In this document: positions 1 to 64,000 of the stretch, piece after piece | How positions within the stretch are numbered: the first letter of the stretch is position 1 | Layout of the letters: each line of letters opens with the position of its first letter | NCBI GenBank assembly: GCA_023382935.1 | Contig: JAHDXL010000003.1 | Location: forward strand, 124,001 to 188,000 | DNA: 64,000 bases | DNA from: Phycisphaerales bacterium | GTDB lineage: Bacteria; Planctomycetota; Phycisphaerae; Phycisphaerales; UBA1924 | Reading direction: 5' to 3' | Position numbers and translations under genes: made by a program | The notes under the pieces: model-generated | Seen by the model: only the letters and a program-made list of their open reading frames with translations | What the model was told of the DNA's origin: nothing | Databases searched by the model: none

Positions 1-381
1 AACGACCAGAGCCTGCCGGTGGTGGACGTGGACAAGTGCACGGCCTGCGGGGACTGCGTCGAAGCGTGTCCCCGCGACCTGTTCGACATTCTGCCCTTGT
101 CGCAGAAACTGATCGTGCAGTGCAAGGCGCCGCTGGAGGGCGAGGCGGCGCGGGCGGTGTGCCAGGTGGCCTGCGATGCGTGCGGGCGCTGCGCGCAGGA
201 CGCGGCGCCGGGGCTGATCCGCATGGTCAACAACCTGCCGGTGGTGGATTATTCGGCCGGGGGCCCGGCGCGCCCCGAGGCGACCTTCCGCTGCCCGACC
301 GGGGCCATCCGCTGGGTCGAGGGCGGGCAGTTTCAGACGGCTCAACTCGTCCACCTGACGATTGGAGAGCACGGTGAGTAG
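1..381 (+). CDS. rnfB: RnfB, C-terminal part (cut by window edge)
   Basis: The reading frame is open from base 1, so only the end of the protein is present. RnfB is the ferredoxin-like subunit of the Rnf complex that passes electrons from reduced ferredoxin towards the membrane subunits. The fragment holds one classical 4Fe-4S motif (CTACGDCVEACP) and a second, stretched one: CDACGRC followed about 30 residues later by CPTGAI. The stop overlaps the GTG start of the next gene by 8 bases, pointing to coupled translation. Identity as RnfB rests on the motifs and on the complete rnfCDGEA set downstream; the N-terminal membrane anchor and first Fe-S domain lie outside the window. Confidence 0.85.
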   Translation, partial: NDQSLPVVDVDKCTACGDCVEACPRDLFDILPLSQKLIVQCKAPLEGEAARAVCQVACDACGRCAQDAAPGLIRMVNNLPVVDYSAGGPARPEATFRCPTGAIRWVEGGQFQTAQLVHLTIGEHGE

Positions 382-3300
382 TTTTGCATCCGAATCGCTT
401 CGCATGATTCGACGCCTGATCCGCGGCGGCGCGGCTCCCGCGCACGCGGGCAAGCCGGTTGCCATCGACGGACTGACCGCTGTCACGCTGATGGAAGTGC
501 GGATGTGCGACGCAGCAGCACTGGGCGCGACCTATCCGGCCTCACTGGCGGCACGCGCGTGGCGCGAGCACGAGTCACGCCGGATTCTCAACGCCTTCGG
601 CACGCCGCTGTCGAGCATCGACGCCGATTCGGCGCGGTCGGCCATGGCATCGGCGATCGGACTGAGCCTTTCGGGGCGGCGGGCGGCGGTGTTCTGCTCA
701 GGCCCCGATCTGCTCGAATGTCGCGACCTGGTCTCGCAGGCTGCGCACAGGCACGCGCCGCTGGTGATCCACGCCGTGTTGCGCGCCGGTGCCCAACAGG
801 GCGCGGCGCTGGGCAGCGGGCACGAGGGCCTGCACGCGCTGAGTGATCTGCCGTGCGCGGTCTTCGTCGCTGCCAACGTGCAGGAAGCGGTCGATGCAAC
901 GCTGCTGGCCCGGCGCTGCGCCGAGTTGGCCCTGCTGCCCGCGATCGTCGCGATGGACAGCGAGCAGACCGCCCTGGCGGTGCAGACTTGCGCGCTGCCC
1001 GATGATGAACTGATTCGAAGTTTCGTGGGCCGCTCCGCCGACGTGCTGCCACCGCCGACGCAGGCGCAGCGAGTGCCTTTCGGCACGGCGCGCCGGCGGC
1101 TGCCGCGACTGTACGACGCCGACCAGCCCGCCATGCTGGGGGCACTGGCCGACCCGCTTTCGTTTGCGACCGGATCGGCGGCACGCCGGGTCTTTTTTGA
1201 GGCCGAACTGGCGCGCCTGATCGACGAGTCAGTCGCGGTGCTGGCCGCGCAGACGGGTCGGGATCTCGCACCGCTGCGCGCGCACCGGGCCGCAGGCGCA
1301 AAGATCGTGCTGCTGGCGCAGGGTTCGCTGGTGGAGCACGCCATCGCCGCGGCCGAGGCAGTCGGACCGCGCAGGGTCGGCGTGGTCGGGCTCGGCCGCC
1401 TGCAACCGCTGGATGTGGGCGTGCTGGCGGACTTGGTCGGGCAGGCCGATATCCTGGGCGTGCTGGAGCGAAGCGAGGTCGCCCCCGGGCAGGACGGGCC
1501 GCTCACTCGGCTGGTGCGGGCAGGCCTTGACCGGGCGCGCGAGAACGCACAGCACGGGACGACGCATACGGGCGTGCCGCCTCTGAAGAAGTTGCCGAAG
1601 GTGGTCACGGTCGTGGCCGGTCTGGGCGGTCTTCCGGTGCGGGGCCGCGACCTCGAAGCGCTGATCGAACAACTCTCACTGACCAAGCGCTCGGTGTTCT
1701 ATCTCGGGCTTGATTTCGCGCGGTCGCACAGCGCCTATCCCAAGCACCAGGTGCTGCTCGACACGCTGCGGCGCGAGTTTCCGGCGCTGGGCGGACTGGG
1801 CGTGTGCGGTGCGGCGGAAGCACGCCGGGTTGACCACGTCACCGGCGTGGCGCTCGTCGGTCGGGCCGACGGGCCCGGGCGTGACCTGCCCGGGCTGCTG
1901 GCTTCATTCGTGCACGGGCTGGTCGGGGGCGGGCTGCGGGCGCGATGCTCGGCTTCATGGCAGCGCGGGGTAGACCCCGTCGAGGACCTCGTGCTCTTCG
2001 GCCCGGCGGACATGGTCGACCCCGGCGATGACGTGGCGATCGACGTGGTGGTGCTGAGCGAGGGCGCCGCGCGTGCATGGCGCGCACTGCGTTCGCGGGT
2101 GGCGAGCGATTGCGACCTTCTGGCTCCGCTCGACGTGGCCAACACGCTGACGGATATCCCCGCTGGGGTGCGTGTGCATGCGATCGACTGCTCCGGAGCA
2201 TCGACGGGCGTGGAACGGGCCGAGATGCTGCTCGGGGCCGCCGCACGGTTGACGATGGCGCGCCTCGGGCCAACGCTGCCGAGTTCGAGCATCGTGGCTG
2301 GCAAACGCGAGGCGCTGCTGGATGGAGGGGCGCAGGCCGAACGCGAGGCTTGCGTTCGGGCATTCGCGGCCGGATTCGAGAACGTGCGTGCACTGCCCGA
2401 GAACGCCGCCGCAGCGATCGGCACCGCAGCGCCCGCGCCGCCGAGCGCCCTGCTTGCACTGTCGCGGTCCGAGATCGGTGCTGGGAGCATCACGAGATTC
2501 TGGAATCACACCGGTGCGTTCTACCGCTCGGGCGAGGAACACGAGCGGGTGCCCGAACCGGGAGCGGCCCTGGGGGTGCTCCCGCCTTTGTCGGCGCTGT
2601 TCGCACGCGGCGGGACGGGTGCTGGACTTCTCCCGGTGTTTGATCCGGCGACGTGCGGCGGCTCGTCTGACCTGTGGACCACCTGCCCCGACGGCTCGAT
2701 CGCAGCCCTGGCGATCACGCCGCGCGAACTGCTCGAGGCGGGGATCGACTTGGCCACCCGCGCCGGCGAACAGGCCGACGCGCTGCGCCCGCTGGTTTCG
2801 CAACTGGTTCGCCGCGTGGCCAAACTGGCGACGGGGGAGAATCCTCCGCTGACTGCCGGAGAGTATCTGCGGGCGGCATTTGCCGAGGTGTCGGCCAAGT
2901 CGGATGCGCCGGAAGACCGGCGCGTCGCGCAGTCCAGCGCGATGGAGGCCGTGGCCAGGCAGATCGGCGCGCTGCCACTGGCGGTGACTGAAGGACTTTT
3001 CAAGGCGGCAGATCGCGCCTCGCCGGGCTCGGGCGCATTCCTGTGCGTGGTCGTGAACCCGGACATGTGCCACAGTGCCGAACTGGTGCTCTCCCGCTGC
3101 AACGGACGCGGACTCAGGACAGTCGATCGCACCAGCGAGAACGTGGAAGCGGCTCGTCGCCTGTGGCGCCTGTGGGAGCAACTGCCCGACACCAGCGGCG
3201 CGGTCATCGAGCGTGCCCGGGAACTGCCGGGCATCGGCGCCCTAGGCGCGATGATGCTCAGTCGACACTGCCTGCACGCAATGGTCGGGACGGGGGCGGG

Positions 3301-4897
3301 TGAAGCAGGTTCGGGAGCCCGCCTGGCGCTGCGCCGGGTGCTCGCGGTGGCCGAGTATCACGCGCAGCCTCGCCTGCAGCGCTTGCTCGCGAAGATCGAG
3401 GAGTTGCAGGGCAAGTTGTCGGAGCGCATCCAGTCGCTCCTGGCCAAGGCTCTGCCGGCTGCGGACTTGGACGCGCTGGCCGCCGGGCTTGAGTCGCTCG
3501 GTCGTTCCGAGGTAGAACTGGGTGAACTGTCGAAGCGCGTCGACTCGGCCGTAGTCGATGGGCACGTGGACGGCGCGTTGCTGGCCGGATTGGTCGAGGT
3601 GGCGCGCGGGCTTGCCGACCTGCACTTCCGCATCCGCCGGGGTTCCGTCGGGCTGGGTCGGGCGCGCATCGGGCTGACGATCGCGGGCGGATCGGTCGCC
3701 CAGTGGGCCGGGGCCTTCCCCGACAACCCCTTTGCCGCTCCTGTCATCATCGACGCGTGCGACGAGGCGGGCGGGCTGGCCCGCGGCGCGATCGAAGGCG
3801 CCCTGGCCGACGTGGTCGAGGCCGCACGATTGATGCGATTGGCCCGCGTGCAGCTCGATCGCCCCGGCGAAGCGCCGCACGCGGCGGTGCGCCTCGGCTC
3901 GCTCACGTTCTCCGACCTGACGCTGGAAGAACGCGAACTGGCGCCGGCGATGATTGTCGTCGGCGACGCCGAAACGCTCGCCGGGCGAGGCCTTTCGCAG
4001 GTGATGTGGCTGCTTGAGGGTGATCTACCCGTCAAGGTGCTGGTGCTCAACGGCGCCGGCGGCCCGGGGGACGGCGCGCTCTCGCTGGACGCACTCGGTG
4101 CGTATCCCCCCGCGCGGCGAACGGACCTGGCGCTGCTGGCGATGCTCGGGCGCAAAGCGGTGGTGGCCCAGACCTCGATCGCCCATCCCGACCATTTCGT
4201 CTCCAGCGTCGAGCGCGCGCTCGGCTGCCCCGGACCGGCGCTCATGCACGTGTATGCCCCCAGTCCGCGCAAACATGGGTTCGATCAGGCCGCCACTTTT
4301 GAACAGGCCCGATTGGCGGTGCAGAGCCGCGCCTGGCCGATCTTCACGTTTGATCCATTCAGCCCCGGTGTGTTTGGGTCGTGCATCGATTTGTCGGGCA
4401 ACCCCGCCCCCGGCGAGGCGTGGTCGCGTGACGAAGCGTCGCGCCCGCTGACTCCGCTGGACTGGGCCGCAAGCCAGGCCCGTTTCGCGGATCAGTTCTC
4501 GACGCTGGATGCGGGCGCCGCATCGCCCACGCCGGTGCACGAGTACCTGCTGCTCGATTCATCGGCCCGAACGGGACGCACACCCTTTGTAGAACGCCCG
4601 ACCGCATCGGGCCCGGTGCGCCTGGTTCCCTCGCCGGTACTGATCCGCGATGCGGAGGACCGGCTGCGCCTGTGGCGCACGCTCGAGGAGTTGGGCGGCG
4701 TGGTGACGCCGTTCACGAGGCAGGCGCGTGCCGAGGCCGAGCAGGCCGTGGCCGCCGAGCATGCCGCCGAGATTGACCGGCTCAGGCGCGACTACGAGCA
4801 GAAACTCGCGACGATGCGATCGCAGTATGCGAGCGAAGTGACGGCCACCGTCGCCTCCCGCCTGATGCAACTGGCCGGCTACGGGAGCGGCAACTGA
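374..4897 (+). CDS. Degenerate pyruvate:ferredoxin oxidoreductase (PFOR)-like protein in the Rnf operon
   Basis: A 1507-residue protein, GTG start with a GGAG ribosome site, overlapping rnfB. Its order matches a one-chain 2-oxoacid:ferredoxin oxidoreductase: domain I-like N-terminus (about 1-235), domain II-like segment near 310-390 (KIVLLAQGS...), gamma-like segment from about 490, a ferredoxin-like motif near 761, and a TPP-domain-like part from about 1195 ending in a recognisable YAPSPRKHGFD...WPIFTFDP stretch. Key sites are eroded. The 4Fe-4S motif reads C-x9-C-x0-P with the two middle cysteines replaced by Ser and Leu; the TPP signature is GDA...AGGPGDG instead of GDG...NTGGQ; I do not see the domain I glutamate motif. 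The C-terminus adds a charged helical tail of about 60 residues. Ordinary PFOR is about 1170-1200 residues. It is probably not a normal PFOR; a structural, regulatory or altered catalytic role with Rnf is inferred. Confidence 0.7.
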   Translation: MSSFASESLRMIRRLIRGGAAPAHAGKPVAIDGLTAVTLMEVRMCDAAALGATYPASLAARAWREHESRRILNAFGTPLSSIDADSARSAMASAIGLSLSGRRAAVFCSGPDLLECRDLVSQAAHRHAPLVIHAVLRAGAQQGAALGSGHEGLHALSDLPCAVFVAANVQEAVDATLLARRCAELALLPAIVAMDSEQTALAVQTCALPDDELIRSFVGRSADVLPPPTQAQRVPFGTARRRLPRLYDADQPAMLGALADPLSFATGSAARRVFFEAELARLIDESVAVLAAQTGRDLAPLRAHRAAGAKIVLLAQGSLVEHAIAAAEAVGPRRVGVVGLGRLQPLDVGVLADLVGQADILGVLERSEVAPGQDGPLTRLVRAGLDRARENAQHGTTHTGVPPLKKLPKVVTVVAGLGGLPVRGRDLEALIEQLSLTKRSVFYLGLDFARSHSAYPKHQVLLDTLRREFPALGGLGVCGAAEARRVDHVTGVALVGRADGPGRDLPGLLASFVHGLVGGGLRARCSASWQRGVDPVEDLVLFGPADMVDPGDDVAIDVVVLSEGAARAWRALRSRVASDCDLLAPLDVANTLTDIPAGVRVHAIDCSGASTGVERAEMLLGAAARLTMARLGPTLPSSSIVAGKREALLDGGAQAEREACVRAFAAGFENVRALPENAAAAIGTAAPAPPSALLALSRSEIGAGSITRFWNHTGAFYRSGEEHERVPEPGAALGVLPPLSALFARGGTGAGLLPVFDPATCGGSSDLWTTCPDGSIAALAITPRELLEAGIDLATRAGEQADALRPLVSQLVRRVAKLATGENPPLTAGEYLRAAFAEVSAKSDAPEDRRVAQSSAMEAVARQIGALPLAVTEGLFKAADRASPGSGAFLCVVVNPDMCHSAELVLSRCNGRGLRTVDRTSENVEAARRLWRLWEQLPDTSGAVIERARELPGIGALGAMMLSRHCLHAMVGTGAGEAGSGARLALRRVLAVAEYHAQPRLQRLLAKIEELQGKLSERIQSLLAKALPAADLDALAAGLESLGRSEVELGELSKRVDSAVVDGHVDGALLAGLVEVARGLADLHFRIRRGSVGLGRARIGLTIAGGSVAQWAGAFPDNPFAAPVIIDACDEAGGLARGAIEGALADVVEAARLMRLARVQLDRPGEAPHAAVRLGSLTFSDLTLEERELAPAMIVVGDAETLAGRGLSQVMWLLEGDLPVKVLVLNGAGGPGDGALSLDALGAYPPARRTDLALLAMLGRKAVVAQTSIAHPDHFVSSVERALGCPGPALMHVYAPSPRKHGFDQAATFEQARLAVQSRAWPIFTFDPFSPGVFGSCIDLSGNPAPGEAWSRDEASRPLTPLDWAASQARFADQFSTLDAGAASPTPVHEYLLLDSSARTGRTPFVERPTASGPVRLVPSPVLIRDAEDRLRLWRTLEELGGVVTPFTRQARAEAEQAVAAEHAAEIDRLRRDYEQKLATMRSQYASEVTATVASRLMQLAGYGSGN

Positions 4898-4898
4898 C

Positions 4899-6233
4899 AT
4901 GACGTCGCTGCCCATCTACAAGTCGTTCCGCCACGGCGTGCACCCGCACGAGCACAAGGAAGCCACCGAGCACCTTCCGCTCCAGCGGATGCCCTTCGTC
5001 GAGCGCTACGTGCTTCCACTGGGGCAGCAGTTGGGCGCGCCGGGCAAGGCCATGGTGCGCGTGGGGCAGGATGTCACGCGCGGGCAGATGATCGCCGAGC
5101 CGGGGGGGTACGTTTCGGTCGCGTTGCACAGCCCGGTGGCCGGGCGCGTGGTGTTCATCGGGCAGCGCCGGCATCCAAACGGGCAACTGGTCGCCGCCAT
5201 CGAGATCGAGGCCGACCCCTACTCATCGCAGCAGTTTGTTGCGTCGCCTCCGCCTCCAGTGGATGCGATGGACGTTTCGACATTCATTCAGCATGTGCAG
5301 CGTGCGGGCATGGTCGGACTGGGCGGGGCGGCCTTTCCCAGCCACGTGAAGTACAAACTTCCCGAGGGCAAACGCTGCGAGAAACTCGCCATCAACGGGT
5401 GCGAGTGCGAGCCCTATCTCACCTGCGATCATCGCGTCATGGTCGAGCGCCCGGCCGAGGTGATCCGCGGGGTCGAGATCCTGGCGGCCAAACTGGCCGC
5501 CGGCGGGTCGTGGATCGGCGTCGAAATGAACAAGCCCGACGGCGTCGAGTCGCTGCGGGCCCATGTGCGCGACGGCAGCCGCATCAACGTGATGCCGCTG
5601 GCCGTCAAGTATCCGCAGGGCGCCGAGAAGATGCTCATCAAGGCCATGTTCGGACAGGAAGTGCCGGCCGGCAAACTCCCGCTCGACATCGGCATCGTGG
5701 TCAACAACGTGGCGACGATGGCGGCGCTGGCAGATTACTTCGATCGCGGGCAGCCGCTCATCGAGCGTGCCGTCACCGTCGCCGGTCCGGGCGTTGATCG
5801 CCCGGCGAACCTGATCGTCCCGATCGGCACACCCATCCGTGAAGTGCTGCGTTTCTGCGGCATCAACCGTGACACGCGGCAGGTGATCATGGGCGGGCCG
5901 ATGATGGGCATGCCGCTGGCCACGCTCGACGCGCCGGTGCTCAAGGGCACCAGCGGGCTGCTGGCCTTCACAGAAGGCGCGGTCAACCACCCCACCGAGT
6001 ACGAGTGCATCCGATGCGGGCAGTGCCTCGAAGCCTGCGGCAACTTCCTGAATCCGTCACGTCTGGCGCGGCTGGCACGGGCCGGACGGCTGGACGATCT
6101 GGAAGCCAACTACGTGATGGACTGCATGGAGTGCGGCGCGTGCACTTACACCTGCCCCTCCGGCGTGCCCATCGTTCATCTCATCCGCGCCGGCAAACTG
6201 GCGATCCGTCATCGAAAGGCGACCAAGGGATGA
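4899..6233 (+). CDS. rnfC: RnfC, NADH/FMN-binding subunit of the Rnf complex
   Basis: A 444-residue peripheral subunit that exchanges electrons with NAD(H) through FMN and two 4Fe-4S clusters. Visible features are the Gly-rich GGAAFPSHVK segment of the Nqo1/51-kDa-like fold, a lipoyl-like N-terminal region, and two C-terminal clusters: CIRCGQCLEAC beginning at residue 370 and CMECGACTYTCP at residue 409. The ATG follows the upstream stop by one base, and the TGA overlaps the rnfD start (ATGA). Length is close to the short form of RnfC; the long Lys/Ala-rich tail of enterobacterial RsxC is absent. Confidence 0.95.
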   Translation: MTSLPIYKSFRHGVHPHEHKEATEHLPLQRMPFVERYVLPLGQQLGAPGKAMVRVGQDVTRGQMIAEPGGYVSVALHSPVAGRVVFIGQRRHPNGQLVAAIEIEADPYSSQQFVASPPPPVDAMDVSTFIQHVQRAGMVGLGGAAFPSHVKYKLPEGKRCEKLAINGCECEPYLTCDHRVMVERPAEVIRGVEILAAKLAAGGSWIGVEMNKPDGVESLRAHVRDGSRINVMPLAVKYPQGAEKMLIKAMFGQEVPAGKLPLDIGIVVNNVATMAALADYFDRGQPLIERAVTVAGPGVDRPANLIVPIGTPIREVLRFCGINRDTRQVIMGGPMMGMPLATLDAPVLKGTSGLLAFTEGAVNHPTEYECIRCGQCLEACGNFLNPSRLARLARAGRLDDLEANYVMDCMECGACTYTCPSGVPIVHLIRAGKLAIRHRKATKG

Positions 6234-7249
6234 CCACCGGTCAGGGAAGACTGCTGCTCCAGGCCGCCCCATTCCTCAGGCGAGGCATCACCACGCCGCG
6301 CCTGATGACCGAAGTCATCATCGGCATGGGCCCGGTGATGCTCGCAGCCATGTACTTCTTCGGGCTCAGCGCCCTGCTGGTGATGCTCGCCGGCGTCGCG
6401 GGCGCCGTGGCCGCCGAGTGGGCCTTCGGCAAGGCACGCCCGCGCGGCGCTTCTCTGCGCGACGGCAGCGCCATCCTCACCGGCCTGGTGCTGGCACTCA
6501 CCCTTCCGCCCGGCATCCCGCTGTGGATGGCATTCCTCGGCGGGGCCGTCGGGCTCGCCCTGGGCAAGAGCGCCATGGGCGGACTCGGTCAGAACATGTT
6601 CAACCCGGCCCTGGTCGGGCGTGCCTTCATCCAAGCCGCCTTTCCCAGCGTGCTGACGACGTGGTCGGCCCAGGGCAATATCAACTCGTTTTTCACGATT
6701 CGCGCCAGCAACTTTGCGTTGCCCTTCATGCATCCCGCCGCCGACGCGGTCGCCACGGCCACGCCGCTGGGGCTCATGAAGTTCGAGCGCCAGTCCACCG
6801 ACCTGCTTCACCTTCTGCTGGGCAACACCGCCGGCTCGCTGGGCGAAACCTGCGCACTGGTCATCCTCATCTGCGGCGTCATCATGGCCATCCGCCGCGT
6901 GTTCGATTGGCGCATTCCCGCGTCGATCCTGCTGACGGTCGCGGTGGTCTCCACCATCGTGTGGCTGGTTGACTCGAGCCGCTATCCGGCGCCGTGGTTC
7001 ATGCTGTGCTCAGGCGGGCTGCTGTTCGGGGCCGTGTACATGGCCACCGATCCGGTGACTTCACCCATCACCCCGCGCGGGGCGTGGATCTTCGGCGCCG
7101 GCGTCGGCGTCATCGTTGTGCTCATCCGCCTGTGGGGAGGACTGCCCGAGGGCGTCATGTACGCCATCCTGCTGATGAACGCCGCTACTCCACTGATTGA
7201 CCGCGTCAGTCAGCCGCGCCCGTTCGGGCGGGGGAGGGTTGCGGCATGA
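6230..7249 (+). CDS. rnfD: RnfD, membrane subunit with covalent FMN
   Basis: A 339-residue polytopic membrane protein of the NqrB/RnfD family. The start is the ATG inside the ATGA overlap with rnfC; a longer frame upstream lies wholly inside rnfC and is rejected. The segment DAVATATPLGLMK carries the Thr-Pro-Leu element where NqrB/RnfD proteins bind FMN through a threonine phosphoester. About nine to ten hydrophobic segments are visible. It works with RnfG, E and A in moving electrons across the membrane coupled to Na+ or H+ transport; the sequence does not tell me which ion. The stop overlaps the rnfG start. Confidence 0.95.
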   Translation: MTTGQGRLLLQAAPFLRRGITTPRLMTEVIIGMGPVMLAAMYFFGLSALLVMLAGVAGAVAAEWAFGKARPRGASLRDGSAILTGLVLALTLPPGIPLWMAFLGGAVGLALGKSAMGGLGQNMFNPALVGRAFIQAAFPSVLTTWSAQGNINSFFTIRASNFALPFMHPAADAVATATPLGLMKFERQSTDLLHLLLGNTAGSLGETCALVILICGVIMAIRRVFDWRIPASILLTVAVVSTIVWLVDSSRYPAPWFMLCSGGLLFGAVYMATDPVTSPITPRGAWIFGAGVGVIVVLIRLWGGLPEGVMYAILLMNAATPLIDRVSQPRPFGRGRVAA

Positions 7250-7932
7250 CCACTCCGGTGGAACTGACCGTGGGTGGCGCCACCCGCAGCACCAGTTCGC
7301 TGCGCCTGGTCGCCACGCTTGGCATCGCGGGCTTGTGCTCGGGCTTCCTGCTGTCCGCCTCGTACCAGGTGACCAAGCCGATCATCGACGCCAACAAGGC
7401 CGAGCAGTTGCGGCAGAGCGTCTTCGAGGTGGTTCCGGGATCGAGCGCGGTGCAGCGACTGGTCTACCGCGACGGATCGCTGACCCCGATCGGAGAAATG
7501 GAGAAGACTGCCCTGCCCGTGCTTTTCGCCGCCTATGACGATGCCGGGGCCTTCCGCGGCTACGGCATCATGCACCAGGGCGCCGGCTTTGCCGATCAGA
7601 TCGTGCTCATTTACGGCTTCGAGCCGGAGTCGCGGCGCATCGTCGGCATGCGCGTGTTGTCAAGCAAGGAAACACCTGGCCTAGGAGACAAGATCTACAA
7701 GAGCGATGCTTTCGTGAGCAACTTTGAGGACCTGGCCGCCGAACCTTCCATCGTCGTGGTCAAGGACGGACGCGATGCGGTAAACGAGGTCGATGCGATC
7801 ACCGGCGCGACCATTTCCTCCAAGTCAGTGGTGAAGATCATCAACGAGTCGGTGGCTTTCTGGAAGGACAAGTTGCCCGCGCCCGGCTCCGAGCCGCCCG
7901 CGCCCAGGCCGGGAGAGGGAGGCCAGCCATGA
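7246..7932 (+). CDS. rnfG: RnfG, periplasmic flavoprotein subunit
   Basis: A 228-residue protein with a single N-terminal membrane segment (about residues 20-42) and an FMN-binding domain facing the periplasm. The flavinylation motif is DAITGATISS, the (S/T)GAT(I/L) signal whose final threonine receives FMN from ApbE. The apbE gene at the end of the same operon supplies that enzyme. Start and stop both sit in ATGA overlaps with rnfD and rnfE. The C-terminus is a Pro-rich tail after the domain, which is slightly unusual but not informative. Confidence 0.95.
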   Translation: MTTPVELTVGGATRSTSSLRLVATLGIAGLCSGFLLSASYQVTKPIIDANKAEQLRQSVFEVVPGSSAVQRLVYRDGSLTPIGEMEKTALPVLFAAYDDAGAFRGYGIMHQGAGFADQIVLIYGFEPESRRIVGMRVLSSKETPGLGDKIYKSDAFVSNFEDLAAEPSIVVVKDGRDAVNEVDAITGATISSKSVVKIINESVAFWKDKLPAPGSEPPAPRPGEGGQP

Positions 7933-8561
7933 GTGCCACCACTCCCGAGCGGGTCTACGCCGAACTGACCAAGGGCATCTGGAGGGAGAACCCAATCTTC
8001 GTGCAGGTGCTGGGCATGTGCCCCACGCTGGCCGTCACCAACTCGGTGATGAATGCCATCGCCATGGGCGTGGCGACCTTCTTCGTGCTGGTGGGCTCGT
8101 CGCTGCTGGTGTCGCTGCTGCGCAGACTGATCCCGCGCGAGGTGCGCATCAGCACCTACATCATCATCATCGCAACCTTCGTCACGCTGGCCGACTCGGC
8201 GCTGGAAGCCCTCGTCCCGGCTGTGCACAAGGAACTGGGCGCCTTCATCGCGCTGATCGTGGTGAACTGCCTCATCCTCGGGCGCCAGGAGGCCTTCGCC
8301 TCGCGGAATCCGCCTCTGCTGGCGCTGGCCGATGCGATTGGCATGGGCCTGGGCTTCTGCATCGCGCTCCTGTGCCTCGGCGGCACGCGCGAGATTCTCG
8401 GCGCGGGCTCGTTCCTCGGCGTGAGCCTCTTCGGGCCCAACTTCGAGCCGTGGGTCATCATGGTGCTGCCGCCCGGCGGCTTCCTCATGCTCGGCGCCGT
8501 GCTCCTGCTCTTCGCCGTGCTCAGGCAGCGCAAACGCCGACCGAAGGAGGTGGGCGCATGA
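7929..8561 (+). CDS. rnfE: RnfE, integral membrane subunit
   Basis: A 210-residue, six-helix membrane protein of the RnfA/RnfE (NqrD/NqrE) family. Family signatures include NPIFVQVLGMCPTLAVTNS near the N-terminus and the REAFAS-like segment RQEAFASRNP. RnfE and RnfA form an inverted-topology pair that holds an iron-sulfur centre in the middle of the membrane (known for Nqr and Rnf structures); the conserved Cys in the MCP segment is present. ATG lies within the rnfG stop overlap and its own TGA overlaps the rnfA start. Confidence 0.95.
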   Translation: MSATTPERVYAELTKGIWRENPIFVQVLGMCPTLAVTNSVMNAIAMGVATFFVLVGSSLLVSLLRRLIPREVRISTYIIIIATFVTLADSALEALVPAVHKELGAFIALIVVNCLILGRQEAFASRNPPLLALADAIGMGLGFCIALLCLGGTREILGAGSFLGVSLFGPNFEPWVIMVLPPGGFLMLGAVLLLFAVLRQRKRRPKEVGA

Positions 8562-9142
8562 ACGAACTGCTCTGGATCTTCGTCGCCTCGCTGCTGGTCA
8601 ACAACTTCACGCTGTACTACTTCCTGGGCCTGTGCCCGTTCTTCGGCGTCTCGGGCCGCCTCACCGTCGCGTTCCGCCTGGGCATGGCCACCATCTTCGT
8701 CATGATCATCACGTCGCTGTGCGCCTCGGCCCTCAATGCCTGGGTGCTCCCGCATGCGCCCTACCTGCGCCTGATCAGTTTCATCGTGGTCATCGCCTCG
8801 ACCGTGCAGTTCGTCGAGATGACCATCAAGAAACTCAGCCCCGTCCTCTTCCGCGCCCTGGGTATCTATCTCCCCCTCATCACCACCAACTGCGCCATTC
8901 TCTTTCTCGCCCTCACGCAGACCAGCCGCGACTATGGCGTCCTCGAAGGACTTGCCTTCGCGCTCGGCGGCGGCGGCGGCTTTGCGCTCGCACTGGTCCT
9001 GATGGCCTCGATCCGCGAAGAGGCCGAACTCTCCTCCGTCCCCGCCATCCTCAAGGGCACCGCCATCAACATGTTCATCGCCGGCGTGCTCAGCCTCGCG
9101 TTCATGGGATTTGCCGGGCTCTTCTCTTCGGCCGGGAACTGA
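8558..9142 (+). CDS. rnfA: RnfA, integral membrane subunit
   Basis: A 194-residue six-helix protein, paralogous to RnfE. Signatures are NNFTLYYFLGLCPFFGVS in the first helix and LPLITTNCAILF in the middle; both conserved cysteines expected to ligate the membrane iron-sulfur centre are there. The start was placed at the ATG overlapping the rnfE stop, because upstream codons in this frame lie within rnfE. A consensus-like GAAGGAGG ribosome site lies just before it. The next gene starts two bases after its stop. Confidence 0.95.
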   Translation: MNELLWIFVASLLVNNFTLYYFLGLCPFFGVSGRLTVAFRLGMATIFVMIITSLCASALNAWVLPHAPYLRLISFIVVIASTVQFVEMTIKKLSPVLFRALGIYLPLITTNCAILFLALTQTSRDYGVLEGLAFALGGGGGFALALVLMASIREEAELSSVPAILKGTAINMFIAGVLSLAFMGFAGLFSSAGN

Positions 9143-9144
9143 TC

Positions 9145-9327
9145 ATGCTCGAACTGCTCATCAGTACGGCCGCCACTGGCGCTCTCTGCACGCTCTGGGT
9201 GCTCTGGCAGCGGCTGGCCGACCGAGTGGAACCGGGTGCGTGCTCCGACCGCCGCGCGGGCGGACGCTGCTGCGTGCCCGAGGTCGAGCATCCGTCCGCG
9301 TGCTCGGAGTGCAATGATTGCGGGTGA
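9145..9327 (+). CDS. Small Cys-rich single-pass membrane protein, possible NqrM-like maturation factor
   Basis: A 60-residue protein wedged between rnfA and apbE. It has one membrane helix (about residues 3-21, TAATGALCTLWVLW) and a soluble tail with six cysteines: C33, a CC pair at 42-43, then C52, C55 and C58. This layout (one N-terminal helix plus a short Cys-rich tail) matches NqrM (DUF539), which is needed for iron delivery during assembly of the related Na+-NQR, although the cysteine spacing is not identical. Its stop overlaps the apbE GTG (GTGA). Inference: an assembly factor for the RnfA/RnfE iron-sulfur centre. I cannot prove homology to NqrM by eye. Confidence 0.6.
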   Translation: MLELLISTAATGALCTLWVLWQRLADRVEPGACSDRRAGGRCCVPEVEHPSACSECNDCG

Positions 9328-10388
9328 ACCGAACTGCCGGCTTCATCGGCGTCTTCCTCATCGCACTGCTGCTCGGCGCCGCGCTCGGCCGCTCGTGGCT
9401 CATCTCAGGCCAGGGCAACCACACCCTCCCCTCCGGCCCGATTGCATCCGGGCGTTTCATCACCCGCACGCAGGAGATCATGGCCACGCCGATCAGTGTG
9501 CAGGCAGACCCCAAGCACATCGATCAGGCCGCCTCCATTGTCTTTCGCGTCTTTACCGAGGTCGACGCGCGCATGAGCGAGTGGAGGGACACTTCGCCAC
9601 TCAGCGCGCTCAACCGCTCAGCCGGGGTCGAGCCAGTCGTGCTCCCCCCCGACCTCTTGGACCTGCTCCACCGCTCGCAGGACATTGCCGCGATGACCGA
9701 TGGGGCCTTTGACCCGACCTGGGCCGCGCTGTGGGGGCTCTGGGATTTCAGGGCCGAGCAACCCGCCCTGCCCGCCGACGCCGATATCGACGCTCGCGTG
9801 GCGCTGGTCGACTATCACGCCCTGCGACTGGATGATGCTGCGGGCACGGCCTTTCTCGAACGCAAAGGCATGCTCGTCGGGCTGGGCGGCATCGCCAAGG
9901 GATATGCCCTCGATCAGGCTGCCACTGCTCTCCGTCAGGCCGGCATCCACGACTTCCTCATCTCCGGGGGTGGACAAGTCATGGCTGGAGGCACGCACGA
10001 CGGACGACCCTGGCGCGTCGGCGTCCGCGACCCCCGAGGCGGGACCGATGACTTCTTCGCACGCATCGAACTGGACAACGAGTCCATCTCCACCAGCGGC
10101 GACTACGAACGCTACTTCATCAAGGACAACGTCCGATATCACCACATTCTCGACCCACGCACCGGCCGACCGTCACGCGGCGTGCGCACGGCCGTCGTCA
10201 TCGCACGCGACGCCACACTCGCCGACGCTCTCTCCACCGCCCTGATGATCGTCGGCGTCGAACGCGGATTGACAATCGTCGAAAGTCTGTCTGGCGTCGA
10301 GGCGCTCATGGTCGATGAACAGGCGCAGGTGCACATGTCCACCGGCGCGCGCACGCGCGTGGAGATGCTGAGGCCTCCCCTGCCGTAG
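9324..10388 (+). CDS. apbE: ApbE, FAD:protein FMN transferase
   Basis: A 354-residue exported flavin transferase that attaches FMN to the threonines of RnfG and probably RnfD. GTG start in a GTGA overlap; a membrane anchor/signal occupies about residues 8-26. ApbE signatures are seen in order: MSEWRDTSPLSALNRSAG, GGIAKGYALDQAA, FLISGGGQVMAGG, HHILDPRTGRPS and DATLADALSTALMIVG with the Mg-binding Asp. It closes the operon; the next gene is convergent and starts 10 bases beyond the stop. I expect no separate regulation. Confidence 0.95.
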   Translation: MNRTAGFIGVFLIALLLGAALGRSWLISGQGNHTLPSGPIASGRFITRTQEIMATPISVQADPKHIDQAASIVFRVFTEVDARMSEWRDTSPLSALNRSAGVEPVVLPPDLLDLLHRSQDIAAMTDGAFDPTWAALWGLWDFRAEQPALPADADIDARVALVDYHALRLDDAAGTAFLERKGMLVGLGGIAKGYALDQAATALRQAGIHDFLISGGGQVMAGGTHDGRPWRVGVRDPRGGTDDFFARIELDNESISTSGDYERYFIKDNVRYHHILDPRTGRPSRGVRTAVVIARDATLADALSTALMIVGVERGLTIVESLSGVEALMVDEQAQVHMSTGARTRVEMLRPPLP

Positions 10389-10397
10389 GGTATGCGA

Positions 10398-10880
10398 TCA
10401 AGAACGGATAATGGCGACGGTGCCGATAAACCCACAGGCGATCACCGACCCCCACAGAGCCGGGTGGTACCCGCGCTCCATGAGCAGGTAGGTGCTCGTC
10501 GCGATGGCCAGCCACATGATCGTGATCGAGACGATCTTAGCCCGCGCGGGCATGCTGTTGCGCTGGTCTATCACCCTGAAAAAGGGGCGAAACAGCGGAA
10601 TCCGCCGCACGGCATCTTCGAGCCACGGGCACGAGCGCGCAAAGCACCAGCAGGCGATGATGAGGAAGATGGTAGTGGGCAGTCCGGGAATGACCGCCCC
10701 GACGGCCCCCATACCCACGGAGATGAAGCCGACCGCCGCCAAAGCCCAGCGTCTGGGCTGACTGACGACGCTGCGGGGACAATTTGTCTCGTGTGCAGGG
10801 AGATTGGTCATCGGCGGTGTCGTGGTGAGCCCCTGACGGGAGGAGCATGAGGATAGGACGGCAGAGGGAGTTTCGGTCAT
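10398..10880 (-). CDS. DUF454 (YbaN-type) small inner-membrane protein
   Basis: About 160 residues. The conserved part begins near residue 42 with RRWALAAVGFISVGMGAVG, then GLPTTIFLIIACWCFARS, the DUF454 hallmark, and a later LFRPFF segment and two more hydrophobic stretches. The family is small, membrane-embedded and of unknown function; YbaN of E. coli is the reference. The start is uncertain: ATG at 10880 was chosen, but a TTG at 10904 and an ATG at 10811 stay in frame and all lie before the conserved region. Convergent with apbE, with only nine bases between the stops. Confidence 0.75.
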   Translation of the reverse strand: MTETPSAVLSSCSSRQGLTTTPPMTNLPAHETNCPRSVVSQPRRWALAAVGFISVGMGAVGAVIPGLPTTIFLIIACWCFARSCPWLEDAVRRIPLFRPFFRVIDQRNSMPARAKIVSITIMWLAIATSTYLLMERGYHPALWGSVIACGFIGTVAIIRS

Positions 10881-10973
10881 CGCCTCGTGGATCTTCCAAC
10901 TCAATTTTGAGTTTTTGGAGGAGCGCCCCCCGTCGGAGGTCGATGAAATCGGACAAGGCGAGGGGAAACCTCC

Positions 10974-11822
10974 ATGTCCGACTCATATCTGGTTTTCGAA
11001 GTAGCGGGTGAGAGTTTCGCGGTTCCGGCCAAAGCCGTTGTGAGACTGCTCCAGTACGACCCGAAGTCTCTGCGACGCCCATTCGGCGGAGAGAGTTCAA
11101 TCCTCGGTTTTCTTCCGCAAGCAGGAGCGATTATCCCGGCCCTGGACCTGCGCCTGACGCTGGGTTTCACCAGCGTGGAGCAGGAAACCAAGACCGTGGT
11201 TGAGACACTCAGCGCACGTGAGCGAGACCACGTGGCCTGGCTTGACGAGTTACAGGCGTCGGTCAAGGAAGGCCGCGAGTTTCGACTCACGACCAACCCC
11301 CACGAGTGTGCGTTCGGCAAGTGGTACGACGCGCTCAAGGCCGACGCAGCAGCGCTGCACTCATTTGTCAACGGCAACAGCGCCCTGCAGAGCATCTTCG
11401 TCGCGTTTGACGAACCGCACCGGAAGATCCACAACGTCGCCGTCGAGGTGCGCAAACTCGTGGTCAACAAGCGTGTGACCGAGGCAATGGACGTCATCGA
11501 GCACGCCAAGTATGGAGTGCTGCGCACGATGGTAGATCTGTTCAGCCGCGCCCGCAACCTGATCTCCTCGCAGCGGCGTACTCTGCTGCTCGTCCTCGAA
11601 CACGAGCGCGATCACATGGGGTTGCTCATCGACCGGGTGCTGGCGCTGCGGATGATCGGACCGGAGCATCTCCAGAACCTCTCGGTCAAGACGGGGCTGG
11701 TCTCCCAGATGGCCATCATGAACAACACCGAAAAGCCCGCCGCCCTGATCGACGTCGCCGCCCTGTTTGGGCAGGCAAAGACCCAGAGACTGGCGACGCC
11801 CGAACTTGCCGCCGCGGCCTGA
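10974..11822 (+). CDS. CheW-like scaffold with inserted chemoreceptor zinc-binding (CZB) domain
   Basis: A 282-residue soluble protein. Residues 1-70 and about 200-265 read as the two halves of a CheW domain (YLVFEVAGESFAVPAKAV; later LLVLEHERDHMGLLIDRVL). Between them, about 80-190, lies a CZB domain with the four zinc ligands visible: H86 (RDHVAWL), C112 in HECAFGKWYDAL, and H149/H153 in HRKIH. CheW links CheA kinases to chemoreceptors; CZB domains bind zinc and respond to zinc or hypochlorous acid. No cheA or receptor gene is nearby. The ATG follows a GAGGGG ribosome site. Inference: a scaffold that tunes chemotaxis-type signalling to zinc or oxidants. Confidence 0.8.
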   Translation: MSDSYLVFEVAGESFAVPAKAVVRLLQYDPKSLRRPFGGESSILGFLPQAGAIIPALDLRLTLGFTSVEQETKTVVETLSARERDHVAWLDELQASVKEGREFRLTTNPHECAFGKWYDALKADAAALHSFVNGNSALQSIFVAFDEPHRKIHNVAVEVRKLVVNKRVTEAMDVIEHAKYGVLRTMVDLFSRARNLISSQRRTLLLVLEHERDHMGLLIDRVLALRMIGPEHLQNLSVKTGLVSQMAIMNNTEKPAALIDVAALFGQAKTQRLATPELAAAA

Positions 11823-13784
11823 TCAGTCGCGCCGGATCGTGTCCCTCCCCACCGCCAGCAGCGGCACGTCCGCACCGTGGCGCACGTCGGGGATGGTCTG
11901 TCCATGCACGATGTCGGCCAGCCCGCGGTGCCCATGCCCGCCGACGACAAGGAGGTCGATCTGCTCGGCCTTGGAGATGCGGACCAGTTCGCGCGCCACA
12001 TGCCCGTACCCGAGCACGCCGCGCACAGCAGCGACGTTGTGCCCGGCCAGATCGGATCGCAACTGCTCGACCAGTTCGGTCATGTAGCGCTCGTCTTCGC
12101 GGCTTTCGGTGTCGCCGGTCTGCTGCCCGTACCACTGCCCGCCCACGCCCTCGACCACGTGGATGAGCACCAGTTCGGAGCCGTGCATTTCGGCCAAACT
12201 GATGGCTTCGGCGAGCATACCCGAGTCCGAAGGCTTGGCCTCGAGGGCCACTCCCACGCGGGCGAAGCGGCGCGTCGCCCGGAGGGCGCGGGCGGAGACG
12301 TCGGAGGCCGCGACCGGCACCGGAGCGGCGTGGTCCCGCTCGCGCCGGAAGATCATCCACGCCAGCATGGCCCCTAGCCCGATCGCCGGCGGAATCGTGC
12401 CCACCAGCACCAGCCAACCCCACGAGCCGGCGGCCTGGGTCCACGAGCCGATTTCACCCACCACCAGCATGACGTTGAGCACGATGATGATGACCGCGAT
12501 GATCCACGCGAGCACCTTCACCCACGCGCGATTGACGAACGGGCCCATTTTCTCGCGGCTTGACGTGAACTTGATGAGCGGCACGACGGCAAAGGGCAGT
12601 TGCAGACTGAGAATCACCTGGCTGAGGATGAGGAGTTTGTACGAGCCGGTGTTGCCCATGATGCCGATGACGATCATGGCCGGCACGATGGCTATGGAGC
12701 GCGTGATGAGCCGCCGCAGCCACGGTCGGATGCGGAAACGCAGGAAACCCTCCATCGTGATCTGCCCGGCCAGCGTACCGGTAAGCGTCGACGACTGTCC
12801 AGCGCACAGCAGGGCCAGCGCGAAGGCGATCGGCGCCAGGGCCGTGCCGAGGATGTCTTCCAGCAGGGCATGGGCCTGATCGAGTTCGTTGACCTCGATG
12901 CCGTGGCGCCAGAATGTGGCGGCCGCGAGAATCAGAATGGCGGCGTTGACAAAGAACGCCGCGTTGAGCGCCACGGCCGAATCGATCAGGTTGTAGCGGC
13001 ACGCCTGGCGGATGCCCTGCTGCGTGCGCTGCACGTTGCGGGTCTGCGCCAGCGACGAGTGCAGGTAGAGGTTGTGTGGCATGACGGTGGCGCCAAGCAT
13101 GCCGATGGCCACGTACAACTGCGCCTGGCTGAGCGAGCCGGGCACAAAGCCCGAAGCCACGCCCGACCACTCCGGTTTGGACAGGAATATCTGAATGATG
13201 AAGCACACACCGATGGTGAAGACCAGCGCGAGAATGAAGGCCTCCATCTTGCGGATGCCCAGCCGCTGAAGCCCGAGCAGCACCAGCACGTCGAAGCCGG
13301 TGATGAGCACGGCGATTTCGAGCGGAATGCCGAAGAGCAGGTTGAGCCCGATGGCCGTGCCCAGCAGTTCGGCCAGATCGGTGGCGGCGATGGCGACCTC
13401 GCACAGGAAGAAAAGCACCCAGCGCACGGGACGGGGGTATGAGTCGCGGCAGGCCTGCGCCAGGTCGCGCCCGGTGACCAGGCCAAGGCGGGCCGACAGC
13501 GTCTGAAGCAGCACCGCCATCAGGTTGCTCATCAGGAGAATCCAGATGAGTTTGTACCCAAAACTGGCGCCGGCCTCGAGGTCGGTAGCCCAGTTGCCGG
13601 GGTCCATGTATCCGACCGAGACCATGTACGCCGGCCCGAGAAAGGCAAAAAGCCGCCGGAAAAGGCGTGGGTGGTTCACGCCGACCGAACGATGCACGTC
13701 CACCAGCGACGGATCGGGAAACCGCGGCGAAGGCGCACCGATGGCAGGTGAACCTAAAGCCGACGCCTCTTCGTCGCGAAGCAT
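11823..13784 (-). CDS. mntH: Nramp/MntH divalent metal transporter fused to UspA domain
   Basis: A 653-residue protein. Residues about 40-480 form an 11-12 helix Nramp transporter with the metal-site DPGN motif (GYMDPGNWATD) and the second half-site MPHNLYLHSS, implying proton-coupled Mn2+ or Fe2+ uptake. After the last helix a universal-stress-protein domain occupies about 505-650 (RVGVALEAKPSD..., VVGGHGHRGLADIVHG), with a variant of the Gly-rich nucleotide loop. The start has a good AGGAG site. The fusion suggests nucleotide- or stress-dependent control of transport (inference). A 16-base inverted repeat lies 44-59 bases upstream. Convergent with the CheW-CZB gene, touching it end to end. 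Confidence 0.9.
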   Translation of the reverse strand: MLRDEEASALGSPAIGAPSPRFPDPSLVDVHRSVGVNHPRLFRRLFAFLGPAYMVSVGYMDPGNWATDLEAGASFGYKLIWILLMSNLMAVLLQTLSARLGLVTGRDLAQACRDSYPRPVRWVLFFLCEVAIAATDLAELLGTAIGLNLLFGIPLEIAVLITGFDVLVLLGLQRLGIRKMEAFILALVFTIGVCFIIQIFLSKPEWSGVASGFVPGSLSQAQLYVAIGMLGATVMPHNLYLHSSLAQTRNVQRTQQGIRQACRYNLIDSAVALNAAFFVNAAILILAAATFWRHGIEVNELDQAHALLEDILGTALAPIAFALALLCAGQSSTLTGTLAGQITMEGFLRFRIRPWLRRLITRSIAIVPAMIVIGIMGNTGSYKLLILSQVILSLQLPFAVVPLIKFTSSREKMGPFVNRAWVKVLAWIIAVIIIVLNVMLVVGEIGSWTQAAGSWGWLVLVGTIPPAIGLGAMLAWMIFRRERDHAAPVPVAASDVSARALRATRRFARVGVALEAKPSDSGMLAEAISLAEMHGSELVLIHVVEGVGGQWYGQQTGDTESREDERYMTELVEQLRSDLAGHNVAAVRGVLGYGHVARELVRISKAEQIDLLVVGGHGHRGLADIVHGQTIPDVRHGADVPLLAVGRDTIRRD

Positions 13785-13827
13785 GGCAAACGCTCCTGTT
13801 GTCTGAACGACCCCTGGATACGCAGAA

Positions 13828-13843
13828 TGTAGCCGCGCCTACA
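13828..13843. promoter_or_regulatory. Inverted repeat upstream of mntH (candidate operator)
   Basis: TGTAG-N6-CTACA, a perfect five-base dyad centred about 50 bases before the transporter start codon. The placement suits a metal regulator operator of the MntR/Fur kind, but the half-sites do not match a textbook consensus, so the regulator is unknown. Confidence 0.3.
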
Positions 13844-13923
13844 GTAGCAGTTCCGAGCGGATTCGTCAAGTCGGGGCTTGGGTCACCTCCCCCCGGCTGC
13901 TGCCCACCTCGCCAGCGGAGCCA

Positions 13924-13959
13924 GAGAGAAAGGCCGCCCGGCGCGAAATCCGGACGGCC
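13924..13959 (-). terminator. Rho-independent terminator after the dockerin gene
   Basis: Read on the minus strand, GGCCGTCCGG pairs with CCGGGCGGCC (one G-U pair) across an eight-base loop, followed by TTTCTCTCT. It lies 35-70 bases after the stop of the gene ending at 13994 and closes the minus-strand secreted-protein run. Confidence 0.6.
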
Positions 13960-13993
13960 CTGCACGAGGCTGAGGTTGAGGCTGAGGTCGGTC

Positions 13994-14662
13994 TTACGGA
14001 CAACCGGCCGAGAAGTAGTTGAGGAAGGCCTGCACGTCAAAGAAGTTGAACACTCCGTCCGGCGCCAGGTCGGCCGACGGATGGTGGGCGGAGAAGGCGT
14101 TGAGGAAGGCCTGGACGTCGAAGAAGTTGAGCACCCCGTCCGGGACGAAGTCGGCGATACAACCCAGGGCGACGAAGTGGCTCGCGTCGTCGAGATTGAT
14201 CCAGCCGATGTTCTCGCCCCAGGCGTAGCCGCGGAATCGCTTGGCGACCGAGTCGTAGCGGGCCTGCTTGCCCGAGGGCGTCAGCGCGGTGCGGGTGTCG
14301 AAGTTGATCCACCCGACGTTCTCGCCCCAGGCGAATCCGAACAGGTTGCCGTTCGCAGGGTCGATGTTGACGCCGAAGTCGGCGCCGGCGGCATTGGCGT
14401 AGGCCACGCCGTTGGCGGGCGTTCCGTCGCCCATGTTGATCCACCCGATGTTTTCCGCCCAGACAAAGCCGGAGAGGTAGTCGGCCGGGAGCAGCACGCC
14501 ACTGGAGGCCGGGGGGCTGCCCGCGTCGCGCCAGTTCATCCAGCCGACGTTCTCGCCCCAGGACCACTTGTGGACCGGGCTTATGTCGGACTGCGCGAGG
14601 GCCGGCGCGTTGCCCAGGCACAGGGCGGCTGCGGCAGAGAGGAAAGCCTGTTTGGTGTTCAT
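13994..14662 (-). CDS. Secreted WGENVGW-repeat protein with C-terminal dockerin-like domain
   Basis: A 222-residue exported protein: signal peptide about 1-23 (cleavage near ALAQ), then four repeats of the form (F/Y)-x-W-(G/A)-E-N-(V/I)-G-W-(I/M)-N spread over residues about 33-160, and a C-terminal pair of dockerin-like calcium loops (DGVLNFFDVQAFLNAFS; DGVFNFFDVQAFLNYFS) ending in SAGCP. This tail is the GC-type dockerin seen widely in Phycisphaerales secreted proteins and is thought to anchor or sort proteins at the surface. The gene lies 38 bases after the third beta-helix gene and is probably co-transcribed with it. The function of the WGEN repeats is unknown. Confidence 0.85.
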   Translation of the reverse strand: MNTKQAFLSAAAALCLGNAPALAQSDISPVHKWSWGENVGWMNWRDAGSPPASSGVLLPADYLSGFVWAENIGWINMGDGTPANGVAYANAAGADFGVNIDPANGNLFGFAWGENVGWINFDTRTALTPSGKQARYDSVAKRFRGYAWGENIGWINLDDASHFVALGCIADFVPDGVLNFFDVQAFLNAFSAHHPSADLAPDGVFNFFDVQAFLNYFSAGCP

Positions 14663-14700
14663 GTCGCGTTCCTTTCGAGGGCGCGGTCGGTCCCGTCCGA

Positions 14701-15792
14701 TCAGGGCAACCAGAAGTTCGCCCAGGGATTGGTGCTGGAGATGGTGCCAGTGGCCGAGACCACCGGACCCACGGCATTACTGCCTCCGACCGTGAACGCC
14801 CCGATCGCCGAAGCGCCGGTGTGGAAGTTCCCGATGATCAGGTTCTTGTTGCCCCCGGCAGTGACGGCCTGCAACCCACCCGAGGTGGTGTTGCCTTCGA
14901 CGCGGTTGCCCTCGTTGACGTAGAGCGTCCAGGCTCCGGAGCGATTGTTGGTGACGGTGTTGTTGCGGATGGTGCTCTTGTTGAACACGCCGATGCCGTG
15001 GGAACTGCCGGCGTTGGGCACGATGACGGTGCTGTCGGCGATGGTGACGCCGTCGGAGTTGGCGATGGTGCCGATGCCCCACCCAAGGTTTCCGCTGGCC
15101 TCGCAGCCGATCACCGAACTGCCCGTCGTGACATAGAAGCCCGCGGAGGCGTTGTCGCGGGCGGTACAGCCCTGAAAGGAAACGGCCCCGCCGGCGTAGT
15201 AGCCGTAGTTGCCGCACGAGTAGGCGGTGCAGTCACGCATGATGGTGCCGCCGTAGCCGGTGAAGCCGTCCTCGCCAGCGTCCTGCACGCTGACGCGCAA
15301 GACCTTTGAGGAGGGGCCCACGGTCAGCCCGTCGCCGACTGTGTCCAGCAGTTGCACATCCTCGATGGTGGCGATGGATGTGTTGAACATGTCGATGCCC
15401 TGATTGAATCCCGTGATCGTTCCGTTCCGGACAACCACGTTTCGGGTTCCCGAGGCACCGTAGATTCCGGTGAGAGCGCCCGAAGCGCCGTTGACCCGGA
15501 AGCCGCTGAGATCGATGGTGACATTGCTGGCCGCGACTTCGATGAACATGCGGCCCGAAGAGATGGTCATTGAGCCGTTGAGGTAGTAACTGCCTGGCGA
15601 AGTGATCTTGAACTGCGAGTCGGCGTCGCCGGGGGTCGTCTCACTGCTGAGCATGACGCGCGGCTCGATCTGTTCCAGAGTTTTCATCGTCGAGGTGACG
15701 GCGCCGAGGGGCGGGTTGAGCGGCCCGCCGAGGGCCGATCCGGCAACCAGAGTGAACATCGAGAGCGTCAACATCAAACGGGGGGTGTTCAT
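14701..15792 (-). CDS. Secreted right-handed beta-helix protein (paralogue 3 of 3)
   Basis: A 363-residue exported protein. The ATG at 15792 was chosen because it has an AAGGAA site and is followed at once by a signal peptide (MNTPRLMLTLSMFTLVAG). After GGPLNPPLGAVTST comes a conserved segment shared with the two neighbours (TPGD...FKITSPGSYYL; VTIDLSGFRV), then many short beta-helix coils rich in G-x-x-V/I and N (pectate-lyase-like NosD/CASH style). No catalytic residues can be assigned. It ends in NPWANFWLP, a tail echoed in the paralogues. Possible roles are polysaccharide binding or cleavage at the cell surface. Confidence 0.8.
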   Translation of the reverse strand: MNTPRLMLTLSMFTLVAGSALGGPLNPPLGAVTSTMKTLEQIEPRVMLSSETTPGDADSQFKITSPGSYYLNGSMTISSGRMFIEVAASNVTIDLSGFRVNGASGALTGIYGASGTRNVVVRNGTITGFNQGIDMFNTSIATIEDVQLLDTVGDGLTVGPSSKVLRVSVQDAGEDGFTGYGGTIMRDCTAYSCGNYGYYAGGAVSFQGCTARDNASAGFYVTTGSSVIGCEASGNLGWGIGTIANSDGVTIADSTVIVPNAGSSHGIGVFNKSTIRNNTVTNNRSGAWTLYVNEGNRVEGNTTSGGLQAVTAGGNKNLIIGNFHTGASAIGAFTVGGSNAVGPVVSATGTISSTNPWANFWLP

Positions 15793-15907
15793 GGTGAGAG
15801 GTTCCTTTGTGCGAGTGCTGGTCATGCTGGCTTGTCTGGAACAAAGACGCAGGATTTGGGTGCAACCCTCAACGTGGTGCAGACATGGCGCCGCGAGCAC
15901 CATCCGA

Positions 15908-17056
15908 TCAATAGGTGAAGTTTGCATGCGGATCGGACGAACCCAGCGTTCCCGGGGCAGAGTTGCCGCTGATGATCGCCGCGTTGTTTCCCGCGCTCAC
16001 GATCGGCCCGAGCGAGTTTCCCGCGACGATGTACCAGTTGACTGTGTTGCCCGAGCACCTGTTCCCGATGATGATGTTGCCCACGCTCTCTGCGGAGATC
16101 CCCCTGTCGCCGTCCACGCAGTGATTGCCCTCAACTCGATTGTCACTCGACATCAGGCGGATTCCCGCGCCCTCTCCCCCCAGGCCGTTGTTGTCGCAGT
16201 GGTTGTTGACCACCTGACAGTCGTTGCTCACCCGAATGCCATCGAGCCCATTGTTCGAAGACGTGCAGTTGCGAACGCACGAACCGTTGGAGAGGTAGAT
16301 GCCGACGCTGTCGTTGCCTCGGGCGATGCAGTCGATGATGGAGGCTCCGTTCCCGATCGTGAAGCCGTCGCCCGTGTTCTCAGCCGCTGAGCAGTGTCGC
16401 ACCAGTCCGCCCTGGCCGACAATCGAGAAGCCCGATCCATCGTTGCCGTAGGCGACGCAGTGCTCGACGACGGAGTTATTGGCCGTGCCGGCCTGGAAAC
16501 CCCCACCGAGGTTCTGGCTGGCCGAACAGTGTCGCAGGACGCCGGCGTCGGAAACGAAGATGCCGACCTGTCCATTGCCGGTGGCAACAACCTGTTCGAT
16601 GATGGTGCCCCGGGTGCCCGTGGCGAAGAGATGGACGCCGCTGCCGCCGCAGTTGCGTACCTTGCCATTGCGCACGACCGTGCCCGGGTAGGAACCTGCT
16701 TGATTCTCGAATTCAACACCGGACCACGAGCCGGCCTGGCCGATGATCTCGAACCCGTTGAGATCAATCGTCACCCCGGGCGAGGCGATCCGGATGCCGC
16801 TCTTGGGCGCGGGCACCGTGATATTCGCGGTGAGATAGTACGACCCGGGCTGCGTGATCCTGAACACGCACTGCGAGTTGCCCGGACACGTTTCACTTGT
16901 GATGGGCGTGCGCGCCTCGACCTGATCGAGCGGCTTCATGGTCGAGGTGATCGGGCCCGACGGCGGGCTCAGTGGACCGGCCTGCAGCGAGCCCGACAGA
17001 GCCAGCGCCGCCGCGGAAACCAGAACACGGGTGCTTCTCAAGGTCGAACGCTTCAT
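15908..17056 (-). CDS. Secreted right-handed beta-helix protein (paralogue 2 of 3)
   Basis: A 382-residue exported protein with a classical signal peptide (cleavage after about residue 26, LQAG). It shares the N-terminal block GPLSPPSGPITSTMKPLDQVEAR and the FRITQPGSYYL / VTIDLNGFEI segments with its neighbours, followed by about ten beta-helix coils (NTGDGF, NDSVGIYL, NNGLDGIRV, DRGISAESVGNIIIGN). The C-terminus SSDPHANFTY resembles the tails of the other two copies. Eight or more cysteines sit at equivalent coil positions (VVEHCVAYGN, LVRHCSAAEN, VRNCTSSNN), giving a Cys ladder. No enzyme activity is assignable. Confidence 0.8.
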   Translation of the reverse strand: MKRSTLRSTRVLVSAAALALSGSLQAGPLSPPSGPITSTMKPLDQVEARTPITSETCPGNSQCVFRITQPGSYYLTANITVPAPKSGIRIASPGVTIDLNGFEIIGQAGSWSGVEFENQAGSYPGTVVRNGKVRNCGGSGVHLFATGTRGTIIEQVVATGNGQVGIFVSDAGVLRHCSASQNLGGGFQAGTANNSVVEHCVAYGNDGSGFSIVGQGGLVRHCSAAENTGDGFTIGNGASIIDCIARGNDSVGIYLSNGSCVRNCTSSNNGLDGIRVSNDCQVVNNHCDNNGLGGEGAGIRLMSSDNRVEGNHCVDGDRGISAESVGNIIIGNRCSGNTVNWYIVAGNSLGPIVSAGNNAAIISGNSAPGTLGSSDPHANFTY

Positions 17057-17256
17057 CTTCTCCCGCCTCCTGTGTGGGAATCGTGTACCTGTTCCAACGC
17101 AATCAAGGCGAGCGAGCCTTGGCGGATGGCACGAATAATTTCAATCGGAGAGCATTCCTTGCAATGAGTCAGGCAATGAACATCCGCCGGAGCGGGCTGG
17201 CCGTTCCGGCGGACGGTTGGTGGTGCGACGGCCGCTTGCGGGCAGACGATGTCGAG

Positions 17257-18459
17257 TCAGCAACTGATGTTGGTGTGCGGATCGGTCGCGGCAAACGACG
17301 CGACGTAGTTTGGTGAACCTGTAAGGACGGACACCGTGCCCGCGTTGGTGCCGGCGGTCACGATCGGCCCAACCACGTTGCCCGGCACGGCGTAGTAGGT
17401 GTTGTAAGGTCCGCGCAGACGTCCGACGCGGTTGCCGACGATCATGCATTGCGTGCCTTCGGCAATGATGCCGCGGTAGCAATCCCACGAACTGTTGCCC
17501 TCGATGTGGGCTCGCTGCACGCCGCTGTTGACATGGATGGCGCTGTGGCTCGATGAACTTCCGCAATAGGTGATCGAGTTGCCGACCACGCGGGCATCGT
17601 TGAAACCGACCATGATTCCGTGATCCGACGCGCTCGTGATGCTGCAACCCTCGACCACAGCGCCGTGCCCGACGATCTCGACGCCCCTACCGCCGGAAGT
17701 TACGCGGCAATCCACAGCGGCGGCCCGGCCGATGAGTTCGATGCCCGCACTAGTGCTGCCGGTTGCCAAGGATTCGCGCACCACGCCCTGGGCCATCGCG
17801 AAGCCGTACTCGTTGCCGCGAGCAAAGCAGTCTGCGATCAGCCCGCTGTCGAGACTGATTCCGGTGCCGTTTCCCGACGCCAGGCAGTTGATCACGACTC
17901 CGTCTCCCTGGTTCTCCAGCCCCACGTATGTGCTGCCGGAAAGGGTACAGCCGATGGCGACCAACGCCCCGTTCATGGTCGTCCCGTACAAGGCGTTTGA
18001 AGCGAAGTTCATGTGCTCCACCCGGGCGCTCTGGCAGTAGGGCATGCTGAGCCCGTAGTTCCAGCCGGTGACAGTCCCGTTGCGAAGCGTGATGTTCTTG
18101 ATGCTGGGCTGTTGCTCGGTATCGCGGTCGATCAACCCCACGCCCGATCCCGGACCGCGCAGCGTGAAGCCGTTGAAATCGATGGTTACGTCGTCGGCAT
18201 CGATGCGGATGCCGTGCTTGCCCGATACTCCAACGATGTCGCCCGTCAGGTAGTAACTGCCGGGCGCGGTGATCTTGAACAGCGTGGTCGCGTCGCCGGG
18301 CGTATTGGTCGCGTTGATGGCGATGCGAGGCTCGATCTCAGTCAGCGGCTTGCCTGTGGGCGAAATGGCCCCGGGAGGGGGCGTCAACGGACCGGGCAGC
18401 GCAGCGGAGACGGGCAGACTTGTGGCCAGTACGAACGAAATGATGGCGCGACGCTTCAT
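17257..18459 (-). CDS. Secreted right-handed beta-helix protein (paralogue 1 of 3)
   Basis: A 400-residue exported protein, first of the tandem set. ATG at 18459 with a GGAGG site; a longer frame upstream lacks a signal peptide and was rejected. Signal peptide about 1-20, then GPLTPPPGAISPTGKPLTEIEPR, the FKITAPGSYYLTGDI and VTIDFNGFTL segments and a long beta-helix domain. It ends in TDPHTNISC, related to DPHANFTY of paralogue 2. It is divergent from the ECF sigma factor gene, with 146 bases between the two starts that must hold both promoters. Inference: the sigma factor could control the set, but no matching promoter pair was identified. Confidence 0.8.
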   Translation of the reverse strand: MKRRAIISFVLATSLPVSAALPGPLTPPPGAISPTGKPLTEIEPRIAINATNTPGDATTLFKITAPGSYYLTGDIVGVSGKHGIRIDADDVTIDFNGFTLRGPGSGVGLIDRDTEQQPSIKNITLRNGTVTGWNYGLSMPYCQSARVEHMNFASNALYGTTMNGALVAIGCTLSGSTYVGLENQGDGVVINCLASGNGTGISLDSGLIADCFARGNEYGFAMAQGVVRESLATGSTSAGIELIGRAAAVDCRVTSGGRGVEIVGHGAVVEGCSITSASDHGIMVGFNDARVVGNSITYCGSSSSHSAIHVNSGVQRAHIEGNSSWDCYRGIIAEGTQCMIVGNRVGRLRGPYNTYYAVPGNVVGPIVTAGTNAGTVSVLTGSPNYVASFAATDPHTNISC

Positions 18460-18605
18460 AGCGATCAATCCTCCAGAAAGCGGTCCGGTCTTGCACCGGC
18501 GCTTCTGATCGGACGCCCCGGCATCCGCAACAACGCAAATGCTGCGCCCAACCCTTGCCCGATCGTCGGGGATCTGTACCATTCCCACTGTTGAAGGAGT
18601 CCTGC

Positions 18606-19160
18606 ATGGGTCCAGGCGAAGTCACACTGATGCTCGATCGCGTGGCCTCGGGTGACCGAGCGGCCGCGGAAGCCCTCATTCCCCTCGTCTACGACGAGTT
18701 GCGACGCCTCTCCGGCACGATGATGAAAAACCAGCCGGGGTCGCACACCCTTCAGCCCACCGCCCTGGTCAACGAGGCCTTTCTCAAACTGATCGGAGCC
18801 AACGAGGGCTTTGCCAACCGCGTGCACTTCATGGCCGTCGCTTCGACGGCCATGCGCCAGATCCTGACGGATTATGCGCGGCGGAAACGGGCCGCCAAGC
18901 GCGGCGGTGGCATGGCCCGAGAAAGCGGAGACATCGAGCAGGTGGCCGATCCGGCCGGACGCCAGATCGACCCAATCGCCCTCGACGACGCCCTGACCAA
19001 ACTCGCCTCACTCGATCCACGTCGCCACCGCGTGGTCGAGTTGCGCTTCTTTGGAGGGCTGACGGTGGACGAGGTCGCCTCCCTGCTCGATGTCTCCCGC
19101 TCGACGGTCGAGGCCGACTGGCGCTCCGCGCGAGCCTGGCTGGCCGTGGAACTCGGCTAG
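18606..19160 (+). CDS. ECF sigma factor of the TIGR02999 (planctomycete/acidobacterial) type
   Basis: A 184-residue extracytoplasmic-function sigma factor. The start ATG has an AAGGAG site eight bases upstream. Region 2 reads LIPLVYDELRRLSGTMM...LQPTALVNEAFLKL, with the linker-like FMAVASTAMRQILTDYARRKRAAKRGGG; region 4 holds the helix-turn-helix VDEVASLLDVSRSTVEADW. These are hallmarks of the TIGR02999 family, which is often encoded beside large membrane Ser/Thr kinases such as the one at 19738. No anti-sigma factor gene is present; control probably runs through the kinase (inference). Its last bases overlap the convergent globin gene by four bases. Confidence 0.9.
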   Translation: MGPGEVTLMLDRVASGDRAAAEALIPLVYDELRRLSGTMMKNQPGSHTLQPTALVNEAFLKLIGANEGFANRVHFMAVASTAMRQILTDYARRKRAAKRGGGMARESGDIEQVADPAGRQIDPIALDDALTKLASLDPRRHRVVELRFFGGLTVDEVASLLDVSRSTVEADWRSARAWLAVELG

Positions 19161-19624
19161 CGGTTCGACGGCTCCATCTGCTCGGCGACTAGGGCGAACG
19201 CCTCTTGCCATGATTCACGACTCCCGGTCTGAGCCCGATCCCCCAAAGCCGTCACCATCGCCTCGGTCAGAAGCCCCACCACGATCGGGTAGTGCCCACT
19301 CTGAACGCCATACGAACGATGCCGCTCCCCGAGTGCTCGCAGATGCCGGGCCTGCTCGGCAGGCCGATCCAGGAATCGCATGACCAGATCGAGCGACTCC
19401 ATGAATTGGGCTCGCTGCTGGTGCCAATCCGTGCGGAACATGGAGCGGAACTGCGGGTGGCGTTCGAACATGAGGTCGAAGAACAACGCCGCCAGCCGAT
19501 CGCCCTCGGCCCGCACCATGGCGTACTCAGACCGCAGGCGGGCGATGACGGATTCGTCGCGTCCCACACCGACGAGCCATGTACCGGGCTGGTCCGGAAA
19601 GAGGGGATGGAGGCTGATAGGCAC
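19157..19624 (-). CDS. Globin-family protein (single-domain haemoglobin)
   Basis: A 155-residue protein resembling the globin domain of flavohaemoglobins. Visible features are helix A-E residues (FFDLMFERHPQFRSMFRTD), the run MRFLDRPAEQARHLRALG, and ERHRSYGVQSGHYPIVVGLL, in which the first His is the likely proximal (F8) haem ligand. There is no reductase domain. GTG start with AGGAAC upstream. It lies head-to-head with the kinase and tail-to-tail with the sigma factor, so it has its own promoter in the 113 bases before the kinase gene. Likely roles are oxygen or nitric oxide sensing or detoxification. Confidence 0.8.
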   Translation of the reverse strand: MPISLHPLFPDQPGTWLVGVGRDESVIARLRSEYAMVRAEGDRLAALFFDLMFERHPQFRSMFRTDWHQQRAQFMESLDLVMRFLDRPAEQARHLRALGERHRSYGVQSGHYPIVVGLLTEAMVTALGDRAQTGSRESWQEAFALVAEQMEPSNR

Positions 19625-19737
19625 GAGAGAATGTTCCTGAGTTCAACCCGTCAGACGCAATTCGAGGCCCCTGTGCTTGGCCCAAGCGCCGAGAAACGGG
19701 ACAATCACTCAGACTCGACCGCGAACCGGGGAACTGA

Positions 19738-22700
19738 TTGTCCGCATCCGAACACGACGCACTGGCCTTTGACCTCTTTGAGCGGGCGCTGGGGCTGGAC
19801 CCGGACGCGCGGCTGGACTTCCTCCGGCACTGCGGAGCCGGCGATGACGTCTGCCGTCGCGTCGAGGCCATGCTCGCCGCCGACGCCGAAGCCAGTGCCC
19901 TCGACGGGCAGCAGGCGGGTATCGACCTGACGGCCTCGCTGACGATCGACGCCAGCGCCACGGACGATCTGGCCTCCCTTCCCAAACTGCGAGGCTCTTA
20001 CCGCATTATCCGGCTCATCGGTGAGGGCGGGGCGGGCGCCGTTTACGAGGCCGAGCAACTCAATCCCCGCCGACACGTTGCGATCAAGGCGTTGCGGCCG
20101 GGGCTGAGTTCACCGCGGGCGGTGCGGCGGCTTCGCGCCGAGGCCGAGATCCTGGCGAGGCTACAGCACCCGGGCATCGCGCAGGTGTTCGAGGCTGGCG
20201 TGGGAGATGAAGACGGCCCGGGTCAGGCCTTCATTGTGATGGAACTGGTGCAGGGCCTGCCCATCACCCGCTACGTCAGCGAGAACCAGACTCCGCTGCG
20301 CCGACGGGTGCAACTGGTCGTGCAGGTGTGCCGAGCGATCGAGCACGCCCACCAGCGCGGCGTCATTCACCGCGACCTCAAGCCGGCAAATATCCTCGTG
20401 GATGCGTCCGGTCATCCGCGCATCCTCGACTTCGGCGTGGCGCGACTGCTGCACGAAGACACGGACCAAGTTTCAGATCGGACCGAGGAAGGCCTGGTCA
20501 TCGGCACGCTGGGCTACATGAGTCCGGAGCAGGCGTCGGGACGGGCCTCGGCCGCTGACGTGCGCACCGACGTGTATTCCCTCGGCGTGCTGCTGTATGA
20601 ACTGGCGTGCGGGCGTGTGCCGATCGACACAAGGAACAAGCCCATTGCCGAGGCCTTCCGGCTGATTCAATCGCACCCGGCTCCGAGCCTTGGCACGGTG
20701 GACGCCCGCCTGCGGGGTGATCTGTCCATCATCGCCGCGCGTGCCCTTGAAAAAGACCCGGAGCGCCGCTTCCCCAGCGTCAGCGCCCTGGCCGATGACC
20801 TGGAGCGTTATCTCGACGGACGACCGATCCAGAGCCGTCCACAGTCGCTGGCGTATGTGCTCGCCCGACAGGTGCGTCGGCACTGGATCGTGGCGGGGCT
20901 TCTGTGCCTGCTGGTCGCACTGGTGCTTGCCTTTGGCGTGTGGTCGTCGATCAGTGCGGCCCGGTTCCGCCTGTTGGCCCACCAGGAGGCCGAGGCCCGC
21001 GCCGTGGAGAAGATGGCCCGCGAGTCGGCTGAACGCGAGCGCACCGAGCGCGAGCGCATCAATACGCGCCTCGAGGCAGAACTGGCAGCCGCGCGGTTTG
21101 AACGGGGCCGCCTGGAGGCACGCTCGGGCAACGGCGCGGGCGCCGAGGCGATCCTCTATCCGGCCTTTTTCGCCAATCCGTACTCGCTGCCGGCGCTGGG
21201 CGCGCTGCGCGAGATCACGGAAACCAACCCGCGCCTTTGGTCGGTGCGTCTCCCCACCGGGCAACGCTGCATCGATGCCAACACCATGCTCGGGCTCTTC
21301 GGAGTCGGCGATGCGCGCGGCGGCGTGATCCTGCTGGATGCGAGCACCGGCGCGACCGTCGCCGGGATCGCACCGCCCGAGCCGCCCAGCGCCGTGCGCA
21401 TCCTTCGCTTCGACCCGAAAGGCAACGCCTGGATCGTGCACGACAACGGGCTCGTCCGAGGATACAGCCTCGACAGCGAGCCCCGGATGATCCGCAGTTT
21501 TGCAGCCCGGCCCAATCTCACCGGCGCCTGCCTTTCCCCCGACGGCTCGTTCCTCGCCACCATGCACCGCGACGGGTGGATCAGCCTCTGGTCGACCGAG
21601 CTCGCCGCCATGGAAAGAGAATGGCAAACTCAACTGCCCGCCTCACCGGCCGTAAGCGTGTGCGCATTCACCCCTGACAACTCCACGCTCGCGACGACGC
21701 GTGCCGACCACTCCATCACGCTGTGGAACTCAACCGATGGCTCCGTGCTCCGGCAGTTGCCAGGACACCCGCGCGGCACATCTTCGCTGGCATTCAGCCC
21801 CGATGCCCGCACGCTCGCCTCCACCGGCTACGACTTTCTTGCCCGCCTGACCGACCTGCCCAGCGGCTCTTCCACACCACTCCTCCGCACGGCCACACAA
21901 CTCCACCGGGTCACCTTCGCACCGGGCGGGCGGTTGTCGATTGTTGAAAGCAACCAGGTGCGGTGGATCGAGTGGCCGAGAGCCACATCGACCACCTACG
22001 GCTACTCAATCAACGGCATCATCGACGGCACACCACTGGGCGATGTGGTCGCCACAGTCGAGCCCGACGGTGAAGTTCGCGCCTGGCTGACCACCGGCAC
22101 GATCTGCTCCGACGAGGCCACTGGGCACGTGAGTTGGGTCTTTGGGCTGGCGATTGACCGGGCCCGCTCGCTGCTGGTCAGTAGCTCGGGTGACGGCGCG
22201 GTGCGCTTCGCCGACTGGGAAACGCTCGACGAAGTCGGCCGTTTCGACCTGCCGGCTCGCACGCGCTCGCGCGCCGTCATGTTCGGGCCCGGCAAGCAAA
22301 CCCTGCTCGTGGGCTGTTCGGACCAGCGCCTCCGCGTGCTCGACCCGGTCAGCCGCGAACTGCTGGCCACCCTCGACGGACCGGGGGGTGAACTCTATGT
22401 GCTGGCGTATTCGCCGGCCGCCAATCTCGTCGCTGCCGGCACCTGGGGACGGAAGATCCGACTCTGGAGCGCCGACACCTTCGAACTCTTCGGCGACATC
22501 GAGGGCTTTGAGTCGGTTCCTCGCGGACTGGCCTTCTCACCCGACGGGCGCACACTCTACACATCCGGCTCGTTCAACGAGGTACTTGCCTGCGACGTGG
22601 GCTCTCGCACCATCACGCGGCGCTTTCCCGTCCCAAGCGAACCCTGGTCGATCGCCCTTTCGCCCGACGGCACGCGCATCGCCGCCGGGCTGTTCGACGC

Positions 22701-23094
22701 CAGCGTCTGCCTGATCGACCTCTCCTCGGGAGAGGTCACGTCAAGCACGGCGCGTCATCGGCTCGTGGTCGCAGGCCTGACATTCTCGCCCGACGGGCAT
22801 CTCCTCGCGTCGGGCGGCGACGACGGCACCGTGCGACTCTGGAGTGCCGAAGATCTGCGCGAGGTCACCCGTTTCGACACCACGCTCGGACCGGTGCCCA
22901 TCGTCCTCTTCAGCGATGACGGCCGGTCGCTGGTCGCCGGCGGCTCGGTCGGCATGATCAAGCGCTGGGACCTGGCCCGTCTCGACGCGGCCATCGCACA
23001 CAACCTCGACGCTGCCATCAGTCGCTTCGGCGATGGCCTGAGCGCCGAGGCGCTTGAAACGCTCCGTCGCTGGCAGGCCGACGCCGGTCAGTGA
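19738..23094 (+). CDS. Membrane Ser/Thr protein kinase with C-terminal WD40 repeats
   Basis: An 1118-residue Hanks-type kinase. N-terminal cap 1-85; kinase domain about 88-365 with the P-loop GEGGAGAV (95-102), K117, HRDLKPAN (211-218) and DFG (231-233), all catalytic residues intact. A single membrane helix lies at about 382-402, then a charged coiled coil (ARAVEKMARESAERERTERER) to about 455, and a long WD40-like propeller region from about 480 to 1100 with many LAFSPDGxxLAS strands. The start is a TTG, the only one available. Such kinases accompany TIGR02999 sigma factors in planctomycetes and may phosphorylate them. The 3' end overlaps the OPT gene by seven bases. Confidence 0.9.
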   Translation: MSASEHDALAFDLFERALGLDPDARLDFLRHCGAGDDVCRRVEAMLAADAEASALDGQQAGIDLTASLTIDASATDDLASLPKLRGSYRIIRLIGEGGAGAVYEAEQLNPRRHVAIKALRPGLSSPRAVRRLRAEAEILARLQHPGIAQVFEAGVGDEDGPGQAFIVMELVQGLPITRYVSENQTPLRRRVQLVVQVCRAIEHAHQRGVIHRDLKPANILVDASGHPRILDFGVARLLHEDTDQVSDRTEEGLVIGTLGYMSPEQASGRASAADVRTDVYSLGVLLYELACGRVPIDTRNKPIAEAFRLIQSHPAPSLGTVDARLRGDLSIIAARALEKDPERRFPSVSALADDLERYLDGRPIQSRPQSLAYVLARQVRRHWIVAGLLCLLVALVLAFGVWSSISAARFRLLAHQEAEARAVEKMARESAERERTERERINTRLEAELAAARFERGRLEARSGNGAGAEAILYPAFFANPYSLPALGALREITETNPRLWSVRLPTGQRCIDANTMLGLFGVGDARGGVILLDASTGATVAGIAPPEPPSAVRILRFDPKGNAWIVHDNGLVRGYSLDSEPRMIRSFAARPNLTGACLSPDGSFLATMHRDGWISLWSTELAAMEREWQTQLPASPAVSVCAFTPDNSTLATTRADHSITLWNSTDGSVLRQLPGHPRGTSSLAFSPDARTLASTGYDFLARLTDLPSGSSTPLLRTATQLHRVTFAPGGRLSIVESNQVRWIEWPRATSTTYGYSINGIIDGTPLGDVVATVEPDGEVRAWLTTGTICSDEATGHVSWVFGLAIDRARSLLVSSSGDGAVRFADWETLDEVGRFDLPARTRSRAVMFGPGKQTLLVGCSDQRLRVLDPVSRELLATLDGPGGELYVLAYSPAANLVAAGTWGRKIRLWSADTFELFGDIEGFESVPRGLAFSPDGRTLYTSGSFNEVLACDVGSRTITRRFPVPSEPWSIALSPDGTRIAAGLFDASVCLIDLSSGEVTSSTARHRLVVAGLTFSPDGHLLASGGDDGTVRLWSAEDLREVTRFDTTLGPVPIVLFSDDGRSLVAGGSVGMIKRWDLARLDAAIAHNLDAAISRFGDGLSAEALETLRRWQADAGQ

Positions 23095-25244
23095 CCCGCC
23101 CCGGCATACAGGAAGCCGATGATCGTCGCGCTGATGGCGACCATCGCCGCCATGAGCGCTTCGCCCGCCACCACACCAGACGCAACGGGGATGGTGTACT
23201 TCTCGGCTGTCTTCTTGTGCGCAAGCGACCACGCCCATGCGATCACTGCGCCGATCGCGAACCCCATCGCGTTGTACCACGGCACCACCCACGCCAGGCC
23301 TAGGCCCATCGCCGAGGGCGTCCAATGCCGCGCCTTGCTCGGCAGCGCCGCCTGGATCAGCGGCAGCGCAATGCCGATGATCCCGCCGATCAGGATCGCC
23401 ATCTGTGCCGAAGGTGGAATCGAGTGCAGCCCCTGCGTCAGCGCCCGCGCCACGGCCTCCCACATCTTCGCGGCCGGCGGATTGAACTTGTCAAATGTCT
23501 CCGCGTCGGGCACCATCAGGTACCACGCCGGCACGATCACCAGCGTGCCGAAAAAGATGCCGATGAACTGAGCCAGAAACTGTTTGCGCGGGTTGGCGCC
23601 CAGCAGGTATCCGCTCTTCAGGTCGGTCAGCAGGTCGGCCGAGGCGCCGCCTGCCGCTGCGGTCGTGCCGGCGGACATCAGGTTGGGCACGATCTGCCCC
23701 TTGGCAAGCACCGCGTAGACCAACTGCGTCACCTTGCCCATCGCGCCGATGGGCGTGGTGTCGGTCTCCCCCGTCGCCCGGCAGCACACCAGCGCGATCG
23801 GATACGTCATCACCACCGAGATGAGCCCCAACCACCACGACATCTGGAAGGCCATCATCGAGAGCACCACGATGCCAATGGTGATCGGGATCATGCCGAT
23901 GATGAACCACGAGTTGGGCACCTCCAGGCGGGCCATCTCGTCCAGATCGGCCTGCGACGCGCCGGCCGCTGCTCCGCCTCCACCCTTGAACGCGCGGATG
24001 AGCGTCTTCCAGCCCAGCGCCACGGCCGTCAGGCTCGAGAAAACCATGATCGAAGTGCCGCCCCACAGCGCCCAGTTGATCGGATAAAACGCAAAGTGCG
24101 TATCCGGCGAGTTGAGCAGCGCGATGTCGCCGCCGTTCTTGATGAACGTCCCCAGTTCCTTCACCGAGGTCGCGTAAGTCTCGCTGATGCCCCAGCGATC
24201 GGTCGAGGCGCGGATGGCGTCGATGTACTCCGGATGGGCCGCGATCTGGTTGAGGTCGTGCTGCAGGATCATCGGGGCGAACACGAAGAACAGCAGCGCC
24301 GATCCGAACAGCATCGACAGTGACACCCGCAGCCCCACGATCATGCCCGCCGCCACCAGCAGCATGCTCGGCTCAAAGCCCCAGGTCGCGACCGAAATGT
24401 TCTTGAACTTGCCGCTCAGCCACTCGGCATTCCACGGCAGCAGTTCCGGGATTCGGTACGGGAACGCCGACAACTTCTCCAGCGTCTGGTCGCTGACCTT
24501 CTTGACTCCATGCAACGCCTCGACCACCGCCGGATAGGTGCGGTACAGCGCCAGAGCCATGCCGCCGAACAGCGCGATGATCAGCGCCCTGGCCTTCTGT
24601 GCCGCTTCCCTGCCGTGCGAATACAGCGACCGCAGCGTGGTCGCCGCCGCGATGCCGCTGGGGAAGCGCAACTGTTCGTGGTTGATCATCTGCCGCTTCA
24701 TCGGCACCGCGATGAATACGCCCAGCGCTGCCGTCAGAAACACGAACGGCACCAGGTAATACCAGGCGAAGTGCTCGCGCTGAATCAGCAGCAGCGCCCC
24801 GAAGGCGGTGCCGATCGTCCCGCCCGTCGAGTACCCGGCCGCCGACGCGGTCGACTGCATGCAGTTGTTCTCGAGGATGGTCATCTTGCTCAGGCGGTGC
24901 CCCGAGGCCGCCCGCAGCGTGTTCCAGATCACGTACGAGAGAATGCACGCCGTGATCGCCACCCCGAACGCCCAGCCCAGTTTGATCGTGGTGTACAGGT
25001 TCGAGATGGACATGGCCATCCCGATCATCGCGCCGATCAACACCGCCCGCACCGTCAACTGCGGCACGCGCTCCCCGCGATAGATGTGCGTGTACCAGAA
25101 GTGATCCTTCTCCTCAGGCGTGGCGTCCTCCGGCAGCGGCGGAAGTTCCTCGAACGTCGGAGCGATCTGGTACGTCTCCAGATCGAACTCTGCGCCACCC
25201 GCCCGCGAAACACCCGGCTGCGAAGGACTGGTCTGGTCACTCAT
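23088..25244 (-). CDS. OPT-family oligopeptide transporter
   Basis: A 718-residue polytopic membrane protein of the OPT family. Signatures include GAMIGMAMSISNLYTTIKLGW near the N-terminus, NNCMQSTASAAGYSTGGTIGTA, EQLRFPSGIAAATTLRSLYS and the glycine-rich SADLLTDLKSGYLLGANPR. These match the bacterial OPT/YSL branch, which imports small peptides or metal chelates with protons. The ATG at 25244 has a GGAG site. No peptidase or siderophore gene is adjacent, so the substrate is unknown. Confidence 0.9.
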   Translation of the reverse strand: MSDQTSPSQPGVSRAGGAEFDLETYQIAPTFEELPPLPEDATPEEKDHFWYTHIYRGERVPQLTVRAVLIGAMIGMAMSISNLYTTIKLGWAFGVAITACILSYVIWNTLRAASGHRLSKMTILENNCMQSTASAAGYSTGGTIGTAFGALLLIQREHFAWYYLVPFVFLTAALGVFIAVPMKRQMINHEQLRFPSGIAAATTLRSLYSHGREAAQKARALIIALFGGMALALYRTYPAVVEALHGVKKVSDQTLEKLSAFPYRIPELLPWNAEWLSGKFKNISVATWGFEPSMLLVAAGMIVGLRVSLSMLFGSALLFFVFAPMILQHDLNQIAAHPEYIDAIRASTDRWGISETYATSVKELGTFIKNGGDIALLNSPDTHFAFYPINWALWGGTSIMVFSSLTAVALGWKTLIRAFKGGGGAAAGASQADLDEMARLEVPNSWFIIGMIPITIGIVVLSMMAFQMSWWLGLISVVMTYPIALVCCRATGETDTTPIGAMGKVTQLVYAVLAKGQIVPNLMSAGTTAAAGGASADLLTDLKSGYLLGANPRKQFLAQFIGIFFGTLVIVPAWYLMVPDAETFDKFNPPAAKMWEAVARALTQGLHSIPPSAQMAILIGGIIGIALPLIQAALPSKARHWTPSAMGLGLAWVVPWYNAMGFAIGAVIAWAWSLAHKKTAEKYTIPVASGVVAGEALMAAMVAISATIIGFLYAGAGH

Positions 25245-25501
25245 CGACTGGCACTCCACCCGCGCTCCGCGGCCCCGGACCGTCGGATGCGACGATCCGT
25301 AACGCTACCACGTTTCGGACCCCGCTGCCACTACCCCCGAAGGTGCGCTTCCACACGCCCACAAAGTGCCCGGTCCGGACCTGACGCAGCCTGACCAAAG
25401 GTAATCTCGTGTTGATTCCACGCCGAGTCGACGTCAAGCGCCTCGGCTCCAGGCGCGAGCCGAATACAATCCACCCCAGGCCAAGGAAGGAGCCGTTCGT
25501 C

Positions 25502-26098
25502 ATGCCTCGCCTGATTCCCGCCGCCCTTCTCGTCCTCGGACTCACTTCGCCCGTTCTGGCCCACACCGGGCCTGACGTGGGCGCGCACCACGCCTTCCTC
25601 GGCGGACTGCTGCATCCGTGGATGGGTTGGGACCACCTTCTGGCCATGATGGCCGTCGGCGTCTGGGCTGTGCAGATCGGACGCGGCGCGCGCTGGGTTC
25701 TTCCAGGCGCCTTCCTCTCGTGCATGGTTGCCGGCTGCGCGCTCGCTTTCCTCGGGCTGCGCACGCCCATGACCGAAGCAGGCATTCTCGCTTCGGTCCT
25801 GGTGCTCGGTGTCCTCGTCGCGCTGCGCTCACGCCCGCCTTTGACCCTGGCCGGCGTGCTCGTCGGCGCGCTGGCCCTCTTCCACGGCTCGGCGCACGCG
25901 GCCGAACTCCCGCCCGATACCTCCTTCGCAGGATTCGTCGCGGGCTTTGCCCTGGCCACAGGCCTGCTGCACCTGCTCGGCATTCTCCTGGCCATGCGCC
26001 TGGTGGAAACTAGGCCCGGGCTGGTCCGACTGGCCGGCGCCGGCGTGGCCGCCACCGGTGCGGCCGTCGCCCTTTCCACAACCTGGCTGGGCGCCTGA
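25502..26098 (+). CDS. HupE/UreJ-family metal (Ni/Co) permease-like protein
   Basis: A 198-residue membrane protein with a cleaved signal (ALAHTGPD start of the mature part) and about six helices. The conserved metal-binding N-terminus is clear: HTGPDVGAHHAFLGGLLHPW followed by GWDHLLAMMAVGVWA. A second histidine cluster (LFHGSAHAAELP) lies in the middle. HupE/UreJ proteins take up nickel or cobalt. No hydrogenase or urease gene is present in the window, so it may serve cobalamin or another enzyme. ATG with GGAAGGAG upstream. Confidence 0.9.
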   Translation: MPRLIPAALLVLGLTSPVLAHTGPDVGAHHAFLGGLLHPWMGWDHLLAMMAVGVWAVQIGRGARWVLPGAFLSCMVAGCALAFLGLRTPMTEAGILASVLVLGVLVALRSRPPLTLAGVLVGALALFHGSAHAAELPPDTSFAGFVAGFALATGLLHLLGILLAMRLVETRPGLVRLAGAGVAATGAAVALSTTWLGA

Positions 26099-26451
26099 CC
26101 CGGCTCGACTCTGGGGAGGGGTCGCGCATCACTGTGGCCGCGCTTGGGGCAAGGCCTGGCACCGCGCAGGCCGATGCGCCCGGCTCGTCGCCCTCGGCAT
26201 GATTTGCGCTGACCTTTTTGGGGGCCGACCTTCGGCTTCTCGGCACCGAATCGTCCGATGATTTGTCCGACTCAATGGCAGCCATCACCGCAGGCCTCCC
26301 ATCGGCTCAGGCACGGGAATCCAACGGAGCGTGTCCCGCGACTCCCCCAGTCCGGTTGCACAAGCCTGCAGTTTGAGGACAAGCCCTGATGCCAATCGAA
26401 GCCGTCAACTGTCATGCTGATTGTGACGATTGCGCTTTTCCGAGGTGAGCC
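26099..26451. other. Intergenic stretch without recognised gene
   Basis: 353 bases between the HupE-like gene and a DUF2934 gene. Short frames exist on both strands but show no family signature, no good ribosome site and no hydrophobic or Cys pattern. I see no convincing terminator or RNA structure here. Confidence 0.5.
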
Positions 26452-26676
26452 ATGCGCAAGACACCAATGGATGCAGATCCGGCTGTTCCCTCCGCCTTCG
26501 GCCGCGGAGCCGCCACGCCAACCCGTCGCTCCGCCGCCTTTGCGCGGCGCGAAGTTCGCATCGCCGAGCGCGCTCGCGAAATCTGGATGCTTGAGGGCTG
26601 TCCCACCGGGCGCGAACGCGACCACTGGGCGCGGGCCGAAGAAATCGTCCGCCTGCTCGACAGCGTCGAGAGTTGA
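26452..26676 (+). CDS. DUF2934 small protein (copy 1)
   Basis: A 74-residue protein. Its C-terminal half (RIAERAREIWMLEGCPTGRERDHWARAEEIV) fits the DUF2934 pattern I-x-x-RA-x-x-(I/L)W-x-x-G-x-P-x-G-x5-HW-x-x-AE. The first 35 residues are basic and Pro/Ala-rich, possibly disordered. ATG with a GAGG site. DUF2934 proteins are small, of unknown function and frequent in planctomycetes and rhizobia. A second member is at 58700. Confidence 0.75.
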   Translation: MRKTPMDADPAVPSAFGRGAATPTRRSAAFARREVRIAERAREIWMLEGCPTGRERDHWARAEEIVRLLDSVES

Positions 26677-26895
26677 CCGACGGCGAACGCGCTCGCTCGA
26701 CGCCCACGTCCGCGCACCCAACTCGTGCGCGCTCATCGACTCTGTTGCCCTCACGCCACCGACGAGGCCACGATCGGTGCGGCACCATGGAGTTGGGTAA
26801 CGCGGCACAGACCGGCGCTGCTCGCCTGAACGTCGGGTGCACCGGGCACCTCTAGTTCAAGTCTGATAACCTCCTTCCGACCGACGAAACCCGGC

Positions 26896-26924
26896 TTGCG
26901 TGCATGCCAACAAGTTGTTAGTAT
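26896..26924 (+). promoter_or_regulatory. Candidate sigma-70 promoter with palindromic -10 region
   Basis: TTGCGT, a 17-base spacer and TAGTAT (four of six matches to TATAAT), 26 bases before the DUF2339 start codon. The -10 hexamer overlaps a dyad around GTATAC (TAGTATACACTA), the only AT-rich spot in the neighbourhood, so a repressor could bind there. Confidence 0.4.
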
Positions 26925-26949
26925 ACACTAGCACTTGGGAGCCGCCCGC

Positions 26950-29292
26950 ATGGACACCCCTCTCCTCGCCCGTCTGCGCGACATCGAGCAGCGTTTGACC
27001 CGCATCGAGTCCATCGTGCTCCCTGCGGCTGAACCTCCGCCTTTGCCACCGGTCGCTCTGACCGGGGGCGACGCCGCACCCGCGTTGATCGGCGCGCTCG
27101 AACCAATCGGCGACGAAGAGCCGACACCGGCAACCACCAGCGCCGATGAGCAGACGCCCGCGGCCCGCCCGTTCGTCTTGCCGCAGCGCCCGTCTGTTCC
27201 ATCCAAACCACCCATGACACGCCAGCGGTGGGAGCAACTCATCGGCACGCGCATCCTCCCGATCGTCGGCGCCGTCGCCGCCTTGGTCGGCGTGTCGCTC
27301 TTCCTCAAACTTGCGTACGACATGGGCTGGTTTCATTTCCCGCCGATGTGGCGCTGCATTCTCGGTTTCGCCGCTGGCGGTCTGGCGGTGGCCGCAGGTG
27401 AGTGGATCCGCCGCAGGTTGGGAGCCCTTGCTTCCGCGCCGGTGTCCGGACTGGGCCTGGCGACGATGTTCGCAGCCGTCGTCGCCGCGCGTCTGCTCTA
27501 CCAACTCGTCCCCTCCGCGGCCGCCCTGGTCGCGCTGCTTGCCGTATCGGCCCTCGGCGTGGGTGTGGCCTCTCTCGCCCGCGTTCGCGCCGTCGCGGTG
27601 CTCTCACTCCTGGGCGCCTACGCCGCGCCTTTCCTGCTCGATGTCCCCGAGCCCGAGCCGGCCTTCATGCCCATCTACCTCAGCATGCTGCTGATCGCGG
27701 GCGTGGCGCTGGCCGTCCGCTTCCCGTCGCTCTTCAACTTCATGCGCACGCTGAGCACCGCGCTGACCGCGCTGATCGGCACTCTGGTCGCGTTGGCGCA
27801 GGGACACGACCATCCGCTCATCACCGGCGTTTTCCTGACCTTCGTCTGGTTGGTGCATCACGCCGCCCAGGTCTGGCAGTGCATCCAGCGCGACCGCACG
27901 GGGAACGTGCTACCGCGCAAGACCGGCATTACCATCGGGCACGCCATCGTCATGACGACGTGGTGGGCCTGGCTCACTGGCTTTGTCTGGAACCACTCAG
28001 TGCTCGTCGGCGGACTGAACGGCTCTGCCTGGCACGTTACCGCCCTGGGTTGCTGCGCCACGCTGGCCGGCGCGCTGGTCCTTGCCGGACACCTGCGCGC
28101 CATGGTTGACACCCCCGAGACTCACGTCGAACGCTACGGCGCGGGTCTGACGCTTGAAGCCGGAGGCCTCCTCTTCGCCACCCTCGCTCTGGCCATGTCG
28201 GGCTGGACCGAAACCTTCGCGTGGGCCTGCATCGGCGTGGTCGCGGCGTTGGCTGCCATATGGGTCGAGGCACGCCGCCTGCTTCTCTATGGCGCCGCCG
28301 CCCTCCTCGTCGCCACCGTTCGCCTCGTCACCATCGACAGCGCCCTGGCCACCGCGCCCAATGCCTCCGTCATCGCCACCTTCGGCTCAGCGCTCGGGCT
28401 GGTCTTCACGCGCTGGATGCTGCTGACCTGGGGCGTCGCTGCCATGTGGATCGTCGCCGCCGAGTGCGCACGCCACCTCGCAAACACCCCGCCCGCCCAG
28501 GGCGCGCCCCCATCGGACGCGCGCGCCGGCGGGCTGAGATCGCTCGGCGTGCGCGGGCTCGGCATCGCAATGCTCACGGCCGGCGCGGGCCTCATCGGAG
28601 CCTCCTTCCTTCACTCCGACGCCTCGACCACCAGCCTCATCGTCGTCTGGCTCATCCTCGCCGCCGTACTGGCCATGACGCGCCGCTGGATCGCCGCGCT
28701 GGTGCCCCAAGGCATCGCCACCGCGGGCATGCTGGTGCCGACCTTCGCGTGGGCCGCGGCCTTCCCCCTCGGCGGCTGGTTCAAGTCTCAAGCACCGCTG
28801 CTTCTGCATCCGGGGCTATGGACACTGGCGGCCGTGTTCGCGGCCGGGTTCATCGTCCTGCGCGAAATCCTCGCCGGCATGGCTCGCGAGGTCGTTTCGC
28901 GCTCGGAACGACGCGCCGTCACGATCGCCTTCGCCTCATGCGCGCTGCTGCTCACGCTCATCGCCACCAGCCTCGAAGTCGCGCGCATCGCCGGCATGTT
29001 CACCGACGATCAGACTGCACAAGCCGCGAGTCTGTCCGTCTGGTGGGGCCTCTTCGCCACCGCGCTCATCGTCATCGGCATGGCGCAACGCCTCGCCGCG
29101 CTGCGCTGGGCCGGGCTGGTGCTCATGGGGGCGGCCCTGTGCAAACTCGTCTTCTACGACCTGCGGGAAATCACGCCGGTGTGGCGCATCGTCAGTTTCA
29201 TCGCCGTCGGCGGACTCATGCTCGCGGTGGGCCTGTGGTACTCCAGCCGCGGCAGACGCCTCTTCGCCGACGCCAACGCGACCCCGCCATGA
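26950..29292 (+). CDS. DUF2339 large multi-spanning membrane protein
   Basis: A 780-residue protein. Residues 1-30 are a coiled-coil-like head (ARLRDIEQRLTRIESIV), 35-95 a Pro-rich linker, and the rest about 20-24 hydrophobic helices. The family start is recognisable as RWEQLIGTRILPIVGAVA followed by VGVSLFLKLAYDMGWFHFPP and GEWIRRRLG. DUF2339 proteins are predicted membrane proteins of unknown function. ATG at 26950 has a GGGAG site; a TTG five codons upstream is less likely. It appears to be a single-gene transcript. Confidence 0.85.
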   Translation: MDTPLLARLRDIEQRLTRIESIVLPAAEPPPLPPVALTGGDAAPALIGALEPIGDEEPTPATTSADEQTPAARPFVLPQRPSVPSKPPMTRQRWEQLIGTRILPIVGAVAALVGVSLFLKLAYDMGWFHFPPMWRCILGFAAGGLAVAAGEWIRRRLGALASAPVSGLGLATMFAAVVAARLLYQLVPSAAALVALLAVSALGVGVASLARVRAVAVLSLLGAYAAPFLLDVPEPEPAFMPIYLSMLLIAGVALAVRFPSLFNFMRTLSTALTALIGTLVALAQGHDHPLITGVFLTFVWLVHHAAQVWQCIQRDRTGNVLPRKTGITIGHAIVMTTWWAWLTGFVWNHSVLVGGLNGSAWHVTALGCCATLAGALVLAGHLRAMVDTPETHVERYGAGLTLEAGGLLFATLALAMSGWTETFAWACIGVVAALAAIWVEARRLLLYGAAALLVATVRLVTIDSALATAPNASVIATFGSALGLVFTRWMLLTWGVAAMWIVAAECARHLANTPPAQGAPPSDARAGGLRSLGVRGLGIAMLTAGAGLIGASFLHSDASTTSLIVVWLILAAVLAMTRRWIAALVPQGIATAGMLVPTFAWAAAFPLGGWFKSQAPLLLHPGLWTLAAVFAAGFIVLREILAGMAREVVSRSERRAVTIAFASCALLLTLIATSLEVARIAGMFTDDQTAQAASLSVWWGLFATALIVIGMAQRLAALRWAGLVLMGAALCKLVFYDLREITPVWRIVSFIAVGGLMLAVGLWYSSRGRRLFADANATPP

Positions 29293-29515
29293 ACCCCGGC
29301 CGACATGACCGCGCCCTCTTGGCCGCGGTGGCCCGATGCACCGACGACACCTGTGGCCCACGACGGCCGCCCCTGACCACAAGTCTGAGTCGTTGCCGCG
29401 CTTTCCCCAGCCTGTCGGCCTTCGAGTGCCTGGCATCGGAATTGCTCATCGACACATCCTGAGTGCCAGGGCAGAGTGGCCCTGCCGAGATCGCGTCGTT
29501 CAACGGAGAGTCGGG

Positions 29516-30340
29516 ATGTTGCGCAGCCTTTCCATCGCGTTCGTGCTTGCCTCCGCAGCGGGCACCACCCACGCCGAAGTCATCAGATACAACTTCACCG
29601 GGCTGGTCGGCGTCGGCAACACGTCGCACCCGTTTACCGGCGTGTTCAGTTACGAGAACGCGACCACCGGCACCACGGTGTATTCGAACGGGTCCGGCCC
29701 CGGCTCGCTGGAAGGCTTCCGCTCCCAATACCCAGGAGCCATCATCGAGTTCTGGATTGAAACCGACGAAGGCGATCGCGTGACATCTCAGCAAGGCCGC
29801 ATCGAAGTCAACAACATCCAGCAGGCCGAAGCCGGCGCTCCGCTGCCCGTCGGCCTGACCCTGCAGGCCTTTCCCCTGACCACCACGGGCTCGATCCACG
29901 GGGTGCCGATCCAGAACATGTACCTGGCCTTCCTCCCGGTGCCGCCCAACTTCTCCTGGGACGAACTGGACAACTTCTTCAACGGCAACGCCGAGGACAT
30001 CCTCCACAACAACCCCTCGGCCCTTCCACCCGACATCGATCCGACGCTGACCGGCTCGGCCCTGCCCGCCGAACTGCTCGCCGTCTTCAACGGGGGACTG
30101 TTCCTAGGTACGTCTTACGGCGGCATGACCTTCGTCAACGCCATCTGGACCTTCGAACTGGCCCCGGCCACCTGCCCGGCCGACCTGACCGGCGACGGGC
30201 AACTGACGTTCCACGACGTGCAGCAGTTCCTCGCGCTCTTCTCCAGCGGCGACCCGGCCGCCGATCGCACCGGCGACGGGCTGTTCGACTTCTTCGACGT
30301 GCAGGACTTCCTGGCCGCGTTCAGCGCCGGCTGCCCGTAG
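29516..30340 (+). CDS. Secreted protein with C-terminal dockerin-like domain
   Basis: A 274-residue exported protein: signal peptide about 1-20 (AGTTHAEV), a beta-rich domain (FTGLVGVGNTSHPFTGVFSYEN, repeated Thr/Gly strands) of the kind found in PEP-CTERM-type extracellular proteins, and a dockerin-like tail of two calcium loops (DLTGDGQLTFHDVQQFLALFS; DRTGDGLFDFFDVQDFLAAFS) ending in SAGCP. ATG with a GGAG site. A frameshifted partial copy of its middle section lies at 34229-34444. No catalytic motif; probably a surface or extracellular structural protein. Confidence 0.85.
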   Translation: MLRSLSIAFVLASAAGTTHAEVIRYNFTGLVGVGNTSHPFTGVFSYENATTGTTVYSNGSGPGSLEGFRSQYPGAIIEFWIETDEGDRVTSQQGRIEVNNIQQAEAGAPLPVGLTLQAFPLTTTGSIHGVPIQNMYLAFLPVPPNFSWDELDNFFNGNAEDILHNNPSALPPDIDPTLTGSALPAELLAVFNGGLFLGTSYGGMTFVNAIWTFELAPATCPADLTGDGQLTFHDVQQFLALFSSGDPAADRTGDGLFDFFDVQDFLAAFSAGCP

Positions 30341-30702
30341 TCCCCGGGGGAAGGTCAGGGGGGTCAAGCCCTCACGCAGGTTTCCTCAAGCAAAGTCTGG
30401 CCCGCCATTCTTCCTGCAGGGTGCCTAGTCCCCTATGCCCACTGCCTCCGCCCCCACCACCGCCTCGATCAACTCCCGGTGGTTTGCGCAACGCAAGCAC
30501 TTGTGTTGCCCGCCCAGTTTCCCGCGGCCTTCCATCCAGCGGTGAAAAGCCCCCGCGGGAAGCGAGCCCCCGCAGAGGCGGCGTGAACATGTCCCCCGCC
30601 GCGAGGGCCGCGGCGCCGCGATGGCAGGACTGGATGGCGTCGAGGCGTTCGACGATGCGCGGGAGCACCGAAGACCCAAGGCGAACTCCGATGCACGGGC
30701 GA
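30341..30702. other. Intergenic region with repeat copy A
   Basis: 362 bases between the dockerin gene and the MauE-like gene. The only structure is the zinc-ribbon remnant listed separately. Its core (30452-30533) is nearly the same as 33613-33694, and a flanking arm (about 30590-30668) matches about 33910-33985. The rest shows nothing. Confidence 0.5.
30425..30580 (-). pseudogene. Zinc-ribbon protein remnant (repeat copy A)
   Basis: On the minus strand the frame ending at 30425 encodes GAFHRWMEGRGKLGG followed by QHKCLRCANHRELIEAVVG, almost the same as the intact small frame at 33589-33759. Differences between the two are mostly synonymous, so the segment was once selected as protein. Here the ATG corresponding to the start of copy B is in a different frame, and no start lies close upstream, hence the call of a broken gene. 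The CxxC plus upstream His suggests one zinc-ribbon half-site. Confidence 0.4.
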
Positions 30703-31152
30703 TCAGGTGGAAGCCCCGTTGAGATGTGCGCGGGGCGGGGCGATACCGACAACCACGATGGCCGAAAAGTGGAGGCCTGCGAAGGCGAAGATGTGGGCGG
30801 CGACATCGGCGGGCGTGCTCACGATGACGGCGGCGCCTGCGCAGCCACAGGATTGACCGGGAGCGGGAGGAGAAACAAGGAGCGTGGCGAGGAAGCCGAG
30901 CAGCAAGAGCAGGCCGATGGCCAGACCGACGCGCGCCCACCCTGCGAAGATGAATCCGGCGATGAGAGCCTCGGCGAGCGTGATTGTGGAAATGGCCCAG
31001 GCGGGGAACTGGGAAGTCCAGGCATCTGAGTCGGCGGGAGCGAGGAGTTTGCTCACGGCCGCGGCGGCCCAAAGGACGCCGACCGCGAGCACGAGCAATC
31101 GGAATATGACGCGAACTGACCGGGCGAGATGAACGTGCGGGTCGGCACTCAC
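30703..31152 (-). CDS. MauE/DoxX-like membrane protein
   Basis: A 149-residue protein with four membrane helices. The pattern (LLVLAVGVLWAAAAVSKLL, a central E in ITLAEALIAGF, and the CGC motif in GQSCGCAGA) matches MauE/DoxX-like proteins. MauE supports maturation of the disulfide-rich methylamine dehydrogenase light chain. Its GTG start directly follows the TGA of the upstream gene (TGAGTG), so the two are coupled. The context includes a 10-Cys exported protein two genes upstream, which makes a thiol-oxidation role reasonable (inference). Confidence 0.7.
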   Translation of the reverse strand: MSADPHVHLARSVRVIFRLLVLAVGVLWAAAAVSKLLAPADSDAWTSQFPAWAISTITLAEALIAGFIFAGWARVGLAIGLLLLLGFLATLLVSPPAPGQSCGCAGAAVIVSTPADVAAHIFAFAGLHFSAIVVVGIAPPRAHLNGAST

Positions 31153-32124
31153 TCAAACGCCTTTCCAGCGTCGAACGCCGAGAATGACGCCGGCGAGAAG
31201 AATGAACCCAATGCCGATGAGCATGACCGTGCGGGAGGACAATCCAGTCGTGCCGGGTGCGCGCCCGGCGGTGACGGTGGAGTTGGGCGTGCCCTGCTCG
31301 ATGGGACCGATGACCGAACCGTCGGCACGTTTGGTGACGCCCTCCACGTGATCGATGATCGTGAAATTGGAGGCAATCGGGATCCGCGCCGGGGGGCGGT
31401 CATTATCTATCAATTCCGCCTTCGTGACGACGGAACGCCATTGAAAATGCTCTCCCCGATGAATACTCTCCGAAAACAAAATAAATGGAATGGCCGATTC
31501 GTCCGAAAGAAACCGCCAGTCACCAAAATGGTCGTCGGTTTGAAGGTTCTTTCCGGACTGGTCATATGCCTGCACTTGTGTCAGAAAGCCTGTCGCAGTT
31601 TCAAAGGTGAGAGTGGCTCGCGGGTACAAGGCGGGCTGCGAGAGGGTCACGGTGACGGTCCCGTCCTCAGCATGGTCTGTAATATCAAAGACTTTGGCTT
31701 CGCCACGACGGAGTGCACGCACAATATAGGAGACAGAGATCAGACCTTCCGCAGGTGTGAAGGAGCGTTGTGCAAACACTTCGTTTCGTTCCGCCACTTG
31801 CCGATCGAGATGATACCGCCAGGTTTCAGCGGGGCTTGCGTAGATATAGCTCTTCGGAACATCGCCGATACCGGGCTGCGGCATGGATTGAAACGACACG
31901 CTCCAGTTGGAACCAATCCATGTTTTGAATCGAGAGGTGACCTGTCCGTCGGTTGGCCCGCTCATCCCGATAAGGTCGGATTCGATATAGTAAGCCTCCG
32001 GCAGCGGAACCCGATCGAGCAGGCGTTGCAATCGTTCTTGGTCCCCTGCACCGCCGGGCTGAGCCGACGAGGCCGTGGTTGCGAGCAGACAGCAGGCGAT
32101 TGCGAGAACACAGTTCGCGTTCAT
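31153..32124 (-). CDS. Exported protein of unknown function with C-terminal membrane anchor
   Basis: A 323-residue protein: signal peptide about 1-21 (SSAQPG), a long soluble domain without a recognised family, and a C-terminal helix followed by basic residues (MLIGIGFILLAGVILGVRRWKG), so it is membrane-anchored with the domain outside the cytoplasm. The middle part has LolA/outer-membrane-lipoprotein-sorting-like elements (TWRYHLDRQVAERNE; LTFETATGFLTQVQAYDQSG), but I cannot assign it firmly. Base composition is noticeably AT-richer than its neighbours over about 31380-32000, a sign of possible acquisition. Middle gene of a three-gene unit. Confidence 0.65.
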   Translation of the reverse strand: MNANCVLAIACCLLATTASSAQPGGAGDQERLQRLLDRVPLPEAYYIESDLIGMSGPTDGQVTSRFKTWIGSNWSVSFQSMPQPGIGDVPKSYIYASPAETWRYHLDRQVAERNEVFAQRSFTPAEGLISVSYIVRALRRGEAKVFDITDHAEDGTVTVTLSQPALYPRATLTFETATGFLTQVQAYDQSGKNLQTDDHFGDWRFLSDESAIPFILFSESIHRGEHFQWRSVVTKAELIDNDRPPARIPIASNFTIIDHVEGVTKRADGSVIGPIEQGTPNSTVTAGRAPGTTGLSSRTVMLIGIGFILLAGVILGVRRWKGV

Positions 32125-32175
32125 GGGTCAATCTCGATAGGGGAACTCGGAATAGGTGGAACGAACGGGCTTCGA

Positions 32176-32541
32176 CTATTCGAACCACGGACGCATGCAC
32201 GGCGAACCACCAAGAGTATCCCAGGGTATCGTACAATTGGTGCTGGACAGGCTGCCTGAGTCCGCGCCGCCTCCGCAACATCCGGTGAACGGATCCGGGG
32301 TTCCGAAGCGATAGATATGTGCAGGCGCCGAAATCGTTCCGGTGGTGCAGACTGACCAGCCTTCTGCGTCCCACCACGGCGGCGTCTTGCACTTGTAGCC
32401 TTGAATGCAAACCAGATACGTCGCGCAGGTCGATGCCGCTCCAGAGCAGGGCGCCATTTCAGTTTCGGTCCACGCCGGGTCGGGCTTCGTGATGAAGCAT
32501 GCGCCTGCCGCGATCGAGGTCAACAGTCCGAGTACGGCCAA
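32176..32541 (-). CDS. Small exported 10-cysteine protein
   Basis: About 121 residues with a hydrophobic N-terminus ending AAGACF (lipobox-like), then ten cysteines in spaced pairs (APCSGAASTCATYLVC, YKCKTPPWW, GCCGGGADSG, TNC, SPC) and a notable WW/GW aromatic content. No family is recognised. The only usual start codon is a TTG at 32541, but an upstream CTG at 32568 would add LIRRWFRGN, a better basic signal head; the true start may lie there. It is first in a unit with the anchored protein and the MauE-like protein. Inference: a disulfide-rich exported protein whose folding needs the MauE-like gene. Confidence 0.5.
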   Translation of the reverse strand: MAVLGLLTSIAAGACFITKPDPAWTETEMAPCSGAASTCATYLVCIQGYKCKTPPWWDAEGWSVCTTGTISAPAHIYRFGTPDPFTGCCGGGADSGSLSSTNCTIPWDTLGGSPCMRPWFE

Positions 32542-32677
32542 GTTGCCCCTGAACCACCTCCTGATCAGATCATCCCAAAGGGCGTCCTGCTCGACGAGGT
32601 CTTGGCGATGTCAAGGTTGTGTTCTACCCGTTCGCGTGGTAGGCTGTCAAGCGAAATCTCAAACCCGGGAGAACGGT

Positions 32678-33553
32678 GTGGACAACTGCCGGACCGCCAG
32701 CCGGCCCCGCGGCTTTAGCCTGATCGAGTTGCTCGTGGTGATCGGGGTCATCTTGATTGTCATATCTCTTGTGATGCCCGGGCTTTCGCTGACTCGAGCG
32801 GAGGCGCAGCGGAGCGTCTGCCGGAGCGAAATGCGGCAGTTGTCGCTGATGGTGCTCATGTACTGCGACGACAACCGCGCCAAGTTCCCGTTCCCTCTCT
32901 CGCCGCGCGGCGACGGCAACTTTGAAGGGGGGGGCAGGGTGTGGACGCCGTCCCGCGCGACGGCGGTCTCGAACTACTGGCCGGTGGCGATGTTCGACGA
33001 CTTCGGGCGATCGATGTACGCCGACGCTCTGCTCTGCGCCCAGGATCGGTCGAGCGTGGGCTCGCGTGAGCGCACCGCGGCGGAGATGAACATCCCGGTC
33101 TCCGAGGTGCAGGAAGGCGTGATGCGGGGGATGTCGCAGAGCCTCCTGCTCGACTGGACGGCCCTCAAACAGGACATGGAGCAGTGGGACGATCGGTATC
33201 TGCATGTGAGTTCGGTGCACGACGCGGTATTCCCATCGCAGAAGGCGCTGCTGGTCGAGGGCGAGCCGCTGCACGAGCCCGGGTATGTGCACACCATCGA
33301 TCAGACCGGGGAATACATCACGCCGCTGGCGGACCCGTCGCGGCAGCGGCACATGGTGTCCGCGCTGGATGGGTCTGCCCGCTGGCAGAGCCGGGCCGAC
33401 GCGGTGCCTGGTGTCAATGTGCCGGGCCTGTTCCGTCAGATTCTCACCGAGGCGGGCGTGCCGGCCGATCAGGTCGAACTCAATATTCGGCAGATGGAGC
33501 GGCCGAGTTACTATTACTTCACGAAAGACGGGGTGCGAGGTCGGGACTGGTAG
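32678..33553 (+). CDS. Prepilin-type protein (type II/IV pseudopilin-like)
   Basis: A 291-residue protein with a class III prepilin signal: short basic leader, then RGFSLIELLVVIGVILIVISLVMP, with cleavage after the Gly and an invariant Glu five residues on, followed by a long amphipathic helix. The large C-terminal domain (about 40-291) is typical of the planctomycete prepilin expansion with H-X9-DG-like endings; here the sequence ends RQMERPSYYYFTKDGVRGRDW. GTG start with GGGAG upstream. No secretin or ATPase is adjacent; it needs a prepilin peptidase encoded elsewhere. Confidence 0.8.
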   Translation: MDNCRTASRPRGFSLIELLVVIGVILIVISLVMPGLSLTRAEAQRSVCRSEMRQLSLMVLMYCDDNRAKFPFPLSPRGDGNFEGGGRVWTPSRATAVSNYWPVAMFDDFGRSMYADALLCAQDRSSVGSRERTAAEMNIPVSEVQEGVMRGMSQSLLLDWTALKQDMEQWDDRYLHVSSVHDAVFPSQKALLVEGEPLHEPGYVHTIDQTGEYITPLADPSRQRHMVSALDGSARWQSRADAVPGVNVPGLFRQILTEAGVPADQVELNIRQMERPSYYYFTKDGVRGRDW

Positions 33554-33588
33554 TTCGTCGCTCGGCGCTTCACGTTCGTTCCACGACC

Positions 33589-33759
33589 TCACGACCTCAC
33601 GATCTCGCCACTCCCCACCACCGCCTCGATCAACTCGCGATGGTTCGCGCAACGCGGGCACTTGTGCTGCCCGCCCAGTTTGCCGCGGCCTTCGAACCGG
33701 CGGTGGAACGCACCAGAAGGCAAGCCACCGCCGCCACCGCGTGCCGCCCCGCGCGCCAT
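33589..33759 (-). CDS. Putative small zinc-ribbon protein (repeat copy B)
   Basis: A 56-residue frame with an ATG preceded by GGGGGA. Its core reads LPSGAFHRRFEGRGKLGG then QHKCPRCANHRELIEAVVG, matching copy A at 30425-30580, with seven synonymous against four amino-acid changes in the shared 34 codons by my count. The CPRC pair, with H-K before and a later H, looks like half of a zinc ribbon. A longer in-frame extension upstream is possible (to at least 34027), so the start is not certain. Function unknown. Confidence 0.35.
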   Translation of the reverse strand: MARGAARGGGGGLPSGAFHRRFEGRGKLGGQHKCPRCANHRELIEAVVGSGEIVRS

Positions 33760-34228
33760 TTGTTCCCCCGCCACGCCAAACCGCGATGACAACGCCCAAA
33801 CGCCGGTCAGATGCCCGATCGCCCAGACCATTGACGTCGCCCACATCCATCCTGCGCCCCGCCCCACCTCCTCGCGCTGCCCCCGGAAGAGGCCGTAAGC
33901 GTGCCACGAGCCGCGACGATCGCGGCGCGGCGCCCGCAGGGCTGGATGGCGTCGCGGCGTTCGACGTGGCGCGGGAGATGCGAGAAAGTCGATGAGTCGG
34001 GCGATGGTGGAGTGTGCCATGTGCCCTGCCATGCAGGGGTCGAGAGCCCGGGAGGGGTGGCGGGGGACAGGTCCGCCAGCGCCGCATCCACAAGCCCCAT
34101 GGACTCGTTCTTCCGCACCGCCATGATCGCCTCCGGCGCAGCACCCCCGACAGCCCGCGCGCCGCCCCGAGCGGATCCGCGAACTCCCGGGACCTTTCGC
34201 TGGCGCGGACGGATATGAGTTCAGCGTG
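33760..34228. other. Intergenic stretch with weak repeat homology only
   Basis: About 470 bases between the zinc-ribbon frame and the dockerin pseudogene. Bases about 33910-33985 resemble the arm at about 30590-30668 near copy A, separated here by about 130 extra bases. Several overlapping frames exist on the minus strand but none has a family signature. Confidence 0.4.
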
Positions 34229-34444
34229 CGGCGCACCGGCGGCGTGTTCAGTTGCGCCAACTCAAGTGCGGGAATGACGGAGTACACGCATGGAGAAGGC
34301 CCTGGCTCACTGGAGGTTTGCGTTCGCAGTACCCCGAGGCCATCTCCGAGTTGTGGGTCGAAACGGATCCGGGCGATCGCATCACCTGTCCGCAGGGCCG
34401 CATCGACGTCAACAACATCCAGCAGGCCGTGGCCGCCGCCAACC
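34229..34444 (+). pseudogene. Frameshifted fragment of the dockerin-protein gene
   Basis: The stretch resembles the middle of the gene at 29516-30340 (bases about 29639-29845). In one frame it reads GGVFSCANSSAG...GEGPGSLE; then a one-base loss near 34312 moves the similarity to another frame: RSQYPEAISELWVETDPGD and QGRIDVNNIQQAVAAA, matching QGRIEVNNIQQAEAGA of the parent. There is no signal peptide, no dockerin tail and no start. It is a decayed partial duplicate, with the ndk gene about 170 bases downstream. Confidence 0.7.
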
Positions 34445-34612
34445 GGGCCGCACACCGACGCCCACGCCGTCCAAGACCGGTCGAACGCCGCCATCGACGG
34501 CGCCGTCATGGCGGCTGCTCCGTTGTTCCCGGTGGCGCGGCAGGCGCTGGCTCGTTCTCCCTCCTACACTTCCGCCCCACAAAAACAGGCGAGACGCCGC
34601 AGGAGCACGTTC

Positions 34613-35083
34613 ATGCAGACCACGTTGATCATCCTCAAGCCCGATGCCGTGCAGCGCGGGCTCATGGGCCGCATCATCTCCCGCTTCGAGGACAAGGGGC
34701 TCCAGATCGTCGGGATGAAGATGATGACGATTTCGCAGGATCTGGCCGCGCGTCACTACGAGGCCCACAAAGCCAAGCCGTTCTACAAGGGCCTGGTCGA
34801 TTTCATGACCTCCAGCCCAGTGGTGGTGCTGGCCGTGAAGGGCAACAACGCCATCGCGGTGGCCCGCAAGATGATGGGCGCGACCTTCGGCTCCAACGCC
34901 GAGGCCGGCACCATCCGCGGGGACTTCGGTGTCTCCAACTCGTTCAACCTGATCCACGGGTCAGACTCCCCTGAGGCAGCCGAACGCGAACTGGGCCTGT
35001 TCTTCGCCAGGGGCGAGGTGCAGGAGTTCGAGCGCGCGGGCGACAAGTGGGTCTACGACTCCGCGGGCGGCAAGCCGGAGTAG
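34613..35083 (+). CDS. ndk: Nucleoside diphosphate kinase
   Basis: A 156-residue enzyme that balances NTP pools by phosphate transfer through a phosphohistidine. Signatures: TLIILKPDAVQRGLMGRIISRFEDKG, PVVVLAVKGNNAI, and FNLIHGSDSPE, with the catalytic histidine H115. ATG with an AGGAGC site; a longer frame upstream runs through pseudogene sequence and is rejected. The C-terminus has about 12 extra residues (AGDKWVYDSAGGKPE). A strong hairpin follows 55 bases downstream. Confidence 0.97.
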   Translation: MQTTLIILKPDAVQRGLMGRIISRFEDKGLQIVGMKMMTISQDLAARHYEAHKAKPFYKGLVDFMTSSPVVVLAVKGNNAIAVARKMMGATFGSNAEAGTIRGDFGVSNSFNLIHGSDSPEAAERELGLFFARGEVQEFERAGDKWVYDSAGGKPE

Positions 35084-35137
35084 GGGTGGCACGGGCGTCC
35101 GGCCCGTGTTCAACGGGCTGAGCCAACGAGAAAGCAA

Positions 35138-35165
35138 CGGATCGGCGCGTACGCGCGCCGATCCG
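35138..35165. terminator. Bidirectional hairpin terminator between ndk and the convergent gene
   Basis: A perfect 12-base stem CGGATCGGCGCG / CGCGCCGATCCG with a four-base TACG loop, between two converging genes. U-runs on either side are short (CGTTTCTG on plus; TTGCTTTCTCG on minus), so termination is likely but not certain to be factor-independent. Confidence 0.6.
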
Positions 35166-35203
35166 GGCGTCGTTTCTGAGGCGTCGTAGCCGCTCGACGT
35201 CGA

Positions 35204-35734
35204 TCAGCGGCGCCGGCGACGGCTTCCGACCAGCAGCAGCCCTCCCAGCGACGAGGCCGTGGCGGGAGCGGGGATGTAGTCGATCTCCCAGCGTGAGTCG
35301 GCGCTGAAGAAGCCTTGGTAGATCGGGGGGTCGAAGGTAGGGAACACGTCGTGCTGCCAGACGCCGACCTGAAGCACCCCGTTGAGGCTGGTAAAGGTGT
35401 TCTCGTAGAAGAACGTGCCCTGCCCGGACCAGCCCATGTCAGCCCCGGACTCGAGGTAGATGAACCCGTCCTCGTCGGCGTCGGGGATGACCGGGGCGGC
35501 GAGCAGGAAGTACAGATCGCCGGCGTCATAGCCCGAAAGGGGTGTGAACTCGACGAACAGGCGCGTTTGGACGATGGTCTTGCCCGTCAGGGCCGGGGTG
35601 ATGAACCCGAGCATGATGTTGATGGCGCCCGGATCGTCCGGGAAGAAGTCGATGGTGTAGGTCTGCACGCCGGCGAAGGCGGTGGAGGCGATCGCGAGTG
35701 CGGCGACGGCTCCCAGTATCTCTCTCTTGCCCAA
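35204..35734 (-). CDS. Exported protein with PEP-CTERM-like sorting tail
   Basis: About 176 residues: signal peptide (GAVAALAIASTAFAGV), a beta-sandwich-like body (DFFPDDPGAINIMLGFITPAL, LFVEFTPLSGYDAGDLYFLLAA) and a C-terminus PAPATASSLGGLLLVGSRRRRR, that is a proline-rich motif, short hydrophobic helix and arginine cluster, as in PEP-CTERM-like sorting signals. A TTG start at 35734 was chosen because GAGAGGA lies six bases upstream; a GTG two codons earlier would sit directly on that site. No exosortase is in the window. Confidence 0.7.
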   Translation of the reverse strand: MGKREILGAVAALAIASTAFAGVQTYTIDFFPDDPGAINIMLGFITPALTGKTIVQTRLFVEFTPLSGYDAGDLYFLLAAPVIPDADEDGFIYLESGADMGWSGQGTFFYENTFTSLNGVLQVGVWQHDVFPTFDPPIYQGFFSADSRWEIDYIPAPATASSLGGLLLVGSRRRRR

Positions 35735-35816
35735 GTTCACTCCTCTCAAGTGGTGGTGGTGCGTGATTGATTCGGACGCGGAGTTGTGGAGTTGCACGAC
35801 CAGAAGAAATCGGGCG

Positions 35817-35846
35817 AAAAAGGCAACCGGCCTCGGGGAGGCCGGT
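35817..35846 (-). terminator. Rho-independent terminator after csrA
   Basis: On the minus strand ACCGGCCTC-CCC-GAGGCCGGT forms a perfect nine-base stem with a three-base loop, followed by TGCCTTTTT. It lies 45 bases beyond the csrA stop. Confidence 0.8.
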
Positions 35847-35890
35847 GGGAGTGCACGAACCGTGGACGACCGGGGGTCGGGCGGAGGAAG

Positions 35891-36130
35891 TCAGTGGGAG
35901 GTGGCCGCGGCCACGGGCTTGATCTCGCCGATCACGTTGACCGTGACTTCGACACCCTCGTCGACGATCTGGTCGGCGATTTCGCGCCGGTGAATCTCGA
36001 TCTCGCGCGGGAACTCGAAGGCGATGCGCACGCGCTCGCCCTTTACCGACGCGATTCGGACGATGCCGATGGGATTTTTCGGGTCGCCAATGACGACCTC
36101 TTCGCCCTCACGACGAGTGATTACGAGCAT
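35891..36130 (-). CDS. csrA: CsrA, carbon storage/translation regulator
   Basis: A 79-residue RNA-binding regulator that blocks ribosome access at GGA motifs in mRNA leaders. The family core is plain: MLVITRREGEEVVIGD, IGIVRIASVKGERVRIAFEFPREIEIHRREI with the RNA-contact Leu/Arg residues at both ends. ATG with a GGGGG-type site; longer upstream starts are rejected because the family begins MLVxTR. It is about 18 residues longer than E. coli CsrA, with an extra strand (EVTVNVIGEIKPVAAA). Terminated by the hairpin at 35817-35846. FliW was not seen. Confidence 0.95.
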   Translation of the reverse strand: MLVITRREGEEVVIGDPKNPIGIVRIASVKGERVRIAFEFPREIEIHRREIADQIVDEGVEVTVNVIGEIKPVAAATSH

Positions 36131-36242
36131 CTTCGCCCCCCAAACATCTGCCTCCGCACCGACGGCAGTATACAGACTCGCGCCTCTCAATCGAGCGGAA
36201 ACCGGCGGGTTGCGTCACGTTTACAGTACTGACGACGCCCAA

Positions 36243-36506
36243 TCAGGGGATGGCTTCCACTCTCTTGACTTCGGGGACATGCTGACGCAGATTCCGCTCG
36301 ACTCCCATCTGAAGCGTCATCTCGCTGGAGGGACAGCCCACGCAGGCCCCGTGGAAGCGGATGCGGACGGTGCCGGAGGAGGTGAGTTCGACCAGTTCAA
36401 GGTCGCCCCCGTCGGCTTGGACGGCCGGTCGGATCAAGTCGATCACGCGACGGACGCGCTCAAACAGATCGCCGCTTCGGAGAATGGAAGGGTCGGTGTC
36501 GGGCAC
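36243..36506 (-). CDS. NifU-like iron-sulfur cluster carrier (C-terminal domain type)
   Basis: An 87-residue protein comprising only the NifU C-terminal domain: VRRVIDLIRPAVQADGGDLELVEL followed by VRIRFHGACVGCPSSEMTLQMGVE, with the CxxC that binds a transient 4Fe-4S cluster. Ends RNLRQHVPEVKRVEAIP, standard for the family. The GTG start has no strong ribosome site; other starts further upstream stay in frame but lack family similarity. It probably passes clusters to apoproteins. Confidence 0.9.
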   Translation of the reverse strand: MPDTDPSILRSGDLFERVRRVIDLIRPAVQADGGDLELVELTSSGTVRIRFHGACVGCPSSEMTLQMGVERNLRQHVPEVKRVEAIP

Positions 36507-36554
36507 GGCGGATGATAGGGCCTGATGCCGACGAGATGACGCTACGCTTTGCGA

Positions 36555-38063
36555 ATGAAGGACCGACTGATCGCCCGCGCGGGCCTGCTCGTACTGCTCC
36601 TGCTGGTTTCGTGCTCCTCGCCGCGGTACACGCCGTCGGGTAACGCGCTGCTGGACCTGCGCAATCCTGACCTGCGCCCCGAGCAGCGGGTGAAGGCAGC
36701 CGACGACGCCTGGGCGCTCATGCTGTCGCAGCAGCAGGACCGGGACACGACGCGCACGGCGTTCAAGGATCTGGTGTGGTCGTCGGCAGCGCCGATCGAC
36801 GTGCGGGCGGCGTGCGTGGGGCACCTGCTGGATGACCCGGACCCGCAGGGACAGGCCGACGCGCGGGCTATGGCCAACCTGATGCTGCCAACGGAGCGGT
36901 CGCGCACGGTGGTCTCGGCGATCGCGGCGCGCGCCGGAGAGCGCCAGTGGAAGGAGATGACCAGTGCGCTGGTGCGTTCATACGCCCGCCCGGTGGAGGG
37001 GGTGGCCGACAACGAGCGGGCCGAGCGCCTGGCGCTGATGCGGTTGCATCCGGATCGTCCGCTGGCCGAGACGCTGTTTGAGGTGTTTCTCGACCCGGGC
37101 TACGACGACACGCCGGCAGAGTTGAGGCTGAACCAGCGGACGCGGGCCGACGTGTGGGACCTGCTGGGGCGGGTGGACGAGAGCGGGGCGTTGCGGCGCG
37201 GGCTGATTCAGCGGGCGCAGGCGCGCGACGTGCCGGAGTCGACGCGGGCGTCGGTGCGGGCGCTGCACCGGGCGCTGGAGAGTCTGTCGGTGGTGCCGCG
37301 GACTGGCGACGAGTTGCGCTGGATCGAGTCGCTCAACAACGGTTCGGCGGAGAACGAGCGTTGGTGGGCGCAGGCGGCCGGGGCGGTGAGCGGGCTGTCG
37401 AGCGAGCAGCGCGAGGGGCTGGAGATTCGCCACATCGAGCCGATCCGCTGGGCCTCGGTCCATCGACGCGACCTGCTCGGGCGCTCCCGGTCCGAACTGC
37501 TGGATGCATTGTCTCGCGCCCTGGAAGGGCGGACGCTCGTGAAACGCACGGCCGAGCAGCGCGTGCTGGACCAGCCGCGGCGTGAACGGCTTTCGGACTG
37601 GGCGGGACACCTGACCTGGGGCGATCTGCTGGCGGTGCATGTGATCGACATAGCGTCGCGCGACCCGGCGGTGGTCAGGCGGCTGTACGAGCAGGTGGAC
37701 ATTGACCGGCAGGACCGCACGACCGAGTACGGCGGGGTGATCGAGCCGGGCGAGGGCGCCTCGTTCCGCATCCTGCTGTTTCGCCCTCGAGTGCGCGACC
37801 GCAACAGCGACACGGAGTTTGTGGCCAGTGAAGACATGATTCGCTACGCCGATCGCGCGTTGGCGTTTTATCACCAGCACGTGCAGAGCGGCGCGGAGAG
37901 CAAGCACGCCGGACCGAGCGAGGCCGACCTGGTGTACGCGGCGCGGTCGGGGCGATCGTGCGTGGTGTTCACGGCGGTTGGGAAGTCGGGGCTAAACGTG
38001 GACTACTACCAGCCCAACGGGGTGGTGATCGACCTTGGCACCGTGGGCGGCGTCGAGCCCTGA
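36555..38063 (+). CDS. Predicted lipoprotein of unknown function
   Basis: A 502-residue protein with a lipoprotein signal (LLVLLLLVSCSS; Cys near residue 20). The mature chain is helical and Arg/Glu/Leu-rich, with HEAT-like stretches (VRAACVGHLLDDPDPQGQADARAM, AERLALMRLHPDRPL) suggesting a helical repeat body; the last 120 residues turn beta-rich. No family is recognised. Only two bases separate it from the M48 peptidase gene, so the two probably form one unit and may act together at the envelope. A divergent NifU gene lies upstream. Confidence 0.7.
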   Translation: MKDRLIARAGLLVLLLLVSCSSPRYTPSGNALLDLRNPDLRPEQRVKAADDAWALMLSQQQDRDTTRTAFKDLVWSSAAPIDVRAACVGHLLDDPDPQGQADARAMANLMLPTERSRTVVSAIAARAGERQWKEMTSALVRSYARPVEGVADNERAERLALMRLHPDRPLAETLFEVFLDPGYDDTPAELRLNQRTRADVWDLLGRVDESGALRRGLIQRAQARDVPESTRASVRALHRALESLSVVPRTGDELRWIESLNNGSAENERWWAQAAGAVSGLSSEQREGLEIRHIEPIRWASVHRRDLLGRSRSELLDALSRALEGRTLVKRTAEQRVLDQPRRERLSDWAGHLTWGDLLAVHVIDIASRDPAVVRRLYEQVDIDRQDRTTEYGGVIEPGEGASFRILLFRPRVRDRNSDTEFVASEDMIRYADRALAFYHQHVQSGAESKHAGPSEADLVYAARSGRSCVVFTAVGKSGLNVDYYQPNGVVIDLGTVGGVEP

Positions 38064-38065
38064 AC

Positions 38066-39502
38066 ATGCACGCACTGATCCTGGGCGCCTTTGCGGCGTT
38101 GTATCTATCGGAGGAGTTGGGCGCACCGCTGCTGCCGCGGCTGTCGGGCCGGGCCGTGCCGCTCTCGCTGGGCGCGACGGGCGCGGTCCTGCTGGCGCTG
38201 TGGTGCCTTTCGGGCTACCAGGTGCACCGGCTCGATCTCGACGGGCGCGTGCGCCGGGTGCGTGCGGTCGAGTCGGCGGCGAGTTCGGCGCGGTGGATTT
38301 TGCTCAGCGTGCACGCGGGGGCGTGCGCCATCGGGCTGCTGGCGCAGGTACGCGGCTTCATTGGTGACGTGGTGGCGGGCGATGAACTGGCGGCGCTGGC
38401 GCCGTTTGTGCTGGGGTTGTGCGCGATCGAGTTCATCGTGTATCCGGTGCAGCGGCGGTTGCGCGACGCGATGACGATGCGCTCGCTGGATCGCGGGCTG
38501 CCGGTGCACCCGTATCCGTCGCGGGGGCGCTTCGTGTGGCTGTGGGCGCGGCATCATGTGTTTTTCATGCTGGTTCCGCTGGCGCTGCTGCTGGCCTGGG
38601 CGGAGGGGGCCGAGCGCCTGGTCGCGGGGATGCGATTGGACGGTTCGGAGCGGGACGCGGCGTTGCTGGGCGTCGAGGTGCTGGGGCTGCTGCTGGTGTT
38701 CGCGTTCATTCCGCCGCTGCTGGTGCGCATCTGGGACACGGTGCCGCTTCGCTCGGGTCCGCTGCTGGAGAGGCTCAGCGCGATGGCGAGGGTGCACGGC
38801 GTCGGCGTGCGCGCGTTCCTGGTGTGGCGCACCAGCGGGCTGATGCTCAACGGGGCGGCGATCGGTCTGATCCGCCCGCTGCGATACGTCGTACTCACCG
38901 ACGCGCTGCTCGATCGCCTGACGCCGATGGAAGTGGAGGCGGTGGCGGCGCACGAGATCGGTCACATCCGGCACCGGCATACGCCCTGGCTGGCCGCTTC
39001 GGTGGTGGGTTCGGTTCTGGTGTTCGGCACGCCGGTGGGATGGGTGACGATGTTCCTCGACCCCGGCACGATGTGGGGACAGATCGCCTTCGGCACCGGC
39101 ATCGTGTTGACGCTGGCGCTGACGCTGGTGGTGCTGGGGATGGTTTCGAGACGATTCGAGCGTCAGGCCGACGCCTTTGCGGCCAGGCACCTGAGCGGCG
39201 AGCGGCGCGGGGGCGAGGCGGTCGAGATTTCGGCGGCGTCGGCGCTGGCGATGTCGACGGCCCTTTCACGCGTGGCCGAGGCGCACGACATCATCATCGA
39301 CCGCCCGACGTTCCGGCACGGGTCGATCCGCGGGCGCATGAGGTCGCTTTCGGGGGCGATCGGCCTGCCGTCCGATCGCCTGCCTGCCGATCGGGCGGCC
39401 AGCCGGGCCCGCTGGGCGGTTGTGGCGATGCTTGTCATCGGCGCGGCGCTGGCAGCGGCGGACGTGATGCTCAGCGTCGGGGGCCTGGGAATGGTCGGCT
39501 GA
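38066..39502 (+). CDS. M48-family membrane zinc metalloprotease (HtpX/Ste24-like)
   Basis: A 478-residue membrane protease. Several hydrophobic helices occupy about 1-220; the zinc site is HEIGH at residues 296-300 within EVEAVAAHEIGHIRHRHTPW, and the third ligand is the glutamate of FERQADAFAARHL near residue 365. Two more helices follow HEIGH, and a final one lies at the C-terminus (AVVAMLVIGAALAAADVML). M48 enzymes degrade misfolded membrane or outer-membrane proteins. The ATG right after the lipoprotein gene implies shared transcription. Confidence 0.85.
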   Translation: MHALILGAFAALYLSEELGAPLLPRLSGRAVPLSLGATGAVLLALWCLSGYQVHRLDLDGRVRRVRAVESAASSARWILLSVHAGACAIGLLAQVRGFIGDVVAGDELAALAPFVLGLCAIEFIVYPVQRRLRDAMTMRSLDRGLPVHPYPSRGRFVWLWARHHVFFMLVPLALLLAWAEGAERLVAGMRLDGSERDAALLGVEVLGLLLVFAFIPPLLVRIWDTVPLRSGPLLERLSAMARVHGVGVRAFLVWRTSGLMLNGAAIGLIRPLRYVVLTDALLDRLTPMEVEAVAAHEIGHIRHRHTPWLAASVVGSVLVFGTPVGWVTMFLDPGTMWGQIAFGTGIVLTLALTLVVLGMVSRRFERQADAFAARHLSGERRGGEAVEISAASALAMSTALSRVAEAHDIIIDRPTFRHGSIRGRMRSLSGAIGLPSDRLPADRAASRARWAVVAMLVIGAALAAADVMLSVGGLGMVG

Positions 39503-39521
39503 GGCGCCGTGCGTGCTTCAT

Positions 39522-40592
39522 TCACACCTGCCGGTCGGAGCCGTCGCTGCCGACGCGGATGGTCTTGCGTGTCAGGTCGTGATAGGCGGTGATGTAGCGG
39601 ACGGTGCGGGAGCGTGCCCGCATGACGACGGACTGGGTGCGGGCGATGGTGCCGTTGACGGTGACGCCGCGGAGGAGGGCGCTGTCGGTGATGCCGGTGG
39701 CGGCGAAGACGATGCCGTCGCCCTTGGCCATGTCTTCGGACGTGTGAGTGCGGTGGATGTCGTCCTCGGTGAATCCCTGGTCGAGAATGCTCTTGCGTTC
39801 GGCGTCGTCGCGCGGCCACATGCGACCGATGATTTCGCCTCCGAGGCACTTGATGGCGGCGGCGGCGAGGACGGCCTCGGGTGCCCCGCCGATGCCCATG
39901 TAGATATCCACACCGCTGTCGGGCATGGAAGGAGCGATGGCGCCGGCCACGTCGCCGTCGCCGATCATGCGGACCGAGGCGCCGGTCTTGCGGATCTGTG
40001 CGATGAGTTTTTCGTGGCGCGGGCGATCGAGCACGCAGACAACCAGGTCGCGCACGCGCTTGCCCATCTTGAGCGCGACCAGTTCGAGGTTCTGCTCGAC
40101 CGGGGCGTCGAAGCGCACCTGCCCAGGCCCGTCCTTGACTTTCGGGCCGACGGCGATCTTCTCCATGTAAACCGTCGGAACGTCCAGCAGCGCGACGTCG
40201 TCCTCGCTCTTGCACTTGGCGGCCGCGATGACGGAGACGGCCCCGTTGAGCCCCTTGGACGTCAGCGTGGTGCCGTCGATCGGGTCGACGGCGATGGAGA
40301 CGTAGGGCGAACCGGGCTTCCAGTTGCCGAGTTTCTCCCCCACGAAGATGCCGGGGGCTTCGTCCTTGATGCCTTCGCCGATCTGGCAGGTGCCGCACAT
40401 GTCGACGTACTGGAGCATCCCGCGAATGGCGTCGGTGGCGGCGGCGTCGGCGGCCTCCTTGTCGCCCTTTCCGATCCACTTGAGCACGTTCAAAGCGGCG
40501 GCCTCGCTGGCACGCACGAGGTCAAGTCCCATCAGTTTCTCAGGCTCCAGCGATGGACCCGGACCGGCGGTTTTGATCGTGACGTCGGACAT
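39522..40592 (-). CDS. glpX: Class II fructose-1,6-bisphosphatase
   Basis: A 356-residue GlpX-type phosphatase for gluconeogenesis and the pentose-phosphate cycle (fructose 1,6-bisphosphate to fructose 6-phosphate). Signatures in order: EAAALNVLKWIGKGDKEAADAAATDAIR, GEGIKDEAPGIFVGEKLG, the metal-binding VDPIDGTTLTSKG, MGIGGAPEAVLAAAAIKCLGG and the DGIVFAATGITDSALLRGV segment. Start ATG at 40592. It is convergent with the M48 gene, and 193 bases separate it from the divergent M14 gene, so that stretch should hold both promoters. Confidence 0.95.
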   Translation of the reverse strand: MSDVTIKTAGPGPSLEPEKLMGLDLVRASEAAALNVLKWIGKGDKEAADAAATDAIRGMLQYVDMCGTCQIGEGIKDEAPGIFVGEKLGNWKPGSPYVSIAVDPIDGTTLTSKGLNGAVSVIAAAKCKSEDDVALLDVPTVYMEKIAVGPKVKDGPGQVRFDAPVEQNLELVALKMGKRVRDLVVCVLDRPRHEKLIAQIRKTGASVRMIGDGDVAGAIAPSMPDSGVDIYMGIGGAPEAVLAAAAIKCLGGEIIGRMWPRDDAERKSILDQGFTEDDIHRTHTSEDMAKGDGIVFAATGITDSALLRGVTVNGTIARTQSVVMRARSRTVRYITAYHDLTRKTIRVGSDGSDRQV

Positions 40593-40785
40593 GGCTGCTC
40601 CCTCGACCCCGGAGAGTATCAGGTCTTTCCCACGCTCGGCAAAATGGGCCGAGTTGAGGGTAAAGCATAGCGGCGGGAAGGCGTGGGCTGGCGTCTCCGG
40701 CCGGCCCAGCGGGGCCGAGGGTGGGCGGCGGCCTCGGGTGCCCCCCCGCTTGCCGGTACACTTTCGCTCTCAGGAGGTCTGGCCC

Positions 40786-43638
40786 ATGCACCAGTTTGTG
40801 TCGCTTCTCGCGGCGTTTTGTGTCGCGTGCGTGTCTTTCGGGCAGGAGTTGGCGTACGACTCGGCGTTCTTTCCCGGGGCCGCGCACGACGCGGTGATCG
40901 ACACGCCGGAGCAGATGCTCGGCTTTGCCCTGGGCGAGAGACCGGCGACGCACGCGGAGATCGAGAAGTGCCTGAAGCGGTGGGATGAGCAGAGCGAACG
41001 GGCCCTGCTGGTTTCGCATGGTCAGACACACGAAGGGCGGGCGCTGTATCACATCATCATTTCGTCGCCGCGGAACATGGCCCGGCTCGATCAGATCAAG
41101 AGCGACTTGGCGAGACTGGGCGATCCGCGCGGGCTGTCCGGGGCGGCCGGCGCGGCGCTGCTGGAGCGCACGCCCGCCACGGCGTGGCTGGCGTACTCGA
41201 TTCACGGCGATGAGTTGTCGGGCGCCGACGCGGCGCTGGCGCTGGCCTGGCACTACATCGCGTGCACCGACCGCAGCGTGCTCGACCTGCTCGAGCGGAC
41301 AGTGGTCATCATCGATCCGCTGATGAACCCGGACGGGCGCGACCGGTATCTGGGGCAGTTGCGCGAGTTTCGCGGGGCGGTGCCGACGCTCGACGATCAG
41401 GCACGCCTGCACGGCGGGCGCTGGCCCTGGGGAAGGACCAACCACTACCTCTTTGACATGAACCGCGACTGGATCTTCGGCGTCTGCCCGGAGACGCGGG
41501 GGCGCATCGTAGCGGCCGGGCCGTGGCAGCCAATGCTGTTCATTGACGCGCATGAGATGGGCCCGCAGGAAACCTACCTGTTCACGCCCAGCCGCGAGCC
41601 GATCAATCCGAACTACACCGGCTTTCTGAAGCGATGGCTCGACGCGTTCGCAGGCGATCATGCCGGTGCGTTCGACGCGCAGGGCTGGCGTTACTACACC
41701 GGCGAATGGGCCGACGACTGGTATCCGGGGTATTCCAACGCATGGGCGTCGTTCCGCGGCGGGATTGGGATTCTGTACGAGCAGGCGGGCGTGGACTGGT
41801 TCGGCGTGCGCCGGGCCGAGGGGCGCGTGCTCACCTATCGGCAGAGCGTGCATCAGCAGTTGCTCAGTTCGCTGGCCAACGTGCAGACGCTGTACGAGAA
41901 CCGCGACGAGATCAAGCAGGGCTGGCTGGCCGAGCGACGCGCGTGCGTGGCGTCGGACGGCGTGTATGCAGGGCGTACCTTCGCGATCGTACCGGGCGCC
42001 AACGTGTCACGGGTGGAGGCCTTTGTCGATGCGATGAATCTCCAAGGCTTCGAGTTGTATCGGCTGGAGGAGGAGTGGATAGGCGCGGCCTTGGATCGGC
42101 TGGGTCGCGAGCGCGAATCGGTCGCGCTGCCACCCGGCACAATCGTGATTCCCAACGCCCAACCGAACGCCAACCTGCTGGCGGCCATGCTGGAGTTTGA
42201 CCCGCGCATGAACGCGGAGTTTCTGGCCGAGGAACGGCGCGACCTGGTCCGCAAGGGGCGGACGCGGATCTATGACATCACGGGCTGGTCGCTGCCGATG
42301 CTGTATGACCTGGAGGCCTACCAGTTGCGCACCAGTCTGCCGAAGGGAGCGGCGCGTCTTGGTGCGATCGAGCGCCCCGAGTCGGGCGTGCGTGAGCGCC
42401 AGGTCGGGCAGGGATGGGTGATCGACGGGGCCGACGACGGGGTTCCGGCGCTGGCGATGAAACTCATGCTCGCCGGGGTGCGCGTGCGCCTGGGCGACGA
42501 AGCATTCACCTGGGGTACACGCGCTTTTTCGCGTGGGTCGATCGTGATCGCGCGCGAGGACAACCCGAGGGACTCGACCGCGTGGATCGACACGCTCGAC
42601 CGCCTGTGCCGCGAGGCCAGGCTGGCGGCCGAGCCGATCGCGACGGGCCTGGGCGCAGGCGAGGTGGCGGACATCGGCGGCGAGCACTTTGACCTGCTGG
42701 TGACGCCTCGGATCGCGGTGCTCAGCGAGTCGCCGGTGGATTCAGGCGATTTCGGCTCGATCTGGTACACGCTGGACGAACGGTACGGGTTGCCGGCGAC
42801 GTATCTGCCGGCCGAGAGCCTGTCATGGGCGGACCTGCGCCGCTACAACGTGCTGATCGCGCCGAGCGGAGCCGGCAAGGCGCTGACCGATGCATCGAGC
42901 AGCATCCGGGCGTGGATCGAGTCGGGTGGCACGCTGATCGCAATTGGCTCGTCGGGCTTTGCGATCGCGCGCGACGAAGGACTCTCGGCGGCGCGCTCGC
43001 TGGATGACGTGCTTGAGGAGCTCGATGAGTATGAGATCGCCGTGCTGCGCGAGTGGGCGGCCGACGCCGACGTGTTTGACGTCGAAGCAATGTGGTCGCA
43101 CGGGGTGTCGTCGGGCGAGCCGACGTATCCGTGGGATGGCGTCGACCTGGATCGAGGCAGCGCCGAAGAAGTCGCCCGGCGCGATGAGTGGCAGCGCCAG
43201 TTCATGCCTCCGGGAACCATCCTGGCCACGCGCACCGATGACGAGCACTGGCTCACCGTGGGCTGCGGGCCCGACCTGCCGGTGCTGTTCAGTTCGACGG
43301 GCGTGCTGATGGCCAGGGGCGGGGTTGAGGCGCCCATCCGCTACGGCGTGCTGGAGGACGATGAGGCGGCCGAGGAAGCGCGACGGGCGGGCTGGTGCGC
43401 GATTCCCGCGGGCAAGGAGTTGCGGCTGCGGATGAGCGGGCTTCTGTGGCCCGAGGCGGCCCACCGCATCGCCAACGCGGCCGCGGTGACGCGGGAGAGC
43501 GTCGGACGCGGACAGATCATTCTGTTTGCGGATGCACCGACTTTCCGTGCCGCCAGTCTGGGCACGACGCGGGTGTTCCTCAACGCGGCGATCTACGGCC
43601 CGGGGATGGGAGCGTCGGAGCCGATCCGAAATCCCTGA
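40786..43638 (+). CDS. Secreted M14-family zinc carboxypeptidase with C-terminal glutamine-amidotransferase-like region
   Basis: A 950-residue exported protein with a signal peptide (LLAAFCVACVSFGQE). The peptidase domain has the zinc triad: HGDE with H140 and E143, then H256 in DAHEMG, plus the substrate site NPDGRDR and GIGILYEQAG holding the likely catalytic Glu. After about residue 400 the chain continues with segments such as YNVLIAPSGAGKALT and SIRAWIESGGTLIAIG, typical of the class I amidotransferase-like domain seen in large M14 proteins. Good AGGAGG site. It probably digests peptides or amino-linked polymers outside the cell. Confidence 0.85.
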   Translation: MHQFVSLLAAFCVACVSFGQELAYDSAFFPGAAHDAVIDTPEQMLGFALGERPATHAEIEKCLKRWDEQSERALLVSHGQTHEGRALYHIIISSPRNMARLDQIKSDLARLGDPRGLSGAAGAALLERTPATAWLAYSIHGDELSGADAALALAWHYIACTDRSVLDLLERTVVIIDPLMNPDGRDRYLGQLREFRGAVPTLDDQARLHGGRWPWGRTNHYLFDMNRDWIFGVCPETRGRIVAAGPWQPMLFIDAHEMGPQETYLFTPSREPINPNYTGFLKRWLDAFAGDHAGAFDAQGWRYYTGEWADDWYPGYSNAWASFRGGIGILYEQAGVDWFGVRRAEGRVLTYRQSVHQQLLSSLANVQTLYENRDEIKQGWLAERRACVASDGVYAGRTFAIVPGANVSRVEAFVDAMNLQGFELYRLEEEWIGAALDRLGRERESVALPPGTIVIPNAQPNANLLAAMLEFDPRMNAEFLAEERRDLVRKGRTRIYDITGWSLPMLYDLEAYQLRTSLPKGAARLGAIERPESGVRERQVGQGWVIDGADDGVPALAMKLMLAGVRVRLGDEAFTWGTRAFSRGSIVIAREDNPRDSTAWIDTLDRLCREARLAAEPIATGLGAGEVADIGGEHFDLLVTPRIAVLSESPVDSGDFGSIWYTLDERYGLPATYLPAESLSWADLRRYNVLIAPSGAGKALTDASSSIRAWIESGGTLIAIGSSGFAIARDEGLSAARSLDDVLEELDEYEIAVLREWAADADVFDVEAMWSHGVSSGEPTYPWDGVDLDRGSAEEVARRDEWQRQFMPPGTILATRTDDEHWLTVGCGPDLPVLFSSTGVLMARGGVEAPIRYGVLEDDEAAEEARRAGWCAIPAGKELRLRMSGLLWPEAAHRIANAAAVTRESVGRGQIILFADAPTFRAASLGTTRVFLNAAIYGPGMGASEPIRNP

Positions 43639-43661
43639 TCAGCGATCGACGCCCGGGGCGA

Positions 43662-44315
43662 TCAGTCGGCGTCCGCTTCAGCGACGATTGGCGCGAGAAG
43701 ATGGCACATCTGCCTCGCCGCGGCGGCGCGGTGGCTAAGTTGGTTTTTCTCCCGTGGTAACAGTTCGGCGCTGGTGCGTGCGAAGTCGGGGGCGACGAGA
43801 AAGACGGGGTCGTACCCGAAACCGTGGCTTCCGGCAGGCACACGCGGGGGGATGCCGATGCGCCCCTCGAAGGTGCCGCGGGTGGTGGCGAGGATTCCGG
43901 TCCTGCCGACCGCCATGCAGCAGACAAACCGCGCCGTGCGCTGTTCGAGCGGCACGCCTTCCAACTCCCCCAGCAGGCGCTCGATGTTCTTCGGATCGCG
44001 CACGGAACGGGGTTGGGCCTTGGCATCGGCCTCGCGCGGGTAGGCGTACCAGGCGCTGTCCACCCCGGGCCGCCCGTTGAGCGCGTCGACCTCCAGCCCC
44101 GAGTCGTCGGCCAAGCAGGGCAACCCGGTCATCTCGGCATAAGCCAGCGCCTTCAACGCCGCGTTGTCCTCGAAAGTCCGCCCGTGCTCGGACGGTTCGT
44201 CAAAGGCCCGGCCGAGATCATCCAGTCCGAGAATCTCCAGGCGCAAACCCGCCAGCAGTTCGCGCAGTTCGGCGACCTTGCCGGGGTTCTGCGTAGCGAT
44301 GACCAGTTGCTCCAC
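43662..44315 (-). CDS. rdgB: RdgB/HAM1 XTP/dITP pyrophosphatase
   Basis: A 217-residue house-cleaning enzyme that hydrolyses non-canonical purine triphosphates. Signatures: IATQNPGKVAELRELL at the N-terminus, TFEDNAALKA, CLADDSGLEVDALNGRPGVDSAWYA and GSHGFGYDPVFLV. The GTG start has an AGGAGA site. Divergent from the PfkB gene, with 33 bases between starts, so the promoters overlap. Slightly longer than E. coli RdgB because of the LEGVPLEQRTA region. Confidence 0.95.
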   Translation of the reverse strand: MEQLVIATQNPGKVAELRELLAGLRLEILGLDDLGRAFDEPSEHGRTFEDNAALKALAYAEMTGLPCLADDSGLEVDALNGRPGVDSAWYAYPREADAKAQPRSVRDPKNIERLLGELEGVPLEQRTARFVCCMAVGRTGILATTRGTFEGRIGIPPRVPAGSHGFGYDPVFLVAPDFARTSAELLPREKNQLSHRAAAARQMCHLLAPIVAEADAD

Positions 44316-44348
44316 GGTGTCTTCTCCTGCCTGACTATTCTCTAGGCT

Positions 44349-45530
44349 GTGAACGCATCATTGCCATCGCGTGACCGGATCGCCCGCGAGGCCTCGTCGG
44401 CCCTTCTTGCAGCCGCCGGTGGTCTCGGGCGCCATCAGGCCCTGGTCGGGTTCGACGGTTTCATCGACGTCATCATTCGCGTGGTCGACCGACGCCGGAC
44501 CATGGCCTACGACGACTTTGAGTCGATCCGCACCATCGGCGCCTTTGCCGAGCGGCTTGCCAGGGCTGCCGGCCGCAGCGCCAACGTCGAGTTCGTCACC
44601 AGCGAGAAGCGGTTCGGCGGCAACGGCCCGCTGCTGGCGGGGGCGCTTGGGCGCATGGGCCTCAGCACGACCTACATCGGGGCCGTCGGGCGCGATGACG
44701 AGCCGACGCGCCTGCACCCGCTCTTCGAGCCGTTCGCCGAACGCTGCCGGCAAGTGCTGCCGATCGCTCCGCCTTCGGTGACGGAGGCCTGCGAGTTTGA
44801 CGACGGCAAACTGATGTTCGGGCACGCGCACAACTCAACCCTGGTGACCTGGTCGCGCGTGCTGGAGGTTGTCGGGCTGGACCGTGTGCGCGCGCTGGTC
44901 GAGTCGGCGTCGCTGATCAGCATTGTCAACTGGACCATGCTGGGCGGGGTTGAGGGGATCTGGCAGGGGCTGATCACCAGTGTTTTCCCTCATGTGACGC
45001 CGCGCCGTCGCCGCGTGTTCATTGATCTTTCAGACCCGGCCAAACGCACCGACACAGACCTTGGGCGCGGGCTGGGGCTCGTTTCATCGTTGAATCAGTT
45101 TGCGGATGTCACGCTGGGACTCAACTTGGCGGAAAGTCAGCGCATTGCGAACGTTTTGGGGGTAGATGCCCCAGAGAGCGTGGAAGGGGCGGGGCATCAT
45201 GAGAGTGTGTGTCACGCTGCCGAGGCCATTCGAGGCGCAATGGGGATCGACACGGTGGTGATCCATCGTCGCGACGGGGCCGCAGGGGCGCGGGCTACGG
45301 AGAGCGCGGTGTGGTTTGATGGGCCATTCACCCGCAATCCTCAGTTATCGACCGGCGCGGGTGATCATTTCAATGCCGGGTTCGCCACGGCTCAAGTCCT
45401 CAATTTGGAAATATCTCAATGCTTGGCAGTTGCCTGCGCGACCAGCGGGCTGTATGTTCGTGAGGCGGTGAGTCCTTCGGTTCGGCGCGTTGCGTCGTTC
45501 CTCGAGGCTTTGCCGTCGCCGGAACATTAG
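44349..45530 (+). CDS. PfkB-family carbohydrate kinase
   Basis: A 393-residue sugar kinase. The N-terminal GFDGFIDVIIRVVDRR, the GGNGPLLAGALGRMGLSTTYIGAVG segment and the C-terminal STGAGDHFNAGFA, with the catalytic Asp, are PfkB hallmarks. The substrate cannot be assigned: the chain is longer than ribokinase, and its LASI...WTMLGG region suggests a distinct subfamily. GTG start without a strong Shine-Dalgarno site, possibly leaderless-like given the tight divergent arrangement with rdgB. Confidence 0.85.
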   Translation: MNASLPSRDRIAREASSALLAAAGGLGRHQALVGFDGFIDVIIRVVDRRRTMAYDDFESIRTIGAFAERLARAAGRSANVEFVTSEKRFGGNGPLLAGALGRMGLSTTYIGAVGRDDEPTRLHPLFEPFAERCRQVLPIAPPSVTEACEFDDGKLMFGHAHNSTLVTWSRVLEVVGLDRVRALVESASLISIVNWTMLGGVEGIWQGLITSVFPHVTPRRRRVFIDLSDPAKRTDTDLGRGLGLVSSLNQFADVTLGLNLAESQRIANVLGVDAPESVEGAGHHESVCHAAEAIRGAMGIDTVVIHRRDGAAGARATESAVWFDGPFTRNPQLSTGAGDHFNAGFATAQVLNLEISQCLAVACATSGLYVREAVSPSVRRVASFLEALPSPEH

Positions 45531-45690
45531 GATTTGGGGAGAATCGTGTTTTTGTCAGAGGCGACACCGTCGCGGCCCACCGAGCGCCACCTCGGCGCGA
45601 TCGCTCTGTGGTGCGCGGGCGCAAAAGATTCCTGCGATTGCAATAGTCGCGCGTGAGCGTCGTTGGAATCCAGGAGACCTTCTCGTCGTC

Positions 45691-45710
45691 ATCGGGGGTA
45701 AATCCCCGAT
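45691..45710. other. Hairpin before the sulfotransferase promoter
   Basis: ATCGGGG-GTAAAT-CCCCGAT, a seven-base perfect stem ending right at the candidate -35 box. It may terminate transcription from the PfkB gene or be a regulator site; the T-run after it is too short for a clear terminator call. Confidence 0.3.
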
Positions 45711-45740
45711 TTGACGTTGTGTAGGTGCGCTTGCGATTTT
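45711..45740 (+). promoter_or_regulatory. Candidate promoter of the TPR-sulfotransferase gene
   Basis: TTGACG followed after 18 bases by GATTTT, 43 bases before the ATG. The -35 box is good; the -10 box matches at only three positions. Confidence 0.25.
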
Positions 45741-45782
45741 GCCTCGGCTCAGGCACGCCGCTTCCCGCAAGGAGGTGCGGCA

Positions 45783-47279
45783 ATGAGCATCCAACCCAGC
45801 GAACTGCTCAGGCAGGCTGATCTCGCGATCAAGCGGCGCGATCATTTTGGCGGCGCCCGGCTGCTGGAGGAGTTCCTCAGGAAATATCCCAACGACATTC
45901 GCGCTCCGAAGGTGCGCGGGTCATTGGGCGAACTGCTGCTCAGCCTCGCCCGACATGACGAGGCCGCCGAACTGCTGGAGCGCTCGATCCGCGAGCAGGG
46001 CGAGTCCGTGCGTCTGCGCTTTCGGCTCGGGCAGGCCTATGGCTTTCTGGCTCGCACCGACGACGCCTTGGCGCAGTTGGATCGGGTGCTCGCACTGAAT
46101 CCCGATCACGAGGGCGCGATCGCGCGCCGGGCGGCCCTGTTCCAGTATCTGGGGCGCATCGAAGAAGCGGCCGAGGTGCTGGATGCCGCCTATGCGCGCG
46201 GGGTTTCGGGGTATCACATGGCGCACGCTTTCGCCGGGCTGGCGTCGCGTCTCTCGAAACGTCCCGAGGCCATCGCCCGGATCGAGCCGTACGTCCACGA
46301 TGCTTCGTTGCCCGTCCCGGTCCGGGCGGAACTGCTCTTCACGCTCGGGCGGCTCCACGATGGAGAGAAGCAGTACGACGAAGCATGGTCGGCCTATGCG
46401 CGCGCCAATGCGATGCTCAAGCCGCGCATCGACATCAGCCATGTGGATCAGGCCGTCGATGAAGTGATTGCAACCTACACGCGCGACGCCATCATTTCCA
46501 TGGAGAGGGCGGAGCGTTCGGCCGAGCGAGCCGTCCTGATCGTCGGCATGCCGCGTTCGGGCACGACGCTGCTCGAACAGATTCTCGGTGCTCACCCCGA
46601 CATCGTGCCGGCCGGTGAACTGCCCGCCCTGCCCAAGGCCGTCGCCTCGATTCCCGGTCGCATGCCGTCGAGTTTCATGCCACCGGTGAGGCGTGTTCGT
46701 GGCAATGCGCTCCGACGTGCCAATCAGATTTTCCTCGAAGCGATCGACGGCATCGACGTGCGGGCCGAGCGGGTGATCGACAAACTACCCGCCAACTACT
46801 GCTATCTCGGACTGCTGCCGGCTCTGTTGCCGGACGTGCATGTGATCCACTGCCAGCGCGACCCGCTTGATACCTGCGTGTCGTGTTTTTTCCGAAACTT
46901 CGCCGGACAGCACCTGGTTTACACCGATCTGACCTGGATCGGGCGCTGCTATCGCAACTACGTGCGCCTGATGCGGCATTGGCAAGAGGTGCTGGACGGC
47001 ATCCTGCCGATCCACAACGTCGACTATGCCGAGGTGGTCACGGACCTGGAGCCCTCCGCTCGCGCGATGGTCGCGGCCGTTGGTCTGCCGTTCGACAGGT
47101 CTTGCCTGCACTTCGAGAGGAAAAGGCGCATGGTCCCGACGCTGGAGCCCGAACAGGCCGGGCGCAACGTCTACGACTCGTCCATCGGTCGTTGGAGGAA
47201 CTACGAGAAGTACCTGGGACCGCTCATCGAGGCCCTGGGACCGGACTTGGTCACGCCCAACGCGCTGGAGCGGGCGTAA
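45783..47279 (+). CDS. TPR-repeat sulfotransferase family protein
   Basis: A 498-residue cytosolic protein. Residues about 1-235 are TPR repeats (LGELLLSLARHDEAAELLERS, LGQAYGFLARTDDALAQLDRVLALNP); about 250-490 is a sulfotransferase domain with the PAPS 5'-phosphosulfate loop VGMPRSGTTLLEQIL and the 3'-phosphate region CQRDPLDTCVSCFFRNF. Such TPR-sulfotransferases are common in planctomycetes, whose extracellular matter is often sulfated. The acceptor is unknown. ATG with an AAGGAGG site; the ALDH gene follows after nine bases. Confidence 0.85.
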   Translation: MSIQPSELLRQADLAIKRRDHFGGARLLEEFLRKYPNDIRAPKVRGSLGELLLSLARHDEAAELLERSIREQGESVRLRFRLGQAYGFLARTDDALAQLDRVLALNPDHEGAIARRAALFQYLGRIEEAAEVLDAAYARGVSGYHMAHAFAGLASRLSKRPEAIARIEPYVHDASLPVPVRAELLFTLGRLHDGEKQYDEAWSAYARANAMLKPRIDISHVDQAVDEVIATYTRDAIISMERAERSAERAVLIVGMPRSGTTLLEQILGAHPDIVPAGELPALPKAVASIPGRMPSSFMPPVRRVRGNALRRANQIFLEAIDGIDVRAERVIDKLPANYCYLGLLPALLPDVHVIHCQRDPLDTCVSCFFRNFAGQHLVYTDLTWIGRCYRNYVRLMRHWQEVLDGILPIHNVDYAEVVTDLEPSARAMVAAVGLPFDRSCLHFERKRRMVPTLEPEQAGRNVYDSSIGRWRNYEKYLGPLIEALGPDLVTPNALERA

Positions 47280-47288
47280 AGTTGCTCC

Positions 47289-48824
47289 ATGGCCCATCCA
47301 CTGCTCGAACGCCTGGGCATCGCCCGGCATCCACGCATTGTGTCGTCCGCGACGGAGTCCTCCGACACGATGGTCATCTCTTTCGCCCCGGCAACAGGCA
47401 AGCCGATCGCGGGAGTGAAACTTGACGACGCGGCTTCCTACGAGCAGGTCGCCTCTCAGGCCGTCGAAGCCTTCAGGCGGTGGCGCGAGGTACCGGCGCC
47501 AAAGCGCGGGCAGGTGGTGCGTGCCATCGGCGACGAACTGCGCCGGCAGATCGAACCGCTGGGCGAACTCGTGGCGCTGGAGGTCGGCAAGATCCGGGCC
47601 GAGGGCATCGGCGAGGTGCAGGAAACGGTCGACATCGCCGACTTTGCCGTCGGCCTGTCGCGGCAGTTGCACGGCATCACCATGCCCAGCGAACGCCCGC
47701 ACCATCGCATGTATGAGCAATGGCTTCCGCTCGGGCCGGTCGGCGTCATCACCGCGTTCAACTTTCCCAACGCGGTGTGGGGCTGGAACGCCATGCTCGC
47801 GGCCGTGTGCGGCGACGTCACCGTCTGGAAGCCCAGCCTGCTGGCGCCGCTGACCGCCCTCGCGACCAACAAGATTGCACAGGACGTGGCCGACGCGATG
47901 GGTCACCCAGGGGTCTTCACGCTGCTCATCGGCCACGATGACGCTGTGGGCAAGCGCATGGTCGCCGACAGGCGCTTCCCGCTGATCAGCGCGACCGGCT
48001 CGTGTCGGATGGGTCGCGCCGTGGGCCAGGCGGTCGCGGCGCGATTGGGGCGCTGCCTGCTCGAACTGGGCGGCAACAACGGCATCATCATCGAGCCGGA
48101 CGCGGATCTTGACCTGGCGATCAAGAGCGTGGTGTTCGGGGCCGTTGGCACCTGCGGGCAGCGCTGCACCACCACGCGGCGGCTCTTCGTGCACGAGTCG
48201 ATCGCCGACAGGGTGGTCGAGAAACTGGCGGCAGCCTATCGGACCATCCGCATCGGCGACCCGCTCGATGCGAGCACTCTGGTCGGCCCCCTGATCAACG
48301 AGGCGTCGGTGCAGGGCTTTGAGAAGGCCATTGCGACCGCACGTCGGCAGGGCGGCACCGTGGTGGTGGGAGGTTCGCGCGTCGCGGCGGTTGACCTGCC
48401 CGAGGCGCTGCGCGGGGGGCATTACGTCCAGCCTACCATCATTCGCGCGAACGGCGCGCTGCCGATCGCGATGGAGGAAACGTTCGCACCCATCCTCTAC
48501 GTATTCACATATGAACGGCTCGACGAGGCGCTGGCCATGCACAACAGTGTCGATCAAGGGCTCAGTTCGGCCATCTTCACCAACTCGGTTCGTTCGGCCG
48601 AACGATTCCTGGCCCCGTCGGGCGCCGGCAGCGACTGCGGCCTGGCCTATGTGAACCTCGGAACGAGCGGTGCGGAGATCGGTGGAGCCTTCGGAGGCGA
48701 GAAGGACACCGGGGGCGGTCGGGAATCAGGCTCCGATGCATGGAAGGCGTACATGCGCCGCCAGACATGCACGATCAACTTTGGAGAGCAGTTTGCTTTG
48801 GCCCAGGGGATACGCTTTGAGTGA
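47289..48824 (+). CDS. ALDH7-family aldehyde dehydrogenase (aminoadipate-semialdehyde type)
   Basis: A 511-residue NAD(P)+-dependent aldehyde dehydrogenase. Catalytic Cys is C293 in GTCGQRCTTTRRL; the general-base Glu is E259 in LLELGGNNGI. The ending VNLGTSGAEIGGAFGGEKDT, then GGGRESGSDAWKAYMRRQ, is the ALDH7 signature, so alpha-aminoadipate semialdehyde/piperideine-6-carboxylate is the likely substrate, which points to lysine degradation. FNFPNAVWGWNAM is the conserved core. It starts nine bases after the sulfotransferase stop and overlaps rpiA by eight bases. Confidence 0.9.
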   Translation: MAHPLLERLGIARHPRIVSSATESSDTMVISFAPATGKPIAGVKLDDAASYEQVASQAVEAFRRWREVPAPKRGQVVRAIGDELRRQIEPLGELVALEVGKIRAEGIGEVQETVDIADFAVGLSRQLHGITMPSERPHHRMYEQWLPLGPVGVITAFNFPNAVWGWNAMLAAVCGDVTVWKPSLLAPLTALATNKIAQDVADAMGHPGVFTLLIGHDDAVGKRMVADRRFPLISATGSCRMGRAVGQAVAARLGRCLLELGGNNGIIIEPDADLDLAIKSVVFGAVGTCGQRCTTTRRLFVHESIADRVVEKLAAAYRTIRIGDPLDASTLVGPLINEASVQGFEKAIATARRQGGTVVVGGSRVAAVDLPEALRGGHYVQPTIIRANGALPIAMEETFAPILYVFTYERLDEALAMHNSVDQGLSSAIFTNSVRSAERFLAPSGAGSDCGLAYVNLGTSGAEIGGAFGGEKDTGGGRESGSDAWKAYMRRQTCTINFGEQFALAQGIRFE

Positions 48825-49503
48825 GCAAGAAGTCGGCGACGCGCTGGCGCAGGCGGCCGTTGCGAACATCGTCTCCGGTATGCTGGTCGGTCTGGGCGCG
48901 GGTCGAACAGCCGCACGGGGCGTGCGTGCTCTCGCCGAGCGAGTCCGCGAGGACAAACTCGACGTGCGCTGCGTGGCCGCCAGCAACGCCACCGAGGCCC
49001 TGGCACGCGACCTGGGGCTGGCCCTCGTCGACTTCGCTATGGTCGAGGAACTCGACGTCCTTATCGACGGCGCCGACGAGATCGACCGGCAGATGCGCGT
49101 CATGAAGGGCTCACGCGGCGCCATGACCCGCGAACGCATGCTCGCCTGGGCCAGCCGTCATCGCATCTTCATGGTTGAACAGAACAAGGTATCTCCGAAA
49201 ATCGGCACCCTCTGCTCGCTGCCCATCGCCCTGATGGCTTTCGGGCTGTCTTCCACACGCCGAGCCATTCGCGAACTTGGCCTCAACGGCGTATGCCGGC
49301 GCGACCTGGACGGCAAACTGTTCATCACCGATAACGGCAATCTGGTGCTCGACGTCAACTTGTCGGGCGATGAAGACCTGCAGACCCTGGCAGCCGAACT
49401 GAACGACCTGCCCGGGGTGATCGACCACGGGCTGTTCCTAACCGAAGCCGACATCATCCTGATTGACCATCGCGGACAACTCGAAGTGCTCGAACGCCGC
49501 TGA
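48817..49503 (+). CDS. rpiA: Ribose-5-phosphate isomerase A
   Basis: A 228-residue isomerase interconverting ribose 5-phosphate and ribulose 5-phosphate. Signatures: MLVGLGAGRTAARGVRAL, the acidic site VLIDGADEIDRQM and, in the C-terminal half, FITDNGNLVLDVN and LPGVIDHGLFL. Two parts depart from the standard: the phosphate loop GxGSGSTA is GLGAGRTA, and the usual K-G-G-G-A-A-L is K-G-S-R-G-A-M. The TTG start lies within the end of the ALDH gene after a GGGG site; no ATG is near. Function is likely but the loop changes deserve a look. Confidence 0.88.
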   Translation: MSEQEVGDALAQAAVANIVSGMLVGLGAGRTAARGVRALAERVREDKLDVRCVAASNATEALARDLGLALVDFAMVEELDVLIDGADEIDRQMRVMKGSRGAMTRERMLAWASRHRIFMVEQNKVSPKIGTLCSLPIALMAFGLSSTRRAIRELGLNGVCRRDLDGKLFITDNGNLVLDVNLSGDEDLQTLAAELNDLPGVIDHGLFLTEADIILIDHRGQLEVLERR

Positions 49504-49648
49504 GACCCGCTCCGAGAGGCCCCCACTCTGCCCCCGGGGGCTCGTCGGACCCCGGCGCCCCGGGAATATTCAATACCGGGCATTGTATTTGTTGTAACAG
49601 ATATCGAGACCTCTGTCAGCAAGATTGTCGAAACGGAGAAACTGATCC

Positions 49649-50296
49649 ATGATTCGCAAGACTACGGTGTTTGCTGCCTCCCTGTTCGTCCTGGGCCTCG
49701 GCTCGGCCGCGCTGCTCGCCGGCGCCGGCTCGGCCCCCTCTGCCCCCGCCGTCGCCACCGCCGCCCGTGCCGACTCCTACAAGATCGACGCGGTGCATTC
49801 GGCCGTCCTCTTTCGCATCAACCACGTCGGCGCGGGCGTGTTCTGGGGGCGCTTCAACAAGATCGATGGCGACTTCTTCATCGATCCGGCCAAGCCCGAG
49901 ACCTCGTACTTCAAGGTCACCATCCCCATCGCCAGCGTCGACACCGCCAACGAAAAGCGCGATGAGCACCTGCGGTCGGGCGACTTCTTCAACGCACGCC
50001 AGTATCCCACGGCCTCCTTCCAGAGCACGAGCATCACCGGTACCTCCGAAGAAAACGTCTTCGAACTCAAGGGCGACCTGACGCTCATGGGCGAAACACG
50101 GCCCATCACCGCCCGCCTGCTCTTCGGCGGCAATGGCACCATGCAGGGCAAGGCAATTCAGGGGTTTGAAGCCGACTTCACCATCAAGCGCGCTGACTTC
50201 GGCATCTCCACCTATCTCGCGCCCGACGGCGGGAACGGGGGCGCGCTGGGCAATGACGTTCGCATCATCGTCGCCGGCGAGGGCGTGAAGCAGTAA
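49649..50296 (+). CDS. YceI-family periplasmic lipid-binding-like protein
   Basis: A 215-residue exported protein: signal peptide (LFVLGLGSAALLAGAG), a short Ala-rich linker, then a YceI lipocalin-like barrel (YKIDAVHSAVLFRINHVGAG; GRFNKIDGDFFID; VDTANEKRDEHLRSGDFFNARQYPTASF; KGDLTLMGETRPI; FTIKRADFGIS). YceI proteins bind polyisoprenoid-type lipids. The upstream 145 bases contain an AT-rich patch (about 49567-49610) likely to hold its promoter. ATG with a GGAG site. Confidence 0.93.
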   Translation: MIRKTTVFAASLFVLGLGSAALLAGAGSAPSAPAVATAARADSYKIDAVHSAVLFRINHVGAGVFWGRFNKIDGDFFIDPAKPETSYFKVTIPIASVDTANEKRDEHLRSGDFFNARQYPTASFQSTSITGTSEENVFELKGDLTLMGETRPITARLLFGGNGTMQGKAIQGFEADFTIKRADFGISTYLAPDGGNGGALGNDVRIIVAGEGVKQ

Positions 50297-50320
50297 GTCT
50301 CATCTCGTTCGGAGCCGATC

Positions 50321-51268
50321 ATGGGTCCGCGCGAAATCCTCCTCTCGGCCTTCGTTCCAGGCCTGGCCGCTGTGGTGTTACTCGCCCCTGTGGCCTTTTT
50401 CCTGCGCCATCGCGGTCGCACCGAGGCCTCGGCCGGGTGCCACCACTCGCTGTCTTCGGCGCAGTGGTGCAGCACGCGTCTCCTTGGAGCATTTTTCGTT
50501 CTCCTTCTCGTCGGCGGCACGCTACTCGGCTCCTACGCATGGCAGACGCGCCTTGACCTGTGGCCCAGGCAGGCGCAGTACCGCTTTCCGCTCGTCTCCA
50601 TCGCCGCCGGACTGCTCGGGCTGGCGACCGCGCTTCTTCCAATCTTCCGCAGGCCGGCGTTGCTTGCGCCGCTCTCGGCCCTGGCCGGCGGATTTGTCGC
50701 GTGGATCTTCCTTTCGCTCCTGCACGAGAGCCTGATCTCCGAGACCATGCGCTGGGTGTGGATCAGTGTCTCGGCGCTGCTCACCGTGCTGCACGCGCTC
50801 ACACTCGATCGGGTGACCTCGTCGCTGCCCGGCTGCCTGGGGCCGGTGCTGCTTTCCGCCCTCGCAGGGACGATCGCCCTGGGTGCGACGATGAACTTCG
50901 CCAACGCGCCGCTGGTGCTCGGACCCGCTGCGGCCGTCACCGGCGGCGCTGTCGTCGCCGCCCTGATCCACCCTGGGCTCGCCATGGCGCACGGCGCCGG
51001 CGCATCCACCGCGGTGCTTATCGCCGGAACCGTCGTCTTTGCCCACTGGTTCGGCGATCGTGAACGCTGGCTGATGTACGCCCTGCTCATGGCCGCTCCG
51101 CTCGCGACGGGCGTGTCGCTTCTTCCACTCCTGGTGCGGCGAGGCCCGATGGTGCGCTTCATTGCGGCCGCGGCTCCGGCGCTCGCACTGGCCGGCCTCC
51201 AAGCCGCCCGAGCCATTCCGCCGCTGATTGAGAGCATGAGCGCGCCCGCCGACGGGTATGACGACTGA
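50321..51268 (+). CDS. Polytopic membrane protein of unknown function
   Basis: A 315-residue protein with about eight to nine hydrophobic helices and short loops; no recognised family. A short Cys/His-containing loop (AGCHHSLSSAQWCSTR) lies between helices 1 and 2. ATG follows the YceI stop by 24 bases, so the two may be co-transcribed. Nothing in the sequence indicates a substrate. Confidence 0.65.
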   Translation: MGPREILLSAFVPGLAAVVLLAPVAFFLRHRGRTEASAGCHHSLSSAQWCSTRLLGAFFVLLLVGGTLLGSYAWQTRLDLWPRQAQYRFPLVSIAAGLLGLATALLPIFRRPALLAPLSALAGGFVAWIFLSLLHESLISETMRWVWISVSALLTVLHALTLDRVTSSLPGCLGPVLLSALAGTIALGATMNFANAPLVLGPAAAVTGGAVVAALIHPGLAMAHGAGASTAVLIAGTVVFAHWFGDRERWLMYALLMAAPLATGVSLLPLLVRRGPMVRFIAAAAPALALAGLQAARAIPPLIESMSAPADGYDD

Positions 51269-51291
51269 CCCCGTGGGTGTACACTGTGCGC

Positions 51292-51699
51292 ATGGTGCGT
51301 GAACTGACGATCGACACGCCCGGCCGCGGGCTGCACGAGATTACCAACCTCGTCGCCGCAGTCGTCCGCGACGCACGCCTCTCCGAGGGCCTCTGCACCG
51401 CCTTCGTTCGCCATACGTCGTGCAGTTTGACAATTCAGGAGAATGCCGACCCCTCGGCCCGGCGCGACCTCGAAGGCTGGCTCAGCAGGCTTGTCCCCGA
51501 GCACGACCCGCTGTACACGCATACAGCCGAAGGGCCCGACGACATGCCCAGCCACATCAAGAGCGCGCTCACCAACGTGTCCCTCTCCATTCCGATCATC
51601 GGTGGCACCCTCGCGCTGGGCACCTGGCAGGGGATTTATCTCTGGGAACACCGCCGCAGTCCGCACGCGCGCCGCGTCATTGTTTACGTGGGAGCCTGA
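51292..51699 (+). CDS. YjbQ/UPF0047-family protein
   Basis: A 135-residue protein of the YjbQ family, members of which show weak thiamine-phosphate synthase activity. Signatures: RGLHEITNLVAAVV, AFVRHTSCSLTIQENADP and the metal/phosphate site DDMPSHIKSALTNVSLSIPI, ending GTWQGIYLWEHR. The ATG at 51292 fits the family start (MVRELTI); a GTG 15 bases upstream is also in frame. The GNAT gene follows after two bases. Confidence 0.9.
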   Translation: MVRELTIDTPGRGLHEITNLVAAVVRDARLSEGLCTAFVRHTSCSLTIQENADPSARRDLEGWLSRLVPEHDPLYTHTAEGPDDMPSHIKSALTNVSLSIPIIGGTLALGTWQGIYLWEHRRSPHARRVIVYVGA

Positions 51700-51701
51700 C
51701 C

Positions 51702-52316
51702 ATGGCCGCCAGTTCCTCGGGCACAACTAAGAACGAGGCCGCCCCGGAGCAGCGCCAGCCTGTGGCCGTCGGCAAACTCGTGCTGCTGCGCTTTCCAGAG
51801 GAAGCAGATCGGGCCGCGTATATCGCGCTGCGCCGCGAGAGCCGTGCGTTTCTCGAGCCGTGGGAGCCGCTGCCGCGGCCAGGGCTCGACCCGTGGGGCG
51901 ACAGCGGTTTTGACCGCGAACTGCAACTGGCCGACACCGAGCACACCAGGCGCCTGCTCATCTGCCGCAAGACCGACGGTTTGATCGTCGGGCGACTGGG
52001 CATTTCCGGCATCGAGCGCGGCATCCTGCAGACCTGTCACTTGGGCTATTGGATCGGCGCGGCGCATGTCAGACGGGGATACTGCACCGAAGCCGTGCGC
52101 CTGGCGCTGGGCTATGTCTTCACAGCCTTGAAACTGCACCGCGTCGAGGTGAATCTCCAGCCCGACAACGTTGCTTCGCGCGGCGTCGCCATCGCGGCCG
52201 GCCTGAAGCAGGAGGGTTACTCACCCCGCTACATCAAGATCCGCGGCCAATGGAAAGACCACGAACGTTGGGCGATCACCATCGAAGACTGGTGCGAGCA
52301 CGGTCAGCGTTCTTGA
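51702..52316 (+). CDS. GNAT-family N-acetyltransferase (RimJ/RimL type)
   Basis: A 204-residue acetyltransferase. The acetyl-CoA region reads HLGYWIGAAHVRRGYCTEAVRLALGYVF, with R/Q-x-x-G/A replaced by R-R-G-Y-C, and the ending VEVNLQPDNVASRGVAIAAGLKQEGYSPRYIKIRGQWKDHERWAI is typical for ribosomal-protein alanine acetyltransferases of the RimJ/L kind. About 25 extra N-terminal residues are low complexity. Coupled to yjbQ by closeness. Confidence 0.88.
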   Translation: MAASSSGTTKNEAAPEQRQPVAVGKLVLLRFPEEADRAAYIALRRESRAFLEPWEPLPRPGLDPWGDSGFDRELQLADTEHTRRLLICRKTDGLIVGRLGISGIERGILQTCHLGYWIGAAHVRRGYCTEAVRLALGYVFTALKLHRVEVNLQPDNVASRGVAIAAGLKQEGYSPRYIKIRGQWKDHERWAITIEDWCEHGQRS

Positions 52317-52392
52317 CCTGAACAGATGCTTGAATCCCCCCCCCGGGGGTGGGTAAGATCGCCGACGTGCTGGCATCGAAGGAGCCGTCGAA

Positions 52393-53757
52393 ATGACCAA
52401 GGCGACACTGGGCGTCGCTTGCTTATCGGTCCTGTTCGCAGGTGTCGCGCTGGCTGGACCCGACTCAACCAGCGTGTCCCGCTCCATCCCCGGCTCATCC
52501 TTGCTGGTGGACTATACCGGCGACTGTCATGTCACGGACACAGACGTCGGTGTGGCGGCATTGCTCCAACTGTCACTCTCATCCATCGGCGACGAGGACG
52601 CCGACGGCCAGATCACGATCAGTGACAAGATCATCGCCTTGCAAGAACTCATCCTCAAGAGTTATGGCGATGTCAACGGCGACGGAGTGATTGATATTAG
52701 TGACATGGCGCAGGCGGTCCGGGACGTCCAATCCTCTGCGGACGGCCTGTCGTCTGACGCCAACACGGACGGACAGGTCGATGCGATCGATGTTCTCTAC
52801 ATCGCCAGTTCACTGGGTGGGGGTGTTCCATCCGAAGGCCGTCTGAGCACGGTCGCCAACGCCTTATATCGAGTAATGTCCCAGATTGAGGCCGAGGGCG
52901 GCATCAACACATTCATCAGCAGCGAGACCTGCGTGGCTGGCGATGATCCGTGCGCCAACGACCTGGGCCCCGAGAGTCATCGTGTGACGATTTCCGATTC
53001 GTGGTATGTTCCGGCTGGCAATCACACGCGCGCGGTGAGTGCCAAGTGGCCCGCGAACCACTCATACGCCCTCTCGAAGTCGTGGGACATGTACGAACAC
53101 CAGGTTCAACTGAGCAAAGAAACCCAGTGGCCTGCCAACCACGACGGTAAGTTCTCCCGCACCTGGAGCAGGCGCCCGAATGATGGCTGGGATCATGACC
53201 ATGACCTGGCCCTCTCGCTGGCCCACCCGCAAGAACACTCCGTTGATCGCAGCAAACTGTGGAGTTATGCGCCAGGTCACCTTTACTCGCGAAGCCAGAC
53301 TTGGCCGACCGACCCCATGGAGCATGAAGTTCACGCATCCTGGACTTGGCCTCCAAATCACATCTATGACATTTCGCGCGACGGCGGCGTGTCGAGCCAC
53401 CAGTACGAGTTTTCTCGGCACGACTGGCCGGGTAATCACGCAGTCAATCGATCGCAGGATTGGCCGCCGTCTCATACCTATCGCGTGTCCCAAACTTGGG
53501 CGCCGGGTCACAGCGACCCATGGAGTTTCCGCTGGCCACCCACGCATCAGGCGCTGGTTTCCAGCACATGGAATCCCGACTCATATCCCATCGGGTGGCC
53601 TCCGAATCACGCGCAGGCCTGTTCCGACCAACAGAACGAACCCGGTCCCTGGGACCAGTTCTGGCCTCAGAATCACACGCGATGGGATTCAATGCGCGAT
53701 ATTCTCGATCTCGTGCCGCCACTCTTGCCCGATCAGTGGTGGCCGTTGGGCAATTGA
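52393..53757 (+). CDS. Secreted EF-hand/dockerin protein with WPxNH dodecapeptide repeats
   Basis: A 454-residue exported protein: signal peptide (LSVLFAGVALAGP), then four calcium-loop repeats of dockerin/EF-hand type (DYTGDCHVTDTDV; DEDADGQITISD; DVNGDGVIDISD; DANTDGQVDAID) over about 40-140, a helix-rich linker, and from S201 to about 432 some 15-16 imperfect copies of a repeat with consensus S-x-x-W-P-x-N-H-x4. Best units are WPANHSYALS, WPPNHIYDIS, WPGNHAVNRS, WPPSHTYRVS. The family of this repeat is unknown to me. ATG with a GGAG site. Its stop overlaps the next ATG by one base (TGATG), and the next gene carries two copies of the same repeat. Confidence 0.8.
   Translation: MTKATLGVACLSVLFAGVALAGPDSTSVSRSIPGSSLLVDYTGDCHVTDTDVGVAALLQLSLSSIGDEDADGQITISDKIIALQELILKSYGDVNGDGVIDISDMAQAVRDVQSSADGLSSDANTDGQVDAIDVLYIASSLGGGVPSEGRLSTVANALYRVMSQIEAEGGINTFISSETCVAGDDPCANDLGPESHRVTISDSWYVPAGNHTRAVSAKWPANHSYALSKSWDMYEHQVQLSKETQWPANHDGKFSRTWSRRPNDGWDHDHDLALSLAHPQEHSVDRSKLWSYAPGHLYSRSQTWPTDPMEHEVHASWTWPPNHIYDISRDGGVSSHQYEFSRHDWPGNHAVNRSQDWPPSHTYRVSQTWAPGHSDPWSFRWPPTHQALVSSTWNPDSYPIGWPPNHAQACSDQQNEPGPWDQFWPQNHTRWDSMRDILDLVPPLLPDQWWPLGN
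52993..53688 (+). repeat. Array of about 16 WPxNH dodecapeptide repeats
   Basis: Codons for an imperfect 12-residue repeat S-x-x-W-P-x-N-H-x-x-x-x; some units are stretched to 14-22 residues. The repeat is at protein level; DNA copies are diverged, so it is old rather than a recent expansion. Confidence 0.75.
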
Positions 53758-55016
53758 TGCAGATGCGTGCTGCTCCCCGCATCACAGTGAGCGCGTATTC
53801 GCTTGCGGCGATCACCTTGCTCAAGGCGTGCACGCCGACAATGCAAGGAAGCACGAGCGACCAGTTTGTAAGTGAACCGCGCTTCAACCAGAGACTCATC
53901 GAGTACGCGTGGAACCCAACGGATGGTGCCGCGCGAAGGCTTCCCTCTGACCTTCGTCCCGCGGACACCGGCGTACGGCTCGATGTGAATGATCCGGCGT
54001 CGGTTGTCGCCTTTGTGCTGGAGCAAAGTCCGGCGCAGCCGATCGTGTATCCCACGGAGCGCTATTACTATTTCGAGTTCAGCGCAGGGCCCAGGCGAGT
54101 TGCCGGTAATCTTCGGTTTACTGATGCCGAAAAGGGCGTGCTGCACACCGGGTACTTTGACCGCTATGATTCCACATTCCTGAAGTCTGCCGATTTCCAG
54201 GCCGACGGCGGTCTGGCGCTCGATTGGAACGACGCCACTCGCACCGCCAACGTGCAATTCCGTGGCATTGAACGGACTTTTCAATTGCCGCGCCCCCGTT
54301 CAACTCGCGCTCTGCTGCTGCCAGGCGAGTCCGACGTGGCCGCAGTTCTGGATGAGTCAGGATTCACATTTCACCTGCTGTTTCACGAACCAAGTGCGCA
54401 ATTCTACTTTGCGCTCGACGACGGGGCGCCGCTTCCGGACACGCTCATCCAACTGCGCACCGAGCCGCCTGTGTGGTTGGGCGTGCGATCGCGATTCGTG
54501 TTTGTGACCGAGCCGGCGCTGCGTCGCCGTGTGCTGGTCGGGGTGTATGCGCCGTCAGTCCGCGCCAATGATTATTACGACGGGCCCTTCGATCAAGTCC
54601 CCCCCGACTTGTACCTCAAGGACAAGTTGGAGGCGGCCTACCCATATGTGAAGTTCCGCGGAGGTATCGATGAGCATGGCAACTTTCGCGAGATCGACGG
54701 ACAACGCGTGGCCATCAGTCCGTACCAAGACTACACATCCACGGAGCAGATGATCGCGCTGATCGTGCGCGGGTTCAACCCATTGCTTGCCACGCCCGCA
54801 TGCTTCGCGCCGCTCGTGTACGAATCGAAGCGCGACACTCACCGGTACGTGGCAGACCCAGGCGAGTCCGAAGATCCTCTCTATCCGCCGCACGACCGTA
54901 TGGTCAGCCGCACCTGGCCGGTTGAACACTGGGCGCACATCAGCGACACTTGGCCCCGCGAACACACGCAGCCTCTCAGCCTGGAAGCCGCGCCCAATGA
55001 GCCGATCGGCGATTGA
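53757..55016 (+). CDS. Lipoprotein with two terminal WPxNH-type repeats
   Basis: A 419-residue protein with a lipoprotein-type signal (SAYSLAAITLLKACTPT; Cys about 25). Most of the mature chain is beta-rich with no known family (YYYFEFSAGPRRVAGNLRF, VWLGVRSRFVFVTEPALRRR). At residues 384-407 the 12-residue repeat of the preceding gene reappears in two exact-length units: SRTWPVEHWAHI and SDTWPREHTQPL. The TGATG overlap with the upstream gene means coupled translation. Inference: a membrane-anchored partner of the secreted repeat protein. Codon use here is less GC-extreme than in neighbours. Confidence 0.75.
   Translation: MQMRAAPRITVSAYSLAAITLLKACTPTMQGSTSDQFVSEPRFNQRLIEYAWNPTDGAARRLPSDLRPADTGVRLDVNDPASVVAFVLEQSPAQPIVYPTERYYYFEFSAGPRRVAGNLRFTDAEKGVLHTGYFDRYDSTFLKSADFQADGGLALDWNDATRTANVQFRGIERTFQLPRPRSTRALLLPGESDVAAVLDESGFTFHLLFHEPSAQFYFALDDGAPLPDTLIQLRTEPPVWLGVRSRFVFVTEPALRRRVLVGVYAPSVRANDYYDGPFDQVPPDLYLKDKLEAAYPYVKFRGGIDEHGNFREIDGQRVAISPYQDYTSTEQMIALIVRGFNPLLATPACFAPLVYESKRDTHRYVADPGESEDPLYPPHDRMVSRTWPVEHWAHISDTWPREHTQPLSLEAAPNEPIGD
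54906..54977 (+). repeat. Two WPxxH dodecapeptide repeats
   Basis: Two consecutive 12-codon units, SRTWPVEHWAHI and SDTWPREHTQPL, the same register as the array in the preceding gene. Here the units are intact and without insertions, which fixes the repeat length at 12. Confidence 0.75.
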
Positions 55017-55022
55017 GTTGAA

Positions 55023-57515
55023 TTACTTGCCCTTCTTCTTGTCGCGTCGGTAATCCGGCTTCCCCTTGTCTCTCGCCTTGCTCGTGCGGCTGCGGCGTAC
55101 GTCACCCGGCATCTTGCGGAAGCCGGCGCCGCCTCCGCCCTCCAGCCCGCCGAACGCGCCCTCCGAGCCCAGTTTCAGCCCCTTCAACTGCTTGGCACGC
55201 CCGACCGCGCGCGACTCGGGGTCCGCGATCAGCAGTTCCAACTGCCGCTTGGCCAGGTCCACAGCCGACACGGTCACCTTCACCATGTCGCCCATGTTGA
55301 ACGAGCGTCCGCTGTTCGTGTCGACCAGTGCGCCGGTCTTCTGATCGATCTGCCAGTTCGGCGGCTTGTTCGACCGCGTCACGTCGCCGGGCAGGTCTTC
55401 GCGCCTGATCATCCCGTCGGCCAGGTACTTGTCGATCTGCACGAACACCCCGCGCGGCACCACTCCGGTGATCACCCCGCCGAACTCCTCGCCGATCTTC
55501 TCAGCCAGCAGTTGCAACACCAGGAATTGCCGCAACTCGCGCTCGGCCCCCTCGGCGTTCTCTTCCGTCTGCGAGCAGTGCTTGCCCACGGCCACCAGCG
55601 TTGCCTCGTCGGGCAGGCGCTCCCGCAGGCGTGCGCCGATGGCGTGCTTCTCACGCTCGGTTGTGGGGCGGTTCTGTCCGTTGTTCGTCTCCTCGAGATA
55701 CTCGGCCAGCGCCCGGTGTACCGTCAGGTCCGGGTAGCGACGGATCGGGCTGGTGAAGTGGCTGTACGCCCCGCTCGCCAGCGCAAAGTGCCCGATGGCG
55801 GCGGGCGAATACTCGGCCTTGGTGAGCGTGCGCAACACCGCCATGTGCACCGCCCGCGCCGCCGGCGTACCGCGTGTCGCGTCGAGCAGGGCCTGGATCT
55901 CCTCGCGCGTTGGGCTCTTGGGAATTGTGAACCCCGCCACGCGCGCGGCCTTCTGAAGGTGATCCACCTCCGCTGGCGCAGGCTCCGGATGCACACGCCG
56001 CAGCAGCGGCACGCGCATCCCCTCGAACAGCCGCGCCAGCACCTCGTTGGCCTCGACCATCAGCATCTCGATGACCGTGTGCGTGTACGCGTCGTCTTCC
56101 TTCTCCGCGTCGATCACCTTGCCATTCTCGTCGAACAGCAGCACCACGTCGGGCAGTTCGAGATGGATCATCCCCTGCTTGTGCCGGCGCGCCTCGATGG
56201 CCCGCGCCAACTGGTTCATCTCGTGCAAGGCCGCGAACAACTCGTCCGTATAGTTCGGCTCGGTCTTGGCGTGCCGGCGCGCCTCTTCCTCGTTCCCGTC
56301 AATCAGCGCCTGCGCCTCCAGATAGGTCAGCCGCTTGGCCGACTGGATCAAACTCGACGCCACGCCCTCGGCCTTCACGTTTCCCCTCGCGTCGTACCGC
56401 ATGTACGCGCTCTTCACGTATCGCGGCACGCCCTCCTGAAGCGAGCAGATCCCGTTGCTCAGCACCTCCGGCAGCATCGGGATCACCAGGCGCGGCAGGT
56501 ACACGCTGTTCCCTCGCTCGGCCGCTTCCTCGTCCAGAGGTGTGCCCGGCTCGACAAAGTGCGCCACGTCGGCGATGTGAACCGCCAGTTCCCAGCCGCC
56601 GCCCTTCTCGGCCGGCACACGCCGGATGCTGATCGCGTCGTCGTAGTCCTTCGCGTCCGGCGGGTCGATCGTGATAACGAACTCACGCTTTGACTTGTCA
56701 AACCGACCCGTCACGTCGTTGCGCAGGTGCAGCGCGGCCGGACCTTGACGCTCCCACGCCGCGATTTCCTCCTCAAACAACCGCGTCATCTGCCGCGCCT
56801 GGTTGATGCACGCCTCGGGAAACTCGCCCGGCAGCCCATAGGCCGCGATCACCGCCGCGGTCTCCACGTCCGGCTGCCCTGCCTCCCCCAGCACGCGGAC
56901 GATCACGCCCTCGGCCAGCATCCCGTTCTCGGGATACTCGAGAATCTCCAGCACCACCTTGTCGCCGGGCTTGACGTTCTTGCTGCCCGCGTCGCGCACG
57001 ATGATCGGGTCGGTGATGTCCTTTCCGTCGGGATACGCCAGCCAGCGGTCACCCTGCCGGGCCATCTCGCCGGTGAAGTTCGTCCGCTTGCGCTGGAGAA
57101 TCTCCACCACCTCGCCGCGGAACTGCCTGCCCAGACCGGCGAATTTCTCACGCTTTCGGTCGCGCCCGAACACGATCCGCACCTTATCGCCCGACAGCGC
57201 TCCGCCAGTCTCCTCCGCAGGTATGAACACGTCGCCATCGCGCACCGGATCGTCCGGTTGCACGAACCCGAATCCCTTCATGGTGCCGCGAAATGTTCCG
57301 GTCAGTTCCCCGGTATCCGGCAGCGCCGCGAGCATCACCGCGCCATCGCTTTCCACGACGATCAACTTCTGCCCGGCAAACTGCTCCAGCGCCGCGAAGA
57401 ACTCCTCGCGCTCGGCCTCGACGCCCAGTTCCCTGGCAAGCGCTTCGCGCCCCTTGGGCTCATATCCCTCGTGCGCCAGGTGTGCCAGCAAACGCGAACG
57501 GTATCGCAGCGACAT
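55023..57515 (-). CDS. rnr: Ribonuclease R (RNB-family 3'-5' exoribonuclease)
   Basis: An 830-residue RNase R. Domain order: N-terminal helix-turn-helix-like start (LRYRSRLLAHLAHEGYEPK), two cold-shock OB segments (GTMKGFGFVQPDD...DVFIPAEE), RNB core with the four Asp site in TIDPPDAKDYDDAIS, the RNB-typical HFTSPIRRYPDLTVHRAL, then S1 domain (GVITGVVPRGVFVQIDKYLADGMI) and a basic tail (SKARDKGKPDYRRDKKKGK). It degrades structured RNA. ATG at 57515. Convergent with the lipoprotein gene. Confidence 0.95.
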   Translation of the reverse strand: MSLRYRSRLLAHLAHEGYEPKGREALARELGVEAEREEFFAALEQFAGQKLIVVESDGAVMLAALPDTGELTGTFRGTMKGFGFVQPDDPVRDGDVFIPAEETGGALSGDKVRIVFGRDRKREKFAGLGRQFRGEVVEILQRKRTNFTGEMARQGDRWLAYPDGKDITDPIIVRDAGSKNVKPGDKVVLEILEYPENGMLAEGVIVRVLGEAGQPDVETAAVIAAYGLPGEFPEACINQARQMTRLFEEEIAAWERQGPAALHLRNDVTGRFDKSKREFVITIDPPDAKDYDDAISIRRVPAEKGGGWELAVHIADVAHFVEPGTPLDEEAAERGNSVYLPRLVIPMLPEVLSNGICSLQEGVPRYVKSAYMRYDARGNVKAEGVASSLIQSAKRLTYLEAQALIDGNEEEARRHAKTEPNYTDELFAALHEMNQLARAIEARRHKQGMIHLELPDVVLLFDENGKVIDAEKEDDAYTHTVIEMLMVEANEVLARLFEGMRVPLLRRVHPEPAPAEVDHLQKAARVAGFTIPKSPTREEIQALLDATRGTPAARAVHMAVLRTLTKAEYSPAAIGHFALASGAYSHFTSPIRRYPDLTVHRALAEYLEETNNGQNRPTTEREKHAIGARLRERLPDEATLVAVGKHCSQTEENAEGAERELRQFLVLQLLAEKIGEEFGGVITGVVPRGVFVQIDKYLADGMIRREDLPGDVTRSNKPPNWQIDQKTGALVDTNSGRSFNMGDMVKVTVSAVDLAKRQLELLIADPESRAVGRAKQLKGLKLGSEGAFGGLEGGGGAGFRKMPGDVRRSRTSKARDKGKPDYRRDKKKGK

Positions 57516-57530
57516 GCTCTCTCCGGGCGC

Positions 57531-58493
57531 CTACAGCGAGCCCGCGTAGGTCGACAGTGTCTGGCGGAAGCCGCCCGGGTTCAGTCCCAGTTGCAGCCGC
57601 GCTTTGGTCATGCACGCCGTCGAGTCCTCCTGACCCATCAGGGCCATGCCCTCGTCAAACGGCAACAGCCCGCCCACGCCCATCATCCCCGCCATCCGCG
57701 CCTTCATCGCCGCCATTTCCCCGGGCAGCCCGATCGCAGTCAGCCGAGGCCCGCGGGTGTGAAGGCTGTCGCGGATGCCCGTCAGCAGTTCGCGCCAGTC
57801 CACCGGCTCGGACCCGACCAAGGGATAGATCTCTCCCACGCTCTCATCCCGCTCCAGCGCCGAGCAGATCGCCCGAGCCACATCTTCGACATAGATTGGC
57901 TGTACCGTCGGTACCACCCGTCGGCGCCGGCCTCCCGCGTGTTCCACCCGCGCAAAGTACGGCATGAAAAAGTGGGGCGGCGCCGTTCCCCGCGCCCACC
58001 TGGCCGCCAGGCGCGTAAACTCCCCATCCACCCCGTGAATCAGCCCGGGACGCATGATCGTCCACGCCAGACTGCTGTTCCGCACGACCTGCTCGCCGGC
58101 GAACTTGGTCCGCTGATACTCGGCTCGCCCCAGCGGCGAGGCGCCCAGCGCCGACATCTGGACATACCGATGCACTCGGGCCGCCTCGCAGGCCGCCACC
58201 ACGTTCCGCGTCGCCTCGACGTGCATCTGCTCGAACCGCTGTCCACCCTGCTCGCGGATGATGCCCACGAGATGCACGCACGCATCGGCGCCGCGCACCA
58301 ACTCATCACACCGCGACCGATCGAGGATGTCGCCGACGACCAGTTCCAGGTGCTCATGACGTCCCAGCGCATCGTCGGCCTTGGCCCGCGAACGCACCAG
58401 CGCCCGCACCCGGACGCCGCGTTCCAGCAGCGCCCTGACCACGTACCTGCCGACGAACCCGCTCGCCCCCGTCACTGCCGCCGTCTCAAGCAT
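57531..58493 (-). CDS. NAD(P)-binding SDR protein (NDUFA9/atypical SDR-like)
   Basis: A 320-residue Rossmann-fold protein: TGASGFVGRYVVRALLERGVRVRALVR (glycine-rich dinucleotide loop), then VVGDILD, CVHLVGIIREQG and YQRTKFAGEQVVR with the SDR Tyr-x3-Lys. The ending resembles complex I-associated NDUFA9-like proteins. The ATG at 58493 has a GGAG site; a longer frame adds 61 residues with no signature. 15 bases separate it from rnr; the two are likely co-transcribed. A partial nuoH lies at the far right of the window, but I see no direct tie. Confidence 0.85.
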   Translation of the reverse strand: MLETAAVTGASGFVGRYVVRALLERGVRVRALVRSRAKADDALGRHEHLELVVGDILDRSRCDELVRGADACVHLVGIIREQGGQRFEQMHVEATRNVVAACEAARVHRYVQMSALGASPLGRAEYQRTKFAGEQVVRNSSLAWTIMRPGLIHGVDGEFTRLAARWARGTAPPHFFMPYFARVEHAGGRRRRVVPTVQPIYVEDVARAICSALERDESVGEIYPLVGSEPVDWRELLTGIRDSLHTRGPRLTAIGLPGEMAAMKARMAGMMGVGGLLPFDEGMALMGQEDSTACMTKARLQLGLNPGGFRQTLSTYAGSL

Positions 58494-58699
58494 GCCTGCT
58501 CTCCAGAGTCCGCCCAAGCGTACGCGACCCGCTCGCCTCCCACATCTTGACAACCTTGTCCACTCCGCGAGGCAGCACCGGGTAATTTCTGCCGGTTTGG
58601 CGATTCCGGAACCACATGGCGCGCACCCCTGTGCCAGGCTTGTATGCGGCCCGGTCTCGACCGATGAAAAGGACAACCCGATCCCGTGAGGAGACTTTC

Positions 58700-58924
58700 A
58701 TGCCGACCAAGCGCAAGTCCTCGGTTCAGACCCGTCCCTCGATCGTGGCGCTCGACCACCACACGCCTGTCCCGGAATCCAAGCCACGCCCCACGGAAGA
58801 CCAGATTCGTGCCCGCGCGTACCAACTCTTCATCGAACGCGGATGCATCCCCGGCAACCCCGTCGTCGACTGGCTTGACGCCGAGCACCAATTGATCGTG
58901 GAGTTCGGCTCCAGGGCCGCGTGA
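58700..58924 (+). CDS. DUF2934 small protein (copy 2)
   Basis: A 74-residue protein with a DUF2934-type segment: EDQIRARAYQLFIERGCIPG then NPVVDWLDAEHQLI, matching I-R-x-RA-x-x-L-x-x-x-R-G-x-P-x5-DW-x-x-AE. The N-terminus is basic (MPTKRKSSVQTRPS). GAGGAG site seven bases upstream. Related to copy 1 at 26452, but not a recent duplicate. Two bases separate its stop from the end of the convergent lipoprotein gene. Function unknown. Confidence 0.75.
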   Translation: MPTKRKSSVQTRPSIVALDHHTPVPESKPRPTEDQIRARAYQLFIERGCIPGNPVVDWLDAEHQLIVEFGSRAA

Positions 58925-58926
58925 GT

Positions 58927-59922
58927 TCATCGATCCTCCGGCTTGCCCGGCTTGTGCTGCGCGCGCTCATCGAGCAGTTTCCGCACCGTCGGCTCGATCC
59001 GGCTCTGTGACCAGCGCCGGTCAAAATCGATCATGTCTTGGGGTTGGTCGTTCCAAATCGCCACACCGTCCACACCCTCGCGCAGAAACAGTTCTCGCCA
59101 CGAGGCCTCTAGTGCCTCCTGCGTCATGATCTGCTCGCGCGGACGCCCCGACATGTCGGCCCGCACCACCACGATCAGCGGCTTGCCGAGGCGCCGCGCA
59201 AACTCAATGCCCCGCCTGAGATGCCGATCGTTCCGCGTCCGGCTCGCCGCACTGACCGGCGAACCGGCGTCCCGGTCGCGCCCGTGATACAACACCACGC
59301 TCACCGCGCTGGCCAGTTTCATGAAGTCCTGCGAGGCGTACCAGTCGAAGTAGGCCTCCTCGCTGGCAAACACCGAAGGCACGGCGCTTTCCACCCGCTC
59401 GGGCTGGAAGTACCAGAACCACTGCTCGAAGTGCTCGCAGGCCACATGCGCCGCCATGTTGTACCACGCCAGCGCCCGTTCGCTTTCGAAGGGCGAAAAA
59501 GCCTCCGCGTCCAGCATGACCATCGCGCGCGTGCCCGCGATCCCGCTTGCCTCCAGCCGCTGGCGCAGCATCCGCTCGCGTCCGGGTAGATCGGCCTTCT
59601 CCAGCAGAACACCCGCACCAATCCGGGCCTCAATGTCCTTTTTCGGCATGCCCAAGAACGCACTACTGAGCCAATATCCCCGCTCGGCCAGCGAGCCATC
59701 CATCACCTTCACCGACTTGGCCGGTTCGGTGCCGTTGCCGTGCATGTCGATGACGCGGAACGTCGGGTCATGTTTGACCAGCGGCACTTCAGGCGAAGGC
59801 TCCCGCGTTGGAACCGGTTCAGGGTCGGCGTTCGAGGTCAGCGTCACACACCCAAAAAGGGTAGAGACCAATCCAAATGCCGCCCACATCCCCAATCGTC
59901 GCAAGGCCGCCCGGGTTCCCAT
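58927..59922 (-). CDS. Predicted lipoprotein, possible TIM-barrel fold
   Basis: A 331-residue protein with a lipoprotein signal (GLVSTLFGCVTL; Cys about 25). Strands alternate with helices (RAMVMLDAEAF, ALAWYNMAAHVACEHFEQW, SVVLYHGRD, KPLIVVVRADMSG, GVDGVAIWNDQPQD), as in a glycosidase-type barrel; the last strand VDGVAIWND resembles GVVIWG-type endings of hyaluronidase-like folds. I cannot name a family or active site. Not clearly linked to neighbours. Confidence 0.6.
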   Translation of the reverse strand: MGTRAALRRLGMWAAFGLVSTLFGCVTLTSNADPEPVPTREPSPEVPLVKHDPTFRVIDMHGNGTEPAKSVKVMDGSLAERGYWLSSAFLGMPKKDIEARIGAGVLLEKADLPGRERMLRQRLEASGIAGTRAMVMLDAEAFSPFESERALAWYNMAAHVACEHFEQWFWYFQPERVESAVPSVFASEEAYFDWYASQDFMKLASAVSVVLYHGRDRDAGSPVSAASRTRNDRHLRRGIEFARRLGKPLIVVVRADMSGRPREQIMTQEALEASWRELFLREGVDGVAIWNDQPQDMIDFDRRWSQSRIEPTVRKLLDERAQHKPGKPEDR

Positions 59923-60102
59923 GCTCTCACCCTACCCCGGCCCAAGGTCAAAGACCAGACCCCAGTTCAGGGCGAGCGCCCGAGGATACCGGGAAATTGT
60001 TCCCGTGTTCACTGGCCAAACCCGGCTGGCGCTGTACCTACAAAGCGCGGCGCGTCAGCCTCCAGGGGTGTGAGCGCCGGGGGATTGAGGAGAGTCCGAA
60101 AA

Positions 60103-60636
60103 GTGAGAGGGTTTCGGTTTATCTTCAGCGCCTTGGCTTCACTTGTGGCCGTCCAGGCGTCGGCGGAGGTGGTTTACCCCAGCCTGTCCGGGTCTGGGGC
60201 GATTGTTCTCCCCCGCGGGGTCCACGCTCTGGATGCTGGGGGTGTGGCGTTGGGTTCGGACCAGAACTTCTCCGACTGGAGCCGCACCTCGAACCTCGAC
60301 TCTCTGGGAGATCTGCTCATTCTCGACTACCAGTCCGTGGCGATGATGCTCGGCCAGGGCGAGAACGATGGCATCCGCCTGTCGGTGCTGGCGTCCGACA
60401 TCCGCCGCGACCTGACTCTGGGCGAGGTGGCCACACGCTTCTTCGGGCCGGCTCGGCACCTGTGGCAGGGAGACGCCGAGGTCAGCATCAGCCCGGCTCA
60501 GTCATATGACCTTCCTACGCCCACGCTCGATCTGTCCGCCCCGGGGCAGATGGAGCCCAGCGCTCCGGTCATCGGTGGCCCGACGGGCTCGGACATGCTC
60601 GGCTCGCTGAGCCTGATCGGTCTTCTCTGGAACTGA
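60103..60636 (+). CDS. Exported protein of unknown function
   Basis: About 177 residues with a signal peptide (FIFSALASLVAVQASAEV). The mature part contains SSGAIVLPRG-like Gly/Ser strands, LGDLLILDYQSVAMMLGQG and a Pro-rich end (DLPTPTLDLSAPGQMEPSAP). No family seen. GTG start at 60103 chosen; a TTG at 60085 is in frame and has no better ribosome site. Convergent with icd. Confidence 0.5.
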   Translation: MRGFRFIFSALASLVAVQASAEVVYPSLSGSGAIVLPRGVHALDAGGVALGSDQNFSDWSRTSNLDSLGDLLILDYQSVAMMLGQGENDGIRLSVLASDIRRDLTLGEVATRFFGPARHLWQGDAEVSISPAQSYDLPTPTLDLSAPGQMEPSAPVIGGPTGSDMLGSLSLIGLLWN

Positions 60637-60681
60637 CGTCCGCGCGGCACCGCCGCGCCTGTTCCGGGCGAGCGCTCTGGC

Positions 60682-62169
60682 TCACTGACCCTGTGCCAGC
60701 GTGAAGCCGGGCTTTCCGTCGTACATCTTGAGCAACTGGAAGTCGGCGATGGTGAACTTCTCGGCCACCTTCATCAAGAGGTGCAAAGTGGGCATCTGTC
60801 CGATCTGCCCCAGCAGCATCGCCGGGTCGCGCAACTCGAAGCGCACGCGCATGTAGTCCACGATCTCGGTGTACGGCGAGCCGCTCGGCCACACCTGCGT
60901 CCCGCGGTTGGAGATCATGACCAACTTGAAAGGTGTGCCCTCGGCCAGCGTCTGCAGGCGGCGGGCCAGGTCGAGCAGCGGGATCGTTGTTTCGAGGTAG
61001 ATGTCGCATCCGACCACCTGGCTGACCGTGGTCTCGAAAGTGCGCATCAACTTGTTGACGGTCGGGCGCGTCGGCGGCTTGTAGGTGGGCGTGCGCGACT
61101 TGGGCACCTCGCGCGCCTCCAGCCCGCTCGGCTTCTTGCCCAGGCGATCGATGATGGCCTGCGCGAAGGCTTCGGTGCCCACCGGGTTGCCGTCGCCCCG
61201 GACATCTCCGGTGTGGACGCCGTCCTCGAGCGTGGCGAGCAGCGCGTTTTCGATGAGGGCGGTACGCCGGAACACGCCGATATGCCGCAGCATCATCAGC
61301 CCGCTGAGCAGCAGACTGGTTGGGTTGGCGATGCCCTTGCCGGCGATGTCGGGGGCCGTTCCGTGGACGGCCTCGAAGATCGAAATTTCGTCGCCGATGT
61401 TGGCCGAGGGGGCAAAGCCCAGCCCGCCGACCAGTCCGGCCGCCAGGTCGCTGACGATGTCGCCCTGGAGGTTGGGCAGCACGATCATGCGATACTCCTG
61501 CGGGCGCAGGACCAGATTCATGCACAGGGCGTCGATGATGATGTCCTTGATCTCGATCTCCGGGTGGTCGTGCGCGCAGGTGCGGAAGCGCTCGAGGAAC
61601 AGCCCGTCGGTCATCTTCATGATGTTGGCCTTGTGTCCGCAGTGCACGCGCTTGATGCCCAGCGAGGCGGCGGTCTTGAAGGCGAAGCGGTGCACCTGGT
61701 CACAGCCGGGCGCGGTGATGAGGCGCTTGCATTCGACCACGTCGGCGGTCAGGCGATGCTCGATGCCGCCATAGGTGTCTTCGATGTTCTCGCGGACCAC
61801 GTAGATATCCACTGGCACGCCCGCGCGGCTGAAGACCGTGTCCACGCCGGGCAGGCTCTGGAAGTGGCGCAGGTTGGCAAAGGCTCCGAAGGTCTTGCGC
61901 AGCGTGACGTTGATCGACTTGCCGCCCCCGCCGATGGGTGTGCCCATCGGGCCCTTGTAGAGCAAACCGTAGTGCTCGATGGTCTCAATCGCCTCGTCGG
62001 TCATGCCGCGGGTGTCACCGGCGGCGAAGACCTTTTCACCCATCTCGACGGGTACGAACTCGACGGTGTCCATTATCTCGGCGGCCCGAAAGATATTCAG
62101 ACACGCCTCGGTGATTTCGGGCCCGATTCCATCGCCGGCGGCCAGCGCCACGCGCACCTTCTCTGCCAT
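60682..62169 (-). CDS. icd: Isocitrate dehydrogenase, long form
   Basis: A 495-residue enzyme: N-terminal GDGIGPEITEACLNIFRAAEIM and the substrate motif SINVTLRKTFGAFANLR (Ser of the phosphate site), YVVRENIEDTYGGIEHR, NLQGDIVSDLAAGLVGGLGFAPSANIGD, and GTAPDIAGKGIANPTSLL. Beyond about residue 340 it has an extra C-terminal domain (KSRTPTYKPPTRPTVNKLMR...LHLLMKVAEKFTIADFQLL), as in the Thermus/Rickettsia-type NADP+ enzyme. Start ATG at 62169 with an AGGGAG site and a strong hairpin just upstream. Cofactor use cannot be fixed by eye. Confidence 0.9.
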   Translation of the reverse strand: MAEKVRVALAAGDGIGPEITEACLNIFRAAEIMDTVEFVPVEMGEKVFAAGDTRGMTDEAIETIEHYGLLYKGPMGTPIGGGGKSINVTLRKTFGAFANLRHFQSLPGVDTVFSRAGVPVDIYVVRENIEDTYGGIEHRLTADVVECKRLITAPGCDQVHRFAFKTAASLGIKRVHCGHKANIMKMTDGLFLERFRTCAHDHPEIEIKDIIIDALCMNLVLRPQEYRMIVLPNLQGDIVSDLAAGLVGGLGFAPSANIGDEISIFEAVHGTAPDIAGKGIANPTSLLLSGLMMLRHIGVFRRTALIENALLATLEDGVHTGDVRGDGNPVGTEAFAQAIIDRLGKKPSGLEAREVPKSRTPTYKPPTRPTVNKLMRTFETTVSQVVGCDIYLETTIPLLDLARRLQTLAEGTPFKLVMISNRGTQVWPSGSPYTEIVDYMRVRFELRDPAMLLGQIGQMPTLHLLMKVAEKFTIADFQLLKMYDGKPGFTLAQGQ

Positions 62170-62189
62170 CGCTCAACTCCCTGGGGTGG

Positions 62190-62208
62190 CCCGGCTCGCC
62201 GAGCCGGG
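62190..62208. promoter_or_regulatory. Hairpin in the icd leader
   Basis: CCCGGCTC-GCC-GAGCCGGG, a perfect eight-base stem 21-39 bases before the icd start codon on the minus strand, followed by a G-run on the plus strand. It could affect mRNA stability or translation of icd, or stop transcription coming from the other side. Confidence 0.3.
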
Positions 62209-62415
62209 GGGGGGCGGAAGGATAGGGGGGTCGTGGGGAGACCGGCTCACTGACCGGTCCCCGCGATGTTTGCGTATCTTCCGGACCGGTCTCTTCCGGC
62301 GACAAGGGGGCCGATCCTTCAACCCGGGCCCCTTGTGCACGGCCCGGGTGTGCGCCGAGATTCCTCACCGGGTCCAGTGGATACCATCCCCAGTCTCAAG
62401 TTCCCCGAGGAAGCA

Positions 62416-62937
62416 ATGATGAAAAGCATCACTGCGGTGGCCGATCAAGCCGACTTCATCCTGGCCCAGTGCGCCGCCCTGATCGACTGCGTCCCAGCCG
62501 ATGCTTTTGCGCGCGACTCGCAGCGCGTCCGCGGCGGGACGATCGGCAAGCATGTCCGGCATACCCTCGATCACTATCGAGCCCTGCTGGATGGCTTCGA
62601 GTCGGCGACCACGGTCGATTATGACCATCGCGAGCGGAACGTTCCGATCGAGCACGATCCGCACGCCGCCCGGCAGGCGGTGGCGATTATCCGCAGCCGC
62701 ATCGGCAATCTGACCGAGAAGTCGCTGCGTGGCCCGGTGCGCATCCGCGTGATGCTGGCCGGCGACGGGGCCGAGACCGAACTGGACACCACGCTGGGGC
62801 GCGAACTGGCTTTTGCCAGCCACCACGCGATCCACCACAACGCGCTCATCAAGGCCATTGCGCTCGAGTTCGGTGTCGAGACCCCACCTGAGTTCGGCAT
62901 GGCGCCCTCCACGCTCAATTTCCAAGGGCAGGCCTGA
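62416..62937 (+). CDS. DinB-family protein
   Basis: A 173-residue four-helix-bundle protein of the DinB/YfiT type. The metal triad is H54-like (GKHVRHTLDHYRALLDG) and the HHAIHHNALI segment with two further histidines, as in the family. DinB proteins are thiol-S-transferases or of unknown enzyme role. ATG at 62416 follows a GAGG site; a second ATG is directly after it. The NRDE gene begins three bases after its stop, so they share a transcript. Confidence 0.88.
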   Translation: MMKSITAVADQADFILAQCAALIDCVPADAFARDSQRVRGGTIGKHVRHTLDHYRALLDGFESATTVDYDHRERNVPIEHDPHAARQAVAIIRSRIGNLTEKSLRGPVRIRVMLAGDGAETELDTTLGRELAFASHHAIHHNALIKAIALEFGVETPPEFGMAPSTLNFQGQA

Positions 62938-62940
62938 AGC

Positions 62941-63660
62941 GTGTGCACGGTCTCGATCATCGAGATGCCGGGCGGGGGCTACCGGCTGGTGTCCAACCGC
63001 GATGAGCAGCGGTCACGCCCCGCAGCCGAGTTTCCGTTTCGGTGGGGACGGCACGGCATCGGCCCGTTCGACCCCGGCGGCGGGGGCACCTGGATCGCCT
63101 GCCGGCCGGGGCTGACGCTCTGCCTGCTCAACTACAACCTGATCGCCAAACCCACGTCGCCGCCTCGGGCCATCTCGCGCGGCCGGATCATCCCGCTGCT
63201 GATCGATCGCGAGGGGCTGGAGCAGGTGCGGGAAGGGCTGGAGCACCTGGAACTGCCGCGATACGCGCCGTTCCGGCTCATCGTCGCCTGGCGCGAGGCA
63301 GCCGTGCGCGTGGCCGAGGCAAGGTGGGAGGGCACGCGGCTGGAGTGGATCGAGCACGCGGCTTGCCCGCTGGTGTTCGTCAGTTCCGGTCTGGGCGACG
63401 CGCTGGTGGCCGACCGGGTGCCCCTGTTCGAGCAGACGGTGGCCGGGGCCGGAAGCGGCGGGACGTGTGCGGCCCAGGACGCCTTCCACCGGCACCGCTG
63501 GCCCGATCGCCTGCACCAGAGCGTGCTGATGGCCCGTCCCGACGCCCGTACGGTCAGCGTGACCGAAGTGGTCGATACCGATATCGGGCTTGAGATGCGA
63601 TATCGCCCGGTCAGCGAGAACGGGCAGGTCGCCGAGCCGGTGCTGCACGAGGCGCGATGA
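62941..63660 (+). CDS. NRDE-family protein (TANGO2-like)
   Basis: A 239-residue protein starting MCTVSIIEMPGGGYRLVSNRDEQRSR, the Cys2 and NRDE signature of the TANGO2 family (Ntn-hydrolase-like fold; Cys at position 2 could be an N-terminal nucleophile after Met removal). Further match at GGGGTWIACRPGLTLCLLNY. GTG start, three bases after dinB. Eukaryotic TANGO2 has been linked to haem handling; the bacterial role is unclear. Confidence 0.88.
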   Translation: MCTVSIIEMPGGGYRLVSNRDEQRSRPAAEFPFRWGRHGIGPFDPGGGGTWIACRPGLTLCLLNYNLIAKPTSPPRAISRGRIIPLLIDREGLEQVREGLEHLELPRYAPFRLIVAWREAAVRVAEARWEGTRLEWIEHAACPLVFVSSGLGDALVADRVPLFEQTVAGAGSGGTCAAQDAFHRHRWPDRLHQSVLMARPDARTVSVTEVVDTDIGLEMRYRPVSENGQVAEPVLHEAR

Positions 63661-63776
63661 GTGAATCCCGGGCCGGGTTCCATTCCCCACCCACTGGCAC
63701 GGGCGGAAGCGGGGGCTCCTTCCCGCACCTTCCCGGGGCCCCCGTGGCCCGCCGCACCTCCTACACTTGAAACCCT

Positions 63777-64000
63777 ATGGACAGCATCCTCGACGCCCTC
63801 CAGTCCATCGTCACCGGCCAGTTCTTCGTCAGCATCCACGTAATGCTGATTGTCGCCAACGTCATGCTCCTGGCGACGGCCTACCTGATCTACCTCGAAC
63901 GCAAGATCTCCGCCTACATCCAGGATCGCCTTGGGCCCAACCGCACCGGGTTCGACTTCGGGCAGCCGGCGCTGGCGTTTTTGAAGGGCAAACTTGGTCT
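63777..64000 (+). CDS. nuoH: NuoH (complex I subunit), 5' part
   Basis: The first 74 residues of NADH-quinone oxidoreductase subunit H, cut off by the window edge. YLERKISAYIQDRLGPNRTG is the near-invariant quinone-cavity loop after the first helix (IHVMLIVANVMLLATAYL). Other nuo genes, if any, lie beyond the window; a shifted start is unlikely, as the helix begins soon after the ATG. Confidence 0.95.
   Translation, partial: MDSILDALQSIVTGQFFVSIHVMLIVANVMLLATAYLIYLERKISAYIQDRLGPNRTGFDFGQPALAFLKGKLG

Follow-up and report, generated by a model that had tools for sequence, protein, structure and literature searches.

The window analysed here is a stretch of 64,000 nucleotides from a Phycisphaerales (Planctomycetota) genome of 3.72 Mb in 35 contigs that is 95.4% complete. 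On its forward strand it contains two coupled genes, which we call A and B. Gene A (52393..53757, 454 aa) is an open reading frame encoding a Trp/His (W/H) repeat protein, and AAGGAG, its likely ribosome-binding site as read from the sequence, lies 8 nt before its ATG (52379..52384, same strand). Gene B (53757..55016, 419 aa), an open reading frame with homologues, is present in a single copy in the source genome. As an earlier note on this DNA had described, the two genes overlap in TGATG (53755..53759); the TGA of A (53755-53757) and the ATG of B (53757-53759) have one base in common. The parts of the two proteins were also found as that note had listed them. Read by eye, A begins with a signal peptide (approximately residues 1-22). 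This is followed by an EF-hand or dockerin-like module with four loops (52510..52791), identified by a loop scan and by Pfam Dockerin_1, and then by a W/H repeat array of about 16-18 units (residues 196 to ~433; 52978..53691), identified by its spacing statistics and by invariant His, Ser and Trp columns across species. B is a lipoprotein by eye, with the lipobox LKAC at 53820..53831 (Cys25). Its core domain (~residues 74-326; 53976..54734) was delimited by alignment and by an AlphaFold2 model, and its repeat tail (S384-S408; 54906..54980) was found by sequence comparison and consists of two exact 12-residue units, S384-L407, plus the next Ser. In the short gap 5' of A, nine consecutive C precede five G (52336-52349).

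Occurrence of the repeat was far above that in shuffled sequences. Between residues 196 and 454 of A, taken as its repeat region, H-x4-S was observed 18 times, compared with a mean of 2.45 and a maximum of 8 in 2000 shuffles of the same residues. S-x2-W was found 12 times versus 2.5 in shuffles (maximum 7), and W-x3-H 10 times versus 1.7 (maximum 7). Because the repeat region starts at the first H-x4-S, one match per protein is given by selection; over 17 A proteins, H-x4-S occurred 266 times against 43.1 expected (maximum 60 in 200 shuffles). Thus, an origin of the repeat by chance in a composition-biased protein, a doubt raised in the earlier note, does not account for these counts. The same note had written the repeat shared by A and B as S-x-x-W-P-x-N-H-x4, strictly spaced over 12 residues. 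The repeat is indeed shared, but its spacing from Trp to His is not strict. Among the 17 A proteins, the gap between His and Ser was exactly four residues in 181 of 220 cases, whereas the loop from Trp to His had three residues in 70 of 153 cases and ranged in the rest from 0 to 12, the upper limit of the search. The 12-residue period was also weaker in the A protein of the window alone (W-x11-W, 6 with a shuffle maximum of 6; H-x11-H, 6 with a maximum of 6; S-x11-S, 7 with a maximum of 8). The repeat is better written as H-x4-S-x2-W-(variable loop, usually P-x-N)-H, in which H-x4-S-x2-W is the strict element.

Of 201 strict units from 19 A proteins, 76% had a hydrophobic residue at the fourth position after His (V 64, I 30, A 22, L 18). 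Trp was preceded by T (53) or S (40) in 93 units, and three-residue loops between Trp and His preferred P, then P/A, then N. These unit statistics are compatible with a strand, perhaps some nine residues long, that leads into a turn. At the nucleotide level, TGGCC-N4-AAYCAY, one codon form of W-P-x-N-H, was found eight times in the source genome, six of these in A, and a reversed control pattern was found four times. An AlphaFold2 model of A built from 10 sequences had a mean pLDDT of 38, with values of 22-34 over the array. A model with so little confidence in the array was set aside; it neither supports nor excludes the solenoid with an aromatic ladder or metal sites that the earlier note had suggested.

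No credible match to the array was found in Pfam among 12 A proteins (the best, with an E value of 0.066 in one of the 12, is at chance level). The array profile had no match among PDB sequences at E 10, and the best value for the array segment of the window was 0.27. The earlier note knew of no described family with this repeat, and neither the array nor the B core had a credible match in Pfam, NCBIfam or PDB sequences. Literature searches on the pair or the repeat (WPPNH, planctomycete dockerins, Phycisphaerales surface repeats, 12-residue or Trp/His repeats) returned nothing on them among the matches listed. HYR-type and related domains carry an L-W-P-P-N-H signature that is not known to be repeated every 12 residues; the array has the letters W-P-P-N-H in common with them and differs in its lack of a Pfam match. 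Tenebrio-type antifreeze proteins form a 12-residue beta-solenoid which is rich in Thr/Ser and has regularly placed Cys and a T-x-T face. The array resembles them in its 12-residue period and Thr/Ser content. However, it has neither regular Cys nor a T-x-T face, the length of its inter-unit loops varies, and PDB sequences gave no match.

In B, a Cys after G, A or S was seen by eye near the expected place of the lipobox in 10 of 15 aligned proteins; the other five, and also the B protein of L076, had no clear lipobox, i.e., about a third. The core was represented by 16 sequences, in which E101, N118, R120, D199-E-S-G202, R257, N271, D275, G276, D279, Q280, D305 and R317 were invariant, and the charged residues among them suggest a binding or catalytic site. 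An AlphaFold2 model of B (9 sequences, mean pLDDT of 69.6) is beta-rich, with 10-residue mean pLDDT of 70-93 over residues 71-260 and mostly poorer values elsewhere. With the core model, Foldseek gave no match at E 0.001, and the best match by VIA was NlpE (Z of 4.1, 71 residues at 4.0 Å), a weak result as all rows had Z below 5. Self-comparison of the core with hhalign indicated a weak internal repeat (offset ~43, E 0.009, probability 4.5). At the sequence level, 15 B proteins had no credible match in Pfam (best E 0.028, in one of the 15), B had none in NCBIfam, and the best E values against PDB sequences were 0.79 and 1.1. Libraries of phage and defence families had no match to A or B. In the tail (S384-L407), W387, P388, H391 and S396 were invariant in one alignment and invariant or nearly so in a second. 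Of 16 complete B proteins, 13 had two or more tail units, two (L017 and L018) had one, and one (L014, from G131) had none; in the latter, no tail repeat was found in any frame within 500 nt 3' of the stop codon, and the neighbouring A was intact. Of all parts of the pair, the A array and the B core are the most constant.

At 17 of the 20 B loci that could be assessed, an A gene was located directly upstream in the same orientation. These are the window, L023 (G158), L024, L025 and L027 (both G053, a genome from the family of the source genome), L026 (G446), L028, L029 (G474), L030, L012 (G098), L013 (G190), L014 (G131), L015 (G164), L016 (G191), L017 (G143), L018 (G155) and L076 (G597). One further locus, L022, is outside the 20 since its B is cut by the contig end. 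As to whether the pair is always adjacent, which the earlier note had asked, adjacency is the rule but has exceptions: B was found without A in G326, G543 and G563. Four of the 17 loci had two tandem A genes before one B, namely G053 C13 (L027/L068), G098 (L062), G190 (L064) and G164 (L065). The gaps between A and B ranged from -4 to 173 nt at 15 loci with hand-chosen start codons. Neighbouring genes were compared by blastp among 1098 open reading frames from 17 loci, several of which are on short contigs. Only one neighbour recurred directly next to B, the gene following B in L024 and L025/L071 (41% identity over 116 residues, E 9e-24). These two genes (L024 2872-3612 and L071 9563-10243) are homologous and encode membrane proteins; a gene after B in L023 (6172-6903) has a similar layout by eye. 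A further match was between a frame after B in L028 and a frame ~6 kb from B in L076 (36% over 129), and the remaining neighbour matches were frames overlapping A or B. Because the recurring neighbour was present next to B in just two loci, no third gene is general to the pair. A and B form a conserved unit of two genes that are inherited together.

A search with the single B sequence gave matches in 12 of 201 genomes of the order. Two of these, G134 and G181, were weak and were discarded as spurious, resembling heptosyltransferase genes by eye. The B profile and the A-array profile each matched 8 of 397 genomes of the class (apparently the same draw), and 7 were common to both. The eighth genome with B, G326, has its own W/H repeats in the same chain. 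The eighth array match, in G105, was judged by eye to be a DNA minisatellite read in a chance frame and was dropped as a false positive; this minisatellite (G105:C63, L061 ~5540-5836) reads W-P-D-H in one frame and mimics the A repeat. The B core profile matched 4 of 392 genomes of the phylum, including the source genome. In the order of G326, B was found in 3 of 114 genomes, all already known, and in that of G543 in one of two, G543 itself. A pattern scan of contigs, which was built on the B of the window and reaches close relatives only, gave eight loci in six MAGs labelled Phycisphaerales, Phycisphaerae or Planctomycetota. A genome of the same genus, G146, had no match to B (single sequence or profile) or to the array, which points to a patchy distribution. 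With regard to mobile elements, no relative of B was found in plasmids, none of A in phages, and no match to the B profile in viral contigs.

The relatives lacking A are of two kinds. In G326 (C40, L060 4732-8901, minus strand), a single frame of 1390 residues contains a B core, 25% identical to that of the window and with the B-core invariants, followed by twenty 20-residue W/H units of the form K-H-N/A-S/A-G-x-T-W-H-x5-F-I-P-P-G-S, the last incomplete. This repeat has the residues of the A repeat in other spacing. The G326 units are near-identical and, unlike those of the A array, look recently expanded. EF-type loops were seen by eye near the end of the frame; at that place Pfam gave neither a dockerin nor an EF-hand at E 1, and just a MAM row below threshold. 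The designed propellers Ika8/Tako8 in the PDB matched the G326 repeats (E 1e-4 to 6e-4); these hits were judged to reflect the matching periodicity of two repetitive sequences and were set aside. In G543 and G563, B consists of the core only, and no repeat gene was found on their short contigs (10.2 kb and 3.3 kb, respectively).

We also asked how A and B diverged. Distances among A proteins correlated with those among B proteins (Mantel test, r of 0.58 for whole A and 0.59 for the array, 0 of 5000 permutations, n=16); in this test L027, with two A genes, was left out, G098, G190 and G164, also with two, were represented by the A adjoining B, and the B of L016 was used in the form truncated by the end of its contig. 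Joint inheritance alone is enough to explain this co-divergence. Many His, Ser and Trp columns of the array were invariant across A proteins only 29-38% identical to that of the window. At the free positions, identity between units was 0.123 for the same column in different species, 0.083 for other columns and 0.089 within one protein. As the units keep some positional identity and are not homogenised, the array looks old and ordered rather than recently expanded.

It has been proposed that planctomycetes possess a cohesin/dockerin complex, the 'planctosome' model (PMC6461901). The earlier note had suggested that the calcium loops of A might link it to a dockerin-type surface system. A loop scan found four 12-residue EF-type loops in the A of the window (residues 40-51, 67-78, 93-104 and 122-133), and residues 91-138 matched Pfam Dockerin_1 (PF00404) with an E value of 1e-7 and 32.4 bits, reaching the gathering score of 22.9. 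At least one EF-type loop was present in some A at all 17 pair loci. The link to dockerins, however, is weak: at E values up to 0.1, generic models match as many of 10 A proteins (EF-hand_1 in 6) as Dockerin_1 does (5), and Dockerin_1 is thus not a constant part of the family. The number of loops in the module varies, from four down to a single one in L029 and L076, and two A proteins, both second copies in G190 (L013) and G164 (L015), have none, while the W/H array stays; these two are lipoproteins by eye and retain the repeats. At both loci an EF-bearing A that is not a lipoprotein is located upstream as well. The extra A of G098 had zero loops by the scan and one visible by eye. A type I dockerin system resembles A in the Dockerin_1 match of the window, in the loop kept at each locus and in the single cohesin match elsewhere in the source genome (C8:57736-58017). 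It was nevertheless set aside as an explanation, since the module is variable and is as much EF-hand as dockerin. We found nothing that ties the pair to the proposed complex, and the EF-hand module is probably an accessory, calcium-stabilised part of A. On the cohesin contig, cohesin and dockerin matches lie in 1084-aa frames, probably one open reading frame (C8:57736-59892), which may be a cohesin-dockerin adaptor like that of the planctosome model (PMC6461901).

The two genes make up a genuine, conserved family, and their repeat matched none of the libraries or literature listings searched. Our preferred reading, which we put forward tentatively, is a two-part surface assembly of Planctomycetota in which the array of A would associate with the tail of B; export signals were read by eye, and contact between the two proteins is what we infer from the pattern. 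B would be placed in the outer membrane, displaying its 2-3 tail units, and the H-x4-S-x2-W segments may form short beta-strands linked by P-x-N turns. The array would then stack onto, or be seeded by, the tail, and A would in this way be organised at the surface; the B core might have a function of its own, independent of the repeats. By analogy, A and B could work as CsgA and CsgB do in curli, a subunit and a nucleator with a common repeat, from unrelated sequences. In curli, one exported repeat protein helps to bind the other to the cell surface, and both are encoded in the same operon (PMC6957492). The likeness is one of layout and not of homology: two exported proteins (here by eye), repeats of one kind and adjacent genes. 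In contrast to curli, the repeat of A and B is made of H, S, W, P and N, B has a large core and a lipobox, and A has an EF-hand module. The curlin repeat (PF07012) was absent from A and B and from the source genome at E 0.001, with a positive E. coli control, and CsgG (PF03783) was not found in this 95.4% complete genome, with four positive controls. Membership of the curli family was rejected on these two grounds.

We counted in favour of the assembly the pairing at 17 of 20 loci, the short gaps between the genes, the lack of a general third neighbour, the joint occurrence of both profiles in 7 genomes of the class, the correlation of A and B distances, the tail units in most B proteins, the strand- and turn-compatible unit statistics and the units that are not homogenised. 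Several observations count against it. The tail-less B of L014 beside an intact A indicates that the tail is not always needed, and the second A genes of G190 and G164, with lipoboxes of their own, indicate that some A proteins can do without anchoring by B. The lack of a clear lipobox in about a third of B proteins, an array without a confident model, the core-only B proteins of G543 and G563, the absence of CsgG and the explanation of co-divergence by joint inheritance were also counted. The absent tail in L014, the unclear lipobox of some B proteins and the lipoprotein nature of two second A copies speak against simple anchoring, and a shared ligand follows closely as an alternative. According to this alternative, which is rather unlikely in our estimate, each repeat is a ligand-binding unit, either for a metal via the invariant His or for a glycan or ring-bearing ligand via Trp/His, with ~16 sites in A and 2-3 in B, and the B core transports, senses or chemically handles the ligand. 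The spacing of His and Ser is the most rigid in the repeat, and the near-random free positions are as in arrays of independent small sites. B also keeps three tail units in G190 and G164 beside a lipoprotein A, so the tail need not serve solely to hold A, although the non-lipoprotein A upstream weakens this argument. Many invariant charged residues of the core (E101, R120, D199, E200, R257, D275, D279, D305, R317) would suit such a role. However, none of the libraries searched gave a match to a metal, glycan or enzyme family, and in the stretches compared no gene for transport or metabolism recurred beside the pair. A single His in each unit is also little for binding a metal tightly, unless adjacent units act together.

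A role of the B core as an enzyme or chaperone, which would modify, cross-link or fold the A repeats and have the tail as a recognition or self-substrate segment, is improbable in our judgement. The joining of a core to twenty copies of another W/H repeat in one G326 protein fits this idea, as do the invariant acidic and basic core residues, and an intact A beside the tail-less B of L014 is easier to reconcile with an enzyme than with an anchor; on the other hand, core-only proteins occur without a repeat gene on their short contigs, and no enzyme family match or clear fold match was obtained. That the array is a passive spacer or stalk, its common motif merely reflecting exchange of spacer cassettes between neighbouring genes, is very improbable: weakly conserved free positions and an array without a confident model would agree with it, but many His, Ser and Trp columns stay invariant at such low overall identity, the lack of homogenisation within proteins argues against recent cassette exchange, and A accompanies B at most loci.

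Planctomycete surface proteins are little characterised, and A and B offer a pair of protein families that can be named, with clear boundaries, invariant residues and a testable partnership. If the arrays associate, the assembly that we favour would solve the subunit-plus-nucleator problem in a second, unrelated way; should each His be a site, A would be a 16-site exported binding array. A bolder possibility, which we regard as speculative and somewhat unlikely, is that H-x4-S-x2-W / P-x-N units adopt a repeat fold not described before, each strand contributing one His, one Ser and one Trp to the framework, and that Planctomycetota use this fold in a surface system of two dedicated genes. The B core would then be the common denominator of W/H-repeat systems (compare the G326 fusion), handling, nucleating or loading the arrays. 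The G131 locus (L014 / L063), where a tail-less B is found beside an intact A, is a natural test of the purpose of the tail.
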